DNA of 64,000 nt from Erythrobacter insulae (GTDB taxonomy: Bacteria > Pseudomonadota > Alphaproteobacteria > Sphingomonadales > Sphingomonadaceae), in contig NZ_VHJK01000001.1 of assembly GCF_007004095.1 (NCBI RefSeq), forward strand, positions 562,501 through 626,500, given 5' to 3'. The position numbers were made by a program, and so were the translations under genes. Below, piece by piece: positions 1 to 64,000 of this stretch. Numbering within the stretch: position 1 is the stretch's first letter; each line of letters starts with the position of its first letter. The notes beneath the pieces were generated by a model, which worked only from the letters and a program-made list of their open reading frames with translations, searched no databases and had not been told where the DNA came from.

Positions 1-42
1 AACCGACCAAATCTTCATCTTTTAAGCCTAGGGCGCCTCTTA

Positions 43-1683
43 ATGAGTGCACACATGCCTGATTCTGATTCTCACACCCCTCTTAAGGACGGTGAGTCGC
101 ACCCTGCTCGTGATTCGAGCGGCGCCGATGGCGTTCGCCCACATCATACAAGCGCATATAATACCGATGTGCATCATACGGACGGTGACAGCGGATTCGC
201 ATCGCGCGTCCGGTCTGCTGTCGCGTGGCGTTGGGGAACTCAGGTCGCAGCGCAAATCATAACGTGGACTTCCACCATTATGGTTGTGCGCCTGCTCGAC
301 CCGAGCGATTATGGCTTGTTCGCGATGAGCCAGGTTGTTTTGACCGCGCTCGCATTCCTCAATGGTCAAAGTTTCGCGACCTCGATTGTGCAAACCGATC
401 GAATCGATGAGCGCCGGGTCAGTCAGGTGTTCGGAATGTTGCTGCTGGCCAATGGCTCGCTCGCGATCACCCAGTTTCTGTTTGCGCCGTATGCCGCTGT
501 TTATTTCGGCGAGCCATTGGTGGCTGATCTCTTGCGCGTTCAGGCGGTCATCTTCCTCACCATACCCTTTATCGCCCTGCCCTCTGAATGGCTCGCGCGG
601 CAACTCCAGTTTCGCAAGCAAGGAACGGTCAACATAACCGCCGCCATTATCGGCGCTTGCCTTGCGCTGCTGCTTGCATGGCTCGGCTTTGGTGTGTGGG
701 CCCTTGTCTACGCGCCCATTGCGATGTTTGTGACCCGCGCTGTCGGCCTGACGATTGCCTCTGGTCTTCGGATCAAACCGATCTTCAACCCCAATGGCGC
801 GTGGGACATGGTGACATTTGGCGGGACACTGACCCTATGCCAGCTGTTCTGGATCATCCAAAGCCAGAGCGACATCGTGATTGCGGGCCGATTGCTGTCC
901 ACCCACGATCTCGGCCTGTATTCAGAGGCCCTGTTCCTGACCCTTATTGTTACTGGCCGGTTTATACCGCCGATCAATGAAGTGGCTTTGGCAGCCTATT
1001 CTGAATTGCACCGCGCCAAAAAACCGCTCGGGCCATATTTCCTTAAAACCGCGCGGATGGTGATGACTGTCAGCGCACCGATATATGTCGGCCTTGCCCT
1101 TACCAGCGAAGCGGCGATCCTTACTTTGTTTGGCGCGAAATGGGCAGGCATGGTTCCGATAGTCGGCGGGCTTGCTTTAGTGATGCCGGCCTTTGCGCTG
1201 CAATTGATCTGTTCCCCTGTCACAAATGCCATGGGCCGCCCGCGGGTTTACCTGTTCACGGCGATCTGCGGCGCGATCATAATGCCCACTGCATATATAT
1301 GGGGCGTCAATGGCGGCTTTTTCGAAGGTGATGCCGGCGCAATCGGGCTGGTCCATGCGTGGTGGGTTGCGGCGCCTGCCTTGCTGACCGTCACACTCGC
1401 AATGACCCTGCCCCGGATCGGTGTGTCACCGATCGCTCTTGTCAAAGAGCTTACGCCGATTGCGCTCGCCTGCGCTGCGATGGCCGCAGCCGTTGTGACG
1501 GTGCAGCATTTCGCCGCTTTCGAATTGCCCTGGGCCGATCTGTTCGCAAGCGCTGCTGTCGGCGCGCTTACATATATAGCGACATTCTGGTTCGGATTTC
1601 GCCCTCTCGTTCGCGAGACTTGGGAAATGCTGCGCCAGCGTGAAACTGCGACCCCGACTGCGCCAAGTCATATCGGGATCTAG
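43..1683 (+). CDS. Polysaccharide/O-antigen flippase of the MOP superfamily
   Basis: This 546-residue polytopic membrane protein resembles the Wzx/RfbX-type flippases that move lipid-linked sugars across the inner membrane. Hydrophobic segments begin near residue 65 and continue to about residue 525. The stretch from about residue 77 (MVVRLLDPSDYGLFAMSQVV) is the typical opening of the polysaccharide biosynthesis family, which has the R-LL-P-D-YG pattern. The first 50 residues are hydrophilic, predicted disordered and rich in His, Asp and Ser, which is unusual for this family; a later start is possible but no clearly better ribosome binding site is visible. The gene stands alone and no glycosyltransferases are next to it, so the sugar substrate cannot be named. 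Family call is confident; the exact substrate is unknown. Confidence 0.8.
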   Translation: MSAHMPDSDSHTPLKDGESHPARDSSGADGVRPHHTSAYNTDVHHTDGDSGFASRVRSAVAWRWGTQVAAQIITWTSTIMVVRLLDPSDYGLFAMSQVVLTALAFLNGQSFATSIVQTDRIDERRVSQVFGMLLLANGSLAITQFLFAPYAAVYFGEPLVADLLRVQAVIFLTIPFIALPSEWLARQLQFRKQGTVNITAAIIGACLALLLAWLGFGVWALVYAPIAMFVTRAVGLTIASGLRIKPIFNPNGAWDMVTFGGTLTLCQLFWIIQSQSDIVIAGRLLSTHDLGLYSEALFLTLIVTGRFIPPINEVALAAYSELHRAKKPLGPYFLKTARMVMTVSAPIYVGLALTSEAAILTLFGAKWAGMVPIVGGLALVMPAFALQLICSPVTNAMGRPRVYLFTAICGAIIMPTAYIWGVNGGFFEGDAGAIGLVHAWWVAAPALLTVTLAMTLPRIGVSPIALVKELTPIALACAAMAAAVVTVQHFAAFELPWADLFASAAVGALTYIATFWFGFRPLVRETWEMLRQRETATPTAPSHIGI

Positions 1684-1770
1684 GCCGTTCGTCGAAAATG
1701 ACCCTGCCTCATTTGGGAGGGGCGCGTTACTCTGTTATGCTCTCTTCAATCTTGGGAGAGGAATTGAGAT

Positions 1771-2769
1771 ATGGCCAGATCACTGACGTATGCGGCATTA
1801 CCGCTGATATTTGCGGTATCAGCTGCAAATGCGAATTCGGTTGAGCCGCCCGCACAGCCGAAAGCGGTGACACAGGAAGCCGTTGCCCCGGATTTGGCCA
1901 GCAACAACACCGATATTTTGGCGCTCGAAGAAGGGCGCAATCGCCGCCTGACCATCCCCGTCACAATTGATGGCGAGGGCCCGTACGATTTCATGATCGA
2001 CACCGGCAGCCAGGCCACGGCCGTGACGCATGGCATCAATGACAGCCTTTCGCTTTCCCTGATCGGCACCGCAACTCTGGTCGGCATGGCCAGCCGGCGT
2101 CTGGTCAACATCGTCGAAGTGAACAATCTGATGGTGGGTACGCACACCATTCATAACCTATCGGCTCCTGTTCTAAGCCGCACTCATCTGGGTGCCGACG
2201 GGATCATCGGTCTCGACAGTCTTCAGGATTTTCGCGTGATGATTGATTTCCGCGAGGAGACAATCGCCTTGCAAGACATGACCACGAAACAATCGAGTTC
2301 AGGTTTTGAGATCGTGGTGAAGGCACGTCAAAAGCTTGGCCAGTTGCTGATCACAGATGCCGTTGTCGAAGGCGTTCGTGCGACTGTCATCATTGATACA
2401 GGCGCGCAGGCCAGCATCGCGAATAATGCGCTGCGCGACCGCATCAGGGCAAAGCGTTTGCAGGAAGTCACGACGATGGATGTCAACGGAGTGAGCATGA
2501 CCGGCGATCTCGCCAATGTCCGTTCGCTTGAAATCGCGGGTCTCGCGCTGGAGAATGTGCCGCTCACATTTGCCGATACGCCAGCGTTTGAAGAGCTCGG
2601 CCTGAAGGACAAGCCGGTATTATCTCTGGGTATGCAGCATTTGAAAATCTTTGACCGGGTGGCGATCGATTTTGCCAATCAGCGGATCTTGTTCGATGTG
2701 CCGCGTGATGTCGCTCACGCCCTGCGCCGCAGCAGGCTATCGGAGTATTCGCGCCGCTTCCGCCCCTGA
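1771..2769 (+). CDS. Exported retropepsin-like aspartic protease, duplicated domain
   Basis: The 332-residue product starts with a signal peptide ending around residue 22 (ANA-NS). It has two retroviral-type aspartic protease half-domains: a DTGS motif at residues 77-80 within FMIDTGSQATAV, and DTGA near residue 209 within VIIDTGAQASIA. Each D-T/S-G loop is followed by the hydrophobic glycine signature (DGIIGLDSL in the first half). Two halves in one chain could form a pepsin-like pair without dimerising. A purine-rich ribosome site (GGGAGAGG) lies upstream of the ATG. It is likely periplasmic. Related alphaproteobacterial proteins are known as retropepsin-like aspartic proteases, but their substrates are mostly unknown. 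Confidence 0.8.
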   Translation: MARSLTYAALPLIFAVSAANANSVEPPAQPKAVTQEAVAPDLASNNTDILALEEGRNRRLTIPVTIDGEGPYDFMIDTGSQATAVTHGINDSLSLSLIGTATLVGMASRRLVNIVEVNNLMVGTHTIHNLSAPVLSRTHLGADGIIGLDSLQDFRVMIDFREETIALQDMTTKQSSSGFEIVVKARQKLGQLLITDAVVEGVRATVIIDTGAQASIANNALRDRIRAKRLQEVTTMDVNGVSMTGDLANVRSLEIAGLALENVPLTFADTPAFEELGLKDKPVLSLGMQHLKIFDRVAIDFANQRILFDVPRDVAHALRRSRLSEYSRRFRP

Positions 2770-2836
2770 TACGCGGCACGGCATTACACCTGTGCGCTTG
2801 CTTATAGGCTGAGCCGCGCCCACATGAGCGCAAGTA

Positions 2837-4744
2837 ATGCCGCCTGATACAGCCTCTTCCGATCGACCGACCTCGCCGCCCGATGCCGAAGGCTGGGCGA
2901 CGCTTAAACGGTTTCTTCCTTATCTTTGGCCAAAAGATAACTGGTCCTTGCGCCGGCGAATTGTCTTTGCCTTGATCTTTGTCTTGGGCGCAAAAGGCGT
3001 CACGCTGGCTTTGCCTTTTGCCTATAAAGGCGCCGCCGATGCCATGGCGGGACCGGTCGGCGACGGCGCAACCGTCGCTTTGGCGCTGGTGGCGGCCTAT
3101 GGATTGGGCCGGTTTACTTCGGTGCTGTTCGATAATCTGCGCAATATTGCATTTGAACGCGTGGGTCAGGCCGCCACGCTCAGCCTGGCCCAAGACGTGT
3201 TTCACCGGTTGCACCGGCTCAGCCTGAGGTTCCACCTCAATCGCCGCACGGGCGAAGTGACCAAAATCATCGAACGCGGCACCAAAAGCATCGATTCGAT
3301 GCTGTATTTTCTGCTGTTCAACATTGCCCCGACCGCTCTTGAGCTGATCGCGGTCGGCGTGATTTTCTATATCAACTTTGGATGGGAATTGGTCGCGGCG
3401 ACCGCTCTTACTGTTGTTCTCTACATCGCGGTCACCCGCTGGATCACCGAATGGCGAACCAAACTGCGGCGCGAGATGAATGATCTTGATGGTCAGGCTT
3501 TGCACCGCGCTGTTGATTCGTTGCTGAATTTCGAAACGGTCAAATACTTCAACGCCGAAGACCGCGAAGAAGCGCGCTATTCCGGCGCGGCGAAAGCCTA
3601 TGCCGAAGCCGCTGTGAAATCGGAAAATTCGCTTGGCCTGCTTAATATCACGCAGTCCTTGATCACGAATTCCCTGATGGCAGCGGCGATGGCGTACACC
3701 GTTTGGGGATGGAGCAAAGGCGAGCTTACCGTTGGCGATCTGGTGTTTGTGAACACCTATCTGATGCAACTGTTTCGCCCGCTTGATCTGCTGGGATGGG
3801 TTTACCGTACAATCCGCCAGGGTCTGGTCGATATGGCAGAGATGTTCCGCCTGATGGATACCGATGTCGAAGTGAAAGACATAGCCGGTGCCCCCGAACT
3901 GATCGTGCGCCAACCCCATGTCACATTCGACAATGTAACTTTTGAATACGAAGATGGCCGGACCATCCTGAAAAACCTCAGCTTTGAAGTGCCTGCCGGT
4001 TCCTCTGTCGCGATCGTTGGTCCATCGGGCGCGGGTAAAAGCACCATCGGGCGGCTGTTATTCCGGTTTTATGATCCGCAACAGGGCCGCATTCTGATTG
4101 ACGGCCAAGATATCGCAAAAGTTCAGCAGGACAGTGTGCGCGGCGCGATCGGGATCGTCCCGCAGGACAGTGTTCTGTTCAACGATACGCTTGCCTACAA
4201 TATTGCCTATGGCGCGCACGATGCGAGCGATGAACAGGTTACGAAAGCCGCGGGCGATGCCGCGCTGATGCCTTTGATCGACCGGCTGCCCAATGGGTTC
4301 GCGACGACAGTGGGCGAGCGCGGGCTAAAACTATCGGGCGGTGAAAAACAGCGCGTCGCGATTGCGCGAACTTTGGTGAAAAACCCGCCGATCCTGTTGC
4401 TTGATGAAGCCACCAGTGCGCTGGACACACGGACAGAGCGCGAGATTCTCGGCACTCTGAAACGGCTTGAGGAAGGCCGCACGACGCTTGCGATTGCGCA
4501 CCGGCTTTCAACGGTGGCCGATGCGGACCGGATCCTGGTTCTGGATGGCGGCGAGCTGGCGGAAAGCGGCACCCATGCCGAATTGCTAGCCCGCAATGGC
4601 CTTTACACAGAAATGTGGGCGCAGCAGGCCGCCGAAAGCAATGAAGACGATGCCGTTTCAAGCGAGGATCAGAGCCCAGAGGGCCCAGAGAACCCAGAGA
4701 ACCCCGAGAACGAAGCGGCCGAAGCGGCCGAAGCGGTTAAATAA
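2837..4744 (+). CDS. Atm1-type ABC exporter, fused permease and ATPase
   Basis: The 635-residue half-transporter combines a six-helix membrane domain (about residues 35-330) with an ATPase domain. Walker A is GPSGAGKST near residue 395, the ABC signature LSGGEKQR near 499, and Walker B ILLLDEATSAL follows. The sequence KYFNAEDREEARY near residue 235 and the NRRTGEVTKIIERGTKSID stretch are typical of the mitochondrial Atm1/ABCB7 and bacterial heavy-metal-exporter branch. Members export glutathione-bound metal or persulfide compounds. The C-terminal tail is a low-complexity run of PEN and EAA repeats that also repeats at the DNA level (4675-4740). An earlier ATG at 2824 is out of frame. It converges on the M16 peptidase gene 19 bases downstream. 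Confidence 0.9.
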   Translation: MPPDTASSDRPTSPPDAEGWATLKRFLPYLWPKDNWSLRRRIVFALIFVLGAKGVTLALPFAYKGAADAMAGPVGDGATVALALVAAYGLGRFTSVLFDNLRNIAFERVGQAATLSLAQDVFHRLHRLSLRFHLNRRTGEVTKIIERGTKSIDSMLYFLLFNIAPTALELIAVGVIFYINFGWELVAATALTVVLYIAVTRWITEWRTKLRREMNDLDGQALHRAVDSLLNFETVKYFNAEDREEARYSGAAKAYAEAAVKSENSLGLLNITQSLITNSLMAAAMAYTVWGWSKGELTVGDLVFVNTYLMQLFRPLDLLGWVYRTIRQGLVDMAEMFRLMDTDVEVKDIAGAPELIVRQPHVTFDNVTFEYEDGRTILKNLSFEVPAGSSVAIVGPSGAGKSTIGRLLFRFYDPQQGRILIDGQDIAKVQQDSVRGAIGIVPQDSVLFNDTLAYNIAYGAHDASDEQVTKAAGDAALMPLIDRLPNGFATTVGERGLKLSGGEKQRVAIARTLVKNPPILLLDEATSALDTRTEREILGTLKRLEEGRTTLAIAHRLSTVADADRILVLDGGELAESGTHAELLARNGLYTEMWAQQAAESNEDDAVSSEDQSPEGPENPENPENEAAEAAEAVK

Positions 4745-4762
4745 CGGCTCCGGCCAACTGCC

Positions 4763-7633
4763 TTATTGCCCGCCAGCCGCATCAGCGGTTGCCGCTGGTT
4801 TCCGCAGTGAAGCAGACGCCAGATCAAGCTCGCTTGCCGGGATCACTTCAATGTTATCGCGGACCGCGCTCAGATCATCGATGAACTGTTTCGCATCGCC
4901 AACGATCACGATGGTCGCCTTTGCCGGATCGATATAGGTCCGCGCTGCGGCGCTGGCCTCATCTGCGTCAACGGCATCCAGCTTTGCCGCGAATCGCACC
5001 GCTTCGGCTGGCTCCAGCCCCTGTTCCAGCAACGTCGCAACGATGCGGTTGAAACCGCCGCTGGTTTCTAAAGTGCGGGCATGTCCGCCGGACATATAAA
5101 GCCGGCGTTTGGCGAGCAGGTCTTCGGGCAGTTGTTCATTGCCCAGACGCTCAAATTCGTTGAGGAATATCTGGGTCACTTCGTCGGCGCTTTCGTTTTT
5201 CGTTTGCGCGCTCGCGGTCAAAATCGATTCGTCCATCCGGTCCGCAAAGCCGGAATACGCGCCGTAGCTGAGCGAACGTTTCGTGCGAACTTCCTCAAAC
5301 AATCGCCCGCTTGATCCGCCGCCAAGCACACTGTTGGCCAATTCAAGCGAATAGAAATCCGCATCCTTGCGCGACGGTGCACGAACGGCGGCGATTACCG
5401 ACGCCTGCCCCGCATCCGGCATATCGACCACAATCGTGCGCACAGGCTGCGCGGCGCCCGCGGCCTCAACCGGAACTTTCGCCGCCGCTGTTGCAACCTG
5501 CCAGTCGCCAAACATGTCCTCTGCCATTTTCATTGCCATTTCAGGCGCGATCCCGCCGCTGACGACAATTTGCAGAGCATCAGGATGGAAATAGGATGCG
5601 CGGTGCGCGATCAAATCTTCACGGGTGATTGCAGAAAGGCTTTCCGCCGTTCCGTCGGGTTGGGACCCATACGGCGCATCGCCATACATCGCGACGCGGG
5701 CGACAAACTGCGACAGACCGCCCGGCTCTTTCATCGAAACCTGAAGGCCCGAAATCGCGCGTTTGCGTTCGCGTTCAAATTCTTCGGCGGGATAGTTGGC
5801 ACCGCGCAGGATTTTTGCGGCCAGCGCCCCTGCTTCACCCAGATTGGCAACGGGTGCAGTCAGGCTAAAGCTGGTGCCATCATTTCCTGCGCCGCCGCCA
5901 AATGTCGCGCCAAGGCTTTCAAACTTCGCAGCGATTTGCGACGCATCCATCCCTTCCACGCCTTTATCCGCAAGAGCGGCCGCCATATTGGCAATCCCGG
6001 CCTTCGCGCGCGGATCGGTCTTGGAGCCGCCCGGCACGATCATCGAAATGGTGGCAATCGGCACGTCGCCGGTCTGCACGGCCACCACCTTGATACCGTT
6101 CGACAAAGCCCCTTCGACAATTTCAGGTGCTGAAACTTCGGGAGACGGGCCCGGTCCGGGAGGCGCCATGCGTTCGGCTTCGGGCGCAACTTGCCGGATT
6201 ACGCCCTGCGCAGGAGGCAGGGTTCGAAATTCGGGCATGGCGACAGGGTTGGCATATTTTGACGCGTCATCCTCGCCCTGCATATAAGTCATCGAAATGC
6301 GTTTTTGCGGATCGAGATATGTCGCGGCAACGCGCATGATATCCTCGGCGGTTACTGCGGTGATTTCACCCAGCCGCCGGTCGGCAAATTCCGGATCACC
6401 AGTCGAAACCAGCGCTTCGCCCAGTTCGAAAGCCTGTCCGCGCGCAGTTTCGCGGCGGCGCAGTGTGCTGGATACGATTTCGCTTTTGGCTTCGGCAAGC
6501 TCTGCAGCGGTGACAGGCTCTGTCCGAATCCGCTCGATTTCAGCATCAAGAGTGGCGCTTGCCCGTTCCATAGCCGCTTCGTTCGGCACAACGGCATAGG
6601 CGGCAATCTGTCCGGCTTCGCGGAACATGGAAATGCTGGCGGCTGCTTGCACCGCCTGTCCGCTGCGCACCAGTGCATTGTTCAGCCGGCTGTTGTCACC
6701 GCGAACAAGGACCGCTTCCAGCAATTCGAGCGCGGCAGCATCGGGGTGAGTGACAGGCGGCGCTTTCCACAGCGCGCCCACCACCGGCAACGGCACATTC
6801 GGCGCAGTCGCATTCACAGTGCGCGGCTCGGTAATGTCGGGATCGCGTTCGGTGATCGCGAGATCGACCGGGTTGGCGCGCGGCGCGATGTCCGCAAAAT
6901 ATTCATCAACAAGACCGCGCAGCCGCGCCATGTCAAAATTGCCCGCCACGATCAACGTCGCGGTATCAGGCCCGTAATACGCCTCGTAAAAGGCCCGCGC
7001 GTCATCCAGTGTTGCACTGTCCAGATCATCAATCGAGCCAATGCCCGGGCGGCGATGCGGCATCGTGTCATAGGCATTTTCCGGAATCACAAAACGCTGC
7101 AAACGGCCATAGGGAGGCGCGAGCACACGTTGGCGCAGTTCCTCTTTTACAACGCCGCGTTCTGTTTCGAACACTTCGGTATCGACCACCACTTTGGCCA
7201 TCCGTTCGCGGTGGGTCCACAGCATCGTTTCGAGATAGGCAGCGGGAACCTGCTCGTAATAATTGGTCCGATCGACCCAGTTGGATGCGTTGCGTGTTCC
7301 GCCGATATCTGCGGTCAGGCCGTAAATCATATTATACGGCATATTCTCGGTCTTTCGGCTCAGGATATGCTCAAACAAATGGGCAAAGCCGCTGCGACCT
7401 TCGGGATCGAGTTTTGACCCGATATCATACCATAAAGAGGTGGTTACTGTGCTGGTTGCGGTATCGGGAATCGCAATCACCCGCAGCCCGTTGTCGAGGG
7501 TCCACATCGTGTATTCGATCTTCGGTGCAGTCAGCTGGGCAGCTGGGTCGGTTGAATGATCGTCGGCAATGGCAGGCGCCCCTGCGAATAAAGCTGCCGC
7601 CGCAGCACTCGCAAGCATCCAAGTCTTTGTCAT
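4763..7633 (-). CDS. M16 family zinc metallopeptidase, two-domain, exported
   Basis: The 956-residue protein is a pitrilysin-type peptidase. A signal peptide ends near residue 23 (AIA-DD). The inverted zinc motif HxxEH is present as HLFEH at residues 85-89, with the downstream glutamate in ERGVVKEELRQR. The C-terminal half (from about residue 490) is the second, inactive M16 domain, with the usual GGSSGRLFEEVRTKRSLSY signature. Start at 7633 (MTKTW) is chosen because it gives a clean signal peptide; the upstream in-frame Met adds an unlikely 20-residue leader. It probably degrades peptides in the periplasm. It lies downstream of the hslV-hslU-ACT genes on the same strand, 96 bases away, so co-transcription is possible. 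Confidence 0.88.
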   Translation of the reverse strand: MTKTWMLASAAAAALFAGAPAIADDHSTDPAAQLTAPKIEYTMWTLDNGLRVIAIPDTATSTVTTSLWYDIGSKLDPEGRSGFAHLFEHILSRKTENMPYNMIYGLTADIGGTRNASNWVDRTNYYEQVPAAYLETMLWTHRERMAKVVVDTEVFETERGVVKEELRQRVLAPPYGRLQRFVIPENAYDTMPHRRPGIGSIDDLDSATLDDARAFYEAYYGPDTATLIVAGNFDMARLRGLVDEYFADIAPRANPVDLAITERDPDITEPRTVNATAPNVPLPVVGALWKAPPVTHPDAAALELLEAVLVRGDNSRLNNALVRSGQAVQAAASISMFREAGQIAAYAVVPNEAAMERASATLDAEIERIRTEPVTAAELAEAKSEIVSSTLRRRETARGQAFELGEALVSTGDPEFADRRLGEITAVTAEDIMRVAATYLDPQKRISMTYMQGEDDASKYANPVAMPEFRTLPPAQGVIRQVAPEAERMAPPGPGPSPEVSAPEIVEGALSNGIKVVAVQTGDVPIATISMIVPGGSKTDPRAKAGIANMAAALADKGVEGMDASQIAAKFESLGATFGGGAGNDGTSFSLTAPVANLGEAGALAAKILRGANYPAEEFERERKRAISGLQVSMKEPGGLSQFVARVAMYGDAPYGSQPDGTAESLSAITREDLIAHRASYFHPDALQIVVSGGIAPEMAMKMAEDMFGDWQVATAAAKVPVEAAGAAQPVRTIVVDMPDAGQASVIAAVRAPSRKDADFYSLELANSVLGGGSSGRLFEEVRTKRSLSYGAYSGFADRMDESILTASAQTKNESADEVTQIFLNEFERLGNEQLPEDLLAKRRLYMSGGHARTLETSGGFNRIVATLLEQGLEPAEAVRFAAKLDAVDADEASAAARTYIDPAKATIVIVGDAKQFIDDLSAVRDNIEVIPASELDLASASLRKPAATADAAGGQ

Positions 7634-7729
7634 ACAATCAGTCTCCGTTGAACTTTCACGCCGTGTTAGAGCGTGCGCGCATGGCGCATTCAAGTGGTCA
7701 ACGGGTTTGCCGCTACGAAATGCCGAATC

Positions 7730-8140
7730 TTATCGACGCGCGTCTTGGGCAATGGCGGTGAGCGTCGCCAGCGCCTGTTCGCGCCGGTCCCATGGCACAA
7801 ACAGATGATCATGATGGAATGCCGCGATCACATTGCAGGGGATGCCTTGATCAGCGAGGCCTCTGGCCACAGCAGCAGTCAACCCGACACCATCCAGAGC
7901 CGAATGGACCGCCAATGTTATACGGGCAAAATCGGGGCTTTCATCGCCCGCTTCGCTGGCCTCTTCGCTTTTGACGATGAAGGTCGTGCCTTCGGTTTCG
8001 CGGATCACCGCAAAGGTGTGGTCAAACTTCGCAATCGCCCCGTCAGCGCGGTTCTGCATGATAAACCGGTAAGGCGAAGGATGAAGCTGCGGCTCCATAC
8101 CTGCGAGCATCGCGGAAAGATCGCTGACCGGTTCGGACAT
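7730..8140 (-). CDS. ACT domain-containing small protein
   Basis: This 136-residue cytoplasmic protein has an ACT-like fold in its second half: the stretch from about residue 70 reads as a beta-alpha-beta unit with ITLAVHSALDGVGLTAAVARGLADQGI, a ligand-binding loop pattern. ACT domains usually bind small molecules such as amino acids; the ligand here is unknown. The ATG at 8140 shares one base with the hslU stop codon (TGATG), and a GTG one codon earlier would overlap by four bases. Either start implies translational coupling to hslU. It is a conserved but uncharacterised protein with no catalytic motif visible. Confidence 0.75.
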   Translation of the reverse strand: MSEPVSDLSAMLAGMEPQLHPSPYRFIMQNRADGAIAKFDHTFAVIRETEGTTFIVKSEEASEAGDESPDFARITLAVHSALDGVGLTAAVARGLADQGIPCNVIAAFHHDHLFVPWDRREQALATLTAIAQDARR

Positions 8141-9456
8141 CACAGAATATATTTCGACAGATCGGTGTTGCCCGCCAGCCCTTCCAGCCGGTCACGCACA
8201 TAGGCGGCATCGACGGTAATCGTCTCGCCAGCGTGATCCTCGGCTTCGAAACTGATTTCTTCGAGCAGTTTTTCCATGACTGTCTGCAACCTGCGCGCTC
8301 CGATATTCTCGACATTCTCGTTTACCGTCGCAGCGATTTTGGCAACTTCCTGAACCGCGTCTTCGCCAAAATCGAGCTCCACTTTCTCAGTTCCGAGTAG
8401 CGCGCGATATTGTTCCACCAGGTTAGCGCGGGTCTCCGAAAGAATACGGACAAAGTCCGCTTCCGTCAGCGCCCGCAATTCGACCCGAATGGGCAAGCGG
8501 CCCTGCAATTCGGGCAGCATGTCCGATGGCTTGGCAACGTGAAACGCGCCGCTGGCAATGAACAGCACGTGGTCTGTTTTCATCGGACCGTATTTGGTCG
8601 AGACGGTGGTGCCTTCGATAAGCGGCAGCAGATCACGTTGCACGCCCTCGCGGCTGACAGATCCGCCGCGCACATCGGATACGGCGATCTTGTCGATCTC
8701 ATCGAGAAAGACGATGCCGTTGGTCTCTGCATTTTGCAGGGCGACACGCGCCACGTCATCTTGATCCATGCGCTTTTCGGCTTCTTCTTCGACCAGTTTG
8801 TCCCATGCATCGGGCACGCGCATCTTGCGCTTTTTGGTCGGGGCCTTGCCCATCGCCTTGCCGAGCATATCGCTAAGGTCGATCATGCCCATATTGCCGC
8901 CGGCGCCGCCCATATCGAATGGCATGGCGGGCGCCTCTGTCACGTCGATTTCGACCTCGGTATCGTTCATCGAATTGTCGACTATCCGCTGACGAAAACT
9001 TTCACGGGTGGCCTCGGAAGCGTTCTGGCCGACCAGCGCATCGAGCAAGCGGTCCATCGCCGCCTTGCTCGCCGTTTCGCGCACAGCTTCGCGGCGGCGG
9101 TCTTTTTCCAGCCGGATCGCCTCTTCGACAAGATCGCGGGCAATCTGTTCGACATCGCGGCCGACATAGCCAACTTCGGTAAATTTGGTCGCTTCGATCT
9201 TGACGAACGGAGCTTCGGCCAATTTCGCCAGACGCCGGCTGATTTCGGTTTTGCCGCAGCCTGTCGGACCGATCATCAGGATATTTTTCGGCGTGACTTC
9301 ATCGCGCAGATCCGCGCCCAGCCGCTGACGCCGCCAGCGATTGCGGAGCGCCACTGCAACGGCGCGCTTGGCGTCTTGCTGGCCGATGATGTGATCATCC
9401 AGCGCTGCAACGATTTGTTTCGGCGTAAGCGCCTGAGGGGTGAGAGTGTCGGTCAT
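8140..9456 (-). CDS. hslU: HslU, ATPase subunit of the HslUV protease
   Basis: HslU is the AAA+ unfoldase that feeds substrates into the HslV peptidase in the cytoplasm. The 438-residue product has Walker [10 protein letters not shown], the family motif [21 protein letters not shown] just after it, the intermediate I-domain (about residues 110-240), and Walker [10 protein letters not shown]. It ends in DLSKYIL, the C-terminal tail that inserts into HslV to activate it. The start at 9456 (MTDTLTP) is preferred over the Met 14 codons upstream because of family length. The gene lies 28 bases downstream of hslV. Confidence 0.97.
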
Positions 9457-9484
9457 AATGTCCTGAAATTCGAGTTCGCGGAAA

Positions 9485-10045
9485 CTAGACGGTTTCAACC
9501 GTCACATTGCCATTGGTGAAAACGCAGATCTCCGCTGCGACGGCCATGGCTTTGCGCGCAATCTGTTCGGCATCGTCTTCGTAATCAGACAGCGCGCGTG
9601 CCGCGGCGAGCGCATAATTGCCGCCTGATCCAATCGCTGCGATCCCGCCTTCGGGTTCAAGCACATCACCATTGCCCGTCAACACCAGCAGGCTTTCTTC
9701 ATCAGCGACAATCATCAAAGCTTCGAGGTTGCGGAGATATTTATCGGTGCGCCAATCCTTGGCGAGCTCAACAGAAGCGCGCATCAGCTGGCCGGAATAT
9801 TGCTCCAGCTTGGCCTCCAGCCGTTCAAACAGAGTGAAAGCATCGGCGGTAGCGCCCGCAAAACCGGCCACAACTTTGCCGCCTTCGCCGATCCGGCGCA
9901 CCTTGCGCGCGTTCGGCTTCATCACGGTGTTGCCCATCGAAACCTGACCATCGCCAGCGATAACGGTTTTTGTGCCGCGTTTCACACCGACAATCGTCGT
10001 TCCGTGCCACTGGATCAGGCCGTGGCTCGCCGTGTCATTGCTCAT
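9485..10045 (-). CDS. hslV: HslV, threonine peptidase subunit of the HslUV protease
   Basis: HslV is the proteasome-beta-like peptidase of the HslUV complex. The 186-residue precursor has a 15-residue propeptide ending in WHG, and the mature protein would start at Thr16 (TTIVGVKRG), the catalytic N-terminal threonine. Other family signatures are the AGDGQVS and [12 protein letters not shown] segments and the [14 protein letters not shown] helix. The ATG at 10045 is chosen because the upstream Met extension has no family support. hslV and hslU form the usual protease operon; in most bacteria it is heat-shock controlled, but no sigma-32 promoter was recognised in the 60-base gap behind bamE. 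Confidence 0.97.
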
Positions 10046-10104
10046 ACACGGCGATATGGGATTGGAATTGTGCGGATCAAGCGCGGCGCGGGGCCGCAAA
10101 AGCC

Positions 10105-10578
10105 TTAACGGCCAGGTGCAGGCCCGGCACCGCCGACTTGGCCGATATTGCCAAACAGATCTTCGAGGAAGCCGCGCTCACGGCCCAAAGTCGGGGTCTT
10201 GTCCCCGTCAGGCTGGAGATAAACGACTTTTTCGACACCGCTGCGATCAACAGAGGCCACGTTGCCGGCTTCGTCAAATTTCACAGCAACAACCGTGTGC
10301 GCCGCAATCCGAGGGCGGACAAACGGGCGGCGTCCGGTCACGCTCGACACGTAATACCAGGTTGGCTCGCCATATTGGCTGGCGAATGTCGGGCGGCCCA
10401 GGGTAGCCTGTACAGAACGCTCATTATCGATCCCCGGCTGGACCGAATCGAGCAGCAATCTATCGACGACATAGCCGCGCGATTCTTGGATCGATGCACA
10501 CGCACCGAGCGCAAACAGCGCGCTTGCAAGAATTATCGCCTTACCGGCAAAACCCAAAACTTGTGGTCTCTGGCTCAT
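10105..10578 (-). CDS. bamE: BamE/SmpA-type outer-membrane lipoprotein
   Basis: The 157-residue product begins with a lipoprotein signal peptide whose lipobox is LGAC (Cys at about residue 27). The body has the SmpA/OmlA fold signature: [22 protein letters not shown], then TWYYVSS, then [15 protein letters not shown]. BamE is an accessory lipoprotein of the BAM complex, which folds outer-membrane proteins. A Gly/Pro-rich tail follows. The gene is upstream of hslV on the same strand and divergent from the cytochrome bc1 chaperone gene; the 225-base divergent gap 10579-10803 should hold both promoters, though none was clear by eye. Confidence 0.9.
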
Positions 10579-10803
10579 AGTGCCCGTCTATTCCCGTCTG
10601 ATCTTACGTTGCCGCAATCACGCGGCATTCTTATATGGTGCATACGGCCTTACGGCGAAGCCAGCGGCCATGCAACGCCGCTGCATGCACGAAATGGGGT
10701 GAACCGGTTGAATTGCGGATGAATGTCTGCATTTCACGCGGAACGCCGCTCGCGATGGCCGGTTGTATAGATACAATTCCGGCAAGAAAGCAGTATAAAA
10801 CCC

Positions 10804-11331
10804 ATGTCATTCCTATCCAAGCTTCTCGGCACCGCCCCTGATCCGCGCGAAGGCGTGCGCCCATTGTGGCACCGCGTCATCGAGCTTGCGCGTGAACCAT
10901 CATTCTATTCCGAATGCGGTGTTGCGGATACGGTCAATGGCCGGTTTGATCTGATCACAGCGATCCTTTGCACTGTCATGGTGCGGATAGAGGCAACCGA
11001 CATGCGCTCGGAAAGCGCTCTTTTGGCAGAACTTTTCGTCGAGGACATGGACGCTCAACTGCGCGAGCTTGGCATCAATGATGTGGTGGTTGGCAAACAT
11101 GTCGGCAAATTGATGAGCGTGCTCGGCGGCAGGCTTGGGACGTATCGCAGCGCTTTGGTTGCCAAGGACCGCGAAAAGTTGACGAGCGCGATCGGGCGGA
11201 ATGTCAATTTCAAAGAAGGCGCAGACGAAACTGCGGGCGCGGCTTGCGTCGCGGAAAAACTGCTGAGCCTGTCGGACCGGCTGGCGCAATATAGCGATCA
11301 GGAAATGCTGGACGCGAGCGGTATCCGGTGA
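10804..11331 (+). CDS. Ubiquinol-cytochrome c chaperone (CBP3-like)
   Basis: The 175-residue protein matches the alphaproteobacterial relatives of mitochondrial CBP3/UQCC1. It has the opening LFG/LLG-type leader, the WHRVIELAREPSFYSECGVADTVNGRFDLIT segment, and the FVEDMDAQLRELGINDVVVGKHVGK stretch typical of this family. In mitochondria CBP3 assists assembly of cytochrome b in complex III; a similar role here is inferred from the family. The stop codon overlaps the GTG start of the DUF177 gene, so the two are probably co-translated, a common pairing in this group. Confidence 0.88.
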   Translation: MSFLSKLLGTAPDPREGVRPLWHRVIELAREPSFYSECGVADTVNGRFDLITAILCTVMVRIEATDMRSESALLAELFVEDMDAQLRELGINDVVVGKHVGKLMSVLGGRLGTYRSALVAKDREKLTSAIGRNVNFKEGADETAGAACVAEKLLSLSDRLAQYSDQEMLDASGIR

Positions 11332-11849
11332 GCGATCCCGAACTCTCACGCCCGATCAAGGCCCGGCCCTTGCCCGGCGGGACGATCACCATTGAAGCCG
11401 ACGAGGCAGAGCGCAGACGGCTGTCAGGGCGATTCTCCTTATCAGCAATCAATAGCCTGCGCGCGTCGGCCGAAGTGGAAGAAAAAGGCAAAGCGATCCG
11501 GGCTCGCGGGCATCTGAATGCCAAAATCATGCAATTATGCGCGGTTTCAGCCGAGGATTTCCCCGTCACAATATCCGAACCCTTCGACCTGCGGTTTGTC
11601 CCCGAAGGCACATTGGCGCAGGAACATGACGAAGAAATCGAGCTTGAAGCGGATGATTGCGACGAGATCGAGTATTCGGGCGACACCTTTGATCTGGGTG
11701 AAGCGGTGGCGCAAACGCTTGGCCTCGCGATTGATCCCTATGCCGAAGGTCCAAACGCCGAAGAAGCGCGAAAGACCGCAGGTATCGCGGAAGAAGGCCA
11801 ACAGGACGGCCCCCTGGCCGAGGCGTTGGCGGCGCTTAAAAAGGGCTAA
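11328..11849 (+). CDS. DUF177/YceD family protein
   Basis: This acidic 173-residue protein belongs to DUF177. It has the C-terminal signature CAVSAEDFPVTISEPFDLRFVP followed by an acidic stretch (EHDEEIELEADDCDEIEYSGDTFDLGEAVAQTL) and the ALAIDPYA-like motif. YceD homologues are linked to 23S rRNA accumulation. In many bacteria the gene precedes rpmF (L32), but here no rpmF follows; the next gene is on the other strand. The start is GTG at 11328, overlapping the previous stop by four bases (GTGA). The start is supported by the overlap rather than by a separate ribosome site. Confidence 0.88.
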   Translation: MSDPELSRPIKARPLPGGTITIEADEAERRRLSGRFSLSAINSLRASAEVEEKGKAIRARGHLNAKIMQLCAVSAEDFPVTISEPFDLRFVPEGTLAQEHDEEIELEADDCDEIEYSGDTFDLGEAVAQTLGLAIDPYAEGPNAEEARKTAGIAEEGQQDGPLAEALAALKKG

Positions 11850-12049
11850 TGCCCTTTCCACGGATTGAAAAACAGATCCTCCACCGCGAGATCGAAATAG
11901 GCCGCCAATCGGTAGGCGATCGGCATCGACGGATCATATTTATCCGCCTCAATCGCGATGATCGTCTGGCGTGACACTTCGATTGTTTCGGCAAGATCGG
12001 CCTGATTAAGCCCGCGTTCCCGGCGCACTTCGCGTAGCCGGTTTTTCAT
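11846..12049 (-). CDS. Small XRE-type helix-turn-helix regulator
   Basis: The 67-residue protein is a single HTH domain: LREVRRERGLNQADLAETIEVSRQTIIAIEADKYDPS is a clear helix-turn-helix, followed by LAYRLA-type packing helices and the FNPWKGH tail seen in this compact subgroup. The start at 12049 (MKNRLRE) overlaps the stop of the upstream membrane-protein gene (ATGA). Such pairs of a small membrane protein and a 65-70 residue HTH protein are common, and the membrane protein may modulate the regulator; this is an inference from context. It converges with DUF177 with a four-base overlap. Confidence 0.88.
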   Translation of the reverse strand: MKNRLREVRRERGLNQADLAETIEVSRQTIIAIEADKYDPSMPIAYRLAAYFDLAVEDLFFNPWKGH

Positions 12050-12441
12050 TCTGCTGGCCCGCGACCGCGCAATTTCCAGACGCACCAGACAACAGCAAAA
12101 CCGGCAAACTCCGCGAGGAACAGATACGTCGCTCCGAGGCTTATCTCGCTATGTCGGCCAGTCATGACCACCAAAACCACAAGCATGGCTAAAGCGCCGA
12201 ATGTTCCGCCCCACCACCAACTAATCAGCTGACCCTGTTGCTGAATGTCGTCGGTTTTTTGCCACCAGACCCAAGTTGCGGCGCTGACCAATGCGACTAC
12301 CATCAACAACATCGGCAAGACGAGGGCTGGATTTTCAACGCCGCCACTGGCTGGGACCGTCTTTCCGATCACCACGCCCGCGATCGCTGCGGCACCGAAT
12401 GCGATAGCTGCCCACAACCAGAATTTTCCTTGAAACGTCAT
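12046..12441 (-). CDS. Small four-helix membrane protein paired with HTH regulator
   Basis: The 131-residue protein has four predicted transmembrane segments (about residues 7-25, 38-58, 75-93 and 100-118) with a short charged C-terminus. No enzyme motif is visible. It is translationally coupled to the XRE-type regulator downstream by a four-base overlap, suggesting the two work together. Function unknown. Confidence 0.7.
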   Translation of the reverse strand: MTFQGKFWLWAAIAFGAAAIAGVVIGKTVPASGGVENPALVLPMLLMVVALVSAATWVWWQKTDDIQQQGQLISWWWGGTFGALAMLVVLVVMTGRHSEISLGATYLFLAEFAGFAVVWCVWKLRGRGPAE

Positions 12442-12528
12442 TGCTCAAACCCTCTTGTCGAAACCATGATGTAAAAAGATATATACATTCTCAAGAATGT
12501 CAAAAACTATTTACATTGCAGTCGGACG

Positions 12529-12563
12529 AAAAAAAGCCCCGCAAGTTTCCCTGCGAGGCTTTT
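12529..12563 (-). terminator. Rho-independent terminator after ssb
   Basis: On the minus strand a stem AGCCTCGCA/TGCGGGGCT with a short loop is followed by a run of seven or more T. It sits directly downstream of the ssb stop codon (12591). Confidence 0.8.
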
Positions 12564-12590
12564 GCTGAATCCTGTTGCCTATCCGGCGGA

Positions 12591-13163
<573 letters not shown>

Positions 13164-13309
13164 CGAAACACCCTTTCCAAATACAATCTACCCGCGCGAC
13201 TCAAGTATGGAGACTCGCGATTCCGTGAATGTCATAGGGAAGCGCGCCTTTGCTGGTAAGGCGCTGCCGACGTTTTCCACGTCAGTTCGAAGAACCGGTG
13301 TTCGATTAA

Positions 13310-13993
13310 TTACCGGCTGGGGTAACGCAGCCGGCCCAGAAACCGGGTCAGGCTGGGCATTTCACGGTCGGAATTCGTGAATTTGGCCTTTGCCTTTTCA
13401 AATTTCATCACCCCGTCAATGCGGCGATCCAGAAATTCGTATGTCTTGGCTTTGCCTTCGCTGTCATCGTTAACGAACACGGCCAAAGTCGCGCTGTAAA
13501 TCCCGGCAAGGATCGTACGCTTGGTATAATGATTGTAATCGGTCGCCGTGTCGCCAGCCAGTCGCCACATGATATCGGCCGAGCGCCAGCCCAGCTTCAG
13601 CGAACGGCGCACATTTTGCGGCATCGCCATAATCGCCATTGCGCGGCGGACCGCTTCATCAATGTCCGCCACCGCTTCCAAACGGAAAGCGACGAGGGCG
13701 CGGATGCGCTCACGGATTTTCAATTCGGCCAGCCGTTCCTGCGGCCATTCCGCTTCCATCGCCTGATCGACGCTGGTCACCCATGCCTCGATCATTTCCA
13801 TCGCGCCGCCTTTAAATGCGAGCTTTGCGACATCGACATCCGCGCCTGCCATTTCCGCGGCAGCCACCAATGCGGTTTCATTCCAGCCATCGAAAATGGC
13901 GGAAGCCGCGATATCAGGCGCAAGCGCGATCCGCAGCTCGTCAAGCGTCATATCGGAAAAGTCGGCTGGGCCAGAGGCGTTTGATACGGTCAT
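13310..13993 (-). CDS. COQ9 family ubiquinone biosynthesis protein
   Basis: The 227-residue protein matches COQ9. The N-terminal region has a TetR-like helical fold (MTLDELRIALAPDIAASAIFDGWNETAL), and the C-terminal domain carries the family signature WRSADIMWRLAGDTATDYNHYTKRTILAGIYSATL. COQ9 is a lipid-binding partner of the COQ7 hydroxylase in ubiquinone synthesis. No other ubi gene is adjacent. The gene is one base from the ankyrin gene upstream on the same strand, which suggests co-transcription. Confidence 0.92.
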   Translation of the reverse strand: MTVSNASGPADFSDMTLDELRIALAPDIAASAIFDGWNETALVAAAEMAGADVDVAKLAFKGGAMEMIEAWVTSVDQAMEAEWPQERLAELKIRERIRALVAFRLEAVADIDEAVRRAMAIMAMPQNVRRSLKLGWRSADIMWRLAGDTATDYNHYTKRTILAGIYSATLAVFVNDDSEGKAKTYEFLDRRIDGVMKFEKAKAKFTNSDREMPSLTRFLGRLRYPSR

Positions 13994-13994
13994 A

Positions 13995-14636
13995 TCAGAA
14001 AGAAGGCCCGTATTGCTTTTGGGTTCCCTTTTCGCTGCGGTCTTTGTCCGCTTTTTCCAGTTCCAGCATCAAAAGCGTGTTTTGATTCATCAGCTCGACA
14101 TAATCGCGTGCCGACCGGCCTGAATTGTCATTGCGGTCGGGATCGGCACCTTTTTCGAGCAATTGGGCAACCAATTGGTGATTGCGTTGATGCACCGCCG
14201 CGATCAGCGGGGTTTCGCCTTGCCGGTCAGCCACGCTGACCTGTGCCCCGCCCTTGATCAATTCCTCGACCCCGTCGATCATGCCAAGGCGGGTCGCGAT
14301 CTGAATCGGAGCTTCGCCTGCATTGTTGCGGATGTTCGGGTTTGCCCCGCGCTGGATCAGAAAGCGGATCCAAAGCGCGTCGCGCCGCCGCGTCACCACG
14401 TGCAGACCCGTATCCCCGGTCGTGATGTCGCGGGTATTGATCAGCGTCTTACCCGCGCCCGGTTCATTCAACATCTCGGTCGCTTTGTCGCCGTCGCTCT
14501 CTTCCACCGCTTGCAGAAACTGATAGCCGGGCGAATATAGCTGAGCGGCCGCAGGCGAAAACGCCGCAGCCGCTATTAGACCGGCGATCAGTGCCGCTGC
14601 AATCGCTCGTGTATGGGCACTGGTAATTGCCACCAT
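13995..14636 (-). CDS. Exported ankyrin-repeat protein
   Basis: The 213-residue protein starts with a signal peptide (AALIAGLIAAAAFSPAAAQ) and then has about four ankyrin repeats between residues 40 and 190. Clear units are TGLHVVTRRRDALWIRFLIQRGANPN, EAPIQIATRLGMIDGVEELIKGGAQV, and ETPLIAAVHQRNHQLVAQLLEKGADP. Ankyrin repeats bind other proteins; a periplasmic role is inferred from the signal peptide. The start at 14636 (MVAITS) is preferred over 14666. The gene is adjacent to the COQ9 gene; the link is not explained. Confidence 0.85.
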   Translation of the reverse strand: MVAITSAHTRAIAAALIAGLIAAAAFSPAAAQLYSPGYQFLQAVEESDGDKATEMLNEPGAGKTLINTRDITTGDTGLHVVTRRRDALWIRFLIQRGANPNIRNNAGEAPIQIATRLGMIDGVEELIKGGAQVSVADRQGETPLIAAVHQRNHQLVAQLLEKGADPDRNDNSGRSARDYVELMNQNTLLMLELEKADKDRSEKGTQKQYGPSF

Positions 14637-14758
14637 ACGTTCCAATTTGCGCAAAATATAAGCCAACGCGCTTTGATCCTCTTGGTTTGTCTGTCAGAGA
14701 CCTTGTCTCGCAAGCCCCGTATCAACAGCCCTCTTGGGCCTTCGCCAGTTAGCAGAGC

Positions 14759-15382
14759 ATGAACCACTACGCCAAGCCTTCTCAAACCCGAATTTTTTCC
14801 GCGATGGCGCTCGCGGCGGCCTTTGCCGTTTCAGCCTGCGGTCAAACAGCGCCGGAATCGCCGCCAGAAGAACCGCCGCTAGCCGGGGCAACTATCGGCG
14901 GAGAATTCGAATTGACCGGCAGCACAGGCGAAACAGTGCGCTGGAGCGATTTTGATGGCCAATACCGGATCGTCTATTTCGGCTTTGCCTATTGCCCAGA
15001 TATCTGCCCGAACGACATGAGCCAGCTTGCCCGCGGATTGAAGAAAGTCGGCGAAAGCAGCAGCGCTATAGCCGCAAAAATCCAGCCGATGTTTATATCG
15101 ATCGATCCAGAGCGCGATACGCCCGAAGTCGTGGGCGAATTTGTGGCGGCCTTTTCAGACGATTTTATCGGGCTGACCGGAACGCCGGAGCAGGTAAAGG
15201 CGGCGGCAGATACGTTCCGCGTCTATTACGAGCGCGGTGAGGATCTGAACAATGGCCAGTATCTGATGAACCATTCCAACATCGCGTATCTTTTCGGGCC
15301 TTCGGGAGAACCACTGGCGACCTTGCCGACGGATCAGGGCGCCGACGCGGTAGCAGCTGAAATCGAAAAATGGGTGAATTGA
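14759..15382 (+). CDS. SCO1/SenC family copper chaperone, lipoprotein
   Basis: SCO proteins deliver copper to or reduce thiols in the CuA site of cytochrome oxidase. The 207-residue product has a lipobox near Cys27 (VSAC), the thioredoxin-like core with CPDIC (Cys79 and Cys83) and the metal-binding His near residue 172 in LMNHSNIAYLFGP. SIDPERDTP is the other family signature. It is anchored in the membrane facing the periplasm. It overlaps the YcgN gene start by 13 bases and probably heads a three-gene operon with YcgN and YgjP. Confidence 0.92.
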   Translation: MNHYAKPSQTRIFSAMALAAAFAVSACGQTAPESPPEEPPLAGATIGGEFELTGSTGETVRWSDFDGQYRIVYFGFAYCPDICPNDMSQLARGLKKVGESSSAIAAKIQPMFISIDPERDTPEVVGEFVAAFSDDFIGLTGTPEQVKAAADTFRVYYERGEDLNNGQYLMNHSNIAYLFGPSGEPLATLPTDQGADAVAAEIEKWVN

Positions 15383-15831
15383 GAGATCAGTTCTGGGAGC
15401 TCCCACTGCCCGATTTGAACCGGGCAGAATGGGAGGCCCTGTGCGACGGATGCGGGCGCTGTTGTCTTCACAAGATCGAAGACGCTGATACCGGCGAAAT
15501 CGAAGACACCAATGTTGCGTGCAAGCTGTTGGATACCGGCACGGCGCAGTGCAGCGATTATCGCAATCGTAAAGCGTTTGTGCCGGATTGTTTGCGGCTG
15601 ACGCTGGCGATTGTGGAAGATGTCCCGTGGCTTCCGAAAACCTGCGCTTATCGCCTGCGCGCGGAGGGACGCCCGCTGTTTGATTGGCATTACCTTATCA
15701 GCGGAGACCGCGAGGCGGTGAAGCATACCGGCGTGTCGGTTGCAGGCCGCGTGATAAACGAAAACGATGCCGGACCTCTGGAGCATCACATCGTTGATTG
15801 GGACGGGCAGGATACAGGCGCGCTGCGGTGA
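15370..15831 (+). CDS. YcgN family cysteine-cluster protein
   Basis: The 153-residue protein has the cysteine cluster CDGCGRCCLHK near residue 25, then VACKLLD, AQCSDYRNR and PDCLRLT, matching the YcgN/UPF0260 family, which likely binds a metal or Fe-S cluster through these cysteines. The aromatic NxxxWExLC lead-in is typical. Start at 15370 overlaps the SCO gene end; its stop overlaps the next gene's GTG by four bases. Function unknown. Confidence 0.88.
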   Translation: MGELRDQFWELPLPDLNRAEWEALCDGCGRCCLHKIEDADTGEIEDTNVACKLLDTGTAQCSDYRNRKAFVPDCLRLTLAIVEDVPWLPKTCAYRLRAEGRPLFDWHYLISGDREAVKHTGVSVAGRVINENDAGPLEHHIVDWDGQDTGALR

Positions 15832-16550
15832 TTGACTGGCTAAAACGCAGCTCGGCCCGGCCCGAGATCGAGATCGACGGCGAGACGCTGCCGATTGTTC
15901 TGCGCCGCCACCGCACCGCAAAACGGATGACCATGCGGCTTGCCCCCGATGGCAGCGAAGTCCGGCTTACCTTGCCGCGCTGGGCCGATCCGAATGAAGC
16001 GATTGCCTTTGCCCGCGCCCGCACCCAATGGCTCAGCACGCAGCGCGCCAAAGTCCCTCCGAGAACGGCGGTTCAACCCGGCAGCGAAGTGACCTTTCGC
16101 GGCAGCCTTGTATCGCTTGCATGGGATGAAAACGCCCCGCGCCGCCCCGCTCTCATCGCAGGCCAATTGCGGGTCGGCGGGCCGATCGAAGGGTTGGAGA
16201 CGCGCATACGCCGCTGGATGGAACGCCAAGCGCTCGATCTGTTTGAAACCGAAACGCAGCATTATTGCAGCCGCGCCCGCCTTGATCCGGTGCCGGTCGG
16301 CCTGTCCCGCGCTCAAAAACGGTGGGGCAGCTGTTCGGAAAAAAGTCGCATCCGGCTCAATTGGCGGTTGATTCAGGCCCCTGATTTTGTGCGCCGTTCC
16401 GTCGTCGCCCACGAAGTCGCGCATCTGGTCCATTTCGATCACAGCCCCGCCTTTAACGCATTGCTCGCCAGTCTTTATGAAGGCGACATCAGCGAGGCGG
16501 ATGGTTGGTTAAAACGCCATGGCCGCACCCTCTATTCCAGCTTTGGATAG
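15828..16550 (+). CDS. YgjP-type M48 family metallopeptidase (SprT-like)
   Basis: The 240-residue protein has the zinc protease motif HEVAHLVHFDH near residue 195 and, before it, the family signature RWGSCSEKSRIRLNWRLIQAP. The N-terminal half is a beta-rich domain (RRHRTAKRMTMRLAPDG). YgjP-like proteins (DUF45) are predicted metallopeptidases. The start is taken as GTG at 15828, which gives a four-base overlap (GTGA) with the YcgN stop; an upstream TTG at 15798 also stays in frame but lies inside YcgN. Confidence 0.88.
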   Translation: MIDWLKRSSARPEIEIDGETLPIVLRRHRTAKRMTMRLAPDGSEVRLTLPRWADPNEAIAFARARTQWLSTQRAKVPPRTAVQPGSEVTFRGSLVSLAWDENAPRRPALIAGQLRVGGPIEGLETRIRRWMERQALDLFETETQHYCSRARLDPVPVGLSRAQKRWGSCSEKSRIRLNWRLIQAPDFVRRSVVAHEVAHLVHFDHSPAFNALLASLYEGDISEADGWLKRHGRTLYSSFG

Positions 16551-16617
16551 GCACCCGGTTCACATTGCGCGCGTCTGACATCTGGCGTCATCGGTATCAC
16601 GCCCCTATATTGCCGCC

Positions 16618-17106
16618 ATGTCATTTGTTTCGCGTTTCAATCCCAAGACCGGATTCGTCGATTTCTGGCACGAATTCCGCAAGCCCAATCCGCTTCGCTG
16701 GCCCATCCTTGCGCTGTCAACGATGCCGCTTGTGCTGATGTATTACTGGGTCACGTCAGAGACGGCGTACAAAACACCGGACCGGCCTGATGTGACCTAC
16801 ATCACCACCTATGACCCCGATCGCAGCGATGCAGAAATCGCGGCGAGCAATGCGGAAAATCAGGAAGTCCAAGACCTGAAAGAAGAGCGCGCACGGCGCA
16901 TCGCAGAGCGCAAACGCGAACTGTATAAAGCGTTGGGCGCGGCAGCGGGCATGGATGTCGATCAGATCGCTGCCGAAGCCGACGCGCGCCGCGCCGAAGA
17001 AGAAGCCGCCTTGACCCAGCGGCGGGCAGAACAAGCCGCCGCAGGAACAGAGCCGCAAACAGACGCCGCCGCCGAGGCAGATCCCAACGAGGACACAAAC
17101 CCATAA
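16618..17106 (+). CDS. Membrane-anchored coiled-coil protein of unknown function
   Basis: The 162-residue protein has one transmembrane helix (about residues 28-46, WPILALSTMPLVLMYYWV) and then a hydrophilic, Glu/Ala/Arg-rich segment (residues 70-145) with coiled-coil character, ending in a low-complexity acidic tail. No domain was recognised. It lies just upstream of ribD; the stop codon is 30 bases before the ribD start, so the genes may be co-transcribed. Confidence 0.7.
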   Translation: MSFVSRFNPKTGFVDFWHEFRKPNPLRWPILALSTMPLVLMYYWVTSETAYKTPDRPDVTYITTYDPDRSDAEIAASNAENQEVQDLKEERARRIAERKRELYKALGAAAGMDVDQIAAEADARRAEEEAALTQRRAEQAAAGTEPQTDAAAEADPNEDTNP

Positions 17107-17135
17107 CCGCTCAGCCCGCCACGGACCGGGACTGG

Positions 17136-18083
17136 ATGGCGGCCGCCGCACGGCTCGCCGCGCGCGCGCGCCCCGGCAGCGCCCCCAATCCGGGCGTCGC
17201 CGCGCTGCTGGTTCGTGGCGGCACAATTATTGCGCGCGGATGGACCCAAGCGGGCGGAAGACCCCATGCAGAAGCAATTGTGTTCGATAATCTGGATGGG
17301 ACAGCCAAAGGCGCGGCGCTGTATGTCACGTTAGAACCGTGCGCGCACACATCCGAGCGCGGACCAGCCTGCGCAGATATCATCACCGCAGCCCGCCCCG
17401 CGCGCGTCGTGATTGGCCAGCACGACCCCGATCCGCGCACCGCAGGCCAAGGGATCGCGCGGCTGAAACGCGCCGGTATCGAGACCACTTTGCTGGATGA
17501 TCCTGCGTCGGCCAGAAGCCTTGCGGGATATATGAGTGTGCGCCGCTTCGGTCGCCCTTATGTCACGCTTAAACTGGCCATGTCGCTCGACGGGTGTATC
17601 GCGCTGGCGGATCGCTCCAGTCAATGGATCACCGGCGAGGATGCCCGCGCACATGTCCATGCCGAGCGCGCCCGGAATGACGCGATCCTTGTCGGCGGCG
17701 GAACCTGGCGCGATGACAAGCCCCGCCTCGATGTCCGGCTGCCCGGGCTTGAACATCGCAGCCCGAGGCGGGTCTTGCTGTCACGCAGGGTCCCGCCCGA
17801 TAATGTGACCGTAATCAATCGCCCCAACCAAGTCTCCACTCTGGACGGTGTGCAATATCTCTATGTCGAAGGCGGAGGCGAAACCGCCGCCAGTTTCCTG
17901 CGCGACGATTTAATCGATGAGCTGCACATCTACCGCGCCCCGATCATTATCGGTGATGGATTGCGCGGGATCGGCGCGCTCGGTTTGAACGATCTGGCGG
18001 CGGCGCATGGCCGATGGACGCTGGCGCAGAGCCGGCGGCTTGGCAGCGATGAATTCACCGCCTATCTGCGGACTCGAAATTAG
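17136..18083 (+). CDS. ribD: Bifunctional riboflavin biosynthesis deaminase/reductase
   Basis: RibD deaminates and then reduces the pyrimidine intermediate of riboflavin synthesis. The 315-residue product has the zinc deaminase motif PHAEAIV near residue 47 and PCAHTSERGPAC (PCxH...C), followed by the reductase domain from about residue 140 (VTLKLAMSLDGCIAL, then ITGEDARAHVH, and VEGGGETAASFL). The start at 17136 is the only usual initiation codon between the previous gene and the conserved WM-AA-RLAAR region. It is 12 bases upstream of ribE. Confidence 0.95.
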   Translation: MAAAARLAARARPGSAPNPGVAALLVRGGTIIARGWTQAGGRPHAEAIVFDNLDGTAKGAALYVTLEPCAHTSERGPACADIITAARPARVVIGQHDPDPRTAGQGIARLKRAGIETTLLDDPASARSLAGYMSVRRFGRPYVTLKLAMSLDGCIALADRSSQWITGEDARAHVHAERARNDAILVGGGTWRDDKPRLDVRLPGLEHRSPRRVLLSRRVPPDNVTVINRPNQVSTLDGVQYLYVEGGGETAASFLRDDLIDELHIYRAPIIIGDGLRGIGALGLNDLAAAHGRWTLAQSRRLGSDEFTAYLRTRN

Positions 18084-18095
18084 GAGCCAGCGCGA

Positions 18096-18719
18096 ATGTT
18101 TACCGGAATTGTCACTGCCATCGGCACCATCCTATCAACGGAACAGCGCGGCGACCTGCGCGCGCGCATCGGCGCGCCGCTTGACCCGGCCCGTATCGAT
18201 ATCGGCGCTTCGATCGCCTGTTCGGGCGTGTGCCTGACGGTGGTGGATCGCGGGGGCGAGGCAGGCGATGCGTGGTTTGACGTCGATATATCGGGCGAAT
18301 CCGTTGCGCGTACAGTCGGCGGCATGTGGACCGCGGGCAGCAAACTCAACATTGAACCGTCGCTGCGCGTAGGCGACGAATTGGGCGGCCACATTGTGAC
18401 AGGCCATGTCGATTCGATTGGCGAAGTGGTTCTGGCAGAACGAGTGGGCGACAGTTGGAAACTCGCCATTCGCGCCCGCGCCGAAATGTCGCCTTTCATC
18501 GCCGAAAAGGGATCGATCACGGTGAATGGCGTTTCTTTGACCGTCAATGACGTGCGCGACCGGCCCGACAAAACCTGCGATTTTGCGCTCAATATCATCC
18601 CGCACACCGCCGAGGTTACGACATTGGGCGGGCTTACCAAAGGCGATAAAGTCAATCTGGAGATTGACGTTCTGGCGCGCTATCTCAAGCGGATGCAGGG
18701 TCTGGCTGCGGTCGGATAG
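18096..18719 (+). CDS. ribE: Riboflavin synthase, alpha subunit
   Basis: Riboflavin synthase joins two molecules of dimethylribityllumazine. The 207-residue protein has two lumazine-binding repeats. The first opens MFTGIVTAIGTI and contains CSGVCLTVVDRG; the second contains GHIVTGHVDSIGEV and the VNGVSLTVNDV segment. The gene directly follows ribD. In many relatives further rib genes follow, but here the next gene is an unrelated hydrolase on the other strand. Confidence 0.96.
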   Translation: MFTGIVTAIGTILSTEQRGDLRARIGAPLDPARIDIGASIACSGVCLTVVDRGGEAGDAWFDVDISGESVARTVGGMWTAGSKLNIEPSLRVGDELGGHIVTGHVDSIGEVVLAERVGDSWKLAIRARAEMSPFIAEKGSITVNGVSLTVNDVRDRPDKTCDFALNIIPHTAEVTTLGGLTKGDKVNLEIDVLARYLKRMQGLAAVG

Positions 18720-18858
18720 ATTAGAGGGCAAGCGGCCTCTTACGACCCGATTGCGGCCGGTGGGAGATACCCGACCGATCAAGTGGAAACCATCTCACAC
18801 GCGCATACAGATTGCCGGGGCAATTCCATTGACTCGTAACGACGTGCTGGTTCCGCTG

Positions 18859-20340
18859 CTATTTTGAGCCAGCCTCTAACTCCGCGATATTTGTCTTTGC
18901 GCTCTCGCTTTCCGGGTCCAATTCCAATGCTCTGCGGTAACTTGCCAGTGCCTCAGCATTGCGGCCGGTCGCGCGGTAGGCTTCGCCCAAGCTATCATGG
19001 GCGTTTGCCGAAGCCGGGTAAGCCGCGACATTCCATTCAAAGACAGTAATCGCCGCGGCTAGGTTTTTGTCACCAACCAGCGTGTAGCCGAATTTATTCA
19101 TTGCGCTCTCGCCCAGGTCATAGTCAGCGGCAGTTTCACCAAGACCTTCATAAGCTGCGATCATCGCTGACAAGCCGTCGCTTTCTAGCGCCGGCAAAAG
19201 TAGATCTGCGATCTTTTTTGGCGGTTTGCCGTTCAGGACTTCCATGAGGTCACGCCCCATCCCCTGAACGAGCGAACCCTGCCAATAATTGCTGACCACA
19301 AACACAAAATCACGATTGCGCTCTGAATGAACGTAATTGCTTTGGTAGCCTGGTACGCTGCCAGTATGTTCCACCACCGGCAACTTCGAGCCATCGGGCA
19401 AGTCGTAACTGCCGACCCCCCAACCATACGCGTAAAAGGGGACTTGTGGCGAATGCATCAGTTTGCGTTGCGCTTCGCTCATAATCTTATTGCCGTACAG
19501 CGCTTGATCGAAGCGAAGCATGTCTTCCGCAGTCGAATAGATACCGGCTGCGGCGTAAAACACGCCCGGATCCATGTAGAGCGGTTTTACAGGGTTTTCA
19601 TCTTCGTCGCGCGCGTATCCGTTGGCGAGACCGGGAACGACATCGTCCTTATTCGCGACCCCGCTGGACGTCATTCCGGCTGGGCCGAAAACGTGTTCTT
19701 GCATGTTTGCGGCGTAACTCTTGCCTGTAACTTCACTAATGATCGCGCCCACCAGCAGGAACGCGTTGTTGTTATAGCGCCACCTGGTTCCGGGCTGCTC
19801 AACCAGCTCGGGCTTGATCCATTCTTTCGCATATTGCTTCGGTTCGAAAGTCATTCGAGCAGTGGTCTGGTAAAATGGATCTTCAAATCGTTGGGGTACA
19901 TCAGTGATCCCCGAAATATGCGACAGCAATTGCGCTAATGTTACGTCGGCAACCACAGTCCCCGCATAGAGGTCTGGCAAATATTCACCGAGCGTTCCGT
20001 CTAAACGAAGCTGCCCTTTTTCAATCAACGCGAATGTGAGCGTGGCAGTAAAGGGCTTTGTGACGGACCCCACCCGATAAGTCAGAGACGGATTGTTAGG
20101 AACACCCAGTTCTACATTTGCGAGACCATAAGATTTGCGAATGATGATCTTGCCGTTGCGTGCAATCAAGACCGTTCCGTTGAAACCATCGTCGCTAGCG
20201 TATTTATCGAGCAGCTCGTTGAGGTCGGCCTTGTTCGGTTCAGCTATGCTCGGTTCAGCCCTGTTCGGTTCGGCCATGGCCGGCGTTGCGCAAGCAAGCA
20301 TCACGCCCGCCACTGCGGTAAGTATAGCTGCAATTCTCAT
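18859..20340 (-). CDS. Exported serine hydrolase (beta-lactamase class C fold) fused to TPRs
   Basis: The 493-residue protein has a signal peptide (LACATPAMA), then a short AEP-rich tandem repeat (about residues 24-39). The serine beta-lactamase/DD-peptidase fold follows with SVTK (SxxK) near residue 90, YNNN (YxN) near 190 and HTGS near 320. Residues 420-493 form at least one clear TPR (NAHDSLGEAYRATGRNAEALASYRRALELDP). Such enzymes are often esterases or peptidases rather than drug-hydrolysing lactamases; activity is not known. The start ATG at 20340 has the ribosome site GAGAGG; the track GTG one codon earlier is less likely. It lies opposite ribE. Confidence 0.85.
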   Translation of the reverse strand: MRIAAILTAVAGVMLACATPAMAEPNRAEPSIAEPNKADLNELLDKYASDDGFNGTVLIARNGKIIIRKSYGLANVELGVPNNPSLTYRVGSVTKPFTATLTFALIEKGQLRLDGTLGEYLPDLYAGTVVADVTLAQLLSHISGITDVPQRFEDPFYQTTARMTFEPKQYAKEWIKPELVEQPGTRWRYNNNAFLLVGAIISEVTGKSYAANMQEHVFGPAGMTSSGVANKDDVVPGLANGYARDEDENPVKPLYMDPGVFYAAAGIYSTAEDMLRFDQALYGNKIMSEAQRKLMHSPQVPFYAYGWGVGSYDLPDGSKLPVVEHTGSVPGYQSNYVHSERNRDFVFVVSNYWQGSLVQGMGRDLMEVLNGKPPKKIADLLLPALESDGLSAMIAAYEGLGETAADYDLGESAMNKFGYTLVGDKNLAAAITVFEWNVAAYPASANAHDSLGEAYRATGRNAEALASYRRALELDPESESAKTNIAELEAGSK

Positions 20341-20775
20341 CACAAACCTCTCTGTTCATATGGCCGCTCGGCGGCTCGTATCAGTCGCATCATGACTAGC
20401 GCCGAAAATTTGAAATTATCGCAGAGGTCGACGAACAGGTTATTTAGCCTGATGAAACTTTGTTTCAAATCGCGCTTCGAAGCCTCTATCCCGGTGAGAT
20501 GCCGATGACGGCTTTCGCGACCACAATGCGCGAGTACCCTTGACGGCGGTGAACTGATGTCCGCCTTCCACCCCAAAGCCGACATTTCCTACATGCCTCC
20601 GCGTCGCTATCCCAAACGCGGCTCTTTCACATCGTCGCATCTTTCAAACGCCGCCAACAGGCAGGTCAGGTTTGGACATTTGTCACCTGTGCCCTACATC
20701 ACCTTTGTTTCACAATTTCATATATTTAACCCTGTAGGCACCGCATGACATGTTGGAAAATGTGTCATGCGTATC
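20341..20775. other. Gene-free interval with decayed repeat-like DNA
   Basis: No convincing gene is seen in this 435-base stretch. Its middle (20540-20600) encodes, in a short open frame, the peptide MSAFHPKADIS, a fragment type often produced by spurious frames in alphaproteobacterial dispersed repeats. The promoter of the serine hydrolase should lie next to 20341. Confidence 0.4.
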
Positions 20776-21330
20776 CTACTCTGCGTCAGGCTGGCTAAGC
20801 GGCCCTGCCGCAAAATTTTCGCGGGTTATCTCGAAAATTTTGTGCAGCACCCGCGATCCTTGATACCGGGTCAATTCGGTGCGCCGCGTCCGCTCTGCGC
20901 CGATATTTTCCAGCGCGATCTGGGACCGGTAATTGGTCTCTCCCACCCGGAAATCGACCCGTTCCACAAATTCAAAAGCATGGGCCAGCATCATCTGTTT
21001 GACCTGACGATTGATGCCCTTGCCCCAATATTTGCAGGCCAGAAAAGTCCATCCAATCTCCAGCGAGCCGCCTTCGTCGGGTTCGAATTCCTGAAACCGC
21101 GATGACCCGATGATCTGATCGGTTTTCTTGTCAACAATCGCGAGCGCGCCGCCTTTTGCCAAAGCATCGTCAAAAAATGCGCGAAAGACATCCTCACGCC
21201 AGCGGTCATGCATGGGGTGTTGCTCCCAGACCGCAGGATCACTGGCAACTGCAAACAGACCGTCCCAATCCCCAAGCTCAAGCGGCCGCAGCAGCAGCCG
21301 TTCGTTTTCGAGAATGGGCTGGCGATTCAC
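20776..21330 (-). CDS. GNAT family acetyltransferase, RimJ/RimL-like
   Basis: The 184-residue protein has the GNAT_acetyltransf_3 pattern: ERLLLRPLELGDWDGLFAVASDP at the start, IGSSRFQEFEPDEGGSLEIGWTFLACKYWGKGINRQVKQMMLAHAF as the acetyl-CoA binding core, and VGETNYRSQIALENIGAE near the end. It is likely to acetylate an N-terminus or small molecule. The start codon overlaps the end of the aminotransferase gene (ATGA), so they form an operon with that gene first. Confidence 0.85.
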   Translation of the reverse strand: MNRQPILENERLLLRPLELGDWDGLFAVASDPAVWEQHPMHDRWREDVFRAFFDDALAKGGALAIVDKKTDQIIGSSRFQEFEPDEGGSLEIGWTFLACKYWGKGINRQVKQMMLAHAFEFVERVDFRVGETNYRSQIALENIGAERTRRTELTRYQGSRVLHKIFEITRENFAAGPLSQPDAE

Positions 21331-22544
21331 TCGGCCGCTTTGCTTTCGGCTGTCACTTCGGCGATCGCACCGATGAACTTGTCGATATTGCCCATGGTCA
21401 GGCCGGCAATGTTGATGCGGCCGGAACCGGCCATGTAGATGCCATGATCATCACGCAGCTGCGCGACCTGTTCTTTGGAAACTGGCAAAACCGAAAACAG
21501 CCCGTTCTGTCCGCCCAGCGGGGTCATATCAACGCTGCCCTGAACACCGGCATCCGCCAGCTTTTCACGGACCAGGCGCATTCGGTCGCGCATCTGCTCA
21601 AGCTCGTCCTGCCATACTTGCGTAAGCTCACTATCGCGCAGGATAAGCCGAACGGCGGCCGCGCCGTGGTCTGGCGGCATGGACCAGCTGGCCCGTGCCA
21701 AAGCGTTTGCGTTTGAAAACGCCTTATTCAGCGTCTCCTGGCCATCGGAAAGGATATAAAATGCCCCGACCCTGTCACGGTACATGCCGAAATTCTTGTC
21801 GCAGCTATAGGCGATGAAGGCTTCGGGCACCTTCGCAAGGACGCTGCGCAGGCCAACGACGTCTTCGTCGAGCCCGTGGCCCAGCCCGTGATACGCGGTG
21901 TCGATAATCGGGAAGATACCGGTTTCGGCAATCGCATCGCCGATCGCGGCCCAGTCTTCGTCCGAATAATCGACGCCGGTTGGATTGTGGCAGCATCCAT
22001 GCAGCAGGATGCCTTCGTTCGGACCCGCGCCGCGAATAGCCGCGAGCACCGCGTCGAGATCGGCTGTGCCATCAGGCTTTGCGTGATCGAACGGGACGAG
22101 TTCCAGCGCGAGGTCATTGATGATTTGCGCGTGGTTGGGCCAGCTGGGCGTGCCCATATGCAATTTGGTCATGCCCGCTTTTTGACCAAGCGCCAGAGCA
22201 AGCCGGACCGCGCCGGTACCGCCGGGGGTTTGCATCCCGGCAATCCGCCCGCCCATCGTCGCATCCTCGCCGAAAACATAGGGCATCAGAGCATTGACGA
22301 AGCCCATATCGCCTTCCGGTCCGAGATAGCTTTTGGAATCCTGCTCATCCACCAGCTGCTGTTCTGCACGCTTGATCGCAGCAAACACCGGAGTGCCGCC
22401 GTCATCGGTGCGGTAAACACCAACACCAAGGTCGATTTTATCAGAGCGGGTATCGGCCGCATGCATCTTAATCAGAGCAAGCAACGCATCAGGCGATTGT
22501 TCATCGAGTCGGTTTAACATCATGAAAGACGCATGCCGCGCCAT
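21327..22544 (-). CDS. Aromatic/aspartate aminotransferase (class I, PLP)
   Basis: The roughly 400-residue enzyme moves amino groups between aromatic or acidic amino acids and 2-oxo acids. Family signatures are DLGVGVYRTDDGGTPV near residue 39, TPGGTGAVRLAL, the HGCCHNPTGVD motif (Asn-Pro-Thr-Gly near residue 188), and the PLP lysine in SCDKNFGMYRDRVGA. The usual C-terminal RINIAGL is present. Starts at 22544, 22523 or 22520 are all possible; the family usually begins near MLNRLDEQ, so one of the later two may be correct. The GNAT gene follows with a four-base overlap. Confidence 0.9.
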   Translation of the reverse strand: MARHASFMMLNRLDEQSPDALLALIKMHAADTRSDKIDLGVGVYRTDDGGTPVFAAIKRAEQQLVDEQDSKSYLGPEGDMGFVNALMPYVFGEDATMGGRIAGMQTPGGTGAVRLALALGQKAGMTKLHMGTPSWPNHAQIINDLALELVPFDHAKPDGTADLDAVLAAIRGAGPNEGILLHGCCHNPTGVDYSDEDWAAIGDAIAETGIFPIIDTAYHGLGHGLDEDVVGLRSVLAKVPEAFIAYSCDKNFGMYRDRVGAFYILSDGQETLNKAFSNANALARASWSMPPDHGAAAVRLILRDSELTQVWQDELEQMRDRMRLVREKLADAGVQGSVDMTPLGGQNGLFSVLPVSKEQVAQLRDDHGIYMAGSGRINIAGLTMGNIDKFIGAIAEVTAESKAAE

Positions 22545-22612
22545 CGCATGCGCCGCAACCGCCTTTTCACAATCATTCGTATTCGCCCCCGTTTTGAGGG
22601 TCGAAATGCGAC

Positions 22613-23515
22613 CTAGAAGGGCAGCCAGCGCTGCTTCTTGGAAAATTTCATATAGCCGGCATTCACGCCCAGCCGGACACCCGCACCAAGACGGATCGGA
22701 ATAAGAACTATGTCGCCCCTGCGCATGTAACTCGCATGCATGCCGCCAATCAAATAGGCTTGGCCTTCCCCGGCAGGATAGCGTTTGTAGAGGTCTTCTG
22801 TGTCAAACAGATTGTAGACCAATACGAAAGTTTTAGCAGCGTTGGCACCTGCATCAAACCCGATTGATGGCCCGGTCCAATATACCTTTTGCTCGCCTTC
22901 GATCTTGTGAAAGAGTGTGCCCGAACCGTACCGAGCGCCAAGAATAAACGCGCCGCCAGCCTCACGGCCAACGATGTAGCCATTCGGTTCGCCTTGATCG
23001 CGCAGCAAATCTTCGATCATGCGAGCGACGCCTTCGGCGCCTTTGCCAAATACGCCCTCAGCTGCCCCGATCAGGTCATCTTCGCCGTAGGTCTGAGAGC
23101 TGCCGCCTGCTGCGGCGATGGCAGGATCGCCCGCCGCGCCATCGGCAACCGGGCTTTCTGTTTTGCCATAGTCGGAAAATTCTTCGTCAAATTCGGTTGG
23201 CTCCGAAACGCCAGCTTCGTCATCAACACCTTGGCCCACAGGCGCAGGCCCGGGAGCGGGCAAAGGCGGGGCGACCGTTGGAGAGGTATTGACACCGGGC
23301 GCACGTGGCGCAGCAAGATCGGCATCAATCGCGCCATCCGCCTGCCCCGTTTGACCGGATACTGCATCCCCTGCGGTTTCAAACGCGTCATCGGGGTCAA
23401 ATGTCTCTACACCCTGCGCATGCACCGGCGCGCTGACGAGGACCGCCGCCCCGATCATCGCGGCGAGCATTCTGGTCAAAAGAGACGGGCGTTTTGTGAT
23501 CGCTTGTGTATCCAT
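22613..23515 (-). CDS. DUF1134/EipA family envelope integrity protein
   Basis: The 300-residue protein has a signal peptide (VLVSAPVHAQ) and a long low-complexity acidic/proline linker (residues 40-145). The C-terminal DUF1134 domain (about 150-300) contains GVARMIEDLLRDQGEPNGYIVGREAGGAFILGARYGSG and TFVLVYNLFDTEDLYKRYPAGEGQAYLIGG. EipA is the named member, a periplasmic protein needed for envelope integrity in Brucella and Caulobacter. The start at 23515 gives the signal peptide; the upstream Met adds 17 unlikely residues. Confidence 0.9.
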   Translation of the reverse strand: MDTQAITKRPSLLTRMLAAMIGAAVLVSAPVHAQGVETFDPDDAFETAGDAVSGQTGQADGAIDADLAAPRAPGVNTSPTVAPPLPAPGPAPVGQGVDDEAGVSEPTEFDEEFSDYGKTESPVADGAAGDPAIAAAGGSSQTYGEDDLIGAAEGVFGKGAEGVARMIEDLLRDQGEPNGYIVGREAGGAFILGARYGSGTLFHKIEGEQKVYWTGPSIGFDAGANAAKTFVLVYNLFDTEDLYKRYPAGEGQAYLIGGMHASYMRRGDIVLIPIRLGAGVRLGVNAGYMKFSKKQRWLPF

Positions 23516-23820
23516 GATAGCTCTTTCGTTCAGCCTGATGGCCTTTTCATGCCCCCAATACTGCACCGCCCAGAAGACTCGCTAATGCAGCAACCCGCAA
23601 GGACGCGAGCGGCAAGGCGAATCGAAAACGCGGTGAGGCGAATCTGAGTGATGATGAGAATTGTGCGGCGCAGAGCATGAACCTTCCGCGAACCGGCAAT
23701 TCAGGAATGCTCCGATAACGCGGCATTCTTGCAAAATTTGTCGGATCTAAGCTTGCCGCTGCGACAATGCCCGATTATAGCGCGCCCTTCGCACTACGCT
23801 AATCCAAGCCAAACGAGTGC
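23516..23820. other. Gene-free interval before tRNA-Ser
   Basis: No open reading frame or RNA was recognised in this 305-base stretch. It should hold the EipA promoter on the minus strand and the tRNA promoter on the plus strand. Confidence 0.4.
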
Positions 23821-23911
23821 GGAGACGTGGGTGAGTGGCTGAAACCAGTTCCCTGCTAAGGAACCATACCTAATATGGGTATCGAGGGTTCGAATCCCTC
23901 CGTCTCCGCCA
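23821..23911 (+). tRNA. tRNA-Ser (GCU), CCA encoded
   Basis: The sequence folds as a class II tRNA. The acceptor stem is GGAGACG/CGTCTCC, the anticodon loop is CTGCTAA with anticodon GCT, and the T arm is GAGGG-TTCGAAT-CCCTC. A long variable arm (CATACC...GGGTATC) marks it as serine. The discriminator is G at 23908 and CCA is encoded at 23909-23911. It reads codons AGC and AGU. Its 3' end is the probable integration site of the following element. Confidence 0.96.
23901..23911 (+). repeat. Putative attL core
   Basis: CGTCTCCGCCA forms the last 11 bases of tRNA-Ser including CCA, and recurs at 32620-32630. At 11 bases this is short for an att core, so it is a candidate supported mainly by the adjacent integrase. 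Confidence 0.5.
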
Positions 23912-23962
23912 GTTCACCCTGATTTAATTGATATTTTCTCAAGATTGGGCATCGGTTACCAA

Positions 23963-23977
23963 AACCGCTCCCCGATA
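23963..23977 (+). repeat. Putative integrase arm site, left
   Basis: AACCGCTCCCCGATA, 52 bases inside the left boundary, matches AACCGTTCCCCGATA at 32473-32487 in 14 of 15 positions and in the same orientation. Confidence 0.35.
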
Positions 23978-23997
23978 GCCCCGCCCCTAGCGGCGAA

Positions 23998-24912
23998 CTA
24001 ATTTGTGCAAAGGTCCGCCCAGAGCGGACGTTCCCGCCAATCAGTTGGGAAGCCCATGGCCGCAAAATCGCCCGTGGGGTTTTCTTCGATCAAACACGTC
24101 AGACGGCTTGGCAAATCCGACTCAGGGGCCACCGTCCCCATCGTGTGCAATAGCATCGAAAGTGTGTTGTAGAGTTTGCGATCAGCTTGAGGGGCTATGG
24201 TGTTTGCAAGATTGGCTGGGTTTTGTGCGATTGGGAAAGTCACCGTGAAGCGCCGGTTCCAGAGGCGGCTGTGGTGCGCGCAAATGTTTCTCACTGTGGC
24301 GAGGTGATGCATCAAGCCCTGAAATACTCGGTCATCGAAGCCGATTTTTCGAGCAATTGCCTTGCGGTCGGCACGCCCTCCCAATGCAGAGAAGAACTTG
24401 GAAAGCAGACCGAAAGAAATGAACTCGGCGGCCATCCAGACAGGCGGCAACGGTGGATTATTATAGGTGCGCTTGTAGTGATCGACAAAGACGTCATGCG
24501 AGCGATCATATTCAGATTGCAGCTGATCCAAGTTGGCCTGAAAGCGGTCCGTGCGCGGATACAGGGCTGCATTAAGGTATCCGTGTGGCCCATAGACCAT
24601 TGCCATCTGGTGCGCCCACGCGCCGCGCGCAGCAACCTCTATTCGCTCCAAAGCATCCATGAGCAACAGCCGAAGATGGCGATCAAACTCATAAAGGGCG
24701 AGCACCGCTTCTAAAGTGGTTCCCTCTCGAAACGAATGATTCCCAGATTCGGGTTCAGCTTCGTAATAGAGCCAATAGGCGCGTAATCGATAATAACTGA
24801 TTTGGCTGAGCGCCCAAGTTGCTTGCTCGCCGTCTTCAATTACCATTCCGCATTCTTGTAGCAACGCGATCTGGTCTGGGATCGATTTGGAAAGTTTGTT
24901 GAAATGGCGCAT
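23998..24912 (-). CDS. Abi_2 (AbiD/AbiF) family abortive-infection protein, HEPN fold
   Basis: The 304-residue protein matches the Abi_2 family. Signatures are the N-terminal QIALLQECGMVIEDGEQA-ALSQISYYRLRAYW region, the LYEFDRHLRLLLMDALERIEVAARG helix near residue 85, and the HEPN nuclease motif RNICAHHSRLWNR (RxxxxH) near residue 210. Abi_2 proteins are thought to cleave RNA and stop phage growth by shutting down the infected cell. It is at the tRNA end of the satellite-like element and is likely its defence cargo. No antitoxin partner is obvious beside it. Confidence 0.88.
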   Translation of the reverse strand: MRHFNKLSKSIPDQIALLQECGMVIEDGEQATWALSQISYYRLRAYWLYYEAEPESGNHSFREGTTLEAVLALYEFDRHLRLLLMDALERIEVAARGAWAHQMAMVYGPHGYLNAALYPRTDRFQANLDQLQSEYDRSHDVFVDHYKRTYNNPPLPPVWMAAEFISFGLLSKFFSALGGRADRKAIARKIGFDDRVFQGLMHHLATVRNICAHHSRLWNRRFTVTFPIAQNPANLANTIAPQADRKLYNTLSMLLHTMGTVAPESDLPSRLTCLIEENPTGDFAAMGFPTDWRERPLWADLCTN

Positions 24913-25116
24913 TTTCGACCTATGCGCGAACCAAGCCCAAAAACAAAGCAGCCCGCCATGGTGCGCATCGTTGAGAGGCGTGGCGGGCTTTGTTGCGCCT
25001 CATATATCCACCGATTCCCAACAAATCAATAACCGCCTCTCACGCTTTTTAAACTCCTCGTTTCTAACTCGCCTTTCAATGAGCTAAAGCCTTCCTCAAA
25101 TCATAGCCTTAAGGGG

Positions 25117-25806
25117 GTGGCGGTGGGAATAAATTGGTTTGAAGGTGGCCGCAGGATAAGCCAACTATTTATCGGGCTAGTCGCGGCTGGTGGACTTGCG
25201 ATTGTCGCTTTTGCTGATCAACCCGATCCCGAGTTTACCACTTACGGTCCAGACGCTCCTTGGATTGTCGCCAGTGAACCTTGCCCAAAAAGCGGCCACA
25301 CAGAATACCTTTGGGACTACGATTGGGGCGGGAACGAAAGAGGCGTAAAGCTATGTTTCATAGCTTGGCGCGATGGCACCTTTCCAATTCAAAGAGCTGA
25401 TACACCCCCGGAGGAGATCAAGCGGCAAGAGGAAGCCTCGCGTCGCTTTCAAGAGGAAAATCGTGCGAGGGTAGAGAGAGGCGAACCGCCGATGATTCCT
25501 CCTCCGCTTCCAAGTTGGTTTTACACGGCGGAGAAATATTCAGAGAGATTCGCTGAGTATGTGGATCAAAGGCGGTCCGAGTTTAAAGTCACCGAAGAAT
25601 TGAAAGCTAAGGCGCGAGAGCGGCAATCCGGCGCTCTTTGGGATGAGCGACGCAGAATGTTTGGCGAGGTTTTCCCATGGATTGGAGGGATCTGCGCTTT
25701 TCTTTGGCTCTTTACGGCGGCCATGGGGTGGATCATCCGCGGTTTTGCCGGGGTTCCAACGGGGCAGGACTTTCGGAATGCCCATAAGAAAGACGAAGAG
25801 AGCTAA
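25117..25806 (+). CDS. Unknown membrane protein with central soluble domain
   Basis: The 229-residue protein has two hydrophobic helices: residues 14-32 and 188-207 (WIGGICAFLWLFTAAMGWII). Between them is a mostly hydrophilic region with a WDYDWGGNERG motif and a Glu/Arg-rich helical part. Two cysteines lie near residues 56 and 78. The start is GTG at 25117 or 25123. No family was recognised. It is the only gene on the plus strand in this part of the element and its last four bases overlap the convergent neighbour. Confidence 0.65.
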   Translation: MAVGINWFEGGRRISQLFIGLVAAGGLAIVAFADQPDPEFTTYGPDAPWIVASEPCPKSGHTEYLWDYDWGGNERGVKLCFIAWRDGTFPIQRADTPPEEIKRQEEASRRFQEENRARVERGEPPMIPPPLPSWFYTAEKYSERFAEYVDQRRSEFKVTEELKAKARERQSGALWDERRRMFGEVFPWIGGICAFLWLFTAAMGWIIRGFAGVPTGQDFRNAHKKDEES

Positions 25807-26054
25807 GGTGCATCCCGCACCAGTCGCGCAATCGCCTTCACGTATCGCATAGCCTCTTTTGTTTGAGCAGAATAGCCGCCATGCTTGCGGGCATTCTGAT
25901 TGCCCTTAGGCGCGCCGGGATTCGTCCCGCCGTGCATCCTGCACCGCTTCCGCCCTTTCACGGCTGGAGATTGGCACGCCGTTGCCTTGCGCGTCTTGGC
26001 CAAGCATCGCGGGGCCGCTGCCAGTATTTCCGGCTCCATGGCATTGTTCCTCAT
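25803..26054 (-). CDS. Small HGG-motif protein, possible terminase-small-subunit-like
   Basis: The 83-residue protein has the sequence CLAKTRKATACQSPAVKGRKRCRMHGG followed by TNPGAPKGNQNARKHGGYS, the HGGxxxGAPxGNxNAxKHG motif seen in many alphaproteobacterial phage and satellite proteins. The two Cys pairs and His may bind zinc. A ribosome site GGAGG lies 12 bases before the ATG at 26054. It overlaps the 3' end of the upstream gene by about 150 bases in another frame. The function is unproven; a DNA-packaging role is only suggested by context. Confidence 0.7.
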   Translation of the reverse strand: MRNNAMEPEILAAAPRCLAKTRKATACQSPAVKGRKRCRMHGGTNPGAPKGNQNARKHGGYSAQTKEAMRYVKAIARLVRDAP

Positions 26055-26775
26055 TTTTCGCTTTTCCTCCCCCCTGATTGACGTTCTCCGCGATGACTGC
26101 TTGTCCGCCCCGGTTATCGACATGGATATGCTTTATCACCTGTTCGCCGCCCCGGCGCATCCGGGCCAGCGTCTCCATTTGCCGCTGAGAGGTGCCCAAC
26201 AGCTTCGTGGCGAGGTTTCCGAACATACGGGCGTTATCGACCCATTCGGCTTTTCCTAGCTGGCTCAACGCCCGGATTGCGGCGTCATGGGTGCAATACA
26301 TCTGCACCAGCAACAGCGCCTCGGCCTGATCCTGGGGCTTCATGCTCTCGATGAATGACAGCGCAGCATTGTAGCGCGCTTCATTGTCCGCACCGACTGA
26401 GCCAAGATAGTTGAGCAATTCATTTGCCCGCGCATTCACCGGGTCAATCGAATTGGCCGAAAAGGTTTCGTGCAGCTTGAGCAACGCCAGCATTTCGCTT
26501 TTCCCGGTCGGTTCGATGCTCCAGCCGCCATCGGGCTTGCGGGCCATCTTGACCTTGGCCGGTGCGCCGCGCTTGCGATAATCGCGGATCAGCCGCAAAA
26601 GTTCGGCTCGCTCGTCCTTGTCGAGCTTGTCCCAGCCGGGAACATCCTTCGCCAAAACGCGATAGGCCTCGGCTTCGTCGTCCGAATCGGTAAGTGGCAG
26701 CGTGATTGTCCGTTGTTGTTTGTTGGCACCTCTTGCCTTCGCTGGTCCTGATCCATTTTTAGCCTTTGCCATCAT
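25906..26775 (-). CDS. Unknown protein upstream of the HGG-motif gene
   Basis: The roughly 289-residue cytoplasmic protein has a basic, low-complexity start, a helical core (WDKLDKDERAELLRLIRDYRKRGAPAKVKMARKPDGGW), and a conserved block near residues 165-225 (YCTHDAAIRALSQLGKAEWVDNARMFGNLATKLLGTSQRQMETLARMR) followed by VIKHIHVDNRGGQAVIAENV. The last 50 residues are encoded by the same DNA as the next gene in another frame. Three candidate starts (TTG, ATG, ATG) are adjacent; ATG at 26775 is preferred with AAAGG upstream. Function unknown. Confidence 0.65.
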   Translation of the reverse strand: MMAKAKNGSGPAKARGANKQQRTITLPLTDSDDEAEAYRVLAKDVPGWDKLDKDERAELLRLIRDYRKRGAPAKVKMARKPDGGWSIEPTGKSEMLALLKLHETFSANSIDPVNARANELLNYLGSVGADNEARYNAALSFIESMKPQDQAEALLLVQMYCTHDAAIRALSQLGKAEWVDNARMFGNLATKLLGTSQRQMETLARMRRGGEQVIKHIHVDNRGGQAVIAENVNQGGGKAKNEEQCHGAGNTGSGPAMLGQDAQGNGVPISSRERAEAVQDARRDESRRA

Positions 26776-26839
26776 CAAGCCTTTCTAGCGGGACGCGGCG
26801 GCCCAACAGGCCGCGCCCGCGTTACGTTAGTAAGGGGGG

Positions 26840-26946
26840 AGGTTGCCGCACCTACGCCGCAGGGTCGCCGCACGTTTTGCCGAACAAGCTAGCGAGAGGG
26901 TTGCCGCGTTCGCCGCGAGGGGTTGTAGCAAAGGGGTCGCCGCACT
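26840..26946. repeat. Iteron-like direct repeats, candidate replication origin
   Basis: Four imperfect copies of GGKTYGCCGCR occur at about 26840, 26862, 26898 and 26934, spaced 22, 36 and 36 bases, beside the helicase gene. Their GC-rich core is GCCGC. Iterons at a helicase gene suggest an origin of replication for the excised element. Confidence 0.45.
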
Positions 26947-28082
26947 CATGCGCCGCTCTCCACCAGCCGGATGCCGCGCCGGGGTTTGCGGTGCTCATCG
27001 CGCCACAACTCGGCATCCAGTTCGATGGCTCCGATTGTCAGCAAACGCTCCATTGCGGCGGCAAAGTCTGCTTTGCCAAAGCCCTTGGCTTCAGGCATTC
27101 CCGCGAAAATCTTAGGCGCGTAATTGCTGCCCGGCTGGTGAGAAACGTTCCGCTTTCGCTCCGTGCAAAGCGTAAGACATTTCAGGAAAGTCTCATTGCC
27201 AGCGTGAGCATGTGCCGTTTCAGCGAGCTTGCGTGCAGTATCTGGTGGTAAATCATCCTCAAGCACGAAAGCCCAGTCAATCCATGCAAAGCGCATCTGA
27301 CTGCCCTTTCGAGCGTAGTTTGCCTTGCCCACCGTCAGCTTACGCATATCGCTTTCCAGATCATGCGTGATTGTGATCTGGGAGCGTACGGCATTTAGCC
27401 AAGCGGTTGAGCCTGACCATGAATCGCCTGCTTTGTTGGGGTGCGCCAACAGCAGGATTGCAGCGCCGCTTTCCCCTGCCAGACGGTTGAGCGCGTTTAC
27501 AAATCGCGTCACCTCGCCCCGGTCATTCTCGTTGCCGGTAAAAAGGTGCGCCACGTTATCTAGGCAAAGCAGCTTCGCTCCAGATCGCCTCAGAAGCGCG
27601 GCTATCCGGTTATAGGCTGGCGCTGGATTGAATTGGCCATTTGCTCCCTCGGTCCCAAGCGCATTGTCCAGATCGCCTCTTAGGCTCGCGATCTCAAGCT
27701 TTCCGGCGAGGTTTTCCATTGAAACGCCAAGCGCCTTGCAAAGGTGCTTTTGCCGCCAATGCAATTGCCCTTCGTCATCCTCACAAGTGATATAGATTGC
27801 TGGCGCTTGCCCCATGTCCAAGCCGAGGGTTTGCACTCCGCCCGCCAGCGCTGTCGCAAATTGCTGGGCAAGCAAAGACTTTCCGGCACTGCCTGCCCCG
27901 GTGAATAGGGTTAGCTCACCGGCTGGTGCGAGTTTCGGGATGACAAAAGTCTTTGGGGAAGGCTCAATCTTGGCCAGTCGCTCCCAGTCCAGCGTTTCGA
28001 TTGCCGCCGCCGCGATTGCGTCCGCCGTGTCGCCAAGCTCGGCCTTTGCAAAGTCGATTGGTTCGCTGTTTTGCGCATCCAT
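26946..28082 (-). CDS. RepA-like hexameric helicase/AAA_25 ATPase
   Basis: The 378-residue protein has a RecA-type fold: Walker A GAGSAGKSLL near residue 61, YITCEDDEGQLHWR, and Walker B KLLCLDNVAHLF near residue 175, with a later LLLAHPNKAGDSWSGSTAWLNAVRSQ region typical of RepA/RSF1010-type and AAA_25 proteins. Such enzymes unwind the replication origin of mobile elements. A winged C-terminal region follows. Its start shares one base with the stop of the frame-restored Toprim gene (TAATG), suggesting coupling. Repeats that could be its origin follow the stop codon. Confidence 0.85.
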   Translation of the reverse strand: MDAQNSEPIDFAKAELGDTADAIAAAAIETLDWERLAKIEPSPKTFVIPKLAPAGELTLFTGAGSAGKSLLAQQFATALAGGVQTLGLDMGQAPAIYITCEDDEGQLHWRQKHLCKALGVSMENLAGKLEIASLRGDLDNALGTEGANGQFNPAPAYNRIAALLRRSGAKLLCLDNVAHLFTGNENDRGEVTRFVNALNRLAGESGAAILLLAHPNKAGDSWSGSTAWLNAVRSQITITHDLESDMRKLTVGKANYARKGSQMRFAWIDWAFVLEDDLPPDTARKLAETAHAHAGNETFLKCLTLCTERKRNVSHQPGSNYAPKIFAGMPEAKGFGKADFAAAMERLLTIGAIELDAELWRDEHRKPRRGIRLVESGA

Positions 28083-29004
28083 TAGCCAGCCCCCACTTTC
28101 CGCGCCGCTGCAATACGTTCGGCAACCGCGCTCCGCTCAATGTCCGCAAAATCGGTCCCTGAGGCCTCTGGCGAGTTTTCTGGCATGGCAGTGCGACAAG
28201 CCCCCCAATGGACTCAGCGGCCTTCTGAGCGGCTCTCATGCCAATATTTTCCGCAAGGTGTCGGTCATCGTCCGCCGCAAGGATAATTCGCCGTTTAGGA
28301 AAGAGCGCACGCATCGTTTTTGCCACGGCCGCAAGGTTGTGCGCTGTCATTGCAGCGACAACGCCAAAGCCGGTTGCATCATGGATCGCCGCCATTGTGG
28401 CGAAACCCTCGCCAATCACTAGCGGCCCCGGCGAAGGCTTGCCGTTTGCCACGTGGATCGCGTGAGGCCAGAATAGACCAGCCGTCCGCGCGTTCACGCC
28501 AAACCGTTTGAAGCCATCGTGAGCAATGCCTTGCAGGTTCCAAAGCCGGAAGTTTTCATCCAGCATTGGCACCAGCAAATCAAAATCCTGTTGCCTTACA
28601 CCAATCGGAGGCACTCTCTTTTTCAGCAAATAAGGGTGCGACTGTTCGGCTGGCTCTGCTTTGTCCCACTGCTCGGTGGCCTTGCTCGCTACTGCCTCTT
28701 CTATCGCTCGCCTTTTTGCTGCCTGCGCAAATCTGGCTTCCTTGAGCTTTTGCCGTTCGCGCTCCGATAGCGCCCGCCTGCCAGCGGTTGGCAGGAAGCC
28801 GTCGTCTCGCAATATTGCTTTCACTGCCAGCGCCGTTGTCTGATCGCCGTTAAAGCAGAAAACCAATGCGCCGTCTGGTGCCTCAGGGCACGCGCTGATC
28901 GCGGTTCCCCTGTCCCGGCTGGAATGGCCGGGTGTGGGAATGAGCGCGTTGTCTCGGCAAACTGTGCCGCCGTAAAATCGGGCGATTGCGTGAATATCAA
29001 TCAT
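28082..29004 (-). pseudogene. Toprim-domain primase-like gene, frameshifted near its 3' end
   Basis: From the ATG at 29004 (ribosome site GGGAGG) the frame encodes a DNA-binding start (MIDIHAIARFYGGTVCRDN) and a Toprim domain with LVIGEGFATMAAI and ILAADDD, the conserved Glu and Asp-x-Asp. After GGLVALP the open frame continues with Arg-rich nonsense past the next gene's start. In the -1 frame, from 28186, the DNA reads MPENSPEASGTDFADIERSA and stops at 28082-28084, exactly before the helicase gene. One base is missing near 28184-28206. The gene is either disrupted, miscalled in the assembly, or read by frameshifting. A primase-like role is inferred from the Toprim domain and from the helicase neighbour. 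Confidence 0.75.
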
Positions 29005-29483
29005 AGCGCCGCCCTCCCTTTGTCGGTGAGCCTGAGAACGGCTGCAAATTTGCCTGAAGGGTTGCGCCGCCGTTCGCCGGTTGGCTCGACAAGGCCCAAA
29101 GCCCGCAACTCGGAAAATCGCGGCTGGAGACTTTCGCGGCAAACCTTGGCCACGGCCACGGCCTCTAGCGGAGTCGCCTCGCCCAAGATCGCAAGACATT
29201 GCATTGCTAGCCGCCGGAGCCGCTTTGCGCTTGGCGCGATAGCAGCCGCTGCCTCTTGGCTGGTGCCGTCTGTGCCCTTTGCGCCGGGTGTGTTCGGATA
29301 AGGATTATTATGCTGCCCCCCTTCCTCGCGGCTGGTGAGGTTTTCCTCGCCAATATGCGTTACGATTAGAGGAGGGACTGCTTGCGAGTGTGGCTCGCAA
29401 AGGCTAAGACAATCACGGAATGTGCCGACCAAGCTATTCCGCGATGCCCCGCCTAGTTGCGGGGTTTCGCTTTTCTGGGGCAT
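29001..29483 (-). CDS. Winged-helix DNA-binding protein
   Basis: The 160-residue protein has a disordered N-terminal half. Its C-terminal region (about residues 88-160) is a winged helix: AMQCLAILGEATPLEAVAVAKVCRESLQPRFSELRALGLVEPTGERRRN. It likely regulates the element or assists its replication. A GGAGG site lies upstream of the ATG; the stop overlaps the Toprim gene start (ATGA). The AlpA-type gene is 3 bases upstream. Confidence 0.7.
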   Translation of the reverse strand: MPQKSETPQLGGASRNSLVGTFRDCLSLCEPHSQAVPPLIVTHIGEENLTSREEGGQHNNPYPNTPGAKGTDGTSQEAAAAIAPSAKRLRRLAMQCLAILGEATPLEAVAVAKVCRESLQPRFSELRALGLVEPTGERRRNPSGKFAAVLRLTDKGRAAL

Positions 29484-29486
29484 GGC

Positions 29487-29675
29487 TCAAACCTCCCCAG
29501 TGATAAGCGCGCGCAGGCTTTCTGCCGGAATGACAGTGCGTCCTCCAATGCGCCGTGCGACCAAGCGCCCAGCCGCAATGTGCGAATAAATGGTCGTGCG
29601 CCCCAAGCTGGATGCCTTGCAGGCTTCCTTGATGGAATATGCGATCTTGGGGGGATTGTGCTCTTCGGTTTGCAT
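29487..29675 (-). CDS. AlpA/excisionase-type MerR-like HTH protein
   Basis: The 62-residue protein is a single winged helix-turn-helix of the helix_turn_helix_17/AlpA type: YSIKEACKASSLGRTTIYSHIAAGRLVARRIGGRTVIPAESLRALI. Such proteins act as excisionases or activate excision and replication genes of satellites such as P4. It is the first gene of the minus-strand run leading to the replication genes. Confidence 0.85.
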   Translation of the reverse strand: MQTEEHNPPKIAYSIKEACKASSLGRTTIYSHIAAGRLVARRIGGRTVIPAESLRALITGEV

Positions 29676-29741
29676 CGGTCTTCCTCGTTAGCGATTGAAC
29701 GAGGATGGATTGACATGACCGGGTTTGCTGAAACGAAGCCT

Positions 29742-30569
29742 TTAAAATGCAAAGATGGTTGGCAAGTGCTCATTTGCCTGTTCGCGCAGGAACGCCAAGG
29801 CCTCATCAATTGTTTGCAGACCGCGATCTAGCCCTTCACGCTCCAATGTCTCGTGATAGCCGGGCGCTATGGCCGCCACGACAGGATAATCGTCGGGCCT
29901 CTCTTCCCAACCTCGAATTGCACTGGCGGTTACCGACTTAGGTTCGCCATGATCGCCCCGCCGCCTGCTAACTCCATGATAGGCGAGGATGCTGGCGACC
30001 TTCTTTCTTGCGGCGTTCTTCGACATTCCCTTGTTTTCGAGGAACCACACAGCCGCGACACCAGCCGCTGCTATCGCTGCTATGTTGAAACCGCCCTTTG
30101 TTCCAGGCACCCTAGCACCGGGACGCAATAGAATATGATCTTTCGACCCTGATCGGGCAGCAACGCTTGCGGCAACAAGTGAGATTATCAGCCTGTGCGA
30201 GGGGTCTTTGGTATCTGGGAATAGGCCAGAAATTGCGTTAATTGCAGTAACTGACCATTGCTGAGCCGATTTAGCATTGTCGTTTTTCACGGCCTCTAGA
30301 TATTTCTCGGATGCCTGCCGGAATATGTCCTTCACCGCATCGCACCGTTGATCCTCGGGCAATGCCCAGATGGTTTTCGGCTCGCTTGTGTATTCAGGGT
30401 CTGCCGGTTCAGGCGCTTTCACTGGCCTCCATGTAGCCACATGTTTTATTGGATCGGGCAAGCCGCTTCCCTTCGCAGTTCCCAAGGTCAAGCGGGGAAG
30501 CGCGTGGGATGCGCGCTTGTCGGCTGGCCTGCCTATCCCCTTTAAGCTACTTAACAAGAAGCAGAACAA
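29742..30569 (-). CDS. Unknown element-encoded protein
   Basis: The frame of up to 275 residues starts at TTG (30569); a GTG at 30440 is an alternative and the N-terminal 43 residues look unlike a real protein start. The middle (about 95-130) is hydrophilic with KEYLEAV-like helices, and a hydrophobic segment AAIAAAGVAAVWFLENKGMSKNAARKKVASIL is followed by a SAIRGWEERP motif, which resembles helix-rich DNA-binding regions. No family recognised. Confidence 0.5.
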   Translation of the reverse strand: MFCFLLSSLKGIGRPADKRASHALPRLTLGTAKGSGLPDPIKHVATWRPVKAPEPADPEYTSEPKTIWALPEDQRCDAVKDIFRQASEKYLEAVKNDNAKSAQQWSVTAINAISGLFPDTKDPSHRLIISLVAASVAARSGSKDHILLRPGARVPGTKGGFNIAAIAAAGVAAVWFLENKGMSKNAARKKVASILAYHGVSRRRGDHGEPKSVTASAIRGWEERPDDYPVVAAIAPGYHETLEREGLDRGLQTIDEALAFLREQANEHLPTIFAF

Positions 30570-30691
30570 CGGTTAAGGGCAGCAAATGATTTAGGCACAA
30601 GCAAAGCGATGTCTTGTTATTATTTCGCGGTTTTTTACTGACAGTCTGCCATGCGCTTCTATCGCGACCACCACAATCAGAGGGGAACATT

Positions 30692-31141
30692 TTGACGCTT
30701 TTGACCAGTGCTATCTTAGCTATTTCAATTCATTCTGGTTCAGTTCCCGACTTACTCGTTTGCCGAGCGTCAAGCGTCGCTTCTGTGGAAACAGGTGGGT
30801 CCAGCGCCGTTGTGACAGATTCAGACGGGAGTGTTCTCACGGGCCGCTCCGTAGACACTGAAGTACGCGAAATTAGCGCGGTCATTCAACTTCGGCTCAA
30901 TGGCGATGATCCAAGAGTGAATTTGCCTCGTTTCTTGGCTCCTCAGGTCGCTAGTTCTAAGGGGGGCTGGTATCGAGTAAAAGACCTCGAAATGAAAGAT
31001 GACTTCATTCGAGGCAAAGTCGTTTTCAATTTCATGCAAAGCTCGCGCTTTGAAATTGACCGGCGAACCGGCATCCTCACTTCAGGAAACGGGTTTTTGG
31101 CAAGCTGTGAGGTAGCAGATGTAAGCGAGCGCAAATTCTAG
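30692..31141 (+). CDS. Unknown small exported protein
   Basis: From TTG at 30692, with AGAGGGG upstream, the frame encodes 149 residues that begin with a hydrophobic leader (LTLLTSAILAISIHSGSVPDLLVC). The remainder is hydrophilic with the pattern RFEIDRRTGILTSGNGFLASCEV near its end, typical of small exported proteins in this group. The start is uncertain; the open frame extends upstream to 30614. Function unknown. Confidence 0.5.
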   Translation: MTLLTSAILAISIHSGSVPDLLVCRASSVASVETGGSSAVVTDSDGSVLTGRSVDTEVREISAVIQLRLNGDDPRVNLPRFLAPQVASSKGGWYRVKDLEMKDDFIRGKVVFNFMQSSRFEIDRRTGILTSGNGFLASCEVADVSERKF

Positions 31142-31153
31142 TCGCTCCTCAAT

Positions 31154-32401
31154 TTAAGCTTTGGAGCGTGTTCCGATAGGTATGACTTCACCACGAGCCG
31201 CGCCGTCACTGGCGCAATAGATTGCCCAATCCGCCATAAGCCGCCGCCGTTTGTCGAATAGGTCGCCGCGTCGATAGGCCCTCTCGACCTTGTTTTCGAT
31301 AGTGTGGGCCAACGCCATTTCGGCAACCTCATGGGCATAGCCGGTGCATTCGGCTGCCCAATCGCGAAAGCCAGAACGAAAGCCGTGCACGGTCGCATCG
31401 ACCTTCATACGGCGCATGAGCATCGACATGGCCATGCCGGAAAGCTTGCCGCCTTGCGGGCCGGGAAATAGATAGAGGCTGCCAAGTGGCTCTAGACTTT
31501 CGAGGATGGCAACTGCGCGGGGAAGCAGTGGAACGCGATGCTCTTTCGCAGCCTTCATGCGCTCGGCTGGGATCGTCCAGATTCCCTTTTCCAGATCCAC
31601 CTCTGCCCAAGTCGCGCCAATCACCTCACCAGAGCGCGCAGCGGTGAGAATCGTATATTCCAGTGCCAGCGCTGCCACCGCTTCCCGCTCGTGAAGTGAA
31701 CGGACGAATGCTGGAATCTCTTCATAGGGGAGCGCCTTGTGATGCCCGCGCGATAGGCGAGTGCGAGCGGGGAGGATTTGCGCAAGGTGCCCGCGCCAAA
31801 GCGCTGGGTTTTCCCCTTGGCGATAGCCGCGCGCCTTGGCGCTATCGAGCACGGTTTCAATGCGCCCGCGAATGCGGCTGGCAGTCTCGGGCTTTTCTTT
31901 CCAGATCGGCTCGAGGATTTTGAGCACATGTGCCGTTTCAACCTCGGCAACTGGCAAATCCCCGATCACCGGATAAACATAGGTGTCGAGCGTATTGCGC
32001 CATTGCTGGCGATGCTTGGGGTTACGCCAGCTTCCCTCGTTCGCAGCGATATAGGCGGATGCTACGTCCTTGAACGTGGTTCCAGCCACCTTGGCAGCCT
32101 GAGCCGCCGCAAGCGCTTGCGCGGCCTCCCTATCCCTTTCCTCAATCGGATCAATGCCCGCCTTTACCTTGAGGCGCAGCGCCGCCGCTTCATCGCGTGC
32201 ATCAGCAAGCGACATGCCGCCTTGCCCAGCCGCGCCCAAGCCACCGTCCCGCGACTTGCCATTGAGCATAAACCGAAAGACCCATGAGCGCGCGCCGGTC
32301 GGCTTCACCAGCAAATGCAGCCCGCCACCATCGCCATGGCGTCCCGGCTTGGCATTCTTGACCGCTAGTGGAGTGAGAGCGTTGTGCAGTTTGCGCGGCA
32401 T
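31154..32401 (-). CDS. Tyrosine integrase with DUF4102 arm-binding domain (element 1)
   Basis: This 415-residue integrase has the N-terminal DUF4102 domain (LTPLAVKNAKPGRHGDGGGLHLLV) and core SAM-like and catalytic domains. Catalytic residues seen are Arg in TAARSGEVIGATW, His-x-x-Arg in VHGFRSGFRDW, and Tyr in KVERAYRRGD, with HT from ALAHTIENK. It is adjacent to the second att copy (32620) and points away from it, as expected for the element's own recombinase. Confidence 0.92.
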   Translation of the reverse strand: MPRKLHNALTPLAVKNAKPGRHGDGGGLHLLVKPTGARSWVFRFMLNGKSRDGGLGAAGQGGMSLADARDEAAALRLKVKAGIDPIEERDREAAQALAAAQAAKVAGTTFKDVASAYIAANEGSWRNPKHRQQWRNTLDTYVYPVIGDLPVAEVETAHVLKILEPIWKEKPETASRIRGRIETVLDSAKARGYRQGENPALWRGHLAQILPARTRLSRGHHKALPYEEIPAFVRSLHEREAVAALALEYTILTAARSGEVIGATWAEVDLEKGIWTIPAERMKAAKEHRVPLLPRAVAILESLEPLGSLYLFPGPQGGKLSGMAMSMLMRRMKVDATVHGFRSGFRDWAAECTGYAHEVAEMALAHTIENKVERAYRRGDLFDKRRRLMADWAIYCASDGAARGEVIPIGTRSKA

Positions 32402-32472
32402 TTCGGTTCCCTGTCCGGTAGTCGAACCTGCCAGCGCCTTGCCAGAGTGGCGGAATTAGCAGCCGTTCCCAT

Positions 32473-32487
32473 AACCGTTCCCCGATA
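32473..32487 (+). repeat. Putative integrase arm site, right
   Basis: AACCGTTCCCCGATA, 133 bases inside the right boundary, pairs with 23963-23977 (14/15 identical, same orientation). Adjacent CCGTTCCC forms a tandem partial copy. Confidence 0.35.
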
Positions 32488-32619
32488 ATAGCGCGGTTTT
32501 ATGGGAACGCAACGGGACGCATACGGACAGTCGGATTGATGCGAAGGCCCAAAATCCCAGCATTCTTAGGGCTTAAGGGGATGAATGCGGACTTATGCGG
32601 TGTATAGTTAGGCGGACTT

Positions 32620-32630
32620 CGTCTCCGCCA
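32620..32630 (+). repeat. Putative attR core of element 1
   Basis: CGTCTCCGCCA matches the tRNA-Ser 3' end exactly (11/11). It is close to the second integrase too, so it may be the junction of two elements inserted in tandem. Confidence 0.5.
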
Positions 32631-32790
32631 CCTATACCATCCCAAGAGATCCCAGAAAGTTCCTGAAAGCCGCAGAATTCTGAGGTTTTTCGGACTTGCA
32701 TCGGAATCTCTAGTTCTTATTTTGTTCTAACCCTTCCCACACTTTCTACCAACAATTGTGGGAGCAGATGTGGGAAGAGAACGAGGATGG

Positions 32791-33945
32791 ATGGCTATGG
32801 GAAAACTTTCCGCTGCTCAGATTCGAGCTCTCACTAAACCGGGCCGCTACATGGATGGCGATGGCCTATCGCTGCTGCTCACCGCCCCAAAAAAGGGGTA
32901 TTGGGTGCTGCGCGCGACCATAAACGGGCGCCGAAGGGACATCGGCCTAGGGCCACTAGACTTAGTTACCTTGGCTGAAGCCCGCGAACTCGCGATCGAC
33001 ATGCGCCGCGATATTCAGCGAGGCATTGATCCGATCGAAGAGCGCAAGCGCCAGAAAATCGAAATCCTCACGTTCAAGGCTGCTGCAGAGAAGGTCCACA
33101 CCGAGCAGAAAGCAACCTGGAAGAACGGCAAGCACCAGGATCAGTGGATCAGCACGCTGGAAACCTATGCCTTCCCAAAGCTTGGCGACAAACTCGTTAA
33201 CGACATCGAGGGACCGCTCATCCGTGAAGTGCTTCTCGATTTCTGGCTGGAGAAGCCAGAGACGGCTCGCCGGGTAAAGCAGCGGATAGGCGTTGTGTTG
33301 GATTGGGCATACGCAAACGGAATGCGCGCGACCGAAGCGCCAATGCGCTCGCTGAGCCGCGCACTGCCACGACAGCCGAAGCAGGACGGCCATTTCGCTG
33401 CGATGCCCTACGAGGATGTTCCGGAATTCCTCGAGCATCTGCACAAGCGAACGAGTGTCGCACGGCTCGCGCTTGAATTCCTGATCCTAACTGCCTCTCG
33501 ATCGGGCGAAGTGCGGGGTGCTAAATGGGCGGAGATCAATCTGGACGCAAAGCTCTGGACTGTCCCTGCGGAGCGGATGAAGGCTGGAAAGGAACACGTG
33601 GTACCGCTGACCGATGCGGCAATCGGCGTGCTCGAACGTGCCAGACCTTACTATGCCGAATGCAGTGATCTGGTCTTTCCCGGTCGCAATGTCCTGCGCC
33701 CCCTGTCCGACATGACGCTGCTCAAGGTCCTGCGTTACGCGAAGTTGCCCTTCACCGTTCACGGCTTTCGATCTGCGTTCCGAGATTGGGTAGCAGAGAA
33801 GACCAGTTATCCCGGCGAGGTGGCGGAAGCGGCACTAGCCCATACGGTCAGCAACAAAGTGGAGGCCGCCTATCGGCGTACCAACTATCTGGACAAGCGG
33901 CGAGAGCTGATGCGCGAGTGGTCAGATTTCTGCGCTGGAAGGTAA
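32791..33945 (+). CDS. Second DUF4102-type tyrosine integrase
   Basis: The 384-residue protein resembles the first integrase: DUF4102 start (MGKLSAAQIRALTKPGRYMDGDGLSLLL), catalytic Arg in ASRSGEVRGAKW, VHGFRSAFRDW, and Tyr in KVEAAYRRTN. The ATG at 32791 has GAGG upstream; a GTG 11 codons earlier is also in frame. It directly follows the shared att copy, so it probably belongs to a second element lying to its right whose other end was not found in this window. Confidence 0.9.
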   Translation: MAMGKLSAAQIRALTKPGRYMDGDGLSLLLTAPKKGYWVLRATINGRRRDIGLGPLDLVTLAEARELAIDMRRDIQRGIDPIEERKRQKIEILTFKAAAEKVHTEQKATWKNGKHQDQWISTLETYAFPKLGDKLVNDIEGPLIREVLLDFWLEKPETARRVKQRIGVVLDWAYANGMRATEAPMRSLSRALPRQPKQDGHFAAMPYEDVPEFLEHLHKRTSVARLALEFLILTASRSGEVRGAKWAEINLDAKLWTVPAERMKAGKEHVVPLTDAAIGVLERARPYYAECSDLVFPGRNVLRPLSDMTLLKVLRYAKLPFTVHGFRSAFRDWVAEKTSYPGEVAEAALAHTVSNKVEAAYRRTNYLDKRRELMREWSDFCAGR

Positions 33946-34055
33946 AGAAGCACTCTCATGAGCACGGCGGCTTTGCGCCCCAATTCAAGACGTAGCGATT
34001 CCAGATCTTAGTTACTGAAAGCGGACATTCTCTGAGGCCATTCCGGCCGAGGAGA

Positions 34056-34760
34056 ATGAAAATGACATACTCACAGTTTGATCCTGCTTCTCAACACCGA
34101 GTGCCTTGGAACTTTGGCGCTAAGATCGGTCCAAAGCGTCCACTCAATCAGAAGCAGATCTGGGCGATCCGTTTCTTCTTAGATCGAGAAGAGCGCGTTC
34201 GAGATCGAGCGCTGTTTGACTTGGCGATTGATAGCAAGCTGCGAGGCTGTGACCTAGTCGAGCTGAAGATCGGTGATTTGGTTAGTGGTCCAGAAATTAG
34301 GACACGGGCGACAATCACGCAGCGCAAGACGGGCAAACCTGTCCAGTTCGAGATTGCGGCAGACGCGCGTTCAAGCCTTTTCGCTTGGCTGCAACTCAGA
34401 GGCGGGGACGTCGAGGACTTCGTCTTTCCGAGCCGTGTTGATCACACACGCCACTTGAGCACGCGACAATACGCTCGGCTTGTTGATGAGTGGGTTGCGG
34501 CCATCGGCCTGCGACCGGAGGAGTACGGCACCCACTCCCTTCGCCGAACCAAGGTCTCGATCATCTACAAAGCCACCGGCAACATTCGGGCGATCCAAAT
34601 CTTGCTGGGTCATTCCAAGATCGAAAACACGGTCCGCTACTTGGGCGTAGATATTGAGGATGCACTCACTCTTGCAGAAAAACCGAAATCTAACCGCCGG
34701 CGGACGCCAGCTCTTGGCTCGCTGGCGTCCGGCTTTGCTTCAGCATGGCAGAAATTCTAG
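34056..34760 (+). CDS. Short tyrosine recombinase without N-terminal DNA-binding domain
   Basis: The 234-residue enzyme has a compact catalytic domain: Arg in DSKLRGCDLVELK, HSLRR near residue 167, LLGHSKIENTVRYLGVD with the tyrosine near residue 195. The short N-terminus has no separate core-binding domain. Recombinases of this size occur singly in alphaproteobacterial genomes and plasmids. The C-terminal 20 residues are encoded by a strong inverted repeat (34701-34731). A ribosome site GGCCGAGGAG precedes the ATG. Confidence 0.85.
   Translation: MKMTYSQFDPASQHRVPWNFGAKIGPKRPLNQKQIWAIRFFLDREERVRDRALFDLAIDSKLRGCDLVELKIGDLVSGPEIRTRATITQRKTGKPVQFEIAADARSSLFAWLQLRGGDVEDFVFPSRVDHTRHLSTRQYARLVDEWVAAIGLRPEEYGTHSLRRTKVSIIYKATGNIRAIQILLGHSKIENTVRYLGVDIEDALTLAEKPKSNRRRTPALGSLASGFASAWQKF
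34701..34731 (+). terminator. Hairpin inside the 3' end of the short recombinase gene
   Basis: CGGACGCCAGC at 34701-34711 pairs with GCTGGCGTCCG at 34721-34731 over 11 bases around a 9-base loop, followed by TTTGCTT. It may terminate transcription or form part of a recombination site. Confidence 0.45.
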
Positions 34761-35749
34761 AACCGGAAGCCCACGCCCGCACCGCCAAAGAGGTCGGCAC
34801 TGTTGTCGTTGAGGCCCGTCCCGCCATAAACGGTGAGACTGATGTTCCGGCTTACCCGCATACTGGCCCAACCCGATACCTCGCTGGATGCTTGCCTGCC
34901 TGCGAAAGCTGATTGCTGCCAGAAATAGTCTGCGCCCACACTGACGCCATCTCCGGCGCGCACACTCGCACCGCCGCCTGCTCCCCATGTCGACCGGATC
35001 GTCGAGCCTTCCGGTTTCCCGGCGAACTTGCGACGACCATGGACGTAGAAGGTCATCGGGCCGACCACCTGCACAAGATCCGCGCTCAACGTGACATCGA
35101 CTTCGCCTGTACCAAGTCGATCAGCGCGAGACGCCGTCGGAAGTTTCACTTTCACCTGCGGCTCGAAATATGTGCCCTTGGTAAGTTCGAAGGAATACAC
35201 CGCCGAGACATTCACATCGCCAAGACCGCTGCGGCGTTGATCGGGACCGGCAAAGCCGTCCTCATCGACGATATCGTCATCGTCGATCACATCATCATCG
35301 AGGTCGTCTTCCACCTCGATATCGTTTCCGCCAGACCCAGAACCGGAACTGCTGGAGCCCGAGCCGGAATTATCGCCGTCTCCGCCGCGTCCACGGCCTC
35401 TACCGCGACCCTGCCCCGATCCGCTGTCGCCAAAGAAGGCGTCGCGTCCCTCAGGCGTTGCGAGCAGCGAGCCGGGGCCGTCGATAGTCACCCAAGGTAC
35501 CGAAACGCGGACCCTCAAACCATCGTTCTTGTAAGTCAGGCTGATTGGTACAGCGATGACTTCGGTGTCCTCAAGCTCACCATAGTCACCGCTTGAATAG
35601 CTGATTCCGGTGTTCAGGCGGAAGCTTGCCGCACTGCTGGATTTGTTCTCTTGGTCCGCTTGAGCTTCATCCTGTGCGCTGACCGGCGTTGCAACCAGAA
35701 ATACTCCTGCTGAAGCTACGCATAATGCGGTTCTTACTGAAATTTTCAT
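34757..35749 (-). CDS. Exported outer-membrane beta-barrel with acidic/RG-rich insert
   Basis: The 330-residue protein starts at ATG 35749 (GAGGGG upstream; the GTG three codons earlier is less likely) with a signal peptide ending VSAQDE. The rest alternates short beta strands and ends GGAGVGFRF, an aromatic C-terminus typical of outer-membrane barrels. Residues 110-175 form an unusual low-complexity insert of RGRGRGRG followed by Ser/Gly and then a stretch of more than ten Asp/Glu. The RG motif recalls the next secreted protein. It may be read through from that upstream gene. Function unknown. Confidence 0.75.
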   Translation of the reverse strand: MKISVRTALCVASAGVFLVATPVSAQDEAQADQENKSSSAASFRLNTGISYSSGDYGELEDTEVIAVPISLTYKNDGLRVRVSVPWVTIDGPGSLLATPEGRDAFFGDSGSGQGRGRGRGRGGDGDNSGSGSSSSGSGSGGNDIEVEDDLDDDVIDDDDIVDEDGFAGPDQRRSGLGDVNVSAVYSFELTKGTYFEPQVKVKLPTASRADRLGTGEVDVTLSADLVQVVGPMTFYVHGRRKFAGKPEGSTIRSTWGAGGGASVRAGDGVSVGADYFWQQSAFAGRQASSEVSGWASMRVSRNISLTVYGGTGLNDNSADLFGGAGVGFRF

Positions 35750-35810
35750 TCGTGACACCCCTCACAGTCTTTTTCTTTGAATCTGCATGTTCATTTCACG
35801 TGTGGCAAGA

Positions 35811-35845
35811 CCGCCCCGGTCCGGTTGTCCCAAACCGGAGCGGCC
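35811..35845 (-). terminator. GC-rich hairpin between RG-repeat gene and barrel gene
   Basis: The arms CCGGTCCGGTT and AACCGGAGCGG-type segments pair across a short loop. No T run follows on the minus strand, so it may be an attenuator or processing site rather than a full terminator. Confidence 0.3.
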
Positions 35846-35859
35846 CGCGACCCGGCGGC

Positions 35860-36456
35860 TCAATCGCTTGAGGGACTATTGTCTCCTCCGCGCCCACGCC
35901 CGCGACCCTCGCCAGGGGTGTCGGCGGCTGAATCGCTGTCATCGACGCGATCCGCCAGATCGTCTGAATTGCCTCCTCGTCTGCGACCGCTATCCGACCG
36001 GTCATCGCCGCGCCGGTCATCGTAGCGCTTGTCATCACGCTCCCGGCTGCGACCACCGCGATCATCGCCCGGTGCGTCATCGCGTCCGCGCCCGCGACGG
36101 ATGTGATCGGGGCCGTCGTCCGCTCCCCGACCACGGCGCATATCCCCCGGACCGTCATCGGCGCCTCGACCGCGGCGCATGTCGCCCGGTCCGTCATCAG
36201 CGCCACGGCCACGACGCATGTGTCCGGGGGCGTCATCTGCTCCGCGCCCGCGGCCACGGTCATCATATCCGCGCCCCTCACCGCGATCGCGAACGCCGCG
36301 ATCTTGGTAGTCCCGGTCATCAGTCCGATCTTCACATCCACGGCACTCGCGCATCTCACGATCGCGGTCCGGCTTGGCGACAACCGGGCCTCCGGTGAGC
36401 ATGGCGGCACCGATTGCGGCACATGCTGCCAGCTTCAAGCTCCTGTGTTTTTGCAT
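35860..36456 (-). CDS. Secreted RG/RD-repeat low-complexity protein
   Basis: The 198-residue protein has a signal peptide (AAIGAAMLTGGPVVA-KP) and then almost only Arg, Asp and Gly. Between about residues 65 and 130 it has four to five copies of a 13-residue unit RGRGADDGPGDMR, with small changes such as APGHM and PDHI. Arg and Asp counts nearly balance. Such polyampholytes may condense or bind polysaccharide or metal; this is inference. The start is the ATG at 36456 with GGAGAAG upstream. An ECF-type promoter lies at 36501-36525. An open frame on the same DNA (35796-36422) is rejected as a shadow. Confidence 0.75.
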   Translation of the reverse strand: MQKHRSLKLAACAAIGAAMLTGGPVVAKPDRDREMRECRGCEDRTDDRDYQDRGVRDRGEGRGYDDRGRGRGADDAPGHMRRGRGADDGPGDMRRGRGADDGPGDMRRGRGADDGPDHIRRGRGRDDAPGDDRGGRSRERDDKRYDDRRGDDRSDSGRRRGGNSDDLADRVDDSDSAADTPGEGRGRGRGGDNSPSSD

Positions 36457-36500
36457 TTTCTTCTCCGTTGCTTACGGGTTCGTTGCTCGAACTGCATGAC

Positions 36501-36525
36501 AACGGAGCGATGCGGAGCTTATTCC
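36501..36525 (-). promoter_or_regulatory. ECF-type promoter for the RG-repeat gene
   Basis: On the minus strand GGAATA is followed after 15 bases by CGTTGTC: GGAAT at 36525-36521, CGTT at 36504-36501, 45 bases before the start codon. It matches the three other sites at 37816, 37889 and 42718. Confidence 0.75.
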
Positions 36526-36540
36526 GCGCTCCGCTAAAAA

Positions 36541-37284
36541 TTATTCCGGAGCCCACCCATTGCGCATGATCTGGCTTTCCTTTTCCACCGCCAAGGGATC
36601 GCCCGCATCAAGTCGGTCATAGGCTTCGTCAAGGCTTGACGGGCCGTCGCTGCCAGCCAACGCGATTTCGCTGCTGTCGGGTATGTCGACAGCATCATCG
36701 CTCCACGCTTCGATCTTCCAACCGCTCGTTGAACGGCAAGCAATGCCTGAAGATTCTGATTGTGCAGTCGCATAGGTGAACTCTCGGCAAAACCGACCAT
36801 CGCCGGCTTCGAAGGTCAAAATCGGGCTGAGCGTTTCGCCATCGCCAAGCGAAGCGAGTTGCCCCGATGGCGTAGCTTCAAGCGCATCCCCAAATCCGGG
36901 CGGCCCGGCGCCGGGTAGTGCAAATGTCAGGACCAAGGCGAGGCACGCAGCTATCGCCGCTCCGGCTCCGACTTGCCACCGCTTCCAGAACGGCGGGTTG
37001 TCATTGGCTGGCTCCGGGGAGGCATGTCGATTGTTTGCTGGCGGTGAAGCGGCTGCCGCCTCTGCCAATCCCATTCGGGCGAGAAACGCGTCGTCGATGC
37101 CGTGCCCCTCATCAGTCGCCATCGCTTGTCGCAACAAATCATCGTTGGACGCGAACCGTGCGACCACATCGGCGAGCTCAGAATCGGCCTCAAGCTCGTG
37201 TTCAAACTGGAGCGCTTCCTCCTCGCTCATCGCACCATCAAGATAGGCAGCGATCCTCAGGTCGCGTTCGTTCTGACCGCTCAT
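36541..37284 (-). CDS. Transmembrane anti-sigma factor
   Basis: The 247-residue protein has an N-terminal anti-sigma domain (residues 1-70) with the pattern RDLRIAAYLDGAMSEEEALQFEHELEADSELAD, a ChrR/RskA-type helix bundle that binds sigma region 2 and 4. A transmembrane helix follows at about residues 105-122 (VGAGAAIAACLALVLTFALP) and a C-terminal periplasmic domain. It should hold the sigma factor inactive until a periplasmic signal or cleavage. The start codon overlaps the sigma stop (ATGA), typical for such pairs. Confidence 0.85.
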   Translation of the reverse strand: MSGQNERDLRIAAYLDGAMSEEEALQFEHELEADSELADVVARFASNDDLLRQAMATDEGHGIDDAFLARMGLAEAAAASPPANNRHASPEPANDNPPFWKRWQVGAGAAIAACLALVLTFALPGAGPPGFGDALEATPSGQLASLGDGETLSPILTFEAGDGRFCREFTYATAQSESSGIACRSTSGWKIEAWSDDAVDIPDSSEIALAGSDGPSSLDEAYDRLDAGDPLAVEKESQIMRNGWAPE

Positions 37285-37802
37285 TGCGCCATCTCCCCGT
37301 TGACCTGCTTATCGATGGATCGCCGCGCACGGGCTATCCTGCTCATCACTGTCCCGATAGGGATTTCGAGCATCTCGGCTGCGTCCTTGTAGCTCATCCC
37401 GTCCAGCACAACGAGCGTGATGAGAACGCGCTGATCCTCTGGCAAAGCAGCCAATGCGCTGCGGGCAAGTGCCAGATCGGATCGCCCCTCCAGGACCTGA
37501 ACACCGTCAGCGCCGACCACGCCGAACGCTTCGTCCATTTCGACATGGACACCACGTGTCTGGGCTTTTCGCCCTTCATCGATCCAGATGTTCTGTGCGA
37601 TCTTGTACATCCAACTATCCAGTTTCGAACCCGGCAGAAACTGCTCTGCGCGGCTCAAGGCTCTTTCGACAGTCGACTGGCAAAGATCGTCGGCGATCTC
37701 CTGCCTGCGGGTGAGCGCGAGGCAGAACCTTCGCAGGCGCGGCAAGACATGAATAATTTGCTGACGCAAATCGCCATGTCCCGTTGTGCCGTCCCCTGTC
37801 AT
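37281..37802 (-). CDS. ECF-type RNA polymerase sigma factor
   Basis: The 173-residue protein has sigma region 2 (LPRLRRFCLALTRRQEIADDLCQSTVERALSRAEQFLPGSKLDSWMYKIAQNIWIDEGRK) and region 4 (LAALPEDQRVLITLVVLDGMSYKDAAEMLEIPIGTVMSRIARARRSI). It lacks regions 1 and 3, as in ECF sigmas. A promoter matching the module's consensus lies only about 14 bases upstream of its ATG, so it is probably autoregulated and has a very short leader; the ribosome site GGGAGAG fits in it. It is divergent from the protease gene. Confidence 0.92.
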   Translation of the reverse strand: MTGDGTTGHGDLRQQIIHVLPRLRRFCLALTRRQEIADDLCQSTVERALSRAEQFLPGSKLDSWMYKIAQNIWIDEGRKAQTRGVHVEMDEAFGVVGADGVQVLEGRSDLALARSALAALPEDQRVLITLVVLDGMSYKDAAEMLEIPIGTVMSRIARARRSIDKQVNGEMAQ

Positions 37803-37815
37803 TTTCTCTCCCGAC

Positions 37816-37840
37816 TACGCAATCGCAGGCCGTTTATTCC
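37816..37840 (-). promoter_or_regulatory. ECF-type promoter for the sigma factor gene
   Basis: GGAATA, 15 bases, CGTAGTC on the minus strand: GGAAT at 37840-37836, CGTA at 37819-37816. It is close to the start codon (14 bases), so transcription would start within about 10 bases of it. Confidence 0.6.
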
Positions 37841-37888
37841 CCAGCATCGCGCATAATACAAATTTTCCCAAGATCAGGCGGTATTCAG

Positions 37889-37913
37889 GGAATAGCACCG
37901 AGGATTGTGCGTT
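37889..37913 (+). promoter_or_regulatory. ECF-type promoter for the subtilase gene
   Basis: GGAATA, 15 bases, CGTTGTT on the plus strand: GGAAT at 37889-37893, CGTT at 37910-37913, 35 bases before the start codon at 37949. Confidence 0.75.
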
Positions 37914-37948
37914 GTTTTCGGATGATATAGGTCACTAGCAGAAGAAAA

Positions 37949-39427
37949 ATGTCTGAAAACAAGCGTTCTTTGAGGCTCTTTCTAGGAGGGATGTGTGCTG
38001 CAGCCTTGGCGGTTGGCAGTGCGGGCGTCCTTTTGGCCGAGCCCGGTAGCGGTCAAGATCGCGAGCGCGACGATGCCGACCGTGCCACACGCGCGCTTGA
38101 ACGCGCCGAAAGGGATGCAACACGAGCGGCCGAACGCGCGGCCCGTGACGAAGCGCGCTATATAGAAGATCGTGCTGAAATCATGGAGCGCGGCGCAGAC
38201 GATCCAGAACGCCAGCAGCGCGATCTTGCCCGGCTTGAAGAGGATCGCACCGAAACTGCTGTAAAAGCCCAGGAAGAGGCAATCAAAGACGCAGAAGAAC
38301 TCGCTGAAGAGCTCGCCAAGGCACAGGAAGACGCCGCCGAGGACGCAGCAGACCGCGCGGAAGAGGCCGCAGAATACGGCAACAGCGCCGAATTGCGCGG
38401 CTTGGCAGCCGATGAAGCACCTGAGTTTGACGAGCGCGGTTTTCCTGTGAGACGCGGCGAAATTGTGGGCCTCAGCCTAAGCGATGCAGAGCTTGAAAGG
38501 CTTCAACAATCAGGGTTTGAGGTTCTGGCTAAACAGGACTTGCCGGCGCTTGGCAACTGGCTTCACCGTCTCAAGACTCCCGTAGGTGTGGATGCTCCCG
38601 CAGCGTTGCGGGTCGCGCAGCGAACGGAACCGGATGCAGTGTTTGATTACACCCATTACTACGGGCTCCACTATGCGCCATCGGGCAATCAAGCCACTGC
38701 GAAAGGGGCAACTCTTCCTCGAAAAGAGGGAAGACTCATGATCGGAATGATCGACACGGCGATCGTGAGTCATCCTGCGCTTTCCGGCGTGTCGATAACC
38801 TCGCGTGATTTCGCCAATGCCAGCGGAATTACGAAAGCGCACGGGACAGCTGTGGCATCGATCCTCGCAAGTGAGGGGACCCGCAAGCTCTACATTGCCA
38901 ATATCTTCAGAGGGCGCGGCACGAAGCCTTACACCTCCGCAGACAATATCGTGGCTGCACTTAACTGGATGGTCACGCAGAATGTTCCGGTAGTGAATAT
39001 GAGCCTGGCTGGACCGCGGAATGCGATCCTCGACCGCTTGATCGAGCAGTCTGTGGGGCGGGGCACCCTGATTGTCGCAGCAGCGGGCAATGGTGGTCCG
39101 TCAGCACCTCCAGCCTATCCGGCGGCCCTTCCCCCTGTCATCGCAGTAACGGCCGTTGACCAGCGCAATCGGGTGTATCGCTACGCCAATCAGGGCAACT
39201 ACATCACGGTCGCCGCGCGGGGTGTTGACGAGCCCGCCGCAAGTTCGCGCGGCGGAATCGTCAGATTTTCCGGAACCAGCTTTGCGACCCCACATGTCGC
39301 TGCGTGGATGGCGCGCTGTCAGGCCCGTCGCTCTGCGCAGTCTTGTGCGCGTCAGCTCAGACGCTCCGCTCAAGACCTTGGCCCCAAAGGCTATGACAGC
39401 GTCTATGGATACGGTCTGATCGAATAG
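37949..39427 (+). CDS. Exported subtilisin-like serine protease (S8) with coiled-coil prodomain
   Basis: The 492-residue protein has a signal peptide (GGMCAAALAVGSAGVLLA-EP), then a long Glu/Arg/Ala-rich helical region (about residues 35-145) with coiled-coil character, a small domain (residues 160-215), and the peptidase. The catalytic triad is Asp269 in GMIDTAI, His298 in KAHGTAVAS, and Ser444 in FSGTSFATPHVAA. An Asn in AAAGNGG completes the oxyanion hole. The gene is divergent from the sigma factor and has its own ECF-type promoter. It may cleave the anti-sigma factor or process the RG-repeat proteins; neither is shown by sequence alone. Confidence 0.88.
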   Translation: MSENKRSLRLFLGGMCAAALAVGSAGVLLAEPGSGQDRERDDADRATRALERAERDATRAAERAARDEARYIEDRAEIMERGADDPERQQRDLARLEEDRTETAVKAQEEAIKDAEELAEELAKAQEDAAEDAADRAEEAAEYGNSAELRGLAADEAPEFDERGFPVRRGEIVGLSLSDAELERLQQSGFEVLAKQDLPALGNWLHRLKTPVGVDAPAALRVAQRTEPDAVFDYTHYYGLHYAPSGNQATAKGATLPRKEGRLMIGMIDTAIVSHPALSGVSITSRDFANASGITKAHGTAVASILASEGTRKLYIANIFRGRGTKPYTSADNIVAALNWMVTQNVPVVNMSLAGPRNAILDRLIEQSVGRGTLIVAAAGNGGPSAPPAYPAALPPVIAVTAVDQRNRVYRYANQGNYITVAARGVDEPAASSRGGIVRFSGTSFATPHVAAWMARCQARRSAQSCARQLRRSAQDLGPKGYDSVYGYGLIE

Positions 39428-39429
39428 CA

Positions 39430-39462
39430 AAGGGCGGCAAGGCTGTGTGCCTCGCCGCCCTT
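39430..39462. terminator. Bidirectional hairpin terminator
   Basis: AAGGGCGGC...GCCGCCCTT pairs over nine bases, with extra pairing of AGGC and GCCT inside, between the convergent subtilase and glycosyltransferase genes. A run of weakly T-rich sequence borders each side. Confidence 0.7.
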
Positions 39463-39478
39463 CCCGATTATCGCCGGA

Positions 39479-41299
39479 TCAGAAGTGGAAACCGAAACCG
39501 AAGAGCACTGGCTGAAGCCCAAACAGGCTCGCGCTTCCCAACATCACGCTTCCCACGATCAGCGCAAACGGGATCATGGTGCAGAAGCGGAGCACCTTTT
39601 GGTTCCATCCCAGGCCATGCAGATATGGCTGCATCAGAAACGCCAGAGCCAGTCCGGCAAAGGCGGGCTGGAAGCTGACAAAAGCGGCGGCGAGAAACAG
39701 CGCGCCTGCGACGATCTCGAAGCTCCATGTCGCCATCGAATCCGGGTGCGTTTCGGAGAGATAGCGATTGATGGCTGACCCTTCCTTGCTTGCTGTGTTC
39801 GCATGCCCTTTGACGTCGCCTGTCACGAGGAACCGCGCCTTGCCGGTCAGGCCATAGCCAGCGACGCAAACGGCGGACAAGGGGCTAAGCGCGGCGTACA
39901 GCGCCGTGCTGCGTGACAGGAACCTCCACAGGCGAAGCGGCTGCTTCCAATGTTCAAGAATGAAGCAGAGGATCGGTGCAAACAGCGTGAGCACTGTGAT
40001 CGCGAAGAAGTCCGGCGTAAAAATGCTGGTGAGTTCAGGCGGCAAGAGCCGGACCGGCACTGACATTTCCTGACCGGCAACCACCCAGGTCAGCTCCTGT
40101 TGCTGGCCAAGCACGAAAGGCATGCCCAATCCCGCAATTAACATGAATATAAAGAAGAAGAAGGTGAGCGGAAGATTAGCCGTAGGGAACAAGATATCCA
40201 GCTTCTCAATCAACGGTATCTTACGTGACCGGATCAGCGGCATGGTCCATTTGTGCAGGAATTCGCATGTGCCGCGCGTCCATTTGACGTGGCGCACCCG
40301 GAAAGCGCGAACGGTCTCGGGAAAAGCCTCGGTGCACACAACATCCTCGGCGAATACCCCGTAATAGCCCCGCTCGCGGATGGAGATTGCGTAAGCGAGG
40401 TCCTCACTGACGATCTCGTCAAATCCGCCGACTTCTTTCCAGCAGCCGCGCCGCAGCAGTGCACCATGGCCCAGGAACATCACGAAGCCGAATTTGTTGC
40501 GCAGCGGCTGATACCACTTCCAGTGAACATCGATGCCGATCCGCATGTCTTCCTGAAGCTGGGTGCTGGTTTCCTCCTCGCAGCGGTGATTGGCCTGCAC
40601 GAAGCCGCATTCGGGATCGTTTTGGAGATAGGGCATAAGCTGGCGCAGGAAGCCAACTGGCAGGATTTCGTCGGCATCGACCACCGCGAAATATGGTTCG
40701 CGAACGTGATTGGTCAGCGCGTGGTTGAGATTGCCCGCCTTGAAGCCGGTGCGATGCTCGCGCCGGATGACTTTCACTTTCTCCGGGTTCTCCGCGGCAA
40801 AGGCATCGACGATGGCCTGATATTCAGGATCACTGGAATCATCGAGCAGGTAGAGCGTGAAGTTCGGATAATCGACTTCGAGGCAGCTTTGCGCACTGGC
40901 TCGCACGAAATCGTTGCAGGTCGTGTAAAGCATCGCGACCGGTGGCTGGGTCGTCGAAAGGATCGGATCAGGCTTCGTCACGAAGTTGCGATAGATCGAT
41001 GCGAACAGCACCACGCCAACATTGTAGAGGCCATACAGCCACGCAACCGGCGTAAAGAACGCGAAATATCCAAGGATAAATCTCGCTGTCCAAGTCTCGG
41101 CGGAGAGCACGAGATCGATGAGACGCGGGCCAAACCAGATCAGGCTGGCTGTCCAGGCGCCGAATATGAACAGGAAAAGCCAGGGCTTGCGATCATCGGC
41201 AGACCAGACTTTGTCCGATGTGAATTGCTCTGGCGGACCAGCTATGATGACGTCGGTATCATCGTTTTGCGTGGATTCTTGAATGCGGCTGAGAAGCAT
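39479..41299 (-). CDS. Cellulose-synthase-like family 2 glycosyltransferase
   Basis: This 606-residue membrane enzyme makes a polysaccharide from a nucleotide sugar and likely passes it through its own membrane channel. Two helices precede the catalytic domain (residues 40-100) and five or six follow (from about 360). GT2 motifs are DDSSD (Asp153-154), DAD (208-210), SED (298-300), and RHVKW-TRG near 336-343, a variant of the QxxRW motif. No PilZ domain is present, so cyclic-di-GMP control by that route is unlikely. It follows the TPR/barrel gene by 11 bases as a second gene of an operon. The sugar is not known. Confidence 0.88.
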   Translation of the reverse strand: MLLSRIQESTQNDDTDVIIAGPPEQFTSDKVWSADDRKPWLFLFIFGAWTASLIWFGPRLIDLVLSAETWTARFILGYFAFFTPVAWLYGLYNVGVVLFASIYRNFVTKPDPILSTTQPPVAMLYTTCNDFVRASAQSCLEVDYPNFTLYLLDDSSDPEYQAIVDAFAAENPEKVKVIRREHRTGFKAGNLNHALTNHVREPYFAVVDADEILPVGFLRQLMPYLQNDPECGFVQANHRCEEETSTQLQEDMRIGIDVHWKWYQPLRNKFGFVMFLGHGALLRRGCWKEVGGFDEIVSEDLAYAISIRERGYYGVFAEDVVCTEAFPETVRAFRVRHVKWTRGTCEFLHKWTMPLIRSRKIPLIEKLDILFPTANLPLTFFFFIFMLIAGLGMPFVLGQQQELTWVVAGQEMSVPVRLLPPELTSIFTPDFFAITVLTLFAPILCFILEHWKQPLRLWRFLSRSTALYAALSPLSAVCVAGYGLTGKARFLVTGDVKGHANTASKEGSAINRYLSETHPDSMATWSFEIVAGALFLAAAFVSFQPAFAGLALAFLMQPYLHGLGWNQKVLRFCTMIPFALIVGSVMLGSASLFGLQPVLFGFGFHF

Positions 41300-41310
41300 C
41301 TGGGCCTCCG

Positions 41311-42690
41311 TTAATTGCGAGGCAGGCGCAGGGTCACGCCAACCAGAACACGAGTGAAATCAACCAGCGGAGTTTCCTCACGCGCAACGTTTAGGTGCAC
41401 GCGGTGCCATCCCCCGATGCGGGCTGATGCGTTGCCGTAGATGGTGAACACACCGCCATCGGCGGCCGGATTGATGCTTGAAACATCGCCACCGCCAATG
41501 CCGACACCGAGTGCGACATCTCCGGTGTTGTATTCACCGTACCCGACAACGCGCCATTCATCGTCACGGGTCGCACCGGTCCGGGCGAGGTAAACACTCG
41601 GCTCGAACGAGAAGCGATCGCTAACGCGGAAATTGTGACCGGCGTAGATCAGCTGATCGGTGAAACCTTCGCTGTGCGGGCTGAGCTGGCCGCCAAGCTT
41701 CGAGGCGCCAAGATCGGAAAGGTAGACCCCTTCAAGCTTGTACACCTGCTGATTTTCACCGAGCGGCAAATCGCGATAGCCGAATTCTGCCGAACCGATG
41801 AAGCTGTCACCGAACTGATGCAGACCGCCGACAAAATAGGTGGTGGCGTTCTGTCCCGTGCGTGCGAGCACAGGGTTGTCGAGCGAAAGGCCATCGTCAT
41901 AGCGTGCCCAGATGCGGGTTTGGGGCGTTACCCAACTCGCTGCTTCCACCATTCTCAGGCCAGCATCGCCGCCACCAGATGTGTCGCCAGCCCAGACCGA
42001 AAGTTCCGCTATTGCGGGATAGTCATAGGCCCGGCGCAATCCGCTTCGCACTTCTGTAATGCCCGGCTCGATTGCTTTGGCCTGCCGGAATGCCTCGGCT
42101 GATCGGCGCGCCTGCCCTTCGGCAATGCGCGCGTTGCCGACGCCAATCCATGGTTCTGCGTCCTCGGGAAACTCATAGGCGATCTGCTGAAATGCGTTGG
42201 CCGCTCTCTCATTCTCGCCTGCCCAATAGGCATTGTAGGCAAGACCTTTTTTCGCCCCTTCACTGTCAGGAGCAATAGCGAGCATCCGCTCGAAGTACTG
42301 CTCGGCCAAGCCGTGTTTGCCGGACCATGCGGCGATATATCCCGCAGCGTTGAGAACGGAGAGATCATTGGGCGCAAGCCCCAGCGCCCTGTTGATGTCC
42401 GCTTCCGCGCGGGTCCATTCTTTCTGCCAGCCATGTGCGGTCGCGCGCCCAACAAGCGCATTCAAATTGTCCGGATCACGGGCGAGCACATTGCTCCAGG
42501 CGGCGACTGCCTGCTCTGCCTCGCCTGCCGCCATGGCCTGCTCCGCCACAGGCTCCTGAGCAAAGGCGATTGCGGAGGATGTGAAGACGACCAATGCAAC
42601 CGCGCTCATCAGGCCGAGCCGGATGCTGGTCCTTTTCGCGTCGCTTTTTGGCGGACGCTTGGTTTCGATTGTTTGCGTCATCTGTGTCAC
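41311..42690 (-). CDS. TPR protein with YaiO-type outer-membrane barrel
   Basis: The 459-residue protein has a signal peptide (AVALVVFTSSAIAFAQ), TPR units at about residues 50-190 (for example AWSNVLARDPDNLNALVGRATAHG and DLSVLNAAGYIAAWSGKHGLAEQYFERMLAIAPDSEGAKKGL), and a C-terminal beta-barrel (from about 220) with short beta strands and an aromatic/polar end, resembling YaiO-type barrels. TPR plus barrel is the layout of polysaccharide export proteins such as BcsC, PgaA and NfrA. Here it likely exports the product of the next gene. It has an ECF-type promoter at 42718-42742. Confidence 0.82.
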   Translation of the reverse strand: MTQMTQTIETKRPPKSDAKRTSIRLGLMSAVALVVFTSSAIAFAQEPVAEQAMAAGEAEQAVAAWSNVLARDPDNLNALVGRATAHGWQKEWTRAEADINRALGLAPNDLSVLNAAGYIAAWSGKHGLAEQYFERMLAIAPDSEGAKKGLAYNAYWAGENERAANAFQQIAYEFPEDAEPWIGVGNARIAEGQARRSAEAFRQAKAIEPGITEVRSGLRRAYDYPAIAELSVWAGDTSGGGDAGLRMVEAASWVTPQTRIWARYDDGLSLDNPVLARTGQNATTYFVGGLHQFGDSFIGSAEFGYRDLPLGENQQVYKLEGVYLSDLGASKLGGQLSPHSEGFTDQLIYAGHNFRVSDRFSFEPSVYLARTGATRDDEWRVVGYGEYNTGDVALGVGIGGGDVSSINPAADGGVFTIYGNASARIGGWHRVHLNVAREETPLVDFTRVLVGVTLRLPRN

Positions 42691-42717
42691 CCCTTTTGAC
42701 CAATTGTCTCGGGCGAC

Positions 42718-42742
42718 TACGGAGTGGCGGTGAGATTATTCC
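42718..42742 (-). promoter_or_regulatory. ECF-type promoter for the glycan operon
   Basis: GGAATA, 15 bases, CGTAGTC on the minus strand: GGAAT at 42742-42738, CGTA at 42721-42718, 27 bases before the start codon of the TPR gene. It shares CGTAGTCG with the sigma factor's own promoter. Confidence 0.7.
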
Positions 42743-43131
42743 GCCTCTGCCGATATTTTTCGGGTGATCAGCATTCGAAAACAGCGGAACTGGAGAATTG
42801 ATCAACGTCAATCAAAAGGAGTGAGGCCCCCACATTTCTAGAGCGATGCACCGATGTCTGGGGTTGGAGCTAGCCATCAGACAGCAAAGACGTCGTTTGC
42901 GAATTTGAACTCAGTCTCCCCGGCCGATTGTCCGACAAGCTGCATCAGTTACCTGTAAGCAGACATTCGCCTTTCGGCCCAGATTCAGTCACGGCTCGAA
43001 CGTACGTAAATGGGGTGGCCAGCGGTCAGCCCATTTTCAATACGATGTAAGAAAGATGAGAGGCATCTCTGGTTCGCATCGAACGCAGGAGGAATGGATT
43101 GCATTGATGGTGTCCGATTCAAAGCTGCGGC
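42743..43131. other. Gene-free interval with decayed repeat DNA
   Basis: About 390 bases with no credible gene. The part near 42960-43020 has the CAGACATTCGCC-TTTCGGCCC pattern found in dispersed intergenic repeats of this group; it marks the start of a patchwork region. Confidence 0.4.
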
Positions 43132-43512
43132 TCATAGAATGCCAAACAGGATCAAACCTAGCGCGGCTGCATGGAGCATCCAGCCGAAATGGCGGCCACG
43201 CGTGCCCCAAAAATTCCCAATCGCAGCATATAAGTATGAGCTTCCAACGAGGACAGCAGCCACCGCTTTCTGTTCTTGGCCGAGCCATATGGCCGCCACG
43301 ATCAGCGCAATCCCACCAACCAACCAGTTGTAGGCACTAAAGTCGAGCAACAGCGGGACGAGCTTTTTGACTGGTGGTGCGGTGCGCTCGTCCGCCAAGA
43401 AACCGTGCTGCAATGGCCTAATCATCAGACGCCGAACCAGCACGCCATGGATTATGGCCACGGTGCTCCCAATCATCCCTGCAGCAATCAAAGCAATGTC
43501 TTGCCAATCCAT
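43132..43512 (-). CDS. Small four-helix membrane protein under TetR control
   Basis: The 126-residue protein has four predicted transmembrane segments (about residues 6-24, 52-78, 83-100, 106-124) and no recognisable motif. It is divergent from the TetR gene and two matching 18-base operators lie in the shared gap, so it is the likely target of the TetR protein. Function unknown. Confidence 0.7.
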   Translation of the reverse strand: MDWQDIALIAAGMIGSTVAIIHGVLVRRLMIRPLQHGFLADERTAPPVKKLVPLLLDFSAYNWLVGGIALIVAAIWLGQEQKAVAAVLVGSSYLYAAIGNFWGTRGRHFGWMLHAAALGLILFGIL

Positions 43513-43515
43513 ATT

Positions 43516-43533
43516 CCATACACCTCTGTATGG
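43516..43533. promoter_or_regulatory. TetR operator, copy 1
   Basis: CCATACACCTCTGTATGG has perfect arms CCATACA/TGTATGG. It lies at the start of the membrane protein gene (43512). Confidence 0.65.
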
Positions 43534-43560
43534 TTAGATAACTCAGGACTTGGCGAAGAT

Positions 43561-43578
43561 CAATACACAAGTGTATGG
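43561..43578. promoter_or_regulatory. TetR operator, copy 2
   Basis: CAATACACAAGTGTATGG has arms ATACAC/GTGTAT and resembles copy 1 with the same 18-base span. It ends just before the TetR start codon (43586). The centres are 45 bases apart. Confidence 0.65.
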
Positions 43579-43585
43579 TTGGCTG

Positions 43586-44119
43586 ATGAACGATCGCCTG
43601 AAAAAATCTCACTGGATAAAACACGGCCTGAAGACATTGGCGAGCGCCGGGGAAAGCGCCCTGAAAGTCGGCACAATGTCGTCACAGCTCAATGTGTCTC
43701 GAGGGAGCTTCTATTGGCACTTTCAGGATGCTGCCGATTTTCGGTCGCAGCTGCTGCAGAGCTGGCAAGAGAGTACGACGACCCAGGTAATACAAAACCT
43801 TGCAGAGAAGGCAGAGCGGAGCCGTCTGAAGTATCTCATGAGGCGTGCCTTTGTCGGAGACCGCAGCCTTGATCGGGCGATCAGGTCTTGGGCAATGCAC
43901 GACGATGAAGTGGCGAAAGTCGTGGAAGCGGTCGATACTGAAAGGGTTCAATATATCGCCAAATTGCTCGCCAAGGCAGGGGTGGAAGACCAGCTTGCGC
44001 TTGATCGAGCAGCCTTCATTTACTGGGCATATCTAGGCCAGGAAATCGTTGTCGGCTCGCGGCACTCCTCAATTAGAGTGTCCGTGTTGGACGAAATTAG
44101 CGAGCTATTGGAGAGTTAA
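43586..44119 (+). CDS. TetR family transcriptional regulator
   Basis: The 177-residue protein has an N-terminal HTH region (LASAGESALKVGTMSSQLNVSRGSFYWHFQDAADFRSQLL) and a helical C-terminal ligand domain (LMRRAFVGDRSLDRAIRSWAMHDDEVAKVVEAVDTERVQYI). The start at 43586 is preferred over 43550 because it places the operator just upstream of the gene. It probably represses itself and the divergent membrane protein gene. Confidence 0.88.
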   Translation: MNDRLKKSHWIKHGLKTLASAGESALKVGTMSSQLNVSRGSFYWHFQDAADFRSQLLQSWQESTTTQVIQNLAEKAERSRLKYLMRRAFVGDRSLDRAIRSWAMHDDEVAKVVEAVDTERVQYIAKLLAKAGVEDQLALDRAAFIYWAYLGQEIVVGSRHSSIRVSVLDEISELLES

Positions 44120-44233
44120 CCGTCCGCTTGGGCGACTGACAGTTGCGTCATTTGGAGCCCACAACGGATCGTTCCCGGACCGTCTTGTCCTGAGATGGAA
44201 AGCGGGATGTGTGCTTTAATGAATGTGCCAATG

Positions 44234-44259
44234 AAAAAAGCTGATGCGGGCAGCTTTTG
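44234..44259 (-). terminator. Rho-independent terminator after the Lrp-type gene
   Basis: On the minus strand AAAAGCTG, a 7-base loop, CAGCTTTTTT forms a short stem with a T run, directly after the stop at 44263. Confidence 0.75.
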
Positions 44260-44262
44260 GTT

Positions 44263-44733
44263 TCAAGGATAAGTTTCGTCGGCAGGCTGGACGACGGTCG
44301 AGAATTTGACCTGAGACCAGACAATTGCAGTCGAATAACGTCCGATCGCCGGATTAGGCATCAAGACACGCTTTCCCCAAGCTGCATAAGCCGCTGGCGT
44401 TTCCGCAAAAACCAGCAAGATAAAGTCGTAATCGCCAGACACCGAATAACACTGAGCCACTGCCGGTTCGGCTAACATGGTCTTTTCGAAATTCTCATAT
44501 GCTTGAATATCCTCACGGTCGAAAGTGACTGAGGTGATAAACGTCAAACCCCGCCTTGCAGGATCAATAAGAGCGACATCGGCGACGATTATCCCCGCAT
44601 TGCGCATTGCAGAGAGGCGTCGACGAACGGCTGATGCCGAAAGGTTTACTTCTGTGCCTATGCTGCCATGCGAACGCTGATTGTCGCGCTGCACGATATC
44701 CAGAATCGCCAAATCGAAGCTGTCGAGATCCAT
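44263..44733 (-). CDS. Lrp/AsnC family transcriptional regulator
   Basis: The 156-residue protein has a winged HTH start (LDSFDLAILDIVQRDNQRSHGSIGTEVNLSASAVRRRLSAMRNAGII) and a RAM/AsnC ligand-binding domain (FITSVTFDREDIQAYENFEKTMLAEPAVAQCYSVSGDYDFILLVFAETPAAYAAW). Lrp-type proteins sense amino acids. The start at 44733 matches the family; upstream Met codons are unlikely. It is divergent from a serine hydrolase gene, with a palindrome in the gap. Confidence 0.92.
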   Translation of the reverse strand: MDLDSFDLAILDIVQRDNQRSHGSIGTEVNLSASAVRRRLSAMRNAGIIVADVALIDPARRGLTFITSVTFDREDIQAYENFEKTMLAEPAVAQCYSVSGDYDFILLVFAETPAAYAAWGKRVLMPNPAIGRYSTAIVWSQVKFSTVVQPADETYP

Positions 44734-44764
44734 TTGCAGATTTTCTTTCTTGAAACACTCATTA

Positions 44765-44781
44765 ATGACGAAATTCGTCAT
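44765..44781. promoter_or_regulatory. Palindrome in the divergent Lrp/hydrolase promoter region
   Basis: ATGACGAA-A-TTCGTCAT, a perfect inverted repeat with 8-base arms around one base. It is a likely binding site for the Lrp-type protein, controlling one or both genes. Confidence 0.5.
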
Positions 44782-44854
44782 ATACTCGCCGATATACGCC
44801 AAAACGTTTTGCTGGAACAGGGCTATAGATCCATCAAACATCATGGAGAATCTT

Positions 44855-45958
44855 ATGCGCCTACCTTTCATCTTCGCTGCAGCTTTCGTTCTTGCTGGCG
44901 CATCAACTCCGATCCAAGCTCAGGAACAGCAGCCGGACTATCAAGTGCTGTTGGATGACATTGTCTCCACTGCAGCTGACAGTGCAAACGCAGGCGCAAT
45001 CCTAGATTTTCAGGGATGCGGCATTAGCTATGTTTCAGCGCAGGGAATTGCCAACCGCGTTTCAAAAACGCCTATGCCAACTGGCGAGCAATTACGAATT
45101 GCCAGCATCGGGAAACTTTACACAGCCGCCATCATCCATCGGCTTGCGCAGCAGGGCTTAGTTGATCTCGATATGCCCGCGACAGATTATATCGTTGGTG
45201 ATGATCTTTCTGGAGTGCCCAACGCAAATGCTAGCCTGCGCCAAATGCTGAACCATACCAGCGGAGTGCCCGATTATTATGACGAGCAATCATATCTAAC
45301 CTGGGACTGGACCTTGCCGCTCACGCCAGAGCGCGTGCTGGCAGTTGCCCGAAGGCGGGACACGACCAATCGGCCAGGCGCCGCATATTCCTATTCGAAT
45401 ACCAACTACCATATCCTCGCGCTTGTTGCTGAAGCGGTCAGCGGCCAGCCTTTAGGCGAGCTCATATCTGCTCACATTCTGGTTCCATTGGAGCTGTTAG
45501 AAACCCGGTACAATACTGCGCATCCTGGCGGGTCAATCCATGGATATGGAAGACCTCTCTATCCCGATGAAGATACATGGCAATATGCCGAAAATACCGG
45601 CCCTGATAGCGGGATCACCGCCAGCACTCAGGATTTGAGCCGCCTTCTTTCAGCGCTTTTTCTTGAGCACGACGAGATGCGGTCAATCGGTGATGCAATG
45701 ATCGCGGAACCTGTGGAAACAGATACGGGCAACCAGTTCGCGGGTCCGGGAGCCGAAATGATCGTTGCGCGTTCAGGCCGCCGGCTGATCGGGCATACTG
45801 GAGATACCTTCGGATACCTTACGTTTGCCTACGCGATTCCGGATTATGGGGCCACACTGATCGGGCATGTCAATGCAGACGATCCCGATGCATTGATGGC
45901 CTTGCTGCAATCGAGCGCGCTTTTGCTGAAGGATGCCTGCTCAGTGCCCATGCCCTGA
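44855..45958 (+). CDS. Exported serine hydrolase, beta-lactamase/DD-peptidase fold
   Basis: The 367-residue protein has a signal peptide (FAAAFVLAGASTPIQAQ) and a serine hydrolase domain with SIGK (SxxK) in RIASIGKLYTAAI, YSNTN (YxN) in the middle, and GHTG near residue 310, with a DYDEQSYL-type loop. The start at 44855 has GGAGA upstream; an ATG at 44843 is an alternative. It may hydrolyse peptides or esters; the Lrp neighbour suggests peptide or D-amino-acid metabolism. Activity unknown. Confidence 0.85.
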   Translation: MRLPFIFAAAFVLAGASTPIQAQEQQPDYQVLLDDIVSTAADSANAGAILDFQGCGISYVSAQGIANRVSKTPMPTGEQLRIASIGKLYTAAIIHRLAQQGLVDLDMPATDYIVGDDLSGVPNANASLRQMLNHTSGVPDYYDEQSYLTWDWTLPLTPERVLAVARRRDTTNRPGAAYSYSNTNYHILALVAEAVSGQPLGELISAHILVPLELLETRYNTAHPGGSIHGYGRPLYPDEDTWQYAENTGPDSGITASTQDLSRLLSALFLEHDEMRSIGDAMIAEPVETDTGNQFAGPGAEMIVARSGRRLIGHTGDTFGYLTFAYAIPDYGATLIGHVNADDPDALMALLQSSALLLKDACSVPMP

Positions 45959-46336
45959 TGCCAAAGTTGGCGTTGTAACGGAGTGAAGGTGGGCTCGGCA
46001 TTCTTAGATTCTCATGAACGACGCTCTTGGGCCGCCAACGTTTCATCGCCCAACGTCCGCAAATCGGTCGCTATAAGGCGGTCTGCTTTCAGTAATCTAG
46101 GAGCTTAGGCGATCATTCCGCTACTGGCACGTCCATCTGGCTTGAGATTAGTCAGCCCTTGGGGTGGAGAGCGGACTTTCCGGTCTAGTGCAAACTTCAT
46201 CCGTTAATGGCCGAATGGAACGAGAGCATTGGCGGGTCATCACCCGCAAAAAATCCGTTCCCGCAAGATTGGACACGTCTTTTCTAACTCACGATCCTAA
46301 TGAGTAGGGACGAGTTCAATTCTGGAGGCGGTTCGA
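45959..46336. other. Gene-free interval with dispersed-repeat relics
   Basis: About 380 bases with no credible gene. A segment at 46055-46080 (GTCCGCAAATCGGTCGCTA-type) resembles copies at 48977 and 50876. The last 40 bases should hold the AraC gene promoter. Confidence 0.4.
46055..46080 (+). repeat. Dispersed repeat relic, copy 1
   Basis: GTCCGCAA-TCGGTCGCTA is shared with copies near 48977 and 50876 with several substitutions. Confidence 0.35.
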
Positions 46337-47206
46337 ATGAATACTAGTCATTACATGCTGGGCAGCATCGCTCAGGCATTGGAGTATATTCAGTCTGAGC
46401 TGAGAGAGGACCGTGCTCCAAGTCTCGGAGACGTCGCGAGGGCGTCTGGAATCTCGCCGTATCATTTCCACCGAGTGTTTAAACTGTTGACTGGCGAGAC
46501 ATGCGCCCAAGTTGTTCAACGCCTTCGCCTTGCCAAGTCAACTGCCGCATTACAGGATCCGTCAATCTCGGTCACGCAAGCGGCGATGGCCGCGGGTTAC
46601 GGATCCAGTCAAGCATACGCAAAAGCATTGAGAAGAGAATTGGCGGACAGTGCTTCAGCGATGCGGGCGGATCCAGAGCGACTGGCTTCAGCCATTCGCA
46701 CTCTCTCTGAACCTGACGACGAGCGCGAAGCTGCAGCTAGAACTGCGCGCATCCAAATTTGTTCGCTTGACCCTCTGGATGTGTTGCTGATCAAAACCGA
46801 AGACAAGTATCCTGATCTCGCGGAGACTTATGGCAAACTGTTCGAGGCAGCTGGAGGTCCTCAGAACGTTCGGGCGGCCCTCGGGCTTCCGCAGAACGAT
46901 ATGGAACTATGTGAAGAAGAGGGATTCGGATTCGATGCAGCGGTCGTACTGTCTGATCCCAAAAACCTTGACTGCATCACGATTCAAGGCGGGCTACACT
47001 TACTTGTCCGTCATATCGGTCCAGATCATGGATTGAACGATACGCTAAACGCAATCTACGGGTTCGCGCTCGGCAAGCCTGGCATCGCCTTCCGGGATCT
47101 ACCTAACGTCTACCACTATATCGACGACCCTGAAGAAGTCGTTGAAACAGAATGTCGTACTGACATCTACGTACCAATCGATGTCAGCCAAGGCTTTGTC
47201 GGATGA
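46337..47206 (+). CDS. AraC-type regulator with GyrI-like effector domain
   Basis: The 289-residue protein starts with an AraC HTH pair (ALEYIQSELREDRAPSLGDVARASGISPYHFHRVFKLLTGETCAQVVQRLRLAKS and the second helix region ITVTQAAMAAGYGSSQAYAKALRRELADS) and ends with a GyrI-like small-molecule domain (from about residue 140). Such regulators respond to drugs or lipophilic effectors. The stop overlaps the lipoprotein gene start (ATGA). Confidence 0.88.
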   Translation: MNTSHYMLGSIAQALEYIQSELREDRAPSLGDVARASGISPYHFHRVFKLLTGETCAQVVQRLRLAKSTAALQDPSISVTQAAMAAGYGSSQAYAKALRRELADSASAMRADPERLASAIRTLSEPDDEREAAARTARIQICSLDPLDVLLIKTEDKYPDLAETYGKLFEAAGGPQNVRAALGLPQNDMELCEEEGFGFDAAVVLSDPKNLDCITIQGGLHLLVRHIGPDHGLNDTLNAIYGFALGKPGIAFRDLPNVYHYIDDPEEVVETECRTDIYVPIDVSQGFVG

Positions 47207-47700
47207 TTGGAAAAACTGGGCTCTGGGTGCTTCTTTGCATCATGCTGACAAGCTGTGCGATGCCGTCCGCGAAACCGGCTCGCTTAAATGCGTCTAATGC
47301 CAAACCAGAAGTGATTATGGAGACGTTCCTGCGCTCCTTCGTTGCCTATGATTATGAGAGGTGCCGTTCGCTTCTGGCGGATGGAGCAACTATCACCATT
47401 ATTCGTCAGGATGGCACTCAAGAGTTCGAGCGATCAATGCAGTCTGCAACTGATTGGCTGAATACTATCGAACAAAGCGGCGTAAAGGGCCTCGACACGT
47501 TCCAGATTGAGATTCACGATATTACGTCCCAGACGCATCGGCATGGCGCAACCGTGACTGTGAAATTTACGGCAAGCGGATCAGCCCCAGGCATGGCGTT
47601 TGCCAACTCGGGGTTTGATACCGGCAATCTTATCGAAACGGCGGAAGGCTGGCGGATAGCGCATTATTCGAGTTTCGAAAGTTTTTCTGGATCAGAGTGA
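47203..47700 (+). CDS. Lipoprotein with NTF2-like domain
   Basis: The 165-residue protein has a lipobox LTSC near residue 18 and then an NTF2/SnoaL-like cone fold (ETFLRSFVAYDYERCRSLLADGATITII and TAEGWRIAHYSSFESF). This fold binds small molecules or acts as an enzyme scaffold. It is co-translated with the AraC gene, which suggests joint control. Function unknown. Confidence 0.8.
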   Translation: MIGKTGLWVLLCIMLTSCAMPSAKPARLNASNAKPEVIMETFLRSFVAYDYERCRSLLADGATITIIRQDGTQEFERSMQSATDWLNTIEQSGVKGLDTFQIEIHDITSQTHRHGATVTVKFTASGSAPGMAFANSGFDTGNLIETAEGWRIAHYSSFESFSGSE

Positions 47701-47941
47701 GGCGTTCAATCCGTGCGTCAGATATGGGTTCATTACAGATGCCGGTACCCCAAAAACCATAAGGCGAGAGTCCTCCTTTGGGTCATTGGCAGTCGGACTG
47801 CTTCTATTTTCTAGCTGGTTGCGCCGGATGACCGAAATTGGAGGTGGGAGCGGAATGGTGGCTTCCCAGATCAATTCTCCGGTGGCCGGACCTTCATTGG
47901 AACAATTGATTCCGACGGATTTGAGGATTAGTTCCGAGGCC

Positions 47942-48496
47942 ATGGGCCTGTCTTCCCAAGTTACCTTGCGCCCGGCAACAATTGCCGATGCGCTCATGCT
48001 GGCGTCATGGGACCGCGAGCCGCATGTAATTGCGTGTTCCAGCGACGACCCGGAAGCCGAGGTGGCCTTCGGTGGTATTGAATGGACCACAGAGATCGCG
48101 GGTTCGACCGATGACAGTCACTATGTGATCGCAGAAGTTGCAGGTGTACCGGTCGGAGTGACGCATGTCTGCGATCCCCACACCGAACAGACACATTATT
48201 GGGGCGAAATCGAACCGGGGTTAAGGGCGATCGACATATGGATCGGGCCGCCCGAATGGCTGGGCCGGGGTGTGGGCACGCAGATGATGACTCAGATGAT
48301 CGAACGCTGCTTCGCCGCGCCCGACGTCACCGGCATCGTCATCGATCCACTGAACTCCAACACAGGCGCGCACAGGTTCTATCGGAGGCTTGGGTTCACG
48401 ATAGTCGGACGACGAAGGTTCGATGAAGACGACTGCTTGGTTATGCGGTTGGAGAAGGCGGATTGGCCAGTCCCTGCAAGAGCTTCACCGGTTTGA
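47942..48496 (+). CDS. AAC(6')-like GNAT acetyltransferase
   Basis: The 184-residue protein starts at ATG 47942 with GAGG upstream. The GNAT core is clear: VTLRPATIADALMLASWDREPHV, then the YWGEIEPGLRAIDIWIGPPEWLGRGVGTQMMTQMIERCF acetyl-CoA region, IVIDPLNSNTGAHRFYRRLGF. This pattern matches the aminoglycoside 6'-N-acetyltransferase-Ib-like subgroup. An open frame reaches upstream to 47786 but has no supporting signals. Drug resistance would need testing; the family assignment is by pattern only. Confidence 0.8.
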   Translation: MGLSSQVTLRPATIADALMLASWDREPHVIACSSDDPEAEVAFGGIEWTTEIAGSTDDSHYVIAEVAGVPVGVTHVCDPHTEQTHYWGEIEPGLRAIDIWIGPPEWLGRGVGTQMMTQMIERCFAAPDVTGIVIDPLNSNTGAHRFYRRLGFTIVGRRRFDEDDCLVMRLEKADWPVPARASPV

Positions 48497-48521
48497 TTTG
48501 GAGCGGCTGTTAGTAAGGTGG

Positions 48522-48914
48522 TTAGCGGACTATCGCGGTTTCACGGGTGGCTACCCTGCTCCAAAACCATAAAATCGGTGGCATGGTCAGTTCGAGAGCA
48601 CCTAGAACGATAAACATTGGGTGCGGCCATCCAATCGCCAGCACCGAAAGGATCCGTGCCAGTCCGCCCAAGAAAAAGAGGCCAAGGAGTAAACCCAGAA
48701 CCTTTCTTCGAGATTTGAGATCGCGCGCGCTCCAGATCACGGCAGTGCCGAACCCGAAGAATATGGAGGCATAGAATCTGTCCTGACTATCGAGTGTCGC
48801 GGTGAAGTTGCCGGCATCAGGTACCCAAGAAAGACCAAGCAACATGTGAACGGTTGCAATCCCGCAGCAGGTCACACCAAAGACATGAAGAACTAAGTGA
48901 AGCAATCGGGCCAT
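48522..48914 (-). CDS. DUF4345-type small membrane protein
   Basis: The 130-residue protein has four predicted membrane helices and the DUF4345 pattern with TLDSQDRFYASIFFGFGTAVIWSARDLKSRRKVLGLLLGLFFLGGLARILS. Function unknown. The start ATG at 48914 is preferred over the TTG three codons before. Confidence 0.75.
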   Translation of the reverse strand: MARLLHLVLHVFGVTCCGIATVHMLLGLSWVPDAGNFTATLDSQDRFYASIFFGFGTAVIWSARDLKSRRKVLGLLLGLFFLGGLARILSVLAIGWPHPMFIVLGALELTMPPILWFWSRVATRETAIVR

Positions 48915-48976
48915 TTCCAACAAAATAACAGAAATCTGCTTCAGGGGCCAATTCGAGCGGGCAAGTCCGTGGTAGA

Positions 48977-49001
48977 GCTCGCAATTGGGTCGTTAGCGGG
49001 A
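48977..49001 (+). repeat. Dispersed repeat relic, copy 2
   Basis: GCAATTGGGTCG-TAGCGG is shared with the copy at 50876; it lies upstream of the second AraC gene. Confidence 0.4.
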
Positions 49002-49149
49002 TGGCGACTTCCGGCGCTCAAGATCCCGATAGGGGACAGGCGGCTTCGAGGGATACGGACCTTGCAAGCGGACGCCATCACCGCAGTTCAGCAAGAATCG
49101 TCGAACAACGGCGATGTATCCCATGACCGCGGTCTGGTAAGGCTGCAGC

Positions 49150-50037
49150 GTGACCAATGAACGCTACGAAACTCGGATCAACCGCGCGCTCGCGCTGATC
49201 GATCGGCACATCGATCAGGACCTGTCGATCGAACGACTCGCCGACGAGGCTTGCCTGTCGCCGTTTCATTTTCATCGCATTTTTTCGGCACTGACCGGGG
49301 AAAGCGTGCACGCGATGACGACCCGAATGCGGATGGAGCGCGCGCTGGCGCTGACGCGTAGGGTAATACGGCCGCAATGGAAAGCCATTGCAGGGGCGGT
49401 CGGATATCGTTCGCAGGATGTCTTTACCCGCGCCTTCAAGCGGCACTTTGGCTGCACGCCAAGCGCATTCGATCTCGAGAAATACTGGCGTGGCAGGACC
49501 GATCGCGATGACGCGCTGGCCGTTTCGCGCTATTTCCTGCGGCCAGCCTTGCCTCTGCCACCGGATTTCAAGGTTGAGATTGTCGATCGCCCTGCTGCCA
49601 ACCTGATCATCAGCCGAGCCGTGGGTGTTTATCTCGATCCGACGCTGATCGTCGCCGCCTATGAACGCATCGATGCCTTCTCGAAGACCTTGGGTATCGC
49701 CATGCCGGGTCGATTGGCCGGCGCATCACGGGACGATCCCGAGTTGGTACCCCTGTCGCGCTGCCGATATGATTTCAGCCTCGAAGTCCTGGATGGAACG
49801 CGCGCGTCAAAAGGTCTCCAGGCTGCCCGTCGAGACGAAGGACGCTGGGCCGTGACGCACGTGGAGGGGGACTTTGCTGCCGTCGACCGCGCCTGGAACC
49901 TGCTGTTCAAAAGCTGGCTTCCGGCTTCCGGCCACAACCTTCGCCCAGCAGCCGCTGAGGAAATCTATAACCAGACACCGAACGAGATCGGCTGGGATCG
50001 CTTCGACGTCACGCTCGCCATTCCATTGGAGGACTGA
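49150..50037 (+). CDS. AraC-type regulator with GyrI-like effector domain (second)
   Basis: The 295-residue protein has a clear AraC HTH (INRALALIDRHIDQDLSIERLADEACLSPFHFHRIFSALTGESVHAMTTRMRMERAL and the second helix PQWKAIAGAVGYRSQDVFTRAFKRHFGCTPSAF) and a GyrI-like domain from about residue 145. The start is GTG at 49150. It is directly followed by a membrane protein gene (the TGA is followed at once by ATG), so it probably heads an operon. Confidence 0.88.
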   Translation: MTNERYETRINRALALIDRHIDQDLSIERLADEACLSPFHFHRIFSALTGESVHAMTTRMRMERALALTRRVIRPQWKAIAGAVGYRSQDVFTRAFKRHFGCTPSAFDLEKYWRGRTDRDDALAVSRYFLRPALPLPPDFKVEIVDRPAANLIISRAVGVYLDPTLIVAAYERIDAFSKTLGIAMPGRLAGASRDDPELVPLSRCRYDFSLEVLDGTRASKGLQAARRDEGRWAVTHVEGDFAAVDRAWNLLFKSWLPASGHNLRPAAAEEIYNQTPNEIGWDRFDVTLAIPLED

Positions 50038-50457
50038 ATGAAACCATCGATCACAGCAGGCATCGCGGTTGGCGCCGCGACCGGTGCGTGGATGTTTGGC
50101 GAATATGCGCTGGGGCTGCACGACGATCCAGAGGGCGGTGCGGGGCGATGGACGGGCTTTTTATCGCTTGTTTTTCCGGTGATCGGGGCCTGGTGGGTGG
50201 TCCGACACGCCGTGCTTTCGTCTTGGAGCGAGGCGATGCGCGAAGGCCTGATTTTTGGCGCAGCGGGCGGATTGGTCGGTGGCGCAGCGATCTATCTCTA
50301 CTTCACAGCGGTCAACCCGGGCTTCCGGCTCGACGGCGGTTCGATGGATGCTGGCGCACAGGCGCTGTACGGCTTTGTCAGCGCATTGATTCTTGGTGCC
50401 GTTCTGGTTGTGAGCCTCTATGGCTTCTCTAAACGCGGGAGGAATACAAATGGCTGA
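50038..50457 (+). CDS. Small membrane protein, operon with AraC regulator
   Basis: The 139-residue protein has about four membrane helices (residues 5-20, 40-60, 75-95, 115-132), with a glycine-rich GLIFGAAGGLVGGAAIYLYF segment. No named family was recognised. Its start directly follows the AraC stop, and its end overlaps the next gene by eight bases. Confidence 0.7.
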   Translation: MKPSITAGIAVGAATGAWMFGEYALGLHDDPEGGAGRWTGFLSLVFPVIGAWWVVRHAVLSSWSEAMREGLIFGAAGGLVGGAAIYLYFTAVNPGFRLDGGSMDAGAQALYGFVSALILGAVLVVSLYGFSKRGRNTNG

Positions 50458-50794
50458 CGATTTTGCCGATGTCTACGCGCGGTTGCGCACGATAATGCTC
50501 GAAGCCGCTCCTGCCATGACAATCAACCGCGACGAGGCAGGCGCTCTGGAACTGCGGATGCCGGGCATTGATCCGAAGACGAAGCAGCCCGGGTGGTTCG
50601 GCACGGTCACGACAAAGAAGAGCTATGTGGCGTTTCACCTCATGCCGCTCTACACCGCACCGGACCTCGCCGACGATATCTCGCCCGCCCTGGCCAAACG
50701 CAAGCAGGGCAAAACATGCTTCAACTTCAAGAACGTCGATAACGTCCTGTTCGAGGAATTGAGTGCGCTCGCGCGTCGTTGCGCTGCCACTTGA
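50450..50794 (+). CDS. Uncharacterised small cytoplasmic protein
   Basis: The 114-residue protein has the conserved-looking segments KKSYVAFHLMPLYTAPDLADDISPALAKRKQGKTCFNFKNVDNVLFEELSAL, a pattern seen in small uncharacterised proteins related to the DUF1801 fold; this relation is not certain. The ATG at 50450 has GGAGG upstream. It ends the AraC operon. Confidence 0.7.
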   Translation: MADDFADVYARLRTIMLEAAPAMTINRDEAGALELRMPGIDPKTKQPGWFGTVTTKKSYVAFHLMPLYTAPDLADDISPALAKRKQGKTCFNFKNVDNVLFEELSALARRCAAT

Positions 50795-50875
50795 AATGCG
50801 TGGCTTCAGGCTTTGGCCGGAGTATCGTAGCTGAACTAACGACAGCTATCAGGGAGCCAGGCTCTGCGGACAAAA

Positions 50876-50899
50876 GTCCGCAATTGGGTCGCTAGCGGA
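50876..50899 (+). repeat. Dispersed repeat relic, copy 3
   Basis: GTCCGCAATTGGGTCGCTA is close to the copies at 46055 and 48977. Confidence 0.4.
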
Positions 50900-50965
50900 A
50901 CGGCAGCTCTTTGCGGTGGCAGCCCCATGAGCCGAAAGTCTGCAATCGGCCCAATTCAAGTCGAT

Positions 50966-51841
50966 TCACAGATCAGCAGCGAGCATTAGCGCTCCTGCGA
51001 GGCCAGCATTCTGGCCAAGGCCTGGTGAGACGATCTTGTGCTTCGACCCACCTGGAAAATATGCTGCACCGAGTTCCGTTGCCCTCCGGTCCACACGCTC
51101 AAGCAAGCCATCCGTCTTCATGACGCCACCGCCAAAAACGATTATTTCCACTGCCGTCATAGCGATGAGAGAGTGCGCTAGCTGCGTCAGATAATCGGCG
51201 ATGATTTCATGCGCGATATGATCTGCGGGTAGCTCGGAAAGCGACGCTCCCCAGCGCGCTTTGATAGCTGGCCCGCTCGTCAATCCTTCTAGGCAGTCGC
51301 CATGGTGAGGGCATATTCCTGCGAACTCGTGATCATCGTTATGGCGACGAGGGAAGATATGGCCCATCTCTGGATGCGCGGCTCCATGGACGGCTCGCCC
51401 GTCATGCACGAGACCTCCCCCAATCCCGGTACCCACGGTGATGTAGGCAAGCGATGATGCTCCTTTTCCTGCGCCGTGCTGATATTCAGCGAGCGCGGCT
51501 CCGTTCACATCGGTGTCGAAGCCAATGGGCACTCCAAAGCGACTGGCAAAGTAACCGGCCAAGTCGCATTTTGCCCAGCCTGCCTTGGGGGTGTTGGTAA
51601 TGTGACCCCAGTGCGGTGATGAAGGATCAAGATCGACAGGGCCGAAGCTCGCAATTCCAAGCGTGCTGATCGCCCCTTGACCCTCAAACCACTCGCTTGC
51701 CTGAGCCAGTGTTGTCGCCGGATCGCGCGTCGGAATTTCATGCCGTTCGATGATCTCGGTCGGTGAATATCCCACCGCAAGCACGAACTTGGTTCCGCCA
51801 GCCTCGATACCACCTAGTAGCGGTTTGCCTGCCGAGCTCAT
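50966..51841 (-). CDS. ROK family fructokinase
   Basis: The 291-residue kinase phosphorylates fructose to fructose 6-phosphate. ROK signatures are GGIEAGGTKFVLAVG at residue 9, GFDTDVNGAALAEYQHGAGKG, and ITVGTGIGGGLVHDGRAVHGAAHPEMGHIF; the zinc-binding block HEFAGICPHHGDCLEG with Cys-His pairs marks the fructokinase subgroup. The stop and start overlap with the GH68 gene (ATGA), making a two-gene unit that splits sucrose and phosphorylates the fructose. Confidence 0.92.
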   Translation of the reverse strand: MSSAGKPLLGGIEAGGTKFVLAVGYSPTEIIERHEIPTRDPATTLAQASEWFEGQGAISTLGIASFGPVDLDPSSPHWGHITNTPKAGWAKCDLAGYFASRFGVPIGFDTDVNGAALAEYQHGAGKGASSLAYITVGTGIGGGLVHDGRAVHGAAHPEMGHIFPRRHNDDHEFAGICPHHGDCLEGLTSGPAIKARWGASLSELPADHIAHEIIADYLTQLAHSLIAMTAVEIIVFGGGVMKTDGLLERVDRRATELGAAYFPGGSKHKIVSPGLGQNAGLAGALMLAADL

Positions 51842-52953
51842 GCCTCAACCGTTTCTGCAAGTTCGCAGCGATCACCATCAATGGTAAGTTTCAGAAGTGG
51901 AGCGGGTACGCCGCCAAACAGTCGGTTGGCTTCGGCGGGATCGGTAGGAACAGGTTCGCCCTTCAAGCCGCGAAAATCGACGAAGCTGGAAACCAGAAGC
52001 TCGCTTGTCACAAACCAGCTGTAGCTTTGGAGAGGCTCCTCCTCAGGATTGGCGAGCACCAGGCCTGTCCCGTTGAGCGGGCGGTACTCGCCCAGAAGAC
52101 TGTCGGAGACCATGCCATACAGACCGTTGGGCGCTTGGTTCAGGTCAGGGGCGAAGGTCGAGCTCTGCGTGACCCAAAACGCGTAGTAGGAACCTTTGTG
52201 ATATACGACGTGCGCCCGCTCGAGCTCATTATTGACGCCGTCGGCATGGATCAGCGGCGGCAACAGCTTCCACCCATCGTCGGCTCGCCGGGCGATACCA
52301 ACTGCGCCGTTGTAGTGGCTGTCGGTACCGGCAAGTGAGGCCGTGAATATCAGATATTCCTGCCCGTCGGCAGGATCGCGGAAATTGGCGGGATCGCGAA
52401 ATGCCTTGATCTTGCCTGCCTCCCCTTCATGCGCGTCTGCGAGCATGTATTCCGGCGCCAATTCGCTGATTGATGCGCTGGGCGCGGTCCACGCGTCCGG
52501 AAGCCCATCTGCCCCGATAATCGCATGCGTTTCTACGAGGCGCTGTTGATAGCCTCCAGGACGCTGATTTGTCCCGGCCGCCGTAAAGTACAAGCTAACG
52601 CCTTCGCCATCGGTGACCGCAGAACCCGCCCATTCACGCTCATAGTCTACCATGAATTCAGGGAGCACGTCGCCGAGATCAAACCACTTTCCTGACCTGC
52701 GTTCGATCAGGCGAATTTTCGCCTCGAAATGGCGTAAGCTTGGATCGCCGCGATCAGGTGCAGTCAAGGCCATCCATAGTTCGCGCCCGTGGATTGACGC
52801 GACGCGGCCATCGCGGTCTTGTATCGGCCACATATCCCAATAGACGCGTCCGGCCTCAAGGGTGGCAGAACCTTTCTCTTTGATGATTGGAATGCGCGGA
52901 ATGCGTGACGCTTTAATTTTGCGCACACAATCGGCTGCCCAGGCAGTCGTCAT
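51838..52953 (-). CDS. GH68 beta-fructosidase, cytoplasmic sucrose hydrolase
   Basis: The 371-residue enzyme belongs to glycoside hydrolase family 68. The nucleophile Asp40 is in YWDMWPIQD, an RDP motif lies near residue 193 in FRDPADGQEY, and the general acid Glu245 is in ELERAHVV. EWAGSAV near 108 is also typical. It has no signal peptide and is shorter than most levansucrases, so it probably acts in the cytoplasm on imported sucrose. The fructokinase follows. Confidence 0.88.
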   Translation of the reverse strand: MTTAWAADCVRKIKASRIPRIPIIKEKGSATLEAGRVYWDMWPIQDRDGRVASIHGRELWMALTAPDRGDPSLRHFEAKIRLIERRSGKWFDLGDVLPEFMVDYEREWAGSAVTDGEGVSLYFTAAGTNQRPGGYQQRLVETHAIIGADGLPDAWTAPSASISELAPEYMLADAHEGEAGKIKAFRDPANFRDPADGQEYLIFTASLAGTDSHYNGAVGIARRADDGWKLLPPLIHADGVNNELERAHVVYHKGSYYAFWVTQSSTFAPDLNQAPNGLYGMVSDSLLGEYRPLNGTGLVLANPEEEPLQSYSWFVTSELLVSSFVDFRGLKGEPVPTDPAEANRLFGGVPAPLLKLTIDGDRCELAETVEA

Positions 52954-52986
52954 GCCAGTACCCTAAGCAAGTGGTTGGAAAAGGAA

Positions 52987-53021
52987 AGGGCCGACCAAAA
53001 GGGAGGTGTCTGGTCGGCCCT
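52987..53021 (-). terminator. Terminator after the TonB receptor gene
   Basis: AGGGCCGACCA and TGGTCGGCCCT pair over 11 bases, with a T-rich stretch after it on the minus strand. It separates the receptor gene from the GH68 gene. Confidence 0.75.
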
Positions 53022-53032
53022 AATCCGTTGCA

Positions 53033-55486
53033 TCAGAAGTCGAAACGTATCGACGCGGCGATCGTGCGGCCCGCGATGGAGCGTGCACGAACCAGGCCGT
53101 TGCCCGGGATCGCTCCTTCTTCAGCCTCAGTGTAGCCAAACTGATTGAACAGGTTCGTTGCGTTCAGCGCCAATTCGACCCGGTCAACCGGACGGATGGC
53201 GAGGAAGGCATTGACCTGGCTGTAGCCTGGCAGTTCCAGCTGGTTGTTGTCCTGCGTGAAGCTGTCCGTAGTACCGATGATGTTGGCGCCTGCTTTAAAG
53301 AAGCCATCATCATATTGTGCGGTTGCTTGGTACACGAAGTCAGCCTGACGGCGCGGCGTGTTGCCGACTAGGCCAGCGTTGAGCGAACGGACGATTTCGG
53401 AATCGGTCCATGTCACACCCGCAGAAAGCGAGAACGGACCAACTGAATAGGCACCTTCAAGCTCGATGCCCAAGGCCTCGTAGTCGGTATCAGTCAGCAG
53501 CAGCGGAGCGATTTCGACGTTGGTCTCGCTTGTCTCAGCATAGAAACCGGTGGCAAAAAGCGAAAGGCCGTTTGCCTGATATTTCAAGCCCACTTCGAGT
53601 TGGTTGACATCGGCAATCACGCCATCGTCGCCGCCAGGCAGACCGCCATCGACGGTGCTGACCGCTGGCGAGAGCAGGCTGCGGTCAGCTGTGTGACGAC
53701 CACCCTGACTGTAGCGGGCAAAGACACCCAGATCATCAGTCACAAGGTAGTTCGCACCGATCGACCATGAGAAATAGTTAAAATCATAATTGACCGGAGC
53801 AGGGCTACCCAGCGGCAGGACGCTGGTTTGTGCTTCGGCCGGACTGATATTGCCGTCATTGTCGAAATCGAAGCTGGTGACCGGACCATCGCCGGTCACC
53901 GTTCCGTTGGCATCGCCATAATCGTAGCGGATGCTGGCATCCAATGTCAGGCGGTCGAATTCGAGTGCGAGCGACGCGAACGGTGCATAGGTGCTGTAAG
54001 CAACGTCGTAGTTACGACGGCAGCAATTGCCGAAGAAGTTGGCACCAAAGCCAACCACACCGTTCTGAGTTACTGTGTTTCCGCCTGCATCTACGACGTC
54101 GACAAGCACGGCTTGTCCGTCACCCTGAACAGTCTGGACATGCGAGGTCCAGAGCCAATCAGTGTCAACGTCCTGACGCGACAGATAGAAGCCCGAAGTG
54201 AAGGTTGCCGAACCGCCGCCAAAGTCAAAATCCTTGCTTATGCGGAAATCATTGGTGACGTTGTCGAGGCTGTTCAGGCGAACATTGAAATTCACAATGT
54301 TGGCCAGCAGGCCGTTGCCGCCGATAGTAGAGGCGTCTGCTACTGAACCAGCGGTCGGACCGCTTGCGAACACAAGGCTCGAGCCCGCGCCACCGATACC
54401 GTCCGCAATGGCTTGAGCCGAGTCCGCGCCCGCCGGGAATGGCGAAACGAAGCTGCCCGCATTGTTGGCGTAACGGAAACGGTTGGTCAGTGTCCAGCCA
54501 GAGCCGACATCGATCTCTGCTTCCACCCCGAACGCCTGCGATTCAACCGAGAGACCATCACGGAAATTGTAGGTCGTAGGGTTATTGCCGCCATCAAGGG
54601 TCGTGATGGTTGTGATGAACGGGCTGTACAGCGAGTCTGTGCGCGGGTCGAAACCGGCAATGGCAGTATAGTCTGGATTGCCATCCGTACCGCCAACCGC
54701 AACTGGCTGAGGGAGAATGGTAGGAGTGCTGTCATCGAGGAATTTGGCGTGGAACCGGATATAACCGCCATCAAATTCCTTGGTAATGTTGGCTTTGACC
54801 TGGCCGCCATCATACCCGTTATAGCCGATATCACGCGGGCCTTCGCCGGTACGGAAAAAGCCACCGACGTGGAAATACAGATCGTCGGCAAGCGGGGCAC
54901 CATAGTCGAAGTCGAGACGATAGGTCTCAAAATCGACACCAATGGTGCCTTGGATTGCGCCGCCTTCACGTTGACCGGTCTTAGAGATAAAGTTGATCAC
55001 ACCGCCCGGCGCATTGGATGCGAAGGTCGATGCAGAACCACCGCGAACCGCCTCGACGCGGGCGACGTTGCGGTCTGCGCGCAGGAAGTTGTCGGCGTTA
55101 CCGAAGATAATATCACCGAACTCGAGAACGGGCAGGCCGTCTTCTTGGAGCTGGATGTAACGGGCGCCGCCAGTTGAAACGGGAATGCCGCGAACAGCGA
55201 TGTTCGCATTGCCTTCACCGCCGGACGCTTCGGCGCGAATACCGGGGATCTGACGGATAAGGTCGGCAGACGATGGCGGCGCAAGATCGGCGATTTGCTC
55301 AGCGCCTATGGAGCTCACCGATACCGAGCTTTCAAGCCGGTTCTGGCCGCGAGCAACAGCAGTAACGATAATCTCGTTGCCGGGCTCTGCAGCCTCATCG
55401 GAGGCGGCCTCCTGATCCTGCGCGAAAACGGGGGTCGAAAAGGCGCTTAGCGCAACGCCAAAGGCCAAAGCGTGACGGAATTTCAT
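53033..55486 (-). CDS. TonB-dependent receptor, probable sucrose receptor
   Basis: The 817-residue outer-membrane protein has a signal peptide (AFSTPVFAQ), a plug domain (NEIIVTAVARGQNRLESSVSVSSIGAEQIADLAPPSSADLIRQIPGIRAE), and a beta-barrel that ends in an aromatic (IRFDF). The start at 55486 has AAGGAG upstream, a strong ribosome site. Its place in the sucrose cluster and the paired LacI operators upstream suggest it imports sucrose, like SuxA of Xanthomonas, but the sugar is inferred from context. Confidence 0.85.
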   Translation of the reverse strand: MKFRHALAFGVALSAFSTPVFAQDQEAASDEAAEPGNEIIVTAVARGQNRLESSVSVSSIGAEQIADLAPPSSADLIRQIPGIRAEASGGEGNANIAVRGIPVSTGGARYIQLQEDGLPVLEFGDIIFGNADNFLRADRNVARVEAVRGGSASTFASNAPGGVINFISKTGQREGGAIQGTIGVDFETYRLDFDYGAPLADDLYFHVGGFFRTGEGPRDIGYNGYDGGQVKANITKEFDGGYIRFHAKFLDDSTPTILPQPVAVGGTDGNPDYTAIAGFDPRTDSLYSPFITTITTLDGGNNPTTYNFRDGLSVESQAFGVEAEIDVGSGWTLTNRFRYANNAGSFVSPFPAGADSAQAIADGIGGAGSSLVFASGPTAGSVADASTIGGNGLLANIVNFNVRLNSLDNVTNDFRISKDFDFGGGSATFTSGFYLSRQDVDTDWLWTSHVQTVQGDGQAVLVDVVDAGGNTVTQNGVVGFGANFFGNCCRRNYDVAYSTYAPFASLALEFDRLTLDASIRYDYGDANGTVTGDGPVTSFDFDNDGNISPAEAQTSVLPLGSPAPVNYDFNYFSWSIGANYLVTDDLGVFARYSQGGRHTADRSLLSPAVSTVDGGLPGGDDGVIADVNQLEVGLKYQANGLSLFATGFYAETSETNVEIAPLLLTDTDYEALGIELEGAYSVGPFSLSAGVTWTDSEIVRSLNAGLVGNTPRRQADFVYQATAQYDDGFFKAGANIIGTTDSFTQDNNQLELPGYSQVNAFLAIRPVDRVELALNATNLFNQFGYTEAEEGAIPGNGLVRARSIAGRTIAASIRFDF

Positions 55487-55543
55487 GAATAACTCTCCTT
55501 TGTGTTCGCACCATTTTGCGCGATTCCCATTAATGCATAATCT

Positions 55544-55563
55544 TGTTGCAATCGATTGCAACA
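55544..55563. promoter_or_regulatory. LacI-type operator 1
   Basis: TGTTGCAATCGATTGCAACA is a perfect 20-base palindrome between the TonB receptor and the MFS gene, with the TTGCAATCGATTGCAA core typical of LacI-family sites. Confidence 0.85.
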
Positions 55564-55568
55564 GCAAA

Positions 55569-55586
55569 ATTGCAAACGATTGCAAT
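55569..55586. promoter_or_regulatory. LacI-type operator 2
   Basis: ATTGCAAACGATTGCAAT differs from a perfect palindrome at one position. Its centre is 24 bases from operator 1, about two helical turns, so both may be bound on the same DNA face. Confidence 0.8.
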
Positions 55587-55656
55587 CGCGAGTAATCTAT
55601 GTCACGAAAATGCCACAACGCCGGTAACATAACGGCGAGCGAGAGGATTTGAGATT

Positions 55657-56991
55657 ATGCAAACCGCCGTAAAGCCACGGCTTTCGCTGCTGCGAATCAT
55701 TGAAATGAATATCGGGTTCTTCGGCCTGCAATTCAGTTTCGGACTGCAGCAAGCCAATATGGGGCCGATCTATGGGTTCCTCGGTGCTGATGAAGCGACC
55801 ATGCCGCTCCTTTGGTTGGCCGGCCCTATGACCGGTCTCATCATTCAACCGATTGTCGGTGCCATGAGCGATCGCACCAACACGCGTTTCGGACGGCGGA
55901 CACCCTACTTCCTGATCGGTGCAATTATCTGCACGATCAGCCTGTTCTTGATGCCGTATTCATCCACGCTCTGGATGGCCGCATCGCTGCTCTGGATCCT
56001 TGATGCTGGCAACAACATCACGATGGAGCCCTACCGCGCCTATGTCGCTGACCGCCTTGTGCCCGAACAACGGTCAGTCGGGTTCCTGACACAGAGCGCA
56101 TTTACCGGGTTGGCGCAGACTCTGTCCTATCTCGCGCCAACTTTGCTGACGGCGTTTGTCGCGCAGGACGTGCTCGACGATAATGGTATCCCTGTAATCG
56201 TCCGCATCGCGTTCATCATAGGCGCTATCCTATCGATCTCGACCATTGTCTGGTCGGTATGGCGTGTTCCCGAACTGCCAATGACCGAAGATGAAAAGGC
56301 CGTTCTCGAGCAGAAACCGCTGACCGCGAAGGACACGTTCGCAGAGATCGTCAATGCGATCCGCGACATGCCAAAGCCGATGCGCCAGCTTGCGCTTGCT
56401 ATGCTGTGCCAATGGTATGCGATGTTCGCGTACTGGCAGTACATCACTTTCGCAGTTGGCCGCTCGCTCTACGATACATCCGATCCATCTACCGCTGCGT
56501 TTCGTGAAGCCACGCTGACCACACAGCAGGCTGGCGCGCTGTACAACTTCATCGCCTTTTTGGGTGCTCTGTTGCTCATACCAATCGTGGCGCGGATCGG
56601 CGCAAGATCCGCGCACGCCATTTGCTTGTCAGCTTCAGGCACAGCCATGCTGCTCATCCCGGGTGTCGAGACACCGATGGCGCTGTTCGTCCTGATGCTG
56701 GGGATTGGCATCGGATGGGCCGGGATGATGGGCAACACATACGTGATGCTGGCAGATTCGATTCCGGCGGACCGCAACGGAATTTATATGGGCATTTTTA
56801 ACATGTTCATCGTGATCCCGATGCTTTTCCAAACGCTGACTATGCCGCTGATTTACAATCCTGTGCTGGGCGGCGATCCGCGCAATGTATTGATGCTTGG
56901 GGGTGCGCTCATGTTTGTTGGTGCCATTGCAACTCTCTTTGTCGACGCAGGACACAGAGTTCCGCGTGAACAAAAGGCGCTAGCAGGCTAA
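55657..56991 (+). CDS. MFS sugar symporter (SUT/GPH-like), probable sucrose importer
   Basis: The 444-residue protein has about twelve membrane helices. The motif GLIIQPIVGAMSDRTNTRFGRRTPYFLIGA at residues 65-94 is the SLC45/sucrose-transporter and GPH-type signature (D-R-T-x-R-x-GRRRP). It probably brings sucrose through the inner membrane with protons. It is the first gene of a two-gene unit with the LacI gene, nine bases downstream. Confidence 0.85.
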   Translation: MQTAVKPRLSLLRIIEMNIGFFGLQFSFGLQQANMGPIYGFLGADEATMPLLWLAGPMTGLIIQPIVGAMSDRTNTRFGRRTPYFLIGAIICTISLFLMPYSSTLWMAASLLWILDAGNNITMEPYRAYVADRLVPEQRSVGFLTQSAFTGLAQTLSYLAPTLLTAFVAQDVLDDNGIPVIVRIAFIIGAILSISTIVWSVWRVPELPMTEDEKAVLEQKPLTAKDTFAEIVNAIRDMPKPMRQLALAMLCQWYAMFAYWQYITFAVGRSLYDTSDPSTAAFREATLTTQQAGALYNFIAFLGALLLIPIVARIGARSAHAICLSASGTAMLLIPGVETPMALFVLMLGIGIGWAGMMGNTYVMLADSIPADRNGIYMGIFNMFIVIPMLFQTLTMPLIYNPVLGGDPRNVLMLGGALMFVGAIATLFVDAGHRVPREQKALAG

Positions 56992-57000
56992 GGAGTATCG

Positions 57001-58038
57001 ATGGCTGACACAGACGATCAAAATGGCGCAGAAAGCGCGGCCAAAGTTCGCACTCTTGCGGACCTTGCCAGAATTGCAGGCGTCTCCGCGGGGACTGTTT
57101 CGCGGGCGCTAGCGGGCAACAGTTTGGTCAATACAAAAACGCGTGAGAAGATCGAAGCAATCGCGCGCGAACACGGTTTCCGACCCAACCAGATGGCGAG
57201 CAAACTCCGCAGGCAGAAAACGGGCGTTATTGGCGTGGCGATCCCGCTCGGCCATGATGTGAGGCAACAGATCTCGGATACCTTCTTTATGACCCTGCTA
57301 GGCTATCTAGCAGACGAGCTGACCGAGAAAGCATATGACCTCATGCTGAGGCGTGTCATTCCCGCTCGGGATGAAGATTGGCTCGACCACTTCATCGGTT
57401 CGGGCATGATCGACGGCGTGATCGTGATCGGTCAGTCCGACCAGTTTGAACGGATTGAGGATGTGGCAGATGGCTATCTACCGATGGTCGTCTGGGGGAA
57501 TCATCAAGAAGGTCAGCGACACTGTGTAGTCGGTTCCAACAACCGTCTAGGCGGGAAGCTCGCCACCGAGAGGCTCATCGCGTCGGGAGCAAAGAGCCTT
57601 GCATTCTTGGGCGACACTCAACCTATAGAGTTCGCCGCCCGCTACGCTGGCGCAAAAGAAGTCGCCGCCAAAATGGGTGTGCCTATCCGCGCCCTGCCGA
57701 CGCACTTGTCTCCTGAGCGGACCGGCGAGGAAATCGCACAGCATTTGCGGGAGATCGAAGGCAAGGTCGACGGCATCTTTGCCGCAACCGACACAATCGC
57801 TGTCACCTGCCTCAAAGAACTTCGGGAACGCCGCATGGAAGTGCCCGGCCAGATTAAGATAGTCGGCTTCGACGATCTGCCAATTTCAAGTCAGACCATG
57901 CCACCTCTCACAACAGTGAGGCAAGATATCGCTGCTGGTGCAAAGGGCCTCGTGGACCTGCTGTTGCGACGCTTGGAAGGAGAAGACACAGAAAGTCTGG
58001 TTCTGCCTCCCCATCTGATCGTTCGCGAAACCGCTTGA
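57001..58038 (+). CDS. LacI family regulator of the sucrose locus
   Basis: The 345-residue protein has an N-terminal HTH (LADLARIAGVSAGTVSRALAGNSLVNTKTREKIEAIAREHGF) and a periplasmic-binding-protein-like domain (VVIGQSDQFERIEDVADGYLPMVVWGN, GKVDGIFAATDTIAVTCLKEL). It most likely binds the operators at 55544-55586 and represses the locus until sugar is present. The effector may be sucrose or a derivative. Confidence 0.9.
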   Translation: MADTDDQNGAESAAKVRTLADLARIAGVSAGTVSRALAGNSLVNTKTREKIEAIAREHGFRPNQMASKLRRQKTGVIGVAIPLGHDVRQQISDTFFMTLLGYLADELTEKAYDLMLRRVIPARDEDWLDHFIGSGMIDGVIVIGQSDQFERIEDVADGYLPMVVWGNHQEGQRHCVVGSNNRLGGKLATERLIASGAKSLAFLGDTQPIEFAARYAGAKEVAAKMGVPIRALPTHLSPERTGEEIAQHLREIEGKVDGIFAATDTIAVTCLKELRERRMEVPGQIKIVGFDDLPISSQTMPPLTTVRQDIAAGAKGLVDLLLRRLEGEDTESLVLPPHLIVRETA

Positions 58039-58160
58039 GCATTTCGAGTACGGCGAAGCGGTTCCCAGCGGGGCCTATCACTCCGGCATTTTAGTCCGAT
58101 GACGCTTTGGGAAACCCTTAATGCGGACGTTCCGCTTGCAGCCCAATTCATGCCAATTCG

Positions 58161-60154
58161 CTACAAGCCAATCTCGAACGGCTTGATCCGCTCCTTGACT
58201 AGCTCTGCTGCCTTCTCGTGTTCAGCCTGCCGATCATGATTGGTCGACTGAATTTGACCCGCCCTGACTCCTTTGGCTGCTGCAGTCCCAAGCCGTTCGG
58301 TGGTTTCAGCTGCCGAAGACTTCTCGCCTAAGTTGGTCGCAATCCCTCGCCCGACCTTGTCCCGGCTGTCGACTATCAACGTGAGCTCGTCTCGTAGGCG
58401 CGTGATCGTGACAAGGAAGTTGCGCTGCGAGAGCAATCGCCGCTCGCGACTGTCGAGCACGGCAATGCCCTTATCTGCTGTGAGGCCCTGCGCCATGTGG
58501 GCGTTGAGCGCGTAGGCGAGGTCGATCCGCTTCAACATCGCGTCATTCGGCTTCAGCTTATGCTCCATGCCGCTGGAGCTCGTGACCGTAATTCCTTCCT
58601 GATCGATCGCGGTGACTGTTGCCCGGTCTGCATTTATCATTCCGCGTTTATGGTCGCTCGCCGTCCAACGGATGGCGTCCCCGGTGTAAAGGTCGAGATC
58701 CTTTTGCTCGAACAGCTGCAATGTTTGGTCGTTGCCCTTGGCCGACAACCTCGCTGGCACGAAGCGGCGCAAATGCCCTCGCTCATCGCGAAGCGTAACA
58801 ACACCCTTCTCAGTATCGACGGCGGCGATCTCATGACTTCCGCGCCCAAGCCTATGGCGCGATTGGCGGCTTGCCACTTCAAGCACCATGCCCGGTTGAT
58901 AGTTGCGCGCGTAGCGCAATTCCTCGCGGGTCGTGTTCACACGGGATAGAACCGTAAGCCTTGCGCTCGCTGGTCCGATTTCTTCATTCGCGGCGAGGCC
59001 GGTCTGGACTGCGGTATTGATTTCAGAGCGTAGTCGGCGGCCCGCAGCAAAGACCGACGTGCGCTCGCGCTCGGCAGGCGGAAGGGACAGCCAGCGTTCC
59101 GCCGCAACGATTGCGCTCTCCTCCTGAACCTCGACGATATGATTCTTGAGGTGATCGAGGGCATCGCTGGTTTTGCCCGACTGCGCTGCTTGCTGAGCTT
59201 TCTTCAAGGTATCGGAGCGGGCGCGAAGATTGTGGTCCATGCGCGCCGTTTCGGTCCCTGCGCGCTGCGCCAAAGCGAAGGGCTTGCCCGCTTCGACAGC
59301 ACCTAATTGCTTTTCATCACCCATCAGCACAAGGCGATCCACCTTGAGCAGATTGGCAAGCCGGATCAGCCGGTCCTGGTCGCGGGTAGAAACCATTGAG
59401 GCTTCATCAAGGACGAGGATAGTGTCGCGATACTCGTCGCGCGCAGCAGCCATCTCCCCTTTGCCTGCCGAGCCATCAAGCAGCTTGCGATTCTGCCCGA
59501 GAAATCGATGCAGGGTCATCGACGGAATGCCGGTATCCTTCTCCAGCATGCGCACCAGCGTGTTCTGAACACCCAAGCCAATGACTCTCTTCCCATGCTC
59601 TTCCAGAAGCTGATTGAGTGGCTGCAGCACGCTTGATTTACCTGCTCCTGCCACACCCTGGACGGCTACAACACGATTGGTCGAAGACAGGATCAACCGG
59701 CCTGCTGCTTCCTGGCCAGCATTTAACTTCATGCCGTAGTTGATAGCTGCTGAAGCGTGCAGGTACGGTCCTGCGGTGTCCGCGTTGAGGATCGCCTGAA
59801 CTGCGCCGTTTCCCTTTTCGATCTCGGCCAACATACGGGTCTCCAGCGCCAACGCATTGGATGTGGTCAGCCACCCTTTCTGCGCGCCTCGCCCGCGTAA
59901 CAGCGCGCCCTGCTGCGCGAGTTGCCCAATGCGTTTTTCGACTGACTTCATTGTAGTCGGCAGCCCGAAATCGAGCGACGCCTTGGCAAGATCAGTTGCC
60001 GTAAACGCCGCCTCTCGTTCGGACAAATGCCGCACCGCCGATGCAACCGCGTGAGCCGTCGCAATTTCTTCCCGGCCTTTCATATGAAGCCGCTTGGGAA
60101 TGAGCGGATCGCCTTTTTTGATGCCTATTCTTTCGGCGAGGCTGGCGATCATCG
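58161..60154 (-). pseudogene. MobF relaxase C-terminal fragment (TraI/TraA-like helicase)
   Basis: This fragment encodes the helicase half of a conjugative relaxase: Walker A GVAGAGKSS near the start of the ATPase domain, Walker B DTILVLDEASMV, and LMGDEKQLGAVEAG, then the C-terminal helicase motifs. It is cut at 60154 by an IS1595-family insertion. Across the insertion the frame joins exactly to the N-terminal fragment (see findings). The gene is broken and a single ATG (58179 region of the track) is an artefact. Part of a conjugative element continuing beyond this window. Confidence 0.88.
60147..60154. repeat. Target-site duplication, left copy
   Basis: GATCATCG, identical to 63505-63512 in direct orientation; 8 bases is the IS1595-family size. 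Confidence 0.95.
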
Positions 60155-60179
60155 CGGCATTATGTAGCATCCGCACCAA
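60155..60179 (+). repeat. Terminal inverted repeat, left
   Basis: CGGCATTATGTAG plus CGCACCAA separated by 4 bases; pairs with 63480-63504. Confidence 0.9.
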
Positions 60180-60226
60180 ATACCTGACTTACGCCATCGC
60201 TGCAAGTGCCGTATGTATCGGACACG

Positions 60227-60667
60227 ATGACAGACTACATGATAAACGGCCTTGTGAAGCGCAGGGCAGAACTAGCAGGCCAGATCGCCGCTACCCACGA
60301 AACCCTATCGCAGTTGGTAAAAGACCTTGGCGCTATAGATGACGCGCTGCGAGTGGTGGCTCCCGATATGGAAGTGGAAGCCATACGGCCTAAGATGTTT
60401 CGACCACCAGAGGATTGGGCCAATAGAGGGCAAATGAGCCGCCTTGTGTTGTCCATACTGCGCCAGAGCCGCGAACCCCTCACAACCCGCGAGATCGCCG
60501 CACAAATGATGCTAGAGCGCGCTCTAGATGCAGAGGATACCAAGTTGCTTGGCTTGATGACTAAGCGCGTAGGGGCCGCTCTGCGAGTGCAGAGGGACAA
60601 AGGACGTGCCGAGGCTATGGATGGGCCGGGGAATTATTTGCTGTGGCGGGTGGTGAGCGGCATTTAG
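60227..60667 (+). CDS. Passenger gene, winged-helix-like protein
   Basis: The 146-residue protein starts at 60227 and has an N-terminal coiled-coil-like part (AELAGQIAATHETLSQLVKDLGAIDDALRVV) and a likely winged helix in the C-terminal half (QMSRLVLSILRQSREPLTTREIAAQMMLERAL...LTKRVGAALRVQRDKGRAEAM). It may be a transposon-linked regulator. Function unknown. Confidence 0.65.
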   Translation: MTDYMINGLVKRRAELAGQIAATHETLSQLVKDLGAIDDALRVVAPDMEVEAIRPKMFRPPEDWANRGQMSRLVLSILRQSREPLTTREIAAQMMLERALDAEDTKLLGLMTKRVGAALRVQRDKGRAEAMDGPGNYLLWRVVSGI

Positions 60668-60903
60668 CGAATCCGTGGAAAACACCGCAAGATGTGCGTA
60701 AGTGACTCGCAAATTTGGACTTTTCCGGATTTTATGTCCGCTGACATGATTCGGGGGCGGGCTACCGACCCAACCCCCTATCATTCCGCTTTGGTTTTTA
60801 CGCAACCGTCTGCGGGCATGAGCTGAATCAGCAACGCTTTGATGGCGTGATTTGGCGTGAAGGTCAAGACGGTTGCACAAGCCCAAGAAAGGGCAGTGTG
60901 ACT

Positions 60904-61110
60904 ATGACTAAACTTCCCAAAAACCACGGTAAAGCGTGGACACCATCAGACCTAAAGCAACTTAAAAAGCTGGCGAAAGAAAACACACCAACGCGTGTGA
61001 TTGGTTTCAAGCTTGGCCGCACCGAAAGCTCCATCTACGGGGCCGCATCAGACAATGGCGTGTCGCTTAAGCCGACTAACCAAAGTCCTTACAATCGCCG
61101 CCCGAAGTAA
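60904..61110 (+). CDS. Passenger gene, small SANT/Myb-like HTH protein
   Basis: The 68-residue protein reads WTPSDLKQLKKLAKENTPTRVIGFKLGRTESSIYGAASDNGVSLKPTNQSPY, a compact DNA-binding fold seen in many alphaproteobacteria. Its start has a purine-rich site. It overlaps the convergent 47-residue gene by 35 bases. Confidence 0.7.
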   Translation: MTKLPKNHGKAWTPSDLKQLKKLAKENTPTRVIGFKLGRTESSIYGAASDNGVSLKPTNQSPYNRRPK

Positions 61111-61219
61111 CCTTCCAGACTGCATTCTCATAGGCTTGGCGCTCACTGTCCGACCATTGATGGTTATGTTCAGTGAGTGCCAACGCTAACAGATCAAGGG
61201 CCGTCAATACCGAATTCAT
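61076..61219 (-). CDS. Passenger small protein, 47 residues
   Basis: The frame encodes a 47-residue protein (M-NSVLTALDLLALALTEHNH at its start, then QWSDSERQAYENAVWKV). It is amphipathic, with a hydrophobic N-terminal helix, and is close to the transposase gene with an inverted repeat upstream (GAGGTA/TACCTC at about 61221-61238). It is too short for standard ORF scans; the coding assignment is by sequence composition only. Confidence 0.45.
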   Translation of the reverse strand: MNSVLTALDLLALALTEHNHQWSDSERQAYENAVWKVTSGGDCKDFG

Positions 61220-61250
61220 GGAGGTAATATAATACCTCTATAGCTTTCGG

Positions 61251-62216
61251 TCAAGCTGCGCGCTGCCAATACCCCGCCCAGCTACGGCTCTGGCGACTAG
61301 CCATTGAACCGAACACCAGCTTCATAGCCTGCCCACCGTTATCAACGCGGCGGTTGTCCTCACGCCACGCGGCCTCGCCAGCGTAGCTGCGCAGATACGG
61401 ACCAGCGATATGGTGGTGCGTTCCAACTTCCATGCGGCGAAGGCGTGAGAAATAGCTTTCGGCCTGATTGGTGCAGACGCCTTTGTCCATGAATTGGACG
61501 CTATGGTTCACGCGCCGGGTATCCCATCCGGCGTGAAGCGCGTCCCAGCCTGTGCCTTCATCGGCATGGATGGTGGCGAGGGTGCCAACGTGGTCGCGAA
61601 CGAACGGCACCGCGTCACCCTCATTGGCTACAACAAACGGAAGGGTGCGGCCCTTGCGCTCACGCATCACGACAACGCACTGGCGCTTGCCCGAACGGTT
61701 GAACGACAGGCGGCGGTCTTTGCGGTCGGCCTTCTTGTTTTCAGGTTTCACGTAGCCGCCGAAGTAACCGCCATCAATCTCGACAGTGCCGTTCAATTTG
61801 GTGTCGGCAAATTCACGCTGCATCGCTTCGCGCAGCTTATGGAACAGCACGAAAGCGGTCTTGTATTGAACGTCCAGATCGCGCGAGGCTTGCAGTGCAG
61901 ACACACCCTTAGCGCCATTCACAAACAGCACGATTGCAGCGAGCAGATCAGTGAACGACAGCTTGCGCGAGGCAAAGATGGTGCCGCTCGTTACGCTGCA
62001 TTGGTGATAGCAAGCCGTGCATTTGTATTTGCGGCGCGTTTTTAGGAAATAGCTGTCAGCACAGCCGCAACGCGGGCAAACCGCCTCACCATCGGTTTCA
62101 GGCCAACGCATCTCACAGAACAAACCGTAAGCCGCGTCCTCACCCATGCGAAACACTTTCGCCAGTGAGAGAGTGCGGGCTTTTGCCGAGAGAAGAAAGT
62201 GTTGTGCCATTGTCAT
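61251..62216 (-). CDS. IS1595-family transposase (ISXO2-like)
   Basis: The 321-residue transposase has an N-terminal zinc ribbon (CPRCGCADSYFLKTRRKYKCTACYHQC) and the ISXO2-like DDE-type catalytic domain: EIDGGYFGGY, IHADEGTGWDAL and NQAESYFSRLRR, the IS1595 DDN/E catalytic block. ISXO2-type transposases move their elements by cut-and-paste and give 8-bp duplications, as here. The start at 62216 (ATG) or 62210 is possible. Confidence 0.95.
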   Translation of the reverse strand: MTMAQHFLLSAKARTLSLAKVFRMGEDAAYGLFCEMRWPETDGEAVCPRCGCADSYFLKTRRKYKCTACYHQCSVTSGTIFASRKLSFTDLLAAIVLFVNGAKGVSALQASRDLDVQYKTAFVLFHKLREAMQREFADTKLNGTVEIDGGYFGGYVKPENKKADRKDRRLSFNRSGKRQCVVVMRERKGRTLPFVVANEGDAVPFVRDHVGTLATIHADEGTGWDALHAGWDTRRVNHSVQFMDKGVCTNQAESYFSRLRRMEVGTHHHIAGPYLRSYAGEAAWREDNRRVDNGGQAMKLVFGSMASRQSRSWAGYWQRAA

Positions 62217-62314
62217 TGTTTCCGTTGCTTATGCATCGTTTATAGTGACATTGACGTATCTTGTAAAGTGCAAATGTATCGCCTATGATGATATTTACAT
62301 CATAAGGAAGCGAT

Positions 62315-62545
62315 ATGGCAGACGTTAAAGAGAAGGAGTGGGAGAACCGCGTTAAAGGCCTCCTGAAGGCCGAATTGAAGCGGCGTGACATAACGTATGC
62401 GCAGCTAGTTGGATTATTGGCAGATCAAGGAGTTATGGACTCTGAGCCTAATATCAGGAACAAGATCAGCCGGGGAAAATTTACAGCGGTGTTCTTAGTT
62501 CAATGTCTGACAGCGATAGGGGTAAACGAGATCAGACTAAACTGA
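62315..62545 (+). CDS. Passenger gene, DUF6471-type small protein
   Basis: The 76-residue protein (EWENRVKGLLKAELKRRDITYAQLVGLLADQGVMDSEPNIRNKISRGKFTAVFLVQCLTAIGV) has an XRE-like HTH pattern (DITYAQLVGLL...NIRNKISRG). DUF6471 proteins often sit beside IS1595-type transposases. Its end overlaps the next gene by 43 bases in another frame. Confidence 0.75.
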   Translation: MADVKEKEWENRVKGLLKAELKRRDITYAQLVGLLADQGVMDSEPNIRNKISRGKFTAVFLVQCLTAIGVNEIRLN

Positions 62546-63456
62546 AGTACGCATTACACTATGCAACGCTGATAGCTGTAACTCTCATAGCGTTGCTCAG
62601 TATACGTACTTGCGCTTATCAGGGCGATACCCGCGCCTATCAGACCGACAGCGCCCGCAACACCGAGAATTACATCGCGCTCGAATGCAGGCCCGGACCC
62701 GATTACGCCAAATGCAAGCGCGAGATTGAACAAGCTTCCCGCCAAGAGCAACAAGCCCAGTATGATCTCAGCAGCCAGCAAACCATGGCGCTCTGGACTT
62801 GGGTTATGGGCGCTATGGCAGTCTTTGGCGTCGCCCTCAGCGGGGTCGGCGTTTATCTGATTTGGCAGACTTGGCGTGAGGCTCAAGATACTGCCAAAGA
62901 AGCTCGGACCTCTAACAATCTCTTTCGTGAAAACGCTCGCGCCAAACTTGTCTATGAAATTCTTGAGTATTCGATGCCCTGCGAGGAGCCGGATCAACCT
63001 AGTTGGTTCGCGGTCGCCAAAGTCCGAATTGGAAATATCGGAGATACCGCCGCAAGCCGCGTGTCCATCAAGCTTGTAACTTACCTTTGTAAAAACAAAG
63101 TCCGATACGGCACTTTGCGGGGCAGAGACTGGCTTGGAAACATCAAAGCTGGGGAAGAAGTAGTGCTTGAGATCAGATGTAAGGTGACGCCAAACGACAG
63201 GCCCAAAGTAAGGCTCAACAAAGCCGATATGGTTTTGCTTGACTGCCAATTTTCCTATCAAGACATCTTTGAACAAAACTGGCCGGACCAGTTTTGGCGC
63301 ATTGGACGAACGCGACAAAAAAGGATCATTGAAGCCGACCATGCATCTGATTCTTTCAGGGCTACTAATGCTGAATATTTCGAAAGGACGCGTCCCTTTA
63401 AATTCAAAAAGACCGACAATTCCAAGCACCCCACAAACGATGACAGCCGCCATTAG
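62503..63456 (+). CDS. Passenger membrane protein of unknown function
   Basis: The 317-residue protein has two membrane helices (about residues 19-34, and 95-121 in WTWVMGAMAVFGVALSGVGVYLIWQTW), a hydrophilic middle, and a cytoplasmic C-terminal domain (about 145-317) with PCEEPDQPSWFAVAKVRIGNIGDTAASRVSIKL, a likely beta-rich region. No family recognised. It is the largest passenger of the transposon and its end lies 24 bases from the right inverted repeat. The minus-strand open frame over it (62554-63969) is a read-through artefact of the relaxase fragment. Confidence 0.7.
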   Translation: MSDSDRGKRDQTKLKYALHYATLIAVTLIALLSIRTCAYQGDTRAYQTDSARNTENYIALECRPGPDYAKCKREIEQASRQEQQAQYDLSSQQTMALWTWVMGAMAVFGVALSGVGVYLIWQTWREAQDTAKEARTSNNLFRENARAKLVYEILEYSMPCEEPDQPSWFAVAKVRIGNIGDTAASRVSIKLVTYLCKNKVRYGTLRGRDWLGNIKAGEEVVLEIRCKVTPNDRPKVRLNKADMVLLDCQFSYQDIFEQNWPDQFWRIGRTRQKRIIEADHASDSFRATNAEYFERTRPFKFKKTDNSKHPTNDDSRH

Positions 63457-63479
63457 CAGCGCAGACAAACGCCTACGCA

Positions 63480-63504
63480 TTGGTGCGTTTCCTACATAAT
63501 GCCG
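63480..63504 (-). repeat. Terminal inverted repeat, right
   Basis: Mirror of 60155-60179: TTGGTGCG...CTACATAATGCCG, 22 of 25 bases identical to the left repeat in reverse orientation. Confidence 0.9.
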
Positions 63505-63512
63505 GATCATCG
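63505..63512. repeat. Target-site duplication, right copy
   Basis: GATCATCG, direct copy of 60147-60154. Confidence 0.95.
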
Positions 63513-64000
63513 CCTTGCCGCGTTCGAGCATTGACGGGCGATCATTCGCTCGCTTGGCAGCCGCTACAGTTAACTCATGCGAACGCAGCTTCGCGTCGCG
63601 CACCATCCCTTCAAGGTCGAGCCCATGATCCCATGCCTGCCCTTCCCATTGGGCCATGAGAGCACCGCGATCGACACCGCTTTGCTTGGCCTGGCGGGTC
63701 GCCAGCGCCGCCACCACACCCGCCTCAAGCCCACCGCCGCGCCGCGCTTCGAGCACCTCCTGACGCCGCGTCGAGAAGGCCATCACCGCGTCACGGTCGA
63801 TACCCTTGGCTTCGAAGTTGCCGTGTTTTCCAAATTCACCAATGCGGTAGCCAAGCTTCTCAGCCTCGATCCGGAAGCGCGCCATCGTCATGGCATTGAG
63901 CAAGGTATTGTGCTGCCACAACTTGTCGTTGCGCAGTGCCCTCCACTTGCCGTCTTTGTCCTGCGTCATATTGGCGACGACGCATGGAAGTGCAGGTTCG
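63505..64000 (-). pseudogene. MobF relaxase N-terminal fragment, frameshifted at HUH motif
   Basis: This fragment continues off the window at its 5' end. It encodes the relaxase domain end with NMTQDKDGKWRALRNDKLWQHNTLLNAMTMARFRIEAEKLGYRIGEFGKHGNFEAKGI, then a link region that ends at the transposon border at residues ...SMLERGKAMI. At 63982 one base is missing: DNA upstream codes NLHFHA in one frame (the HUH histidines), while VVANMT continues in the next. Two separate defects make this gene a pseudogene. Confidence 0.85.

Follow-up and report, generated by a model that had tools for sequence, protein, structure and literature searches.

A putative ECF26-type sigma factor regulon with 15-base-spaced promoter-like sites in Erythrobacter insulae

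The stretch of Erythrobacter insulae DNA analyzed here, 64,000 nucleotides long and referred to below as the window, very probably carries a self-contained ECF26-type regulon made up of a sigma factor, sites of the form GGAATA-N15-CGTW(GT), and outputs that would act at the cell surface or in the matrix, where the gene content points. One sigma factor with one local regulon, as proposed by a sequence-only reading of the window, is the best reading of the data since the sites agree with the ECF26 consensus and are kept in five relatives, within the genus a surplus of exact sites is confined to the genomes that carry the sigma factor, and sites outside the module show little or no excess. The sequence pattern thereby becomes a complete and testable small regulon in the group of ECF26 systems with a divergent protease.

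The sigma factor module and its sites

The features of the module are as follows.

34757..35758, minus strand: outer-membrane barrel-like protein, 333 aa, 3' of the RG gene (Pfam Phenol_MetA_deg)
35860..36456, minus strand: RG/DDGPGD repeat protein, secreted-looking, 198 aa (tandem repeats; equivalents in five relatives)
36499..36525, minus strand: promoter-like site GGAATA-N15-CGTTGT, RG-repeat gene (pattern scan)
36541..37284, minus strand: putative anti-sigma factor, 247 aa, 4-base overlap with the sigma gene (weak NCBIfam hit, EcfR6 alignment)
37281..37802, minus strand: ECF sigma factor, 173 aa, ECF26-like (Pfam Sigma70_r2 and Sigma70_r4_2)
37814..37840, minus strand: promoter-like site GGAATA-N15-CGTAGT, sigma gene, suggesting autoregulation (pattern scan)
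37889..37915, plus strand: promoter-like site GGAATA-N15-CGTTGT, subtilase gene (pattern scan)
37949..39427, plus strand: S8 subtilase, 492 aa, divergent from the sigma gene (Pfam Peptidase_S8, 96.9 bits)
39479..41299, minus strand: GT2 glycosyltransferase, 606 aa, cellulose/PNAG-synthase-like (Pfam Glyco_tranf_2_3)
41311..42690, minus strand: TPR and 14-strand barrel protein, 459 aa, BcsC-like by fold (AlphaFold2 model)
42716..42742, minus strand: promoter-like site GGAATA-N15-CGTAGT, TPR-barrel/GT2 operon (pattern scan)

The sigma factor consists of regions 2 and 4 only (Sigma70_r2 at residues 18 to 81 and Sigma70_r4_2 at 113 to 162), without a region 3 domain, and is 42% identical to RpoE6 of Sinorhizobium meliloti pSymA. 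RpoE6 gave four matches in the window's genome, the best being the window sigma factor (140.6 bits) and the next (104.7 bits) an EcfG-like sigma factor encoded elsewhere beside a NepR-like gene; the reverse comparison covered the S. meliloti plasmid records only. Membership in ECF26 is further indicated by the consensus GGAATA / GT, to which the window sites conform, and by the S8 subtilase, a divergent serine protease being a trait of the RpoE6-like ECF26 subset. The 247-aa protein aligns with EcfR6 and others and shows one membrane span, judged by eye, and a C-terminal CREF..ACR cysteine pair; its NCBIfam anti-sigma hit is weak, all family scores lying under the cut-off. No NepR match was found in it up to an E value of 10, so the neighborhood is not of the ECF15/EcfG type.

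Among the candidate targets, the RG/DDGPGD protein had no match in Pfam or NCBIfam, and its 50 matching relatives are of low-complexity type, none with a useful name. The barrel-like protein behind it (Phenol_MetA_deg, 27.5 bits against a cut-off of 22) is 63 to 94% identical in the five relatives; its gene has no site of its own and, from its place, is the RG gene's probable operon mate. The regulon of six to seven genes under one sigma factor, as assigned earlier, is supported, with the barrel gene included by position only. The TPR-barrel model has a mean pLDDT of 88.6, and its best PDB match is Escherichia coli BcsC, with PelBC also listed. For the GT2 enzyme the best NCBIfam model was CelA, at 70.4 bits against a cut-off of 699.1; PgaC scored 59.6 against 422.3, and the Bcs cellulose synthase models (CelA/BcsA and BcsC equivalogs) all scored far under their curated cut-offs.

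From this arrangement we propose that an inner-membrane anti-sigma factor would hold the sigma factor until a signal releases it, upon which RNA polymerase carrying the sigma factor would read the GGAATA-N15-CGTW(GT) promoters. The sigma factor would then switch on its own sigma/anti-sigma operon, the divergent secreted subtilase, the secreted arginine/glycine/aspartate repeat protein with the outer-membrane barrel protein, and the BcsC-like export barrel with the GT2 polysaccharide synthase, the output being an altered cell surface or matrix.

A scan of the window for GGAATA-N14..16-CGTWGT returned four exact matches, all with N15 and all followed by C or T. The four sites with a shared motif and constant 15-base spacer described in the sequence-only reading are therefore real: shuffled windows contained on average 0.02 matches of GGAATA-N15-CGTWGT, and at least four were seen in 0 of 100 shuffles. 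The 25 bases it gives for each site end at CGTW; the full block has 27. From CGTWGT to the start codon we measured 11 bases for the sigma gene, 33 for the subtilase, 42 for the RG gene and 25 for the TPR gene, and the 14 to 45 bases given before are fair when counted from CGTW. The proposed GGAATA-N15-CGTWGTY describes all four window sites but is over-specified as a rule, because the orthologous sigma genes have CGTATT, CGTTCT or CGTTTG in their promoters. Since the motif was derived from the very four sites on which it is scored, the independent evidence comes from sites in relatives and from the published ECF26 consensus.

Distribution and conservation of the sites

The earlier reading had staked its case on such sites not being equally common in coding regions genome-wide, and this comparison came out in its favor: the 2.99-Mb genome holds five exact GGAATA-N15-CGTWGT matches, four of which are the module sites. 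The fifth lies antisense inside an ORF; genome G111 carries a near-identical 27-mer, a similarity that would fit a common coding stretch. Matches with one mismatch showed no excess (10 against 20 for a reversed control pattern). Across the genus, the five genomes with an orthologous sigma factor held 18 exact matches against 1 for the control, and the other 109 genomes, without it, held 8 against 28; with the window's own genome omitted, the counts were 13 against 0 and 8 against 28. For the shorter GGAATA-N15-CGTW in six genomes, 22 matches fell within the module and 29 elsewhere, the latter against 23 for reversed controls, which amounts to a small excess beyond the module, if any. Genome G078 has extra exact matches, one before a gene for a 127-aa secreted-looking protein (L118) and one inside an ORF (L119) that we take to resemble priA; no site like that of L118 was found at the homologue of its gene in G050 (L172).

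These counts also bear on whether the sites, though real promoters, belong to the general stress sigma factor EcfG, which we regard as improbable. The window's genome does encode the EcfG-like sigma factor noted above, EcfG promoters are similar in form, with AAC at -35 and CGTT at -10 in the available part of PMC8103513, and 27 of 40 RpoE6 targets in S. meliloti overlap with those of RpoE2 in the accessible text of PMC6180224. However, the EcfG/PhyR/NepR (ECF15) system shares with the window a CGTT-type -10 and a GGAA -35, the window -35 being GGAATA and not GGAAC, and the excess of exact sites follows the local sigma factor within the genus. EcfG is presumably also present in the genus genomes that lack this excess. 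The EcfG-type sigma factor of the same genome might nevertheless read some sites too.

In five relatives whose sigma factors are 65 to 96% identical to that of the window, sites precede the sigma, subtilase and repeat-protein genes at the same positions. The sigma-gene site lies at -38/-39 from the start codon, the GGAATA of the subtilase site begins 85 to 88 bases from the sigma start codon, and the RG-gene site precedes the equivalent gene, each in 6 of 6 orthologous loci. The TPR-operon site is at the same place in L006 and L078, hence, with the window, in all three loci where the operon is readable; L077 was left out because the stretch there reads N. Next to the sigma genes of L079 and L080 the TPR/GT2 operon was not found. 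When 14 pairs were compared for each of the sigma, subtilase and RG promoters, with the near-identical window/L006 pair omitted, identity was 0.94 to 1.00 in the GGAATA and CGTW columns against 0.48 to 0.50 in the spacer and 0.37 to 0.51 in the flanks. The -10 tail WGT is not preserved in the orthologous sigma promoters (identity 0.43). As orthologous sites were located by motif scan, the conservation of the core partly reflects the way in which the sites were picked. More widely, of 40 loci that encode a sigma homologue, 31 have a divergent S8 protease.

It is very unlikely that the sites lack a promoter role and arose by chance or because neighboring DNA was inherited together. Such a view can point to the derivation of the motif from the window sites themselves, but shuffles and reversed controls disagree with it, spacers and flanks have diverged around a constant core, and the spacings in 20 loci peak at N15 (43 sites) and N16 (21), with 12 for the 13 other spacings between 9 and 23 together. 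The sites also match an experimentally mapped ECF26 promoter of S. meliloti, as given in the available part of PMC6180224.

Lineage-dependent targets and spacer length

Third and fourth targets vary by lineage: elsewhere such sites are followed by genes for repeat proteins (RTX-type, Ser/Asn or Glu/Ala), by glycosyltransferase genes, by a gene for a P-loop protein or by a type I secretion operon. This favors a smaller conserved regulon of sigma factor, anti-sigma factor and subtilase, to which RG/barrel and TPR/GT2 would be lineage additions, some of them perhaps weakly or not sigma-dependent. We consider this unlikely, though less so than the alternatives above, given that the RG promoter is present in 6/6 orthologous loci and the TPR promoter in 3/3 readable ones. 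The full local regulon remains our preferred reading.

A site preceded a low-complexity protein in 17 of the first 20 wide loci (6/7 in the window's clade, 11/13 in others). The idea that a repeat-rich third target is universal arose by inspection of these loci and was therefore put to a pre-set test on 18 fresh loci, where it was rejected with 3 of 18 (L186, L187 and L188). The fresh loci had five N16 sites before low-entropy ORFs against 0.23 from random positions. The repeat-rich target is lineage-bound, not universal.

The window's clade has 24 sites with N15 and one with N16, and its sister clade none with N15 and 44 with N16. Tentatively, spacer length may be an inherited specificity code of this sigma family: sister lineages in one genus share the GGAATA -35 and CGT -10 core and differ in a 15- or 16-base spacer almost without exception, and the spacer of a common target gene changes with the sigma factor of its genome. 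The two systems would then be kept apart by a one-base change made at every promoter of a regulon. The N15/N16 split is a natural experiment on the way in which ECF sigma factors gauge the distance between promoter elements. Across the wider family the rule is looser, as in each of L082, L084, L086 and L199 a single intergenic region contains both an N15 and an N16 site. The length of the linker between sigma regions 2 and 4 was rejected as the cause, the anchor distance being 74 residues in nearly all proteins of both classes; the exceptions are L081 (73 residues) and L072 (71, a search-pattern artefact). The second sigma homologue of G115 (L195) had no site with spacings 12 to 19 within its 19 kb and so offers no test of two spacings in one cell.

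Comparison with known systems

The closest known system is S. meliloti RpoE6. In the accessible text of PMC6180224, ECF26 sigma factors of this kind recognize a GGAATA/GT consensus and are encoded divergently from a serine protease; for the RpoE6-linked protease SMa0142, the mapped promoter is GGAATA-N15-CGTTCT. The module and RpoE6/EcfR6/SMa0142 thus share the order sigma then anti-sigma, the divergent protease, local targets, the GGAATA -35, the CGT-type -10 and, at SMa0142, the N15 spacer; the proteases are 34% identical and the anti-sigma factors have the same C-terminal cysteine pair. They differ in that rpoE6 has an RpoD/RpoH-like promoter of its own, with the ecfR6 site inside rpoE6, according to the parts of the source available, whereas in the window a site precedes the sigma gene. 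As third targets S. meliloti has DUF6065-type and Ser/Asn-repeat genes, and the window has the RG-repeat/barrel and TPR/GT2 genes.

RpoE1 and RpoE4 of S. meliloti, compared by description only, belong to the same ECF26 group with the same -35 consensus, and answer sulfite by driving sorT-sorU-azu2; rpoE6 is not sulfite-induced according to preliminary data (available parts of PMC3511301 and PMC6180224). Pfam found no sulfite-oxidation gene among the eight module and neighbor proteins, which sets the module apart from the RpoE1/RpoE4 sulfite type. A literature search without most subscription journals and supplements returned nothing joining ECF26 to Sphingomonadales, RTX or exopolysaccharide.

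The BcsA/BcsC cellulose and PgaC/PgaA exopolysaccharide machines likewise pair a GT2 synthase with a TPR-barrel exporter; unlike those systems, the window pair has no further Bcs or Pga gene among the ORFs listed nearby. The ECF26 promoter and gene layout are already known and the pattern as such is not new; new are the proposed outputs, a repeat protein with a barrel and a BcsC-like barrel with a GT2 synthase, and the clade-wise spacer rule.

The four sites and the genes of the module

The sequence-only reading had placed four predicted promoters of one local ECF sigma regulon before the sigma, subtilase, RG-repeat and TPR/GT2 genes. All four were found again, each with GGAATA, 15 bases, CGTWGT and a C or T.

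Sites and genes of the module (window coordinates; basis)
36499-36525, minus strand, GGAATA-N15-CGTWGT site; motif scan
37814-37840, minus strand, GGAATA-N15-CGTWGT site; motif scan
37889-37915, plus strand, GGAATA-N15-CGTWGT site; motif scan
42716-42742, minus strand, GGAATA-N15-CGTWGT site; motif scan
34757-35758, barrel-type protein; Pfam
35860-36456, RG protein; without family match
36541-37284, anti-sigma; weak family matches only
37281-37802, ECF sigma factor; Pfam
37949-39427, S8 subtilase; Pfam
39479-41299, GT2 glycosyltransferase; Pfam
41311-42690, TPR protein; Pfam

Dinucleotide-shuffled versions of the window gave a mean of 0.02 matches, and four were reached in 0 of 100 shuffles. 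The earlier reading had proposed a whole-genome scan as a check, and its outcome favored the module: across 2,986,343 bases in 3 contigs, with spacers of 14 to 16 allowed, there were 5 matches to the motif versus 3 to the reversed pattern, and four of the five were the window sites. The fifth lies antisense within a 445-aa ORF, a putative S41 peptidase. With one mismatch allowed, 10 additional matches appeared versus 20 for the reversed control. The four sites therefore stand out, and the strict motif has no large hidden regulon.

In the subtilase translation, the contexts of the catalytic Asp, His and Ser seem present by eye, and the RG protein begins with a signal-like segment and carries repeats of the form RRGRGADDGPGDM. 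Near the C-terminus of the anti-sigma (residues about 165-185), a cysteine pair, CRE[FY] ... ACR/K, is kept in 18 of 20 aligned rows, which range from Rhizobiaceae to Sphingomonadales and include EcfR6, the anti-sigma of Sinorhizobium meliloti pSymA; the exceptions are L081 and L139, the latter row being a wrongly picked reading frame. This pair may form a structural disulfide or act in redox sensing.

Directly outside the module, within 31154-34760, lie three tyrosine-integrase-like ORFs (31154-32401, minus; 32758-33945, plus; 34056-34760, plus). The last, the sole one of the three ORFs scanned, has a Pfam Phage_integrase match, and its homologue is found at the same module end in the A. lutimaris JGD-16 locus (L006), as two tblastn pieces.

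Conservation, extent and outputs of the probable regulon

Of the 198 relatives searched, 56 had a sigma match with an E value no higher than 1e-25, with identities of 96% (G088), 77% (G050), 75% (G078), 69% (G115) and 66% (G105) in the five closest, 57% in G116 and then about 40-50% in many. The order sigma, anti-sigma, subtilase, RG-type gene and barrel is unchanged in the five close relatives, the RG-type gene of locus L080 being a DR-repeat gene recognized from the ORF itself. All six orthologous loci (6/6) have a site before the sigma gene (11-12 bases from the start codon), before the subtilase gene and before the RG-type gene. The TPR-operon site is also found in L006 and L078, while L077 has an N stretch there; the operon was not found beside sigma in L079 and L080.

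With the window/L006 pair excluded, identity over the ten core columns, the spacer and the flanks was 0.94, 0.48 and 0.51 for the sigma site, 1.00, 0.48 and 0.37 for the subtilase site and 0.94, 0.50 and 0.41 for the RG site (14 pairs each); for the TPR site, core identity was 1.00 versus 0.70 and 0.67, from 2 pairs only. Because the sites were located by motif scan, these core figures are partly selection, and the constant site positions are the stronger fact.

The exact motif gave 18 matches in the 5 same-genus genomes with an orthologous sigma versus 1 for the reversed control, and 8 versus 28 in the 109 without one (Fisher p about 2e-7; 114 genomes in all). Removal of the window's own genome left 13 matches versus 0 in the sigma carriers. 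The one-sigma local regulon of the sequence-only reading is supported. In the five carriers plus G115, a genome of a different genus, the looser GGAATA-N15-CGTW had 51 matches, 22 inside the module and 29 outside it versus 23 controls, so the regulon is mainly local. Some outside sites may be real. Candidates precede a glycosyltransferase operon adjoining the module in L080, a P-loop protein gene in L079 and, in L118, a small gene whose product looks secreted; one more lies close to a UDP-sugar dehydrogenase gene in L120.

In the structure model of the TPR protein (mean pLDDT 88.6), a TPR superhelix leads into a barrel of 14 strands. The best PDB match of the protein is Escherichia coli BcsC (E 1.7e-10; TM 0.46 by query and 0.40 by target), and the matches listed also include PelBC. 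With the GT2 enzyme beside it, this model suggests polysaccharide synthesis and export, and the regulon's role would be in the surface or matrix. In other families, sites precede RTX calcium-binding repeat proteins (L084, 11095-11964, minus; L086, 12128-13024, minus), an ABC transporter belonging to a type I secretion operon (L122, 5137-6957, plus) and Ser/Asn-rich and Glu/Ala-rich repeat proteins. A repeat-rich target as a universal feature was rejected (3/18 loci tested). Sites in L088 (12158, plus) and L124 (5044, minus) lie near two subtilase genes, followed by ORFs of 70-77 aa with a common MCPTWK start.

Spacer length in sister lineages

In the intergenic regions of 40 loci, GGAATA and CGT at spacers of 11 to 21 gave 22 N15, 37 N16, 2 N12 and no other cases, with an N15 or N16 site in 33 of the loci. 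Twenty wide loci (348 kb) scanned for GGAATA-N-CGTW gave N15 43 times and N16 21 times; the remaining 13 spacings in the range of 9 to 23 together had 12 matches.

The sigma tree has one clade of 7 rows that includes the window (support 100/97) and another with ten homologues from the same genus (100/100). The 7 loci of the first clade hold 24 N15, 1 N16 and 8 other spacings; the 10 assigned to the second hold 44 N16, 0 N15 and 2 others, 8 of them matching rows of the tree clade and two (L190, L191) added from outside the tree for their look-alike sigma. Genome-wide, GGAATA-N16-CGTT had 13 matches versus 23 controls in six first-clade genomes and 32 versus 1 in four second-clade genomes, where the exact N15 motif had 0 matches. 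A P-loop protein of G115, a genome with a first-clade sigma, lies behind an N15 site and is 48-54% identical to eight second-clade proteins behind N16 sites.

Several loci speak against a strict rule: N15 and N16 are mixed in four that belong to neither clade, those of S. meliloti and Agrobacterium have N15 yet sit beside the second clade (weak support, 83/83), and 4 of 18 fresh loci have neither site. Linker length was rejected as the cause of the split. ECF sigma factors are described in PMC6411747 as stringent on spacer length, with a sigma-H optimum of 17, so a spacing preference is expected. A literature search, not exhaustive, returned no report of a one-base spacer shift between sister lineages.

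In the second-clade loci (L177-L184, L190, L191), N16 sites precede a P-loop 'NAGKTTT' protein, barrel-type proteins of 326-413 aa and, by eye, an aspartyl hydroxylase-like protein. L199 (G049) combines homologues of the sigma (48%), the subtilase (45%), the anti-sigma (37%) and the barrel (47.5%) and has a single site of each spacing, N15 and N16; it may connect the window clade with the others.

Comparison with known ECF26 systems

For S. meliloti ECF26 sigma factors, PMC6180224 gives a cross-species consensus of GGAATA at -35 and GT at -10, and calls the divergent rpoE6/serine protease layout widely conserved in the group. It also maps the promoter of the protease SMa0142, GGAATA-N15-CGTTCT, with the start at the seventh base after it. 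If transcription of the window's sigma gene likewise begins 7 bases after CGTNNN, as at this one mapped promoter, the predicted leader is about 5 bases long; 11 bases only (37803-37813) separate the -10 box from the sigma start codon (11-12 in 6/6 orthologous loci). A G-rich stretch near the sigma start, kept in 6/6 relatives, would lie mostly upstream of this predicted transcript start.

The window differs from the RpoE6 system in having a site before the sigma gene itself. In S. meliloti pSymA (L137, 19455, plus) and Agrobacterium tumefaciens pAt (L138, 6490, plus), a site lies at the sigma 3' end, before the anti-sigma gene, where the same paper reports an ecfR6 site; the window has none at that place.

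RpoE6 is 42% identical to the window sigma and its protease 34% to the window subtilase. Against the window's genome, the best of four RpoE6 matches is the window sigma (140.6 bits), the next being an EcfG-like gene adjoining a NepR-like one (104.7 bits). Among 72,556 plasmid records searched at the protein level, 924 held relatives, and the three inspected (A. tumefaciens pAt and two from Novosphingobium) all have protease, sigma and anti-sigma in the same layout. With the known ECF26 consensus, the likeness to RpoE6 and a divergent subtilase in 31 of 40 loci with a sigma homologue, the window module is therefore probably another member of the already known ECF26 kind with a divergent protease.
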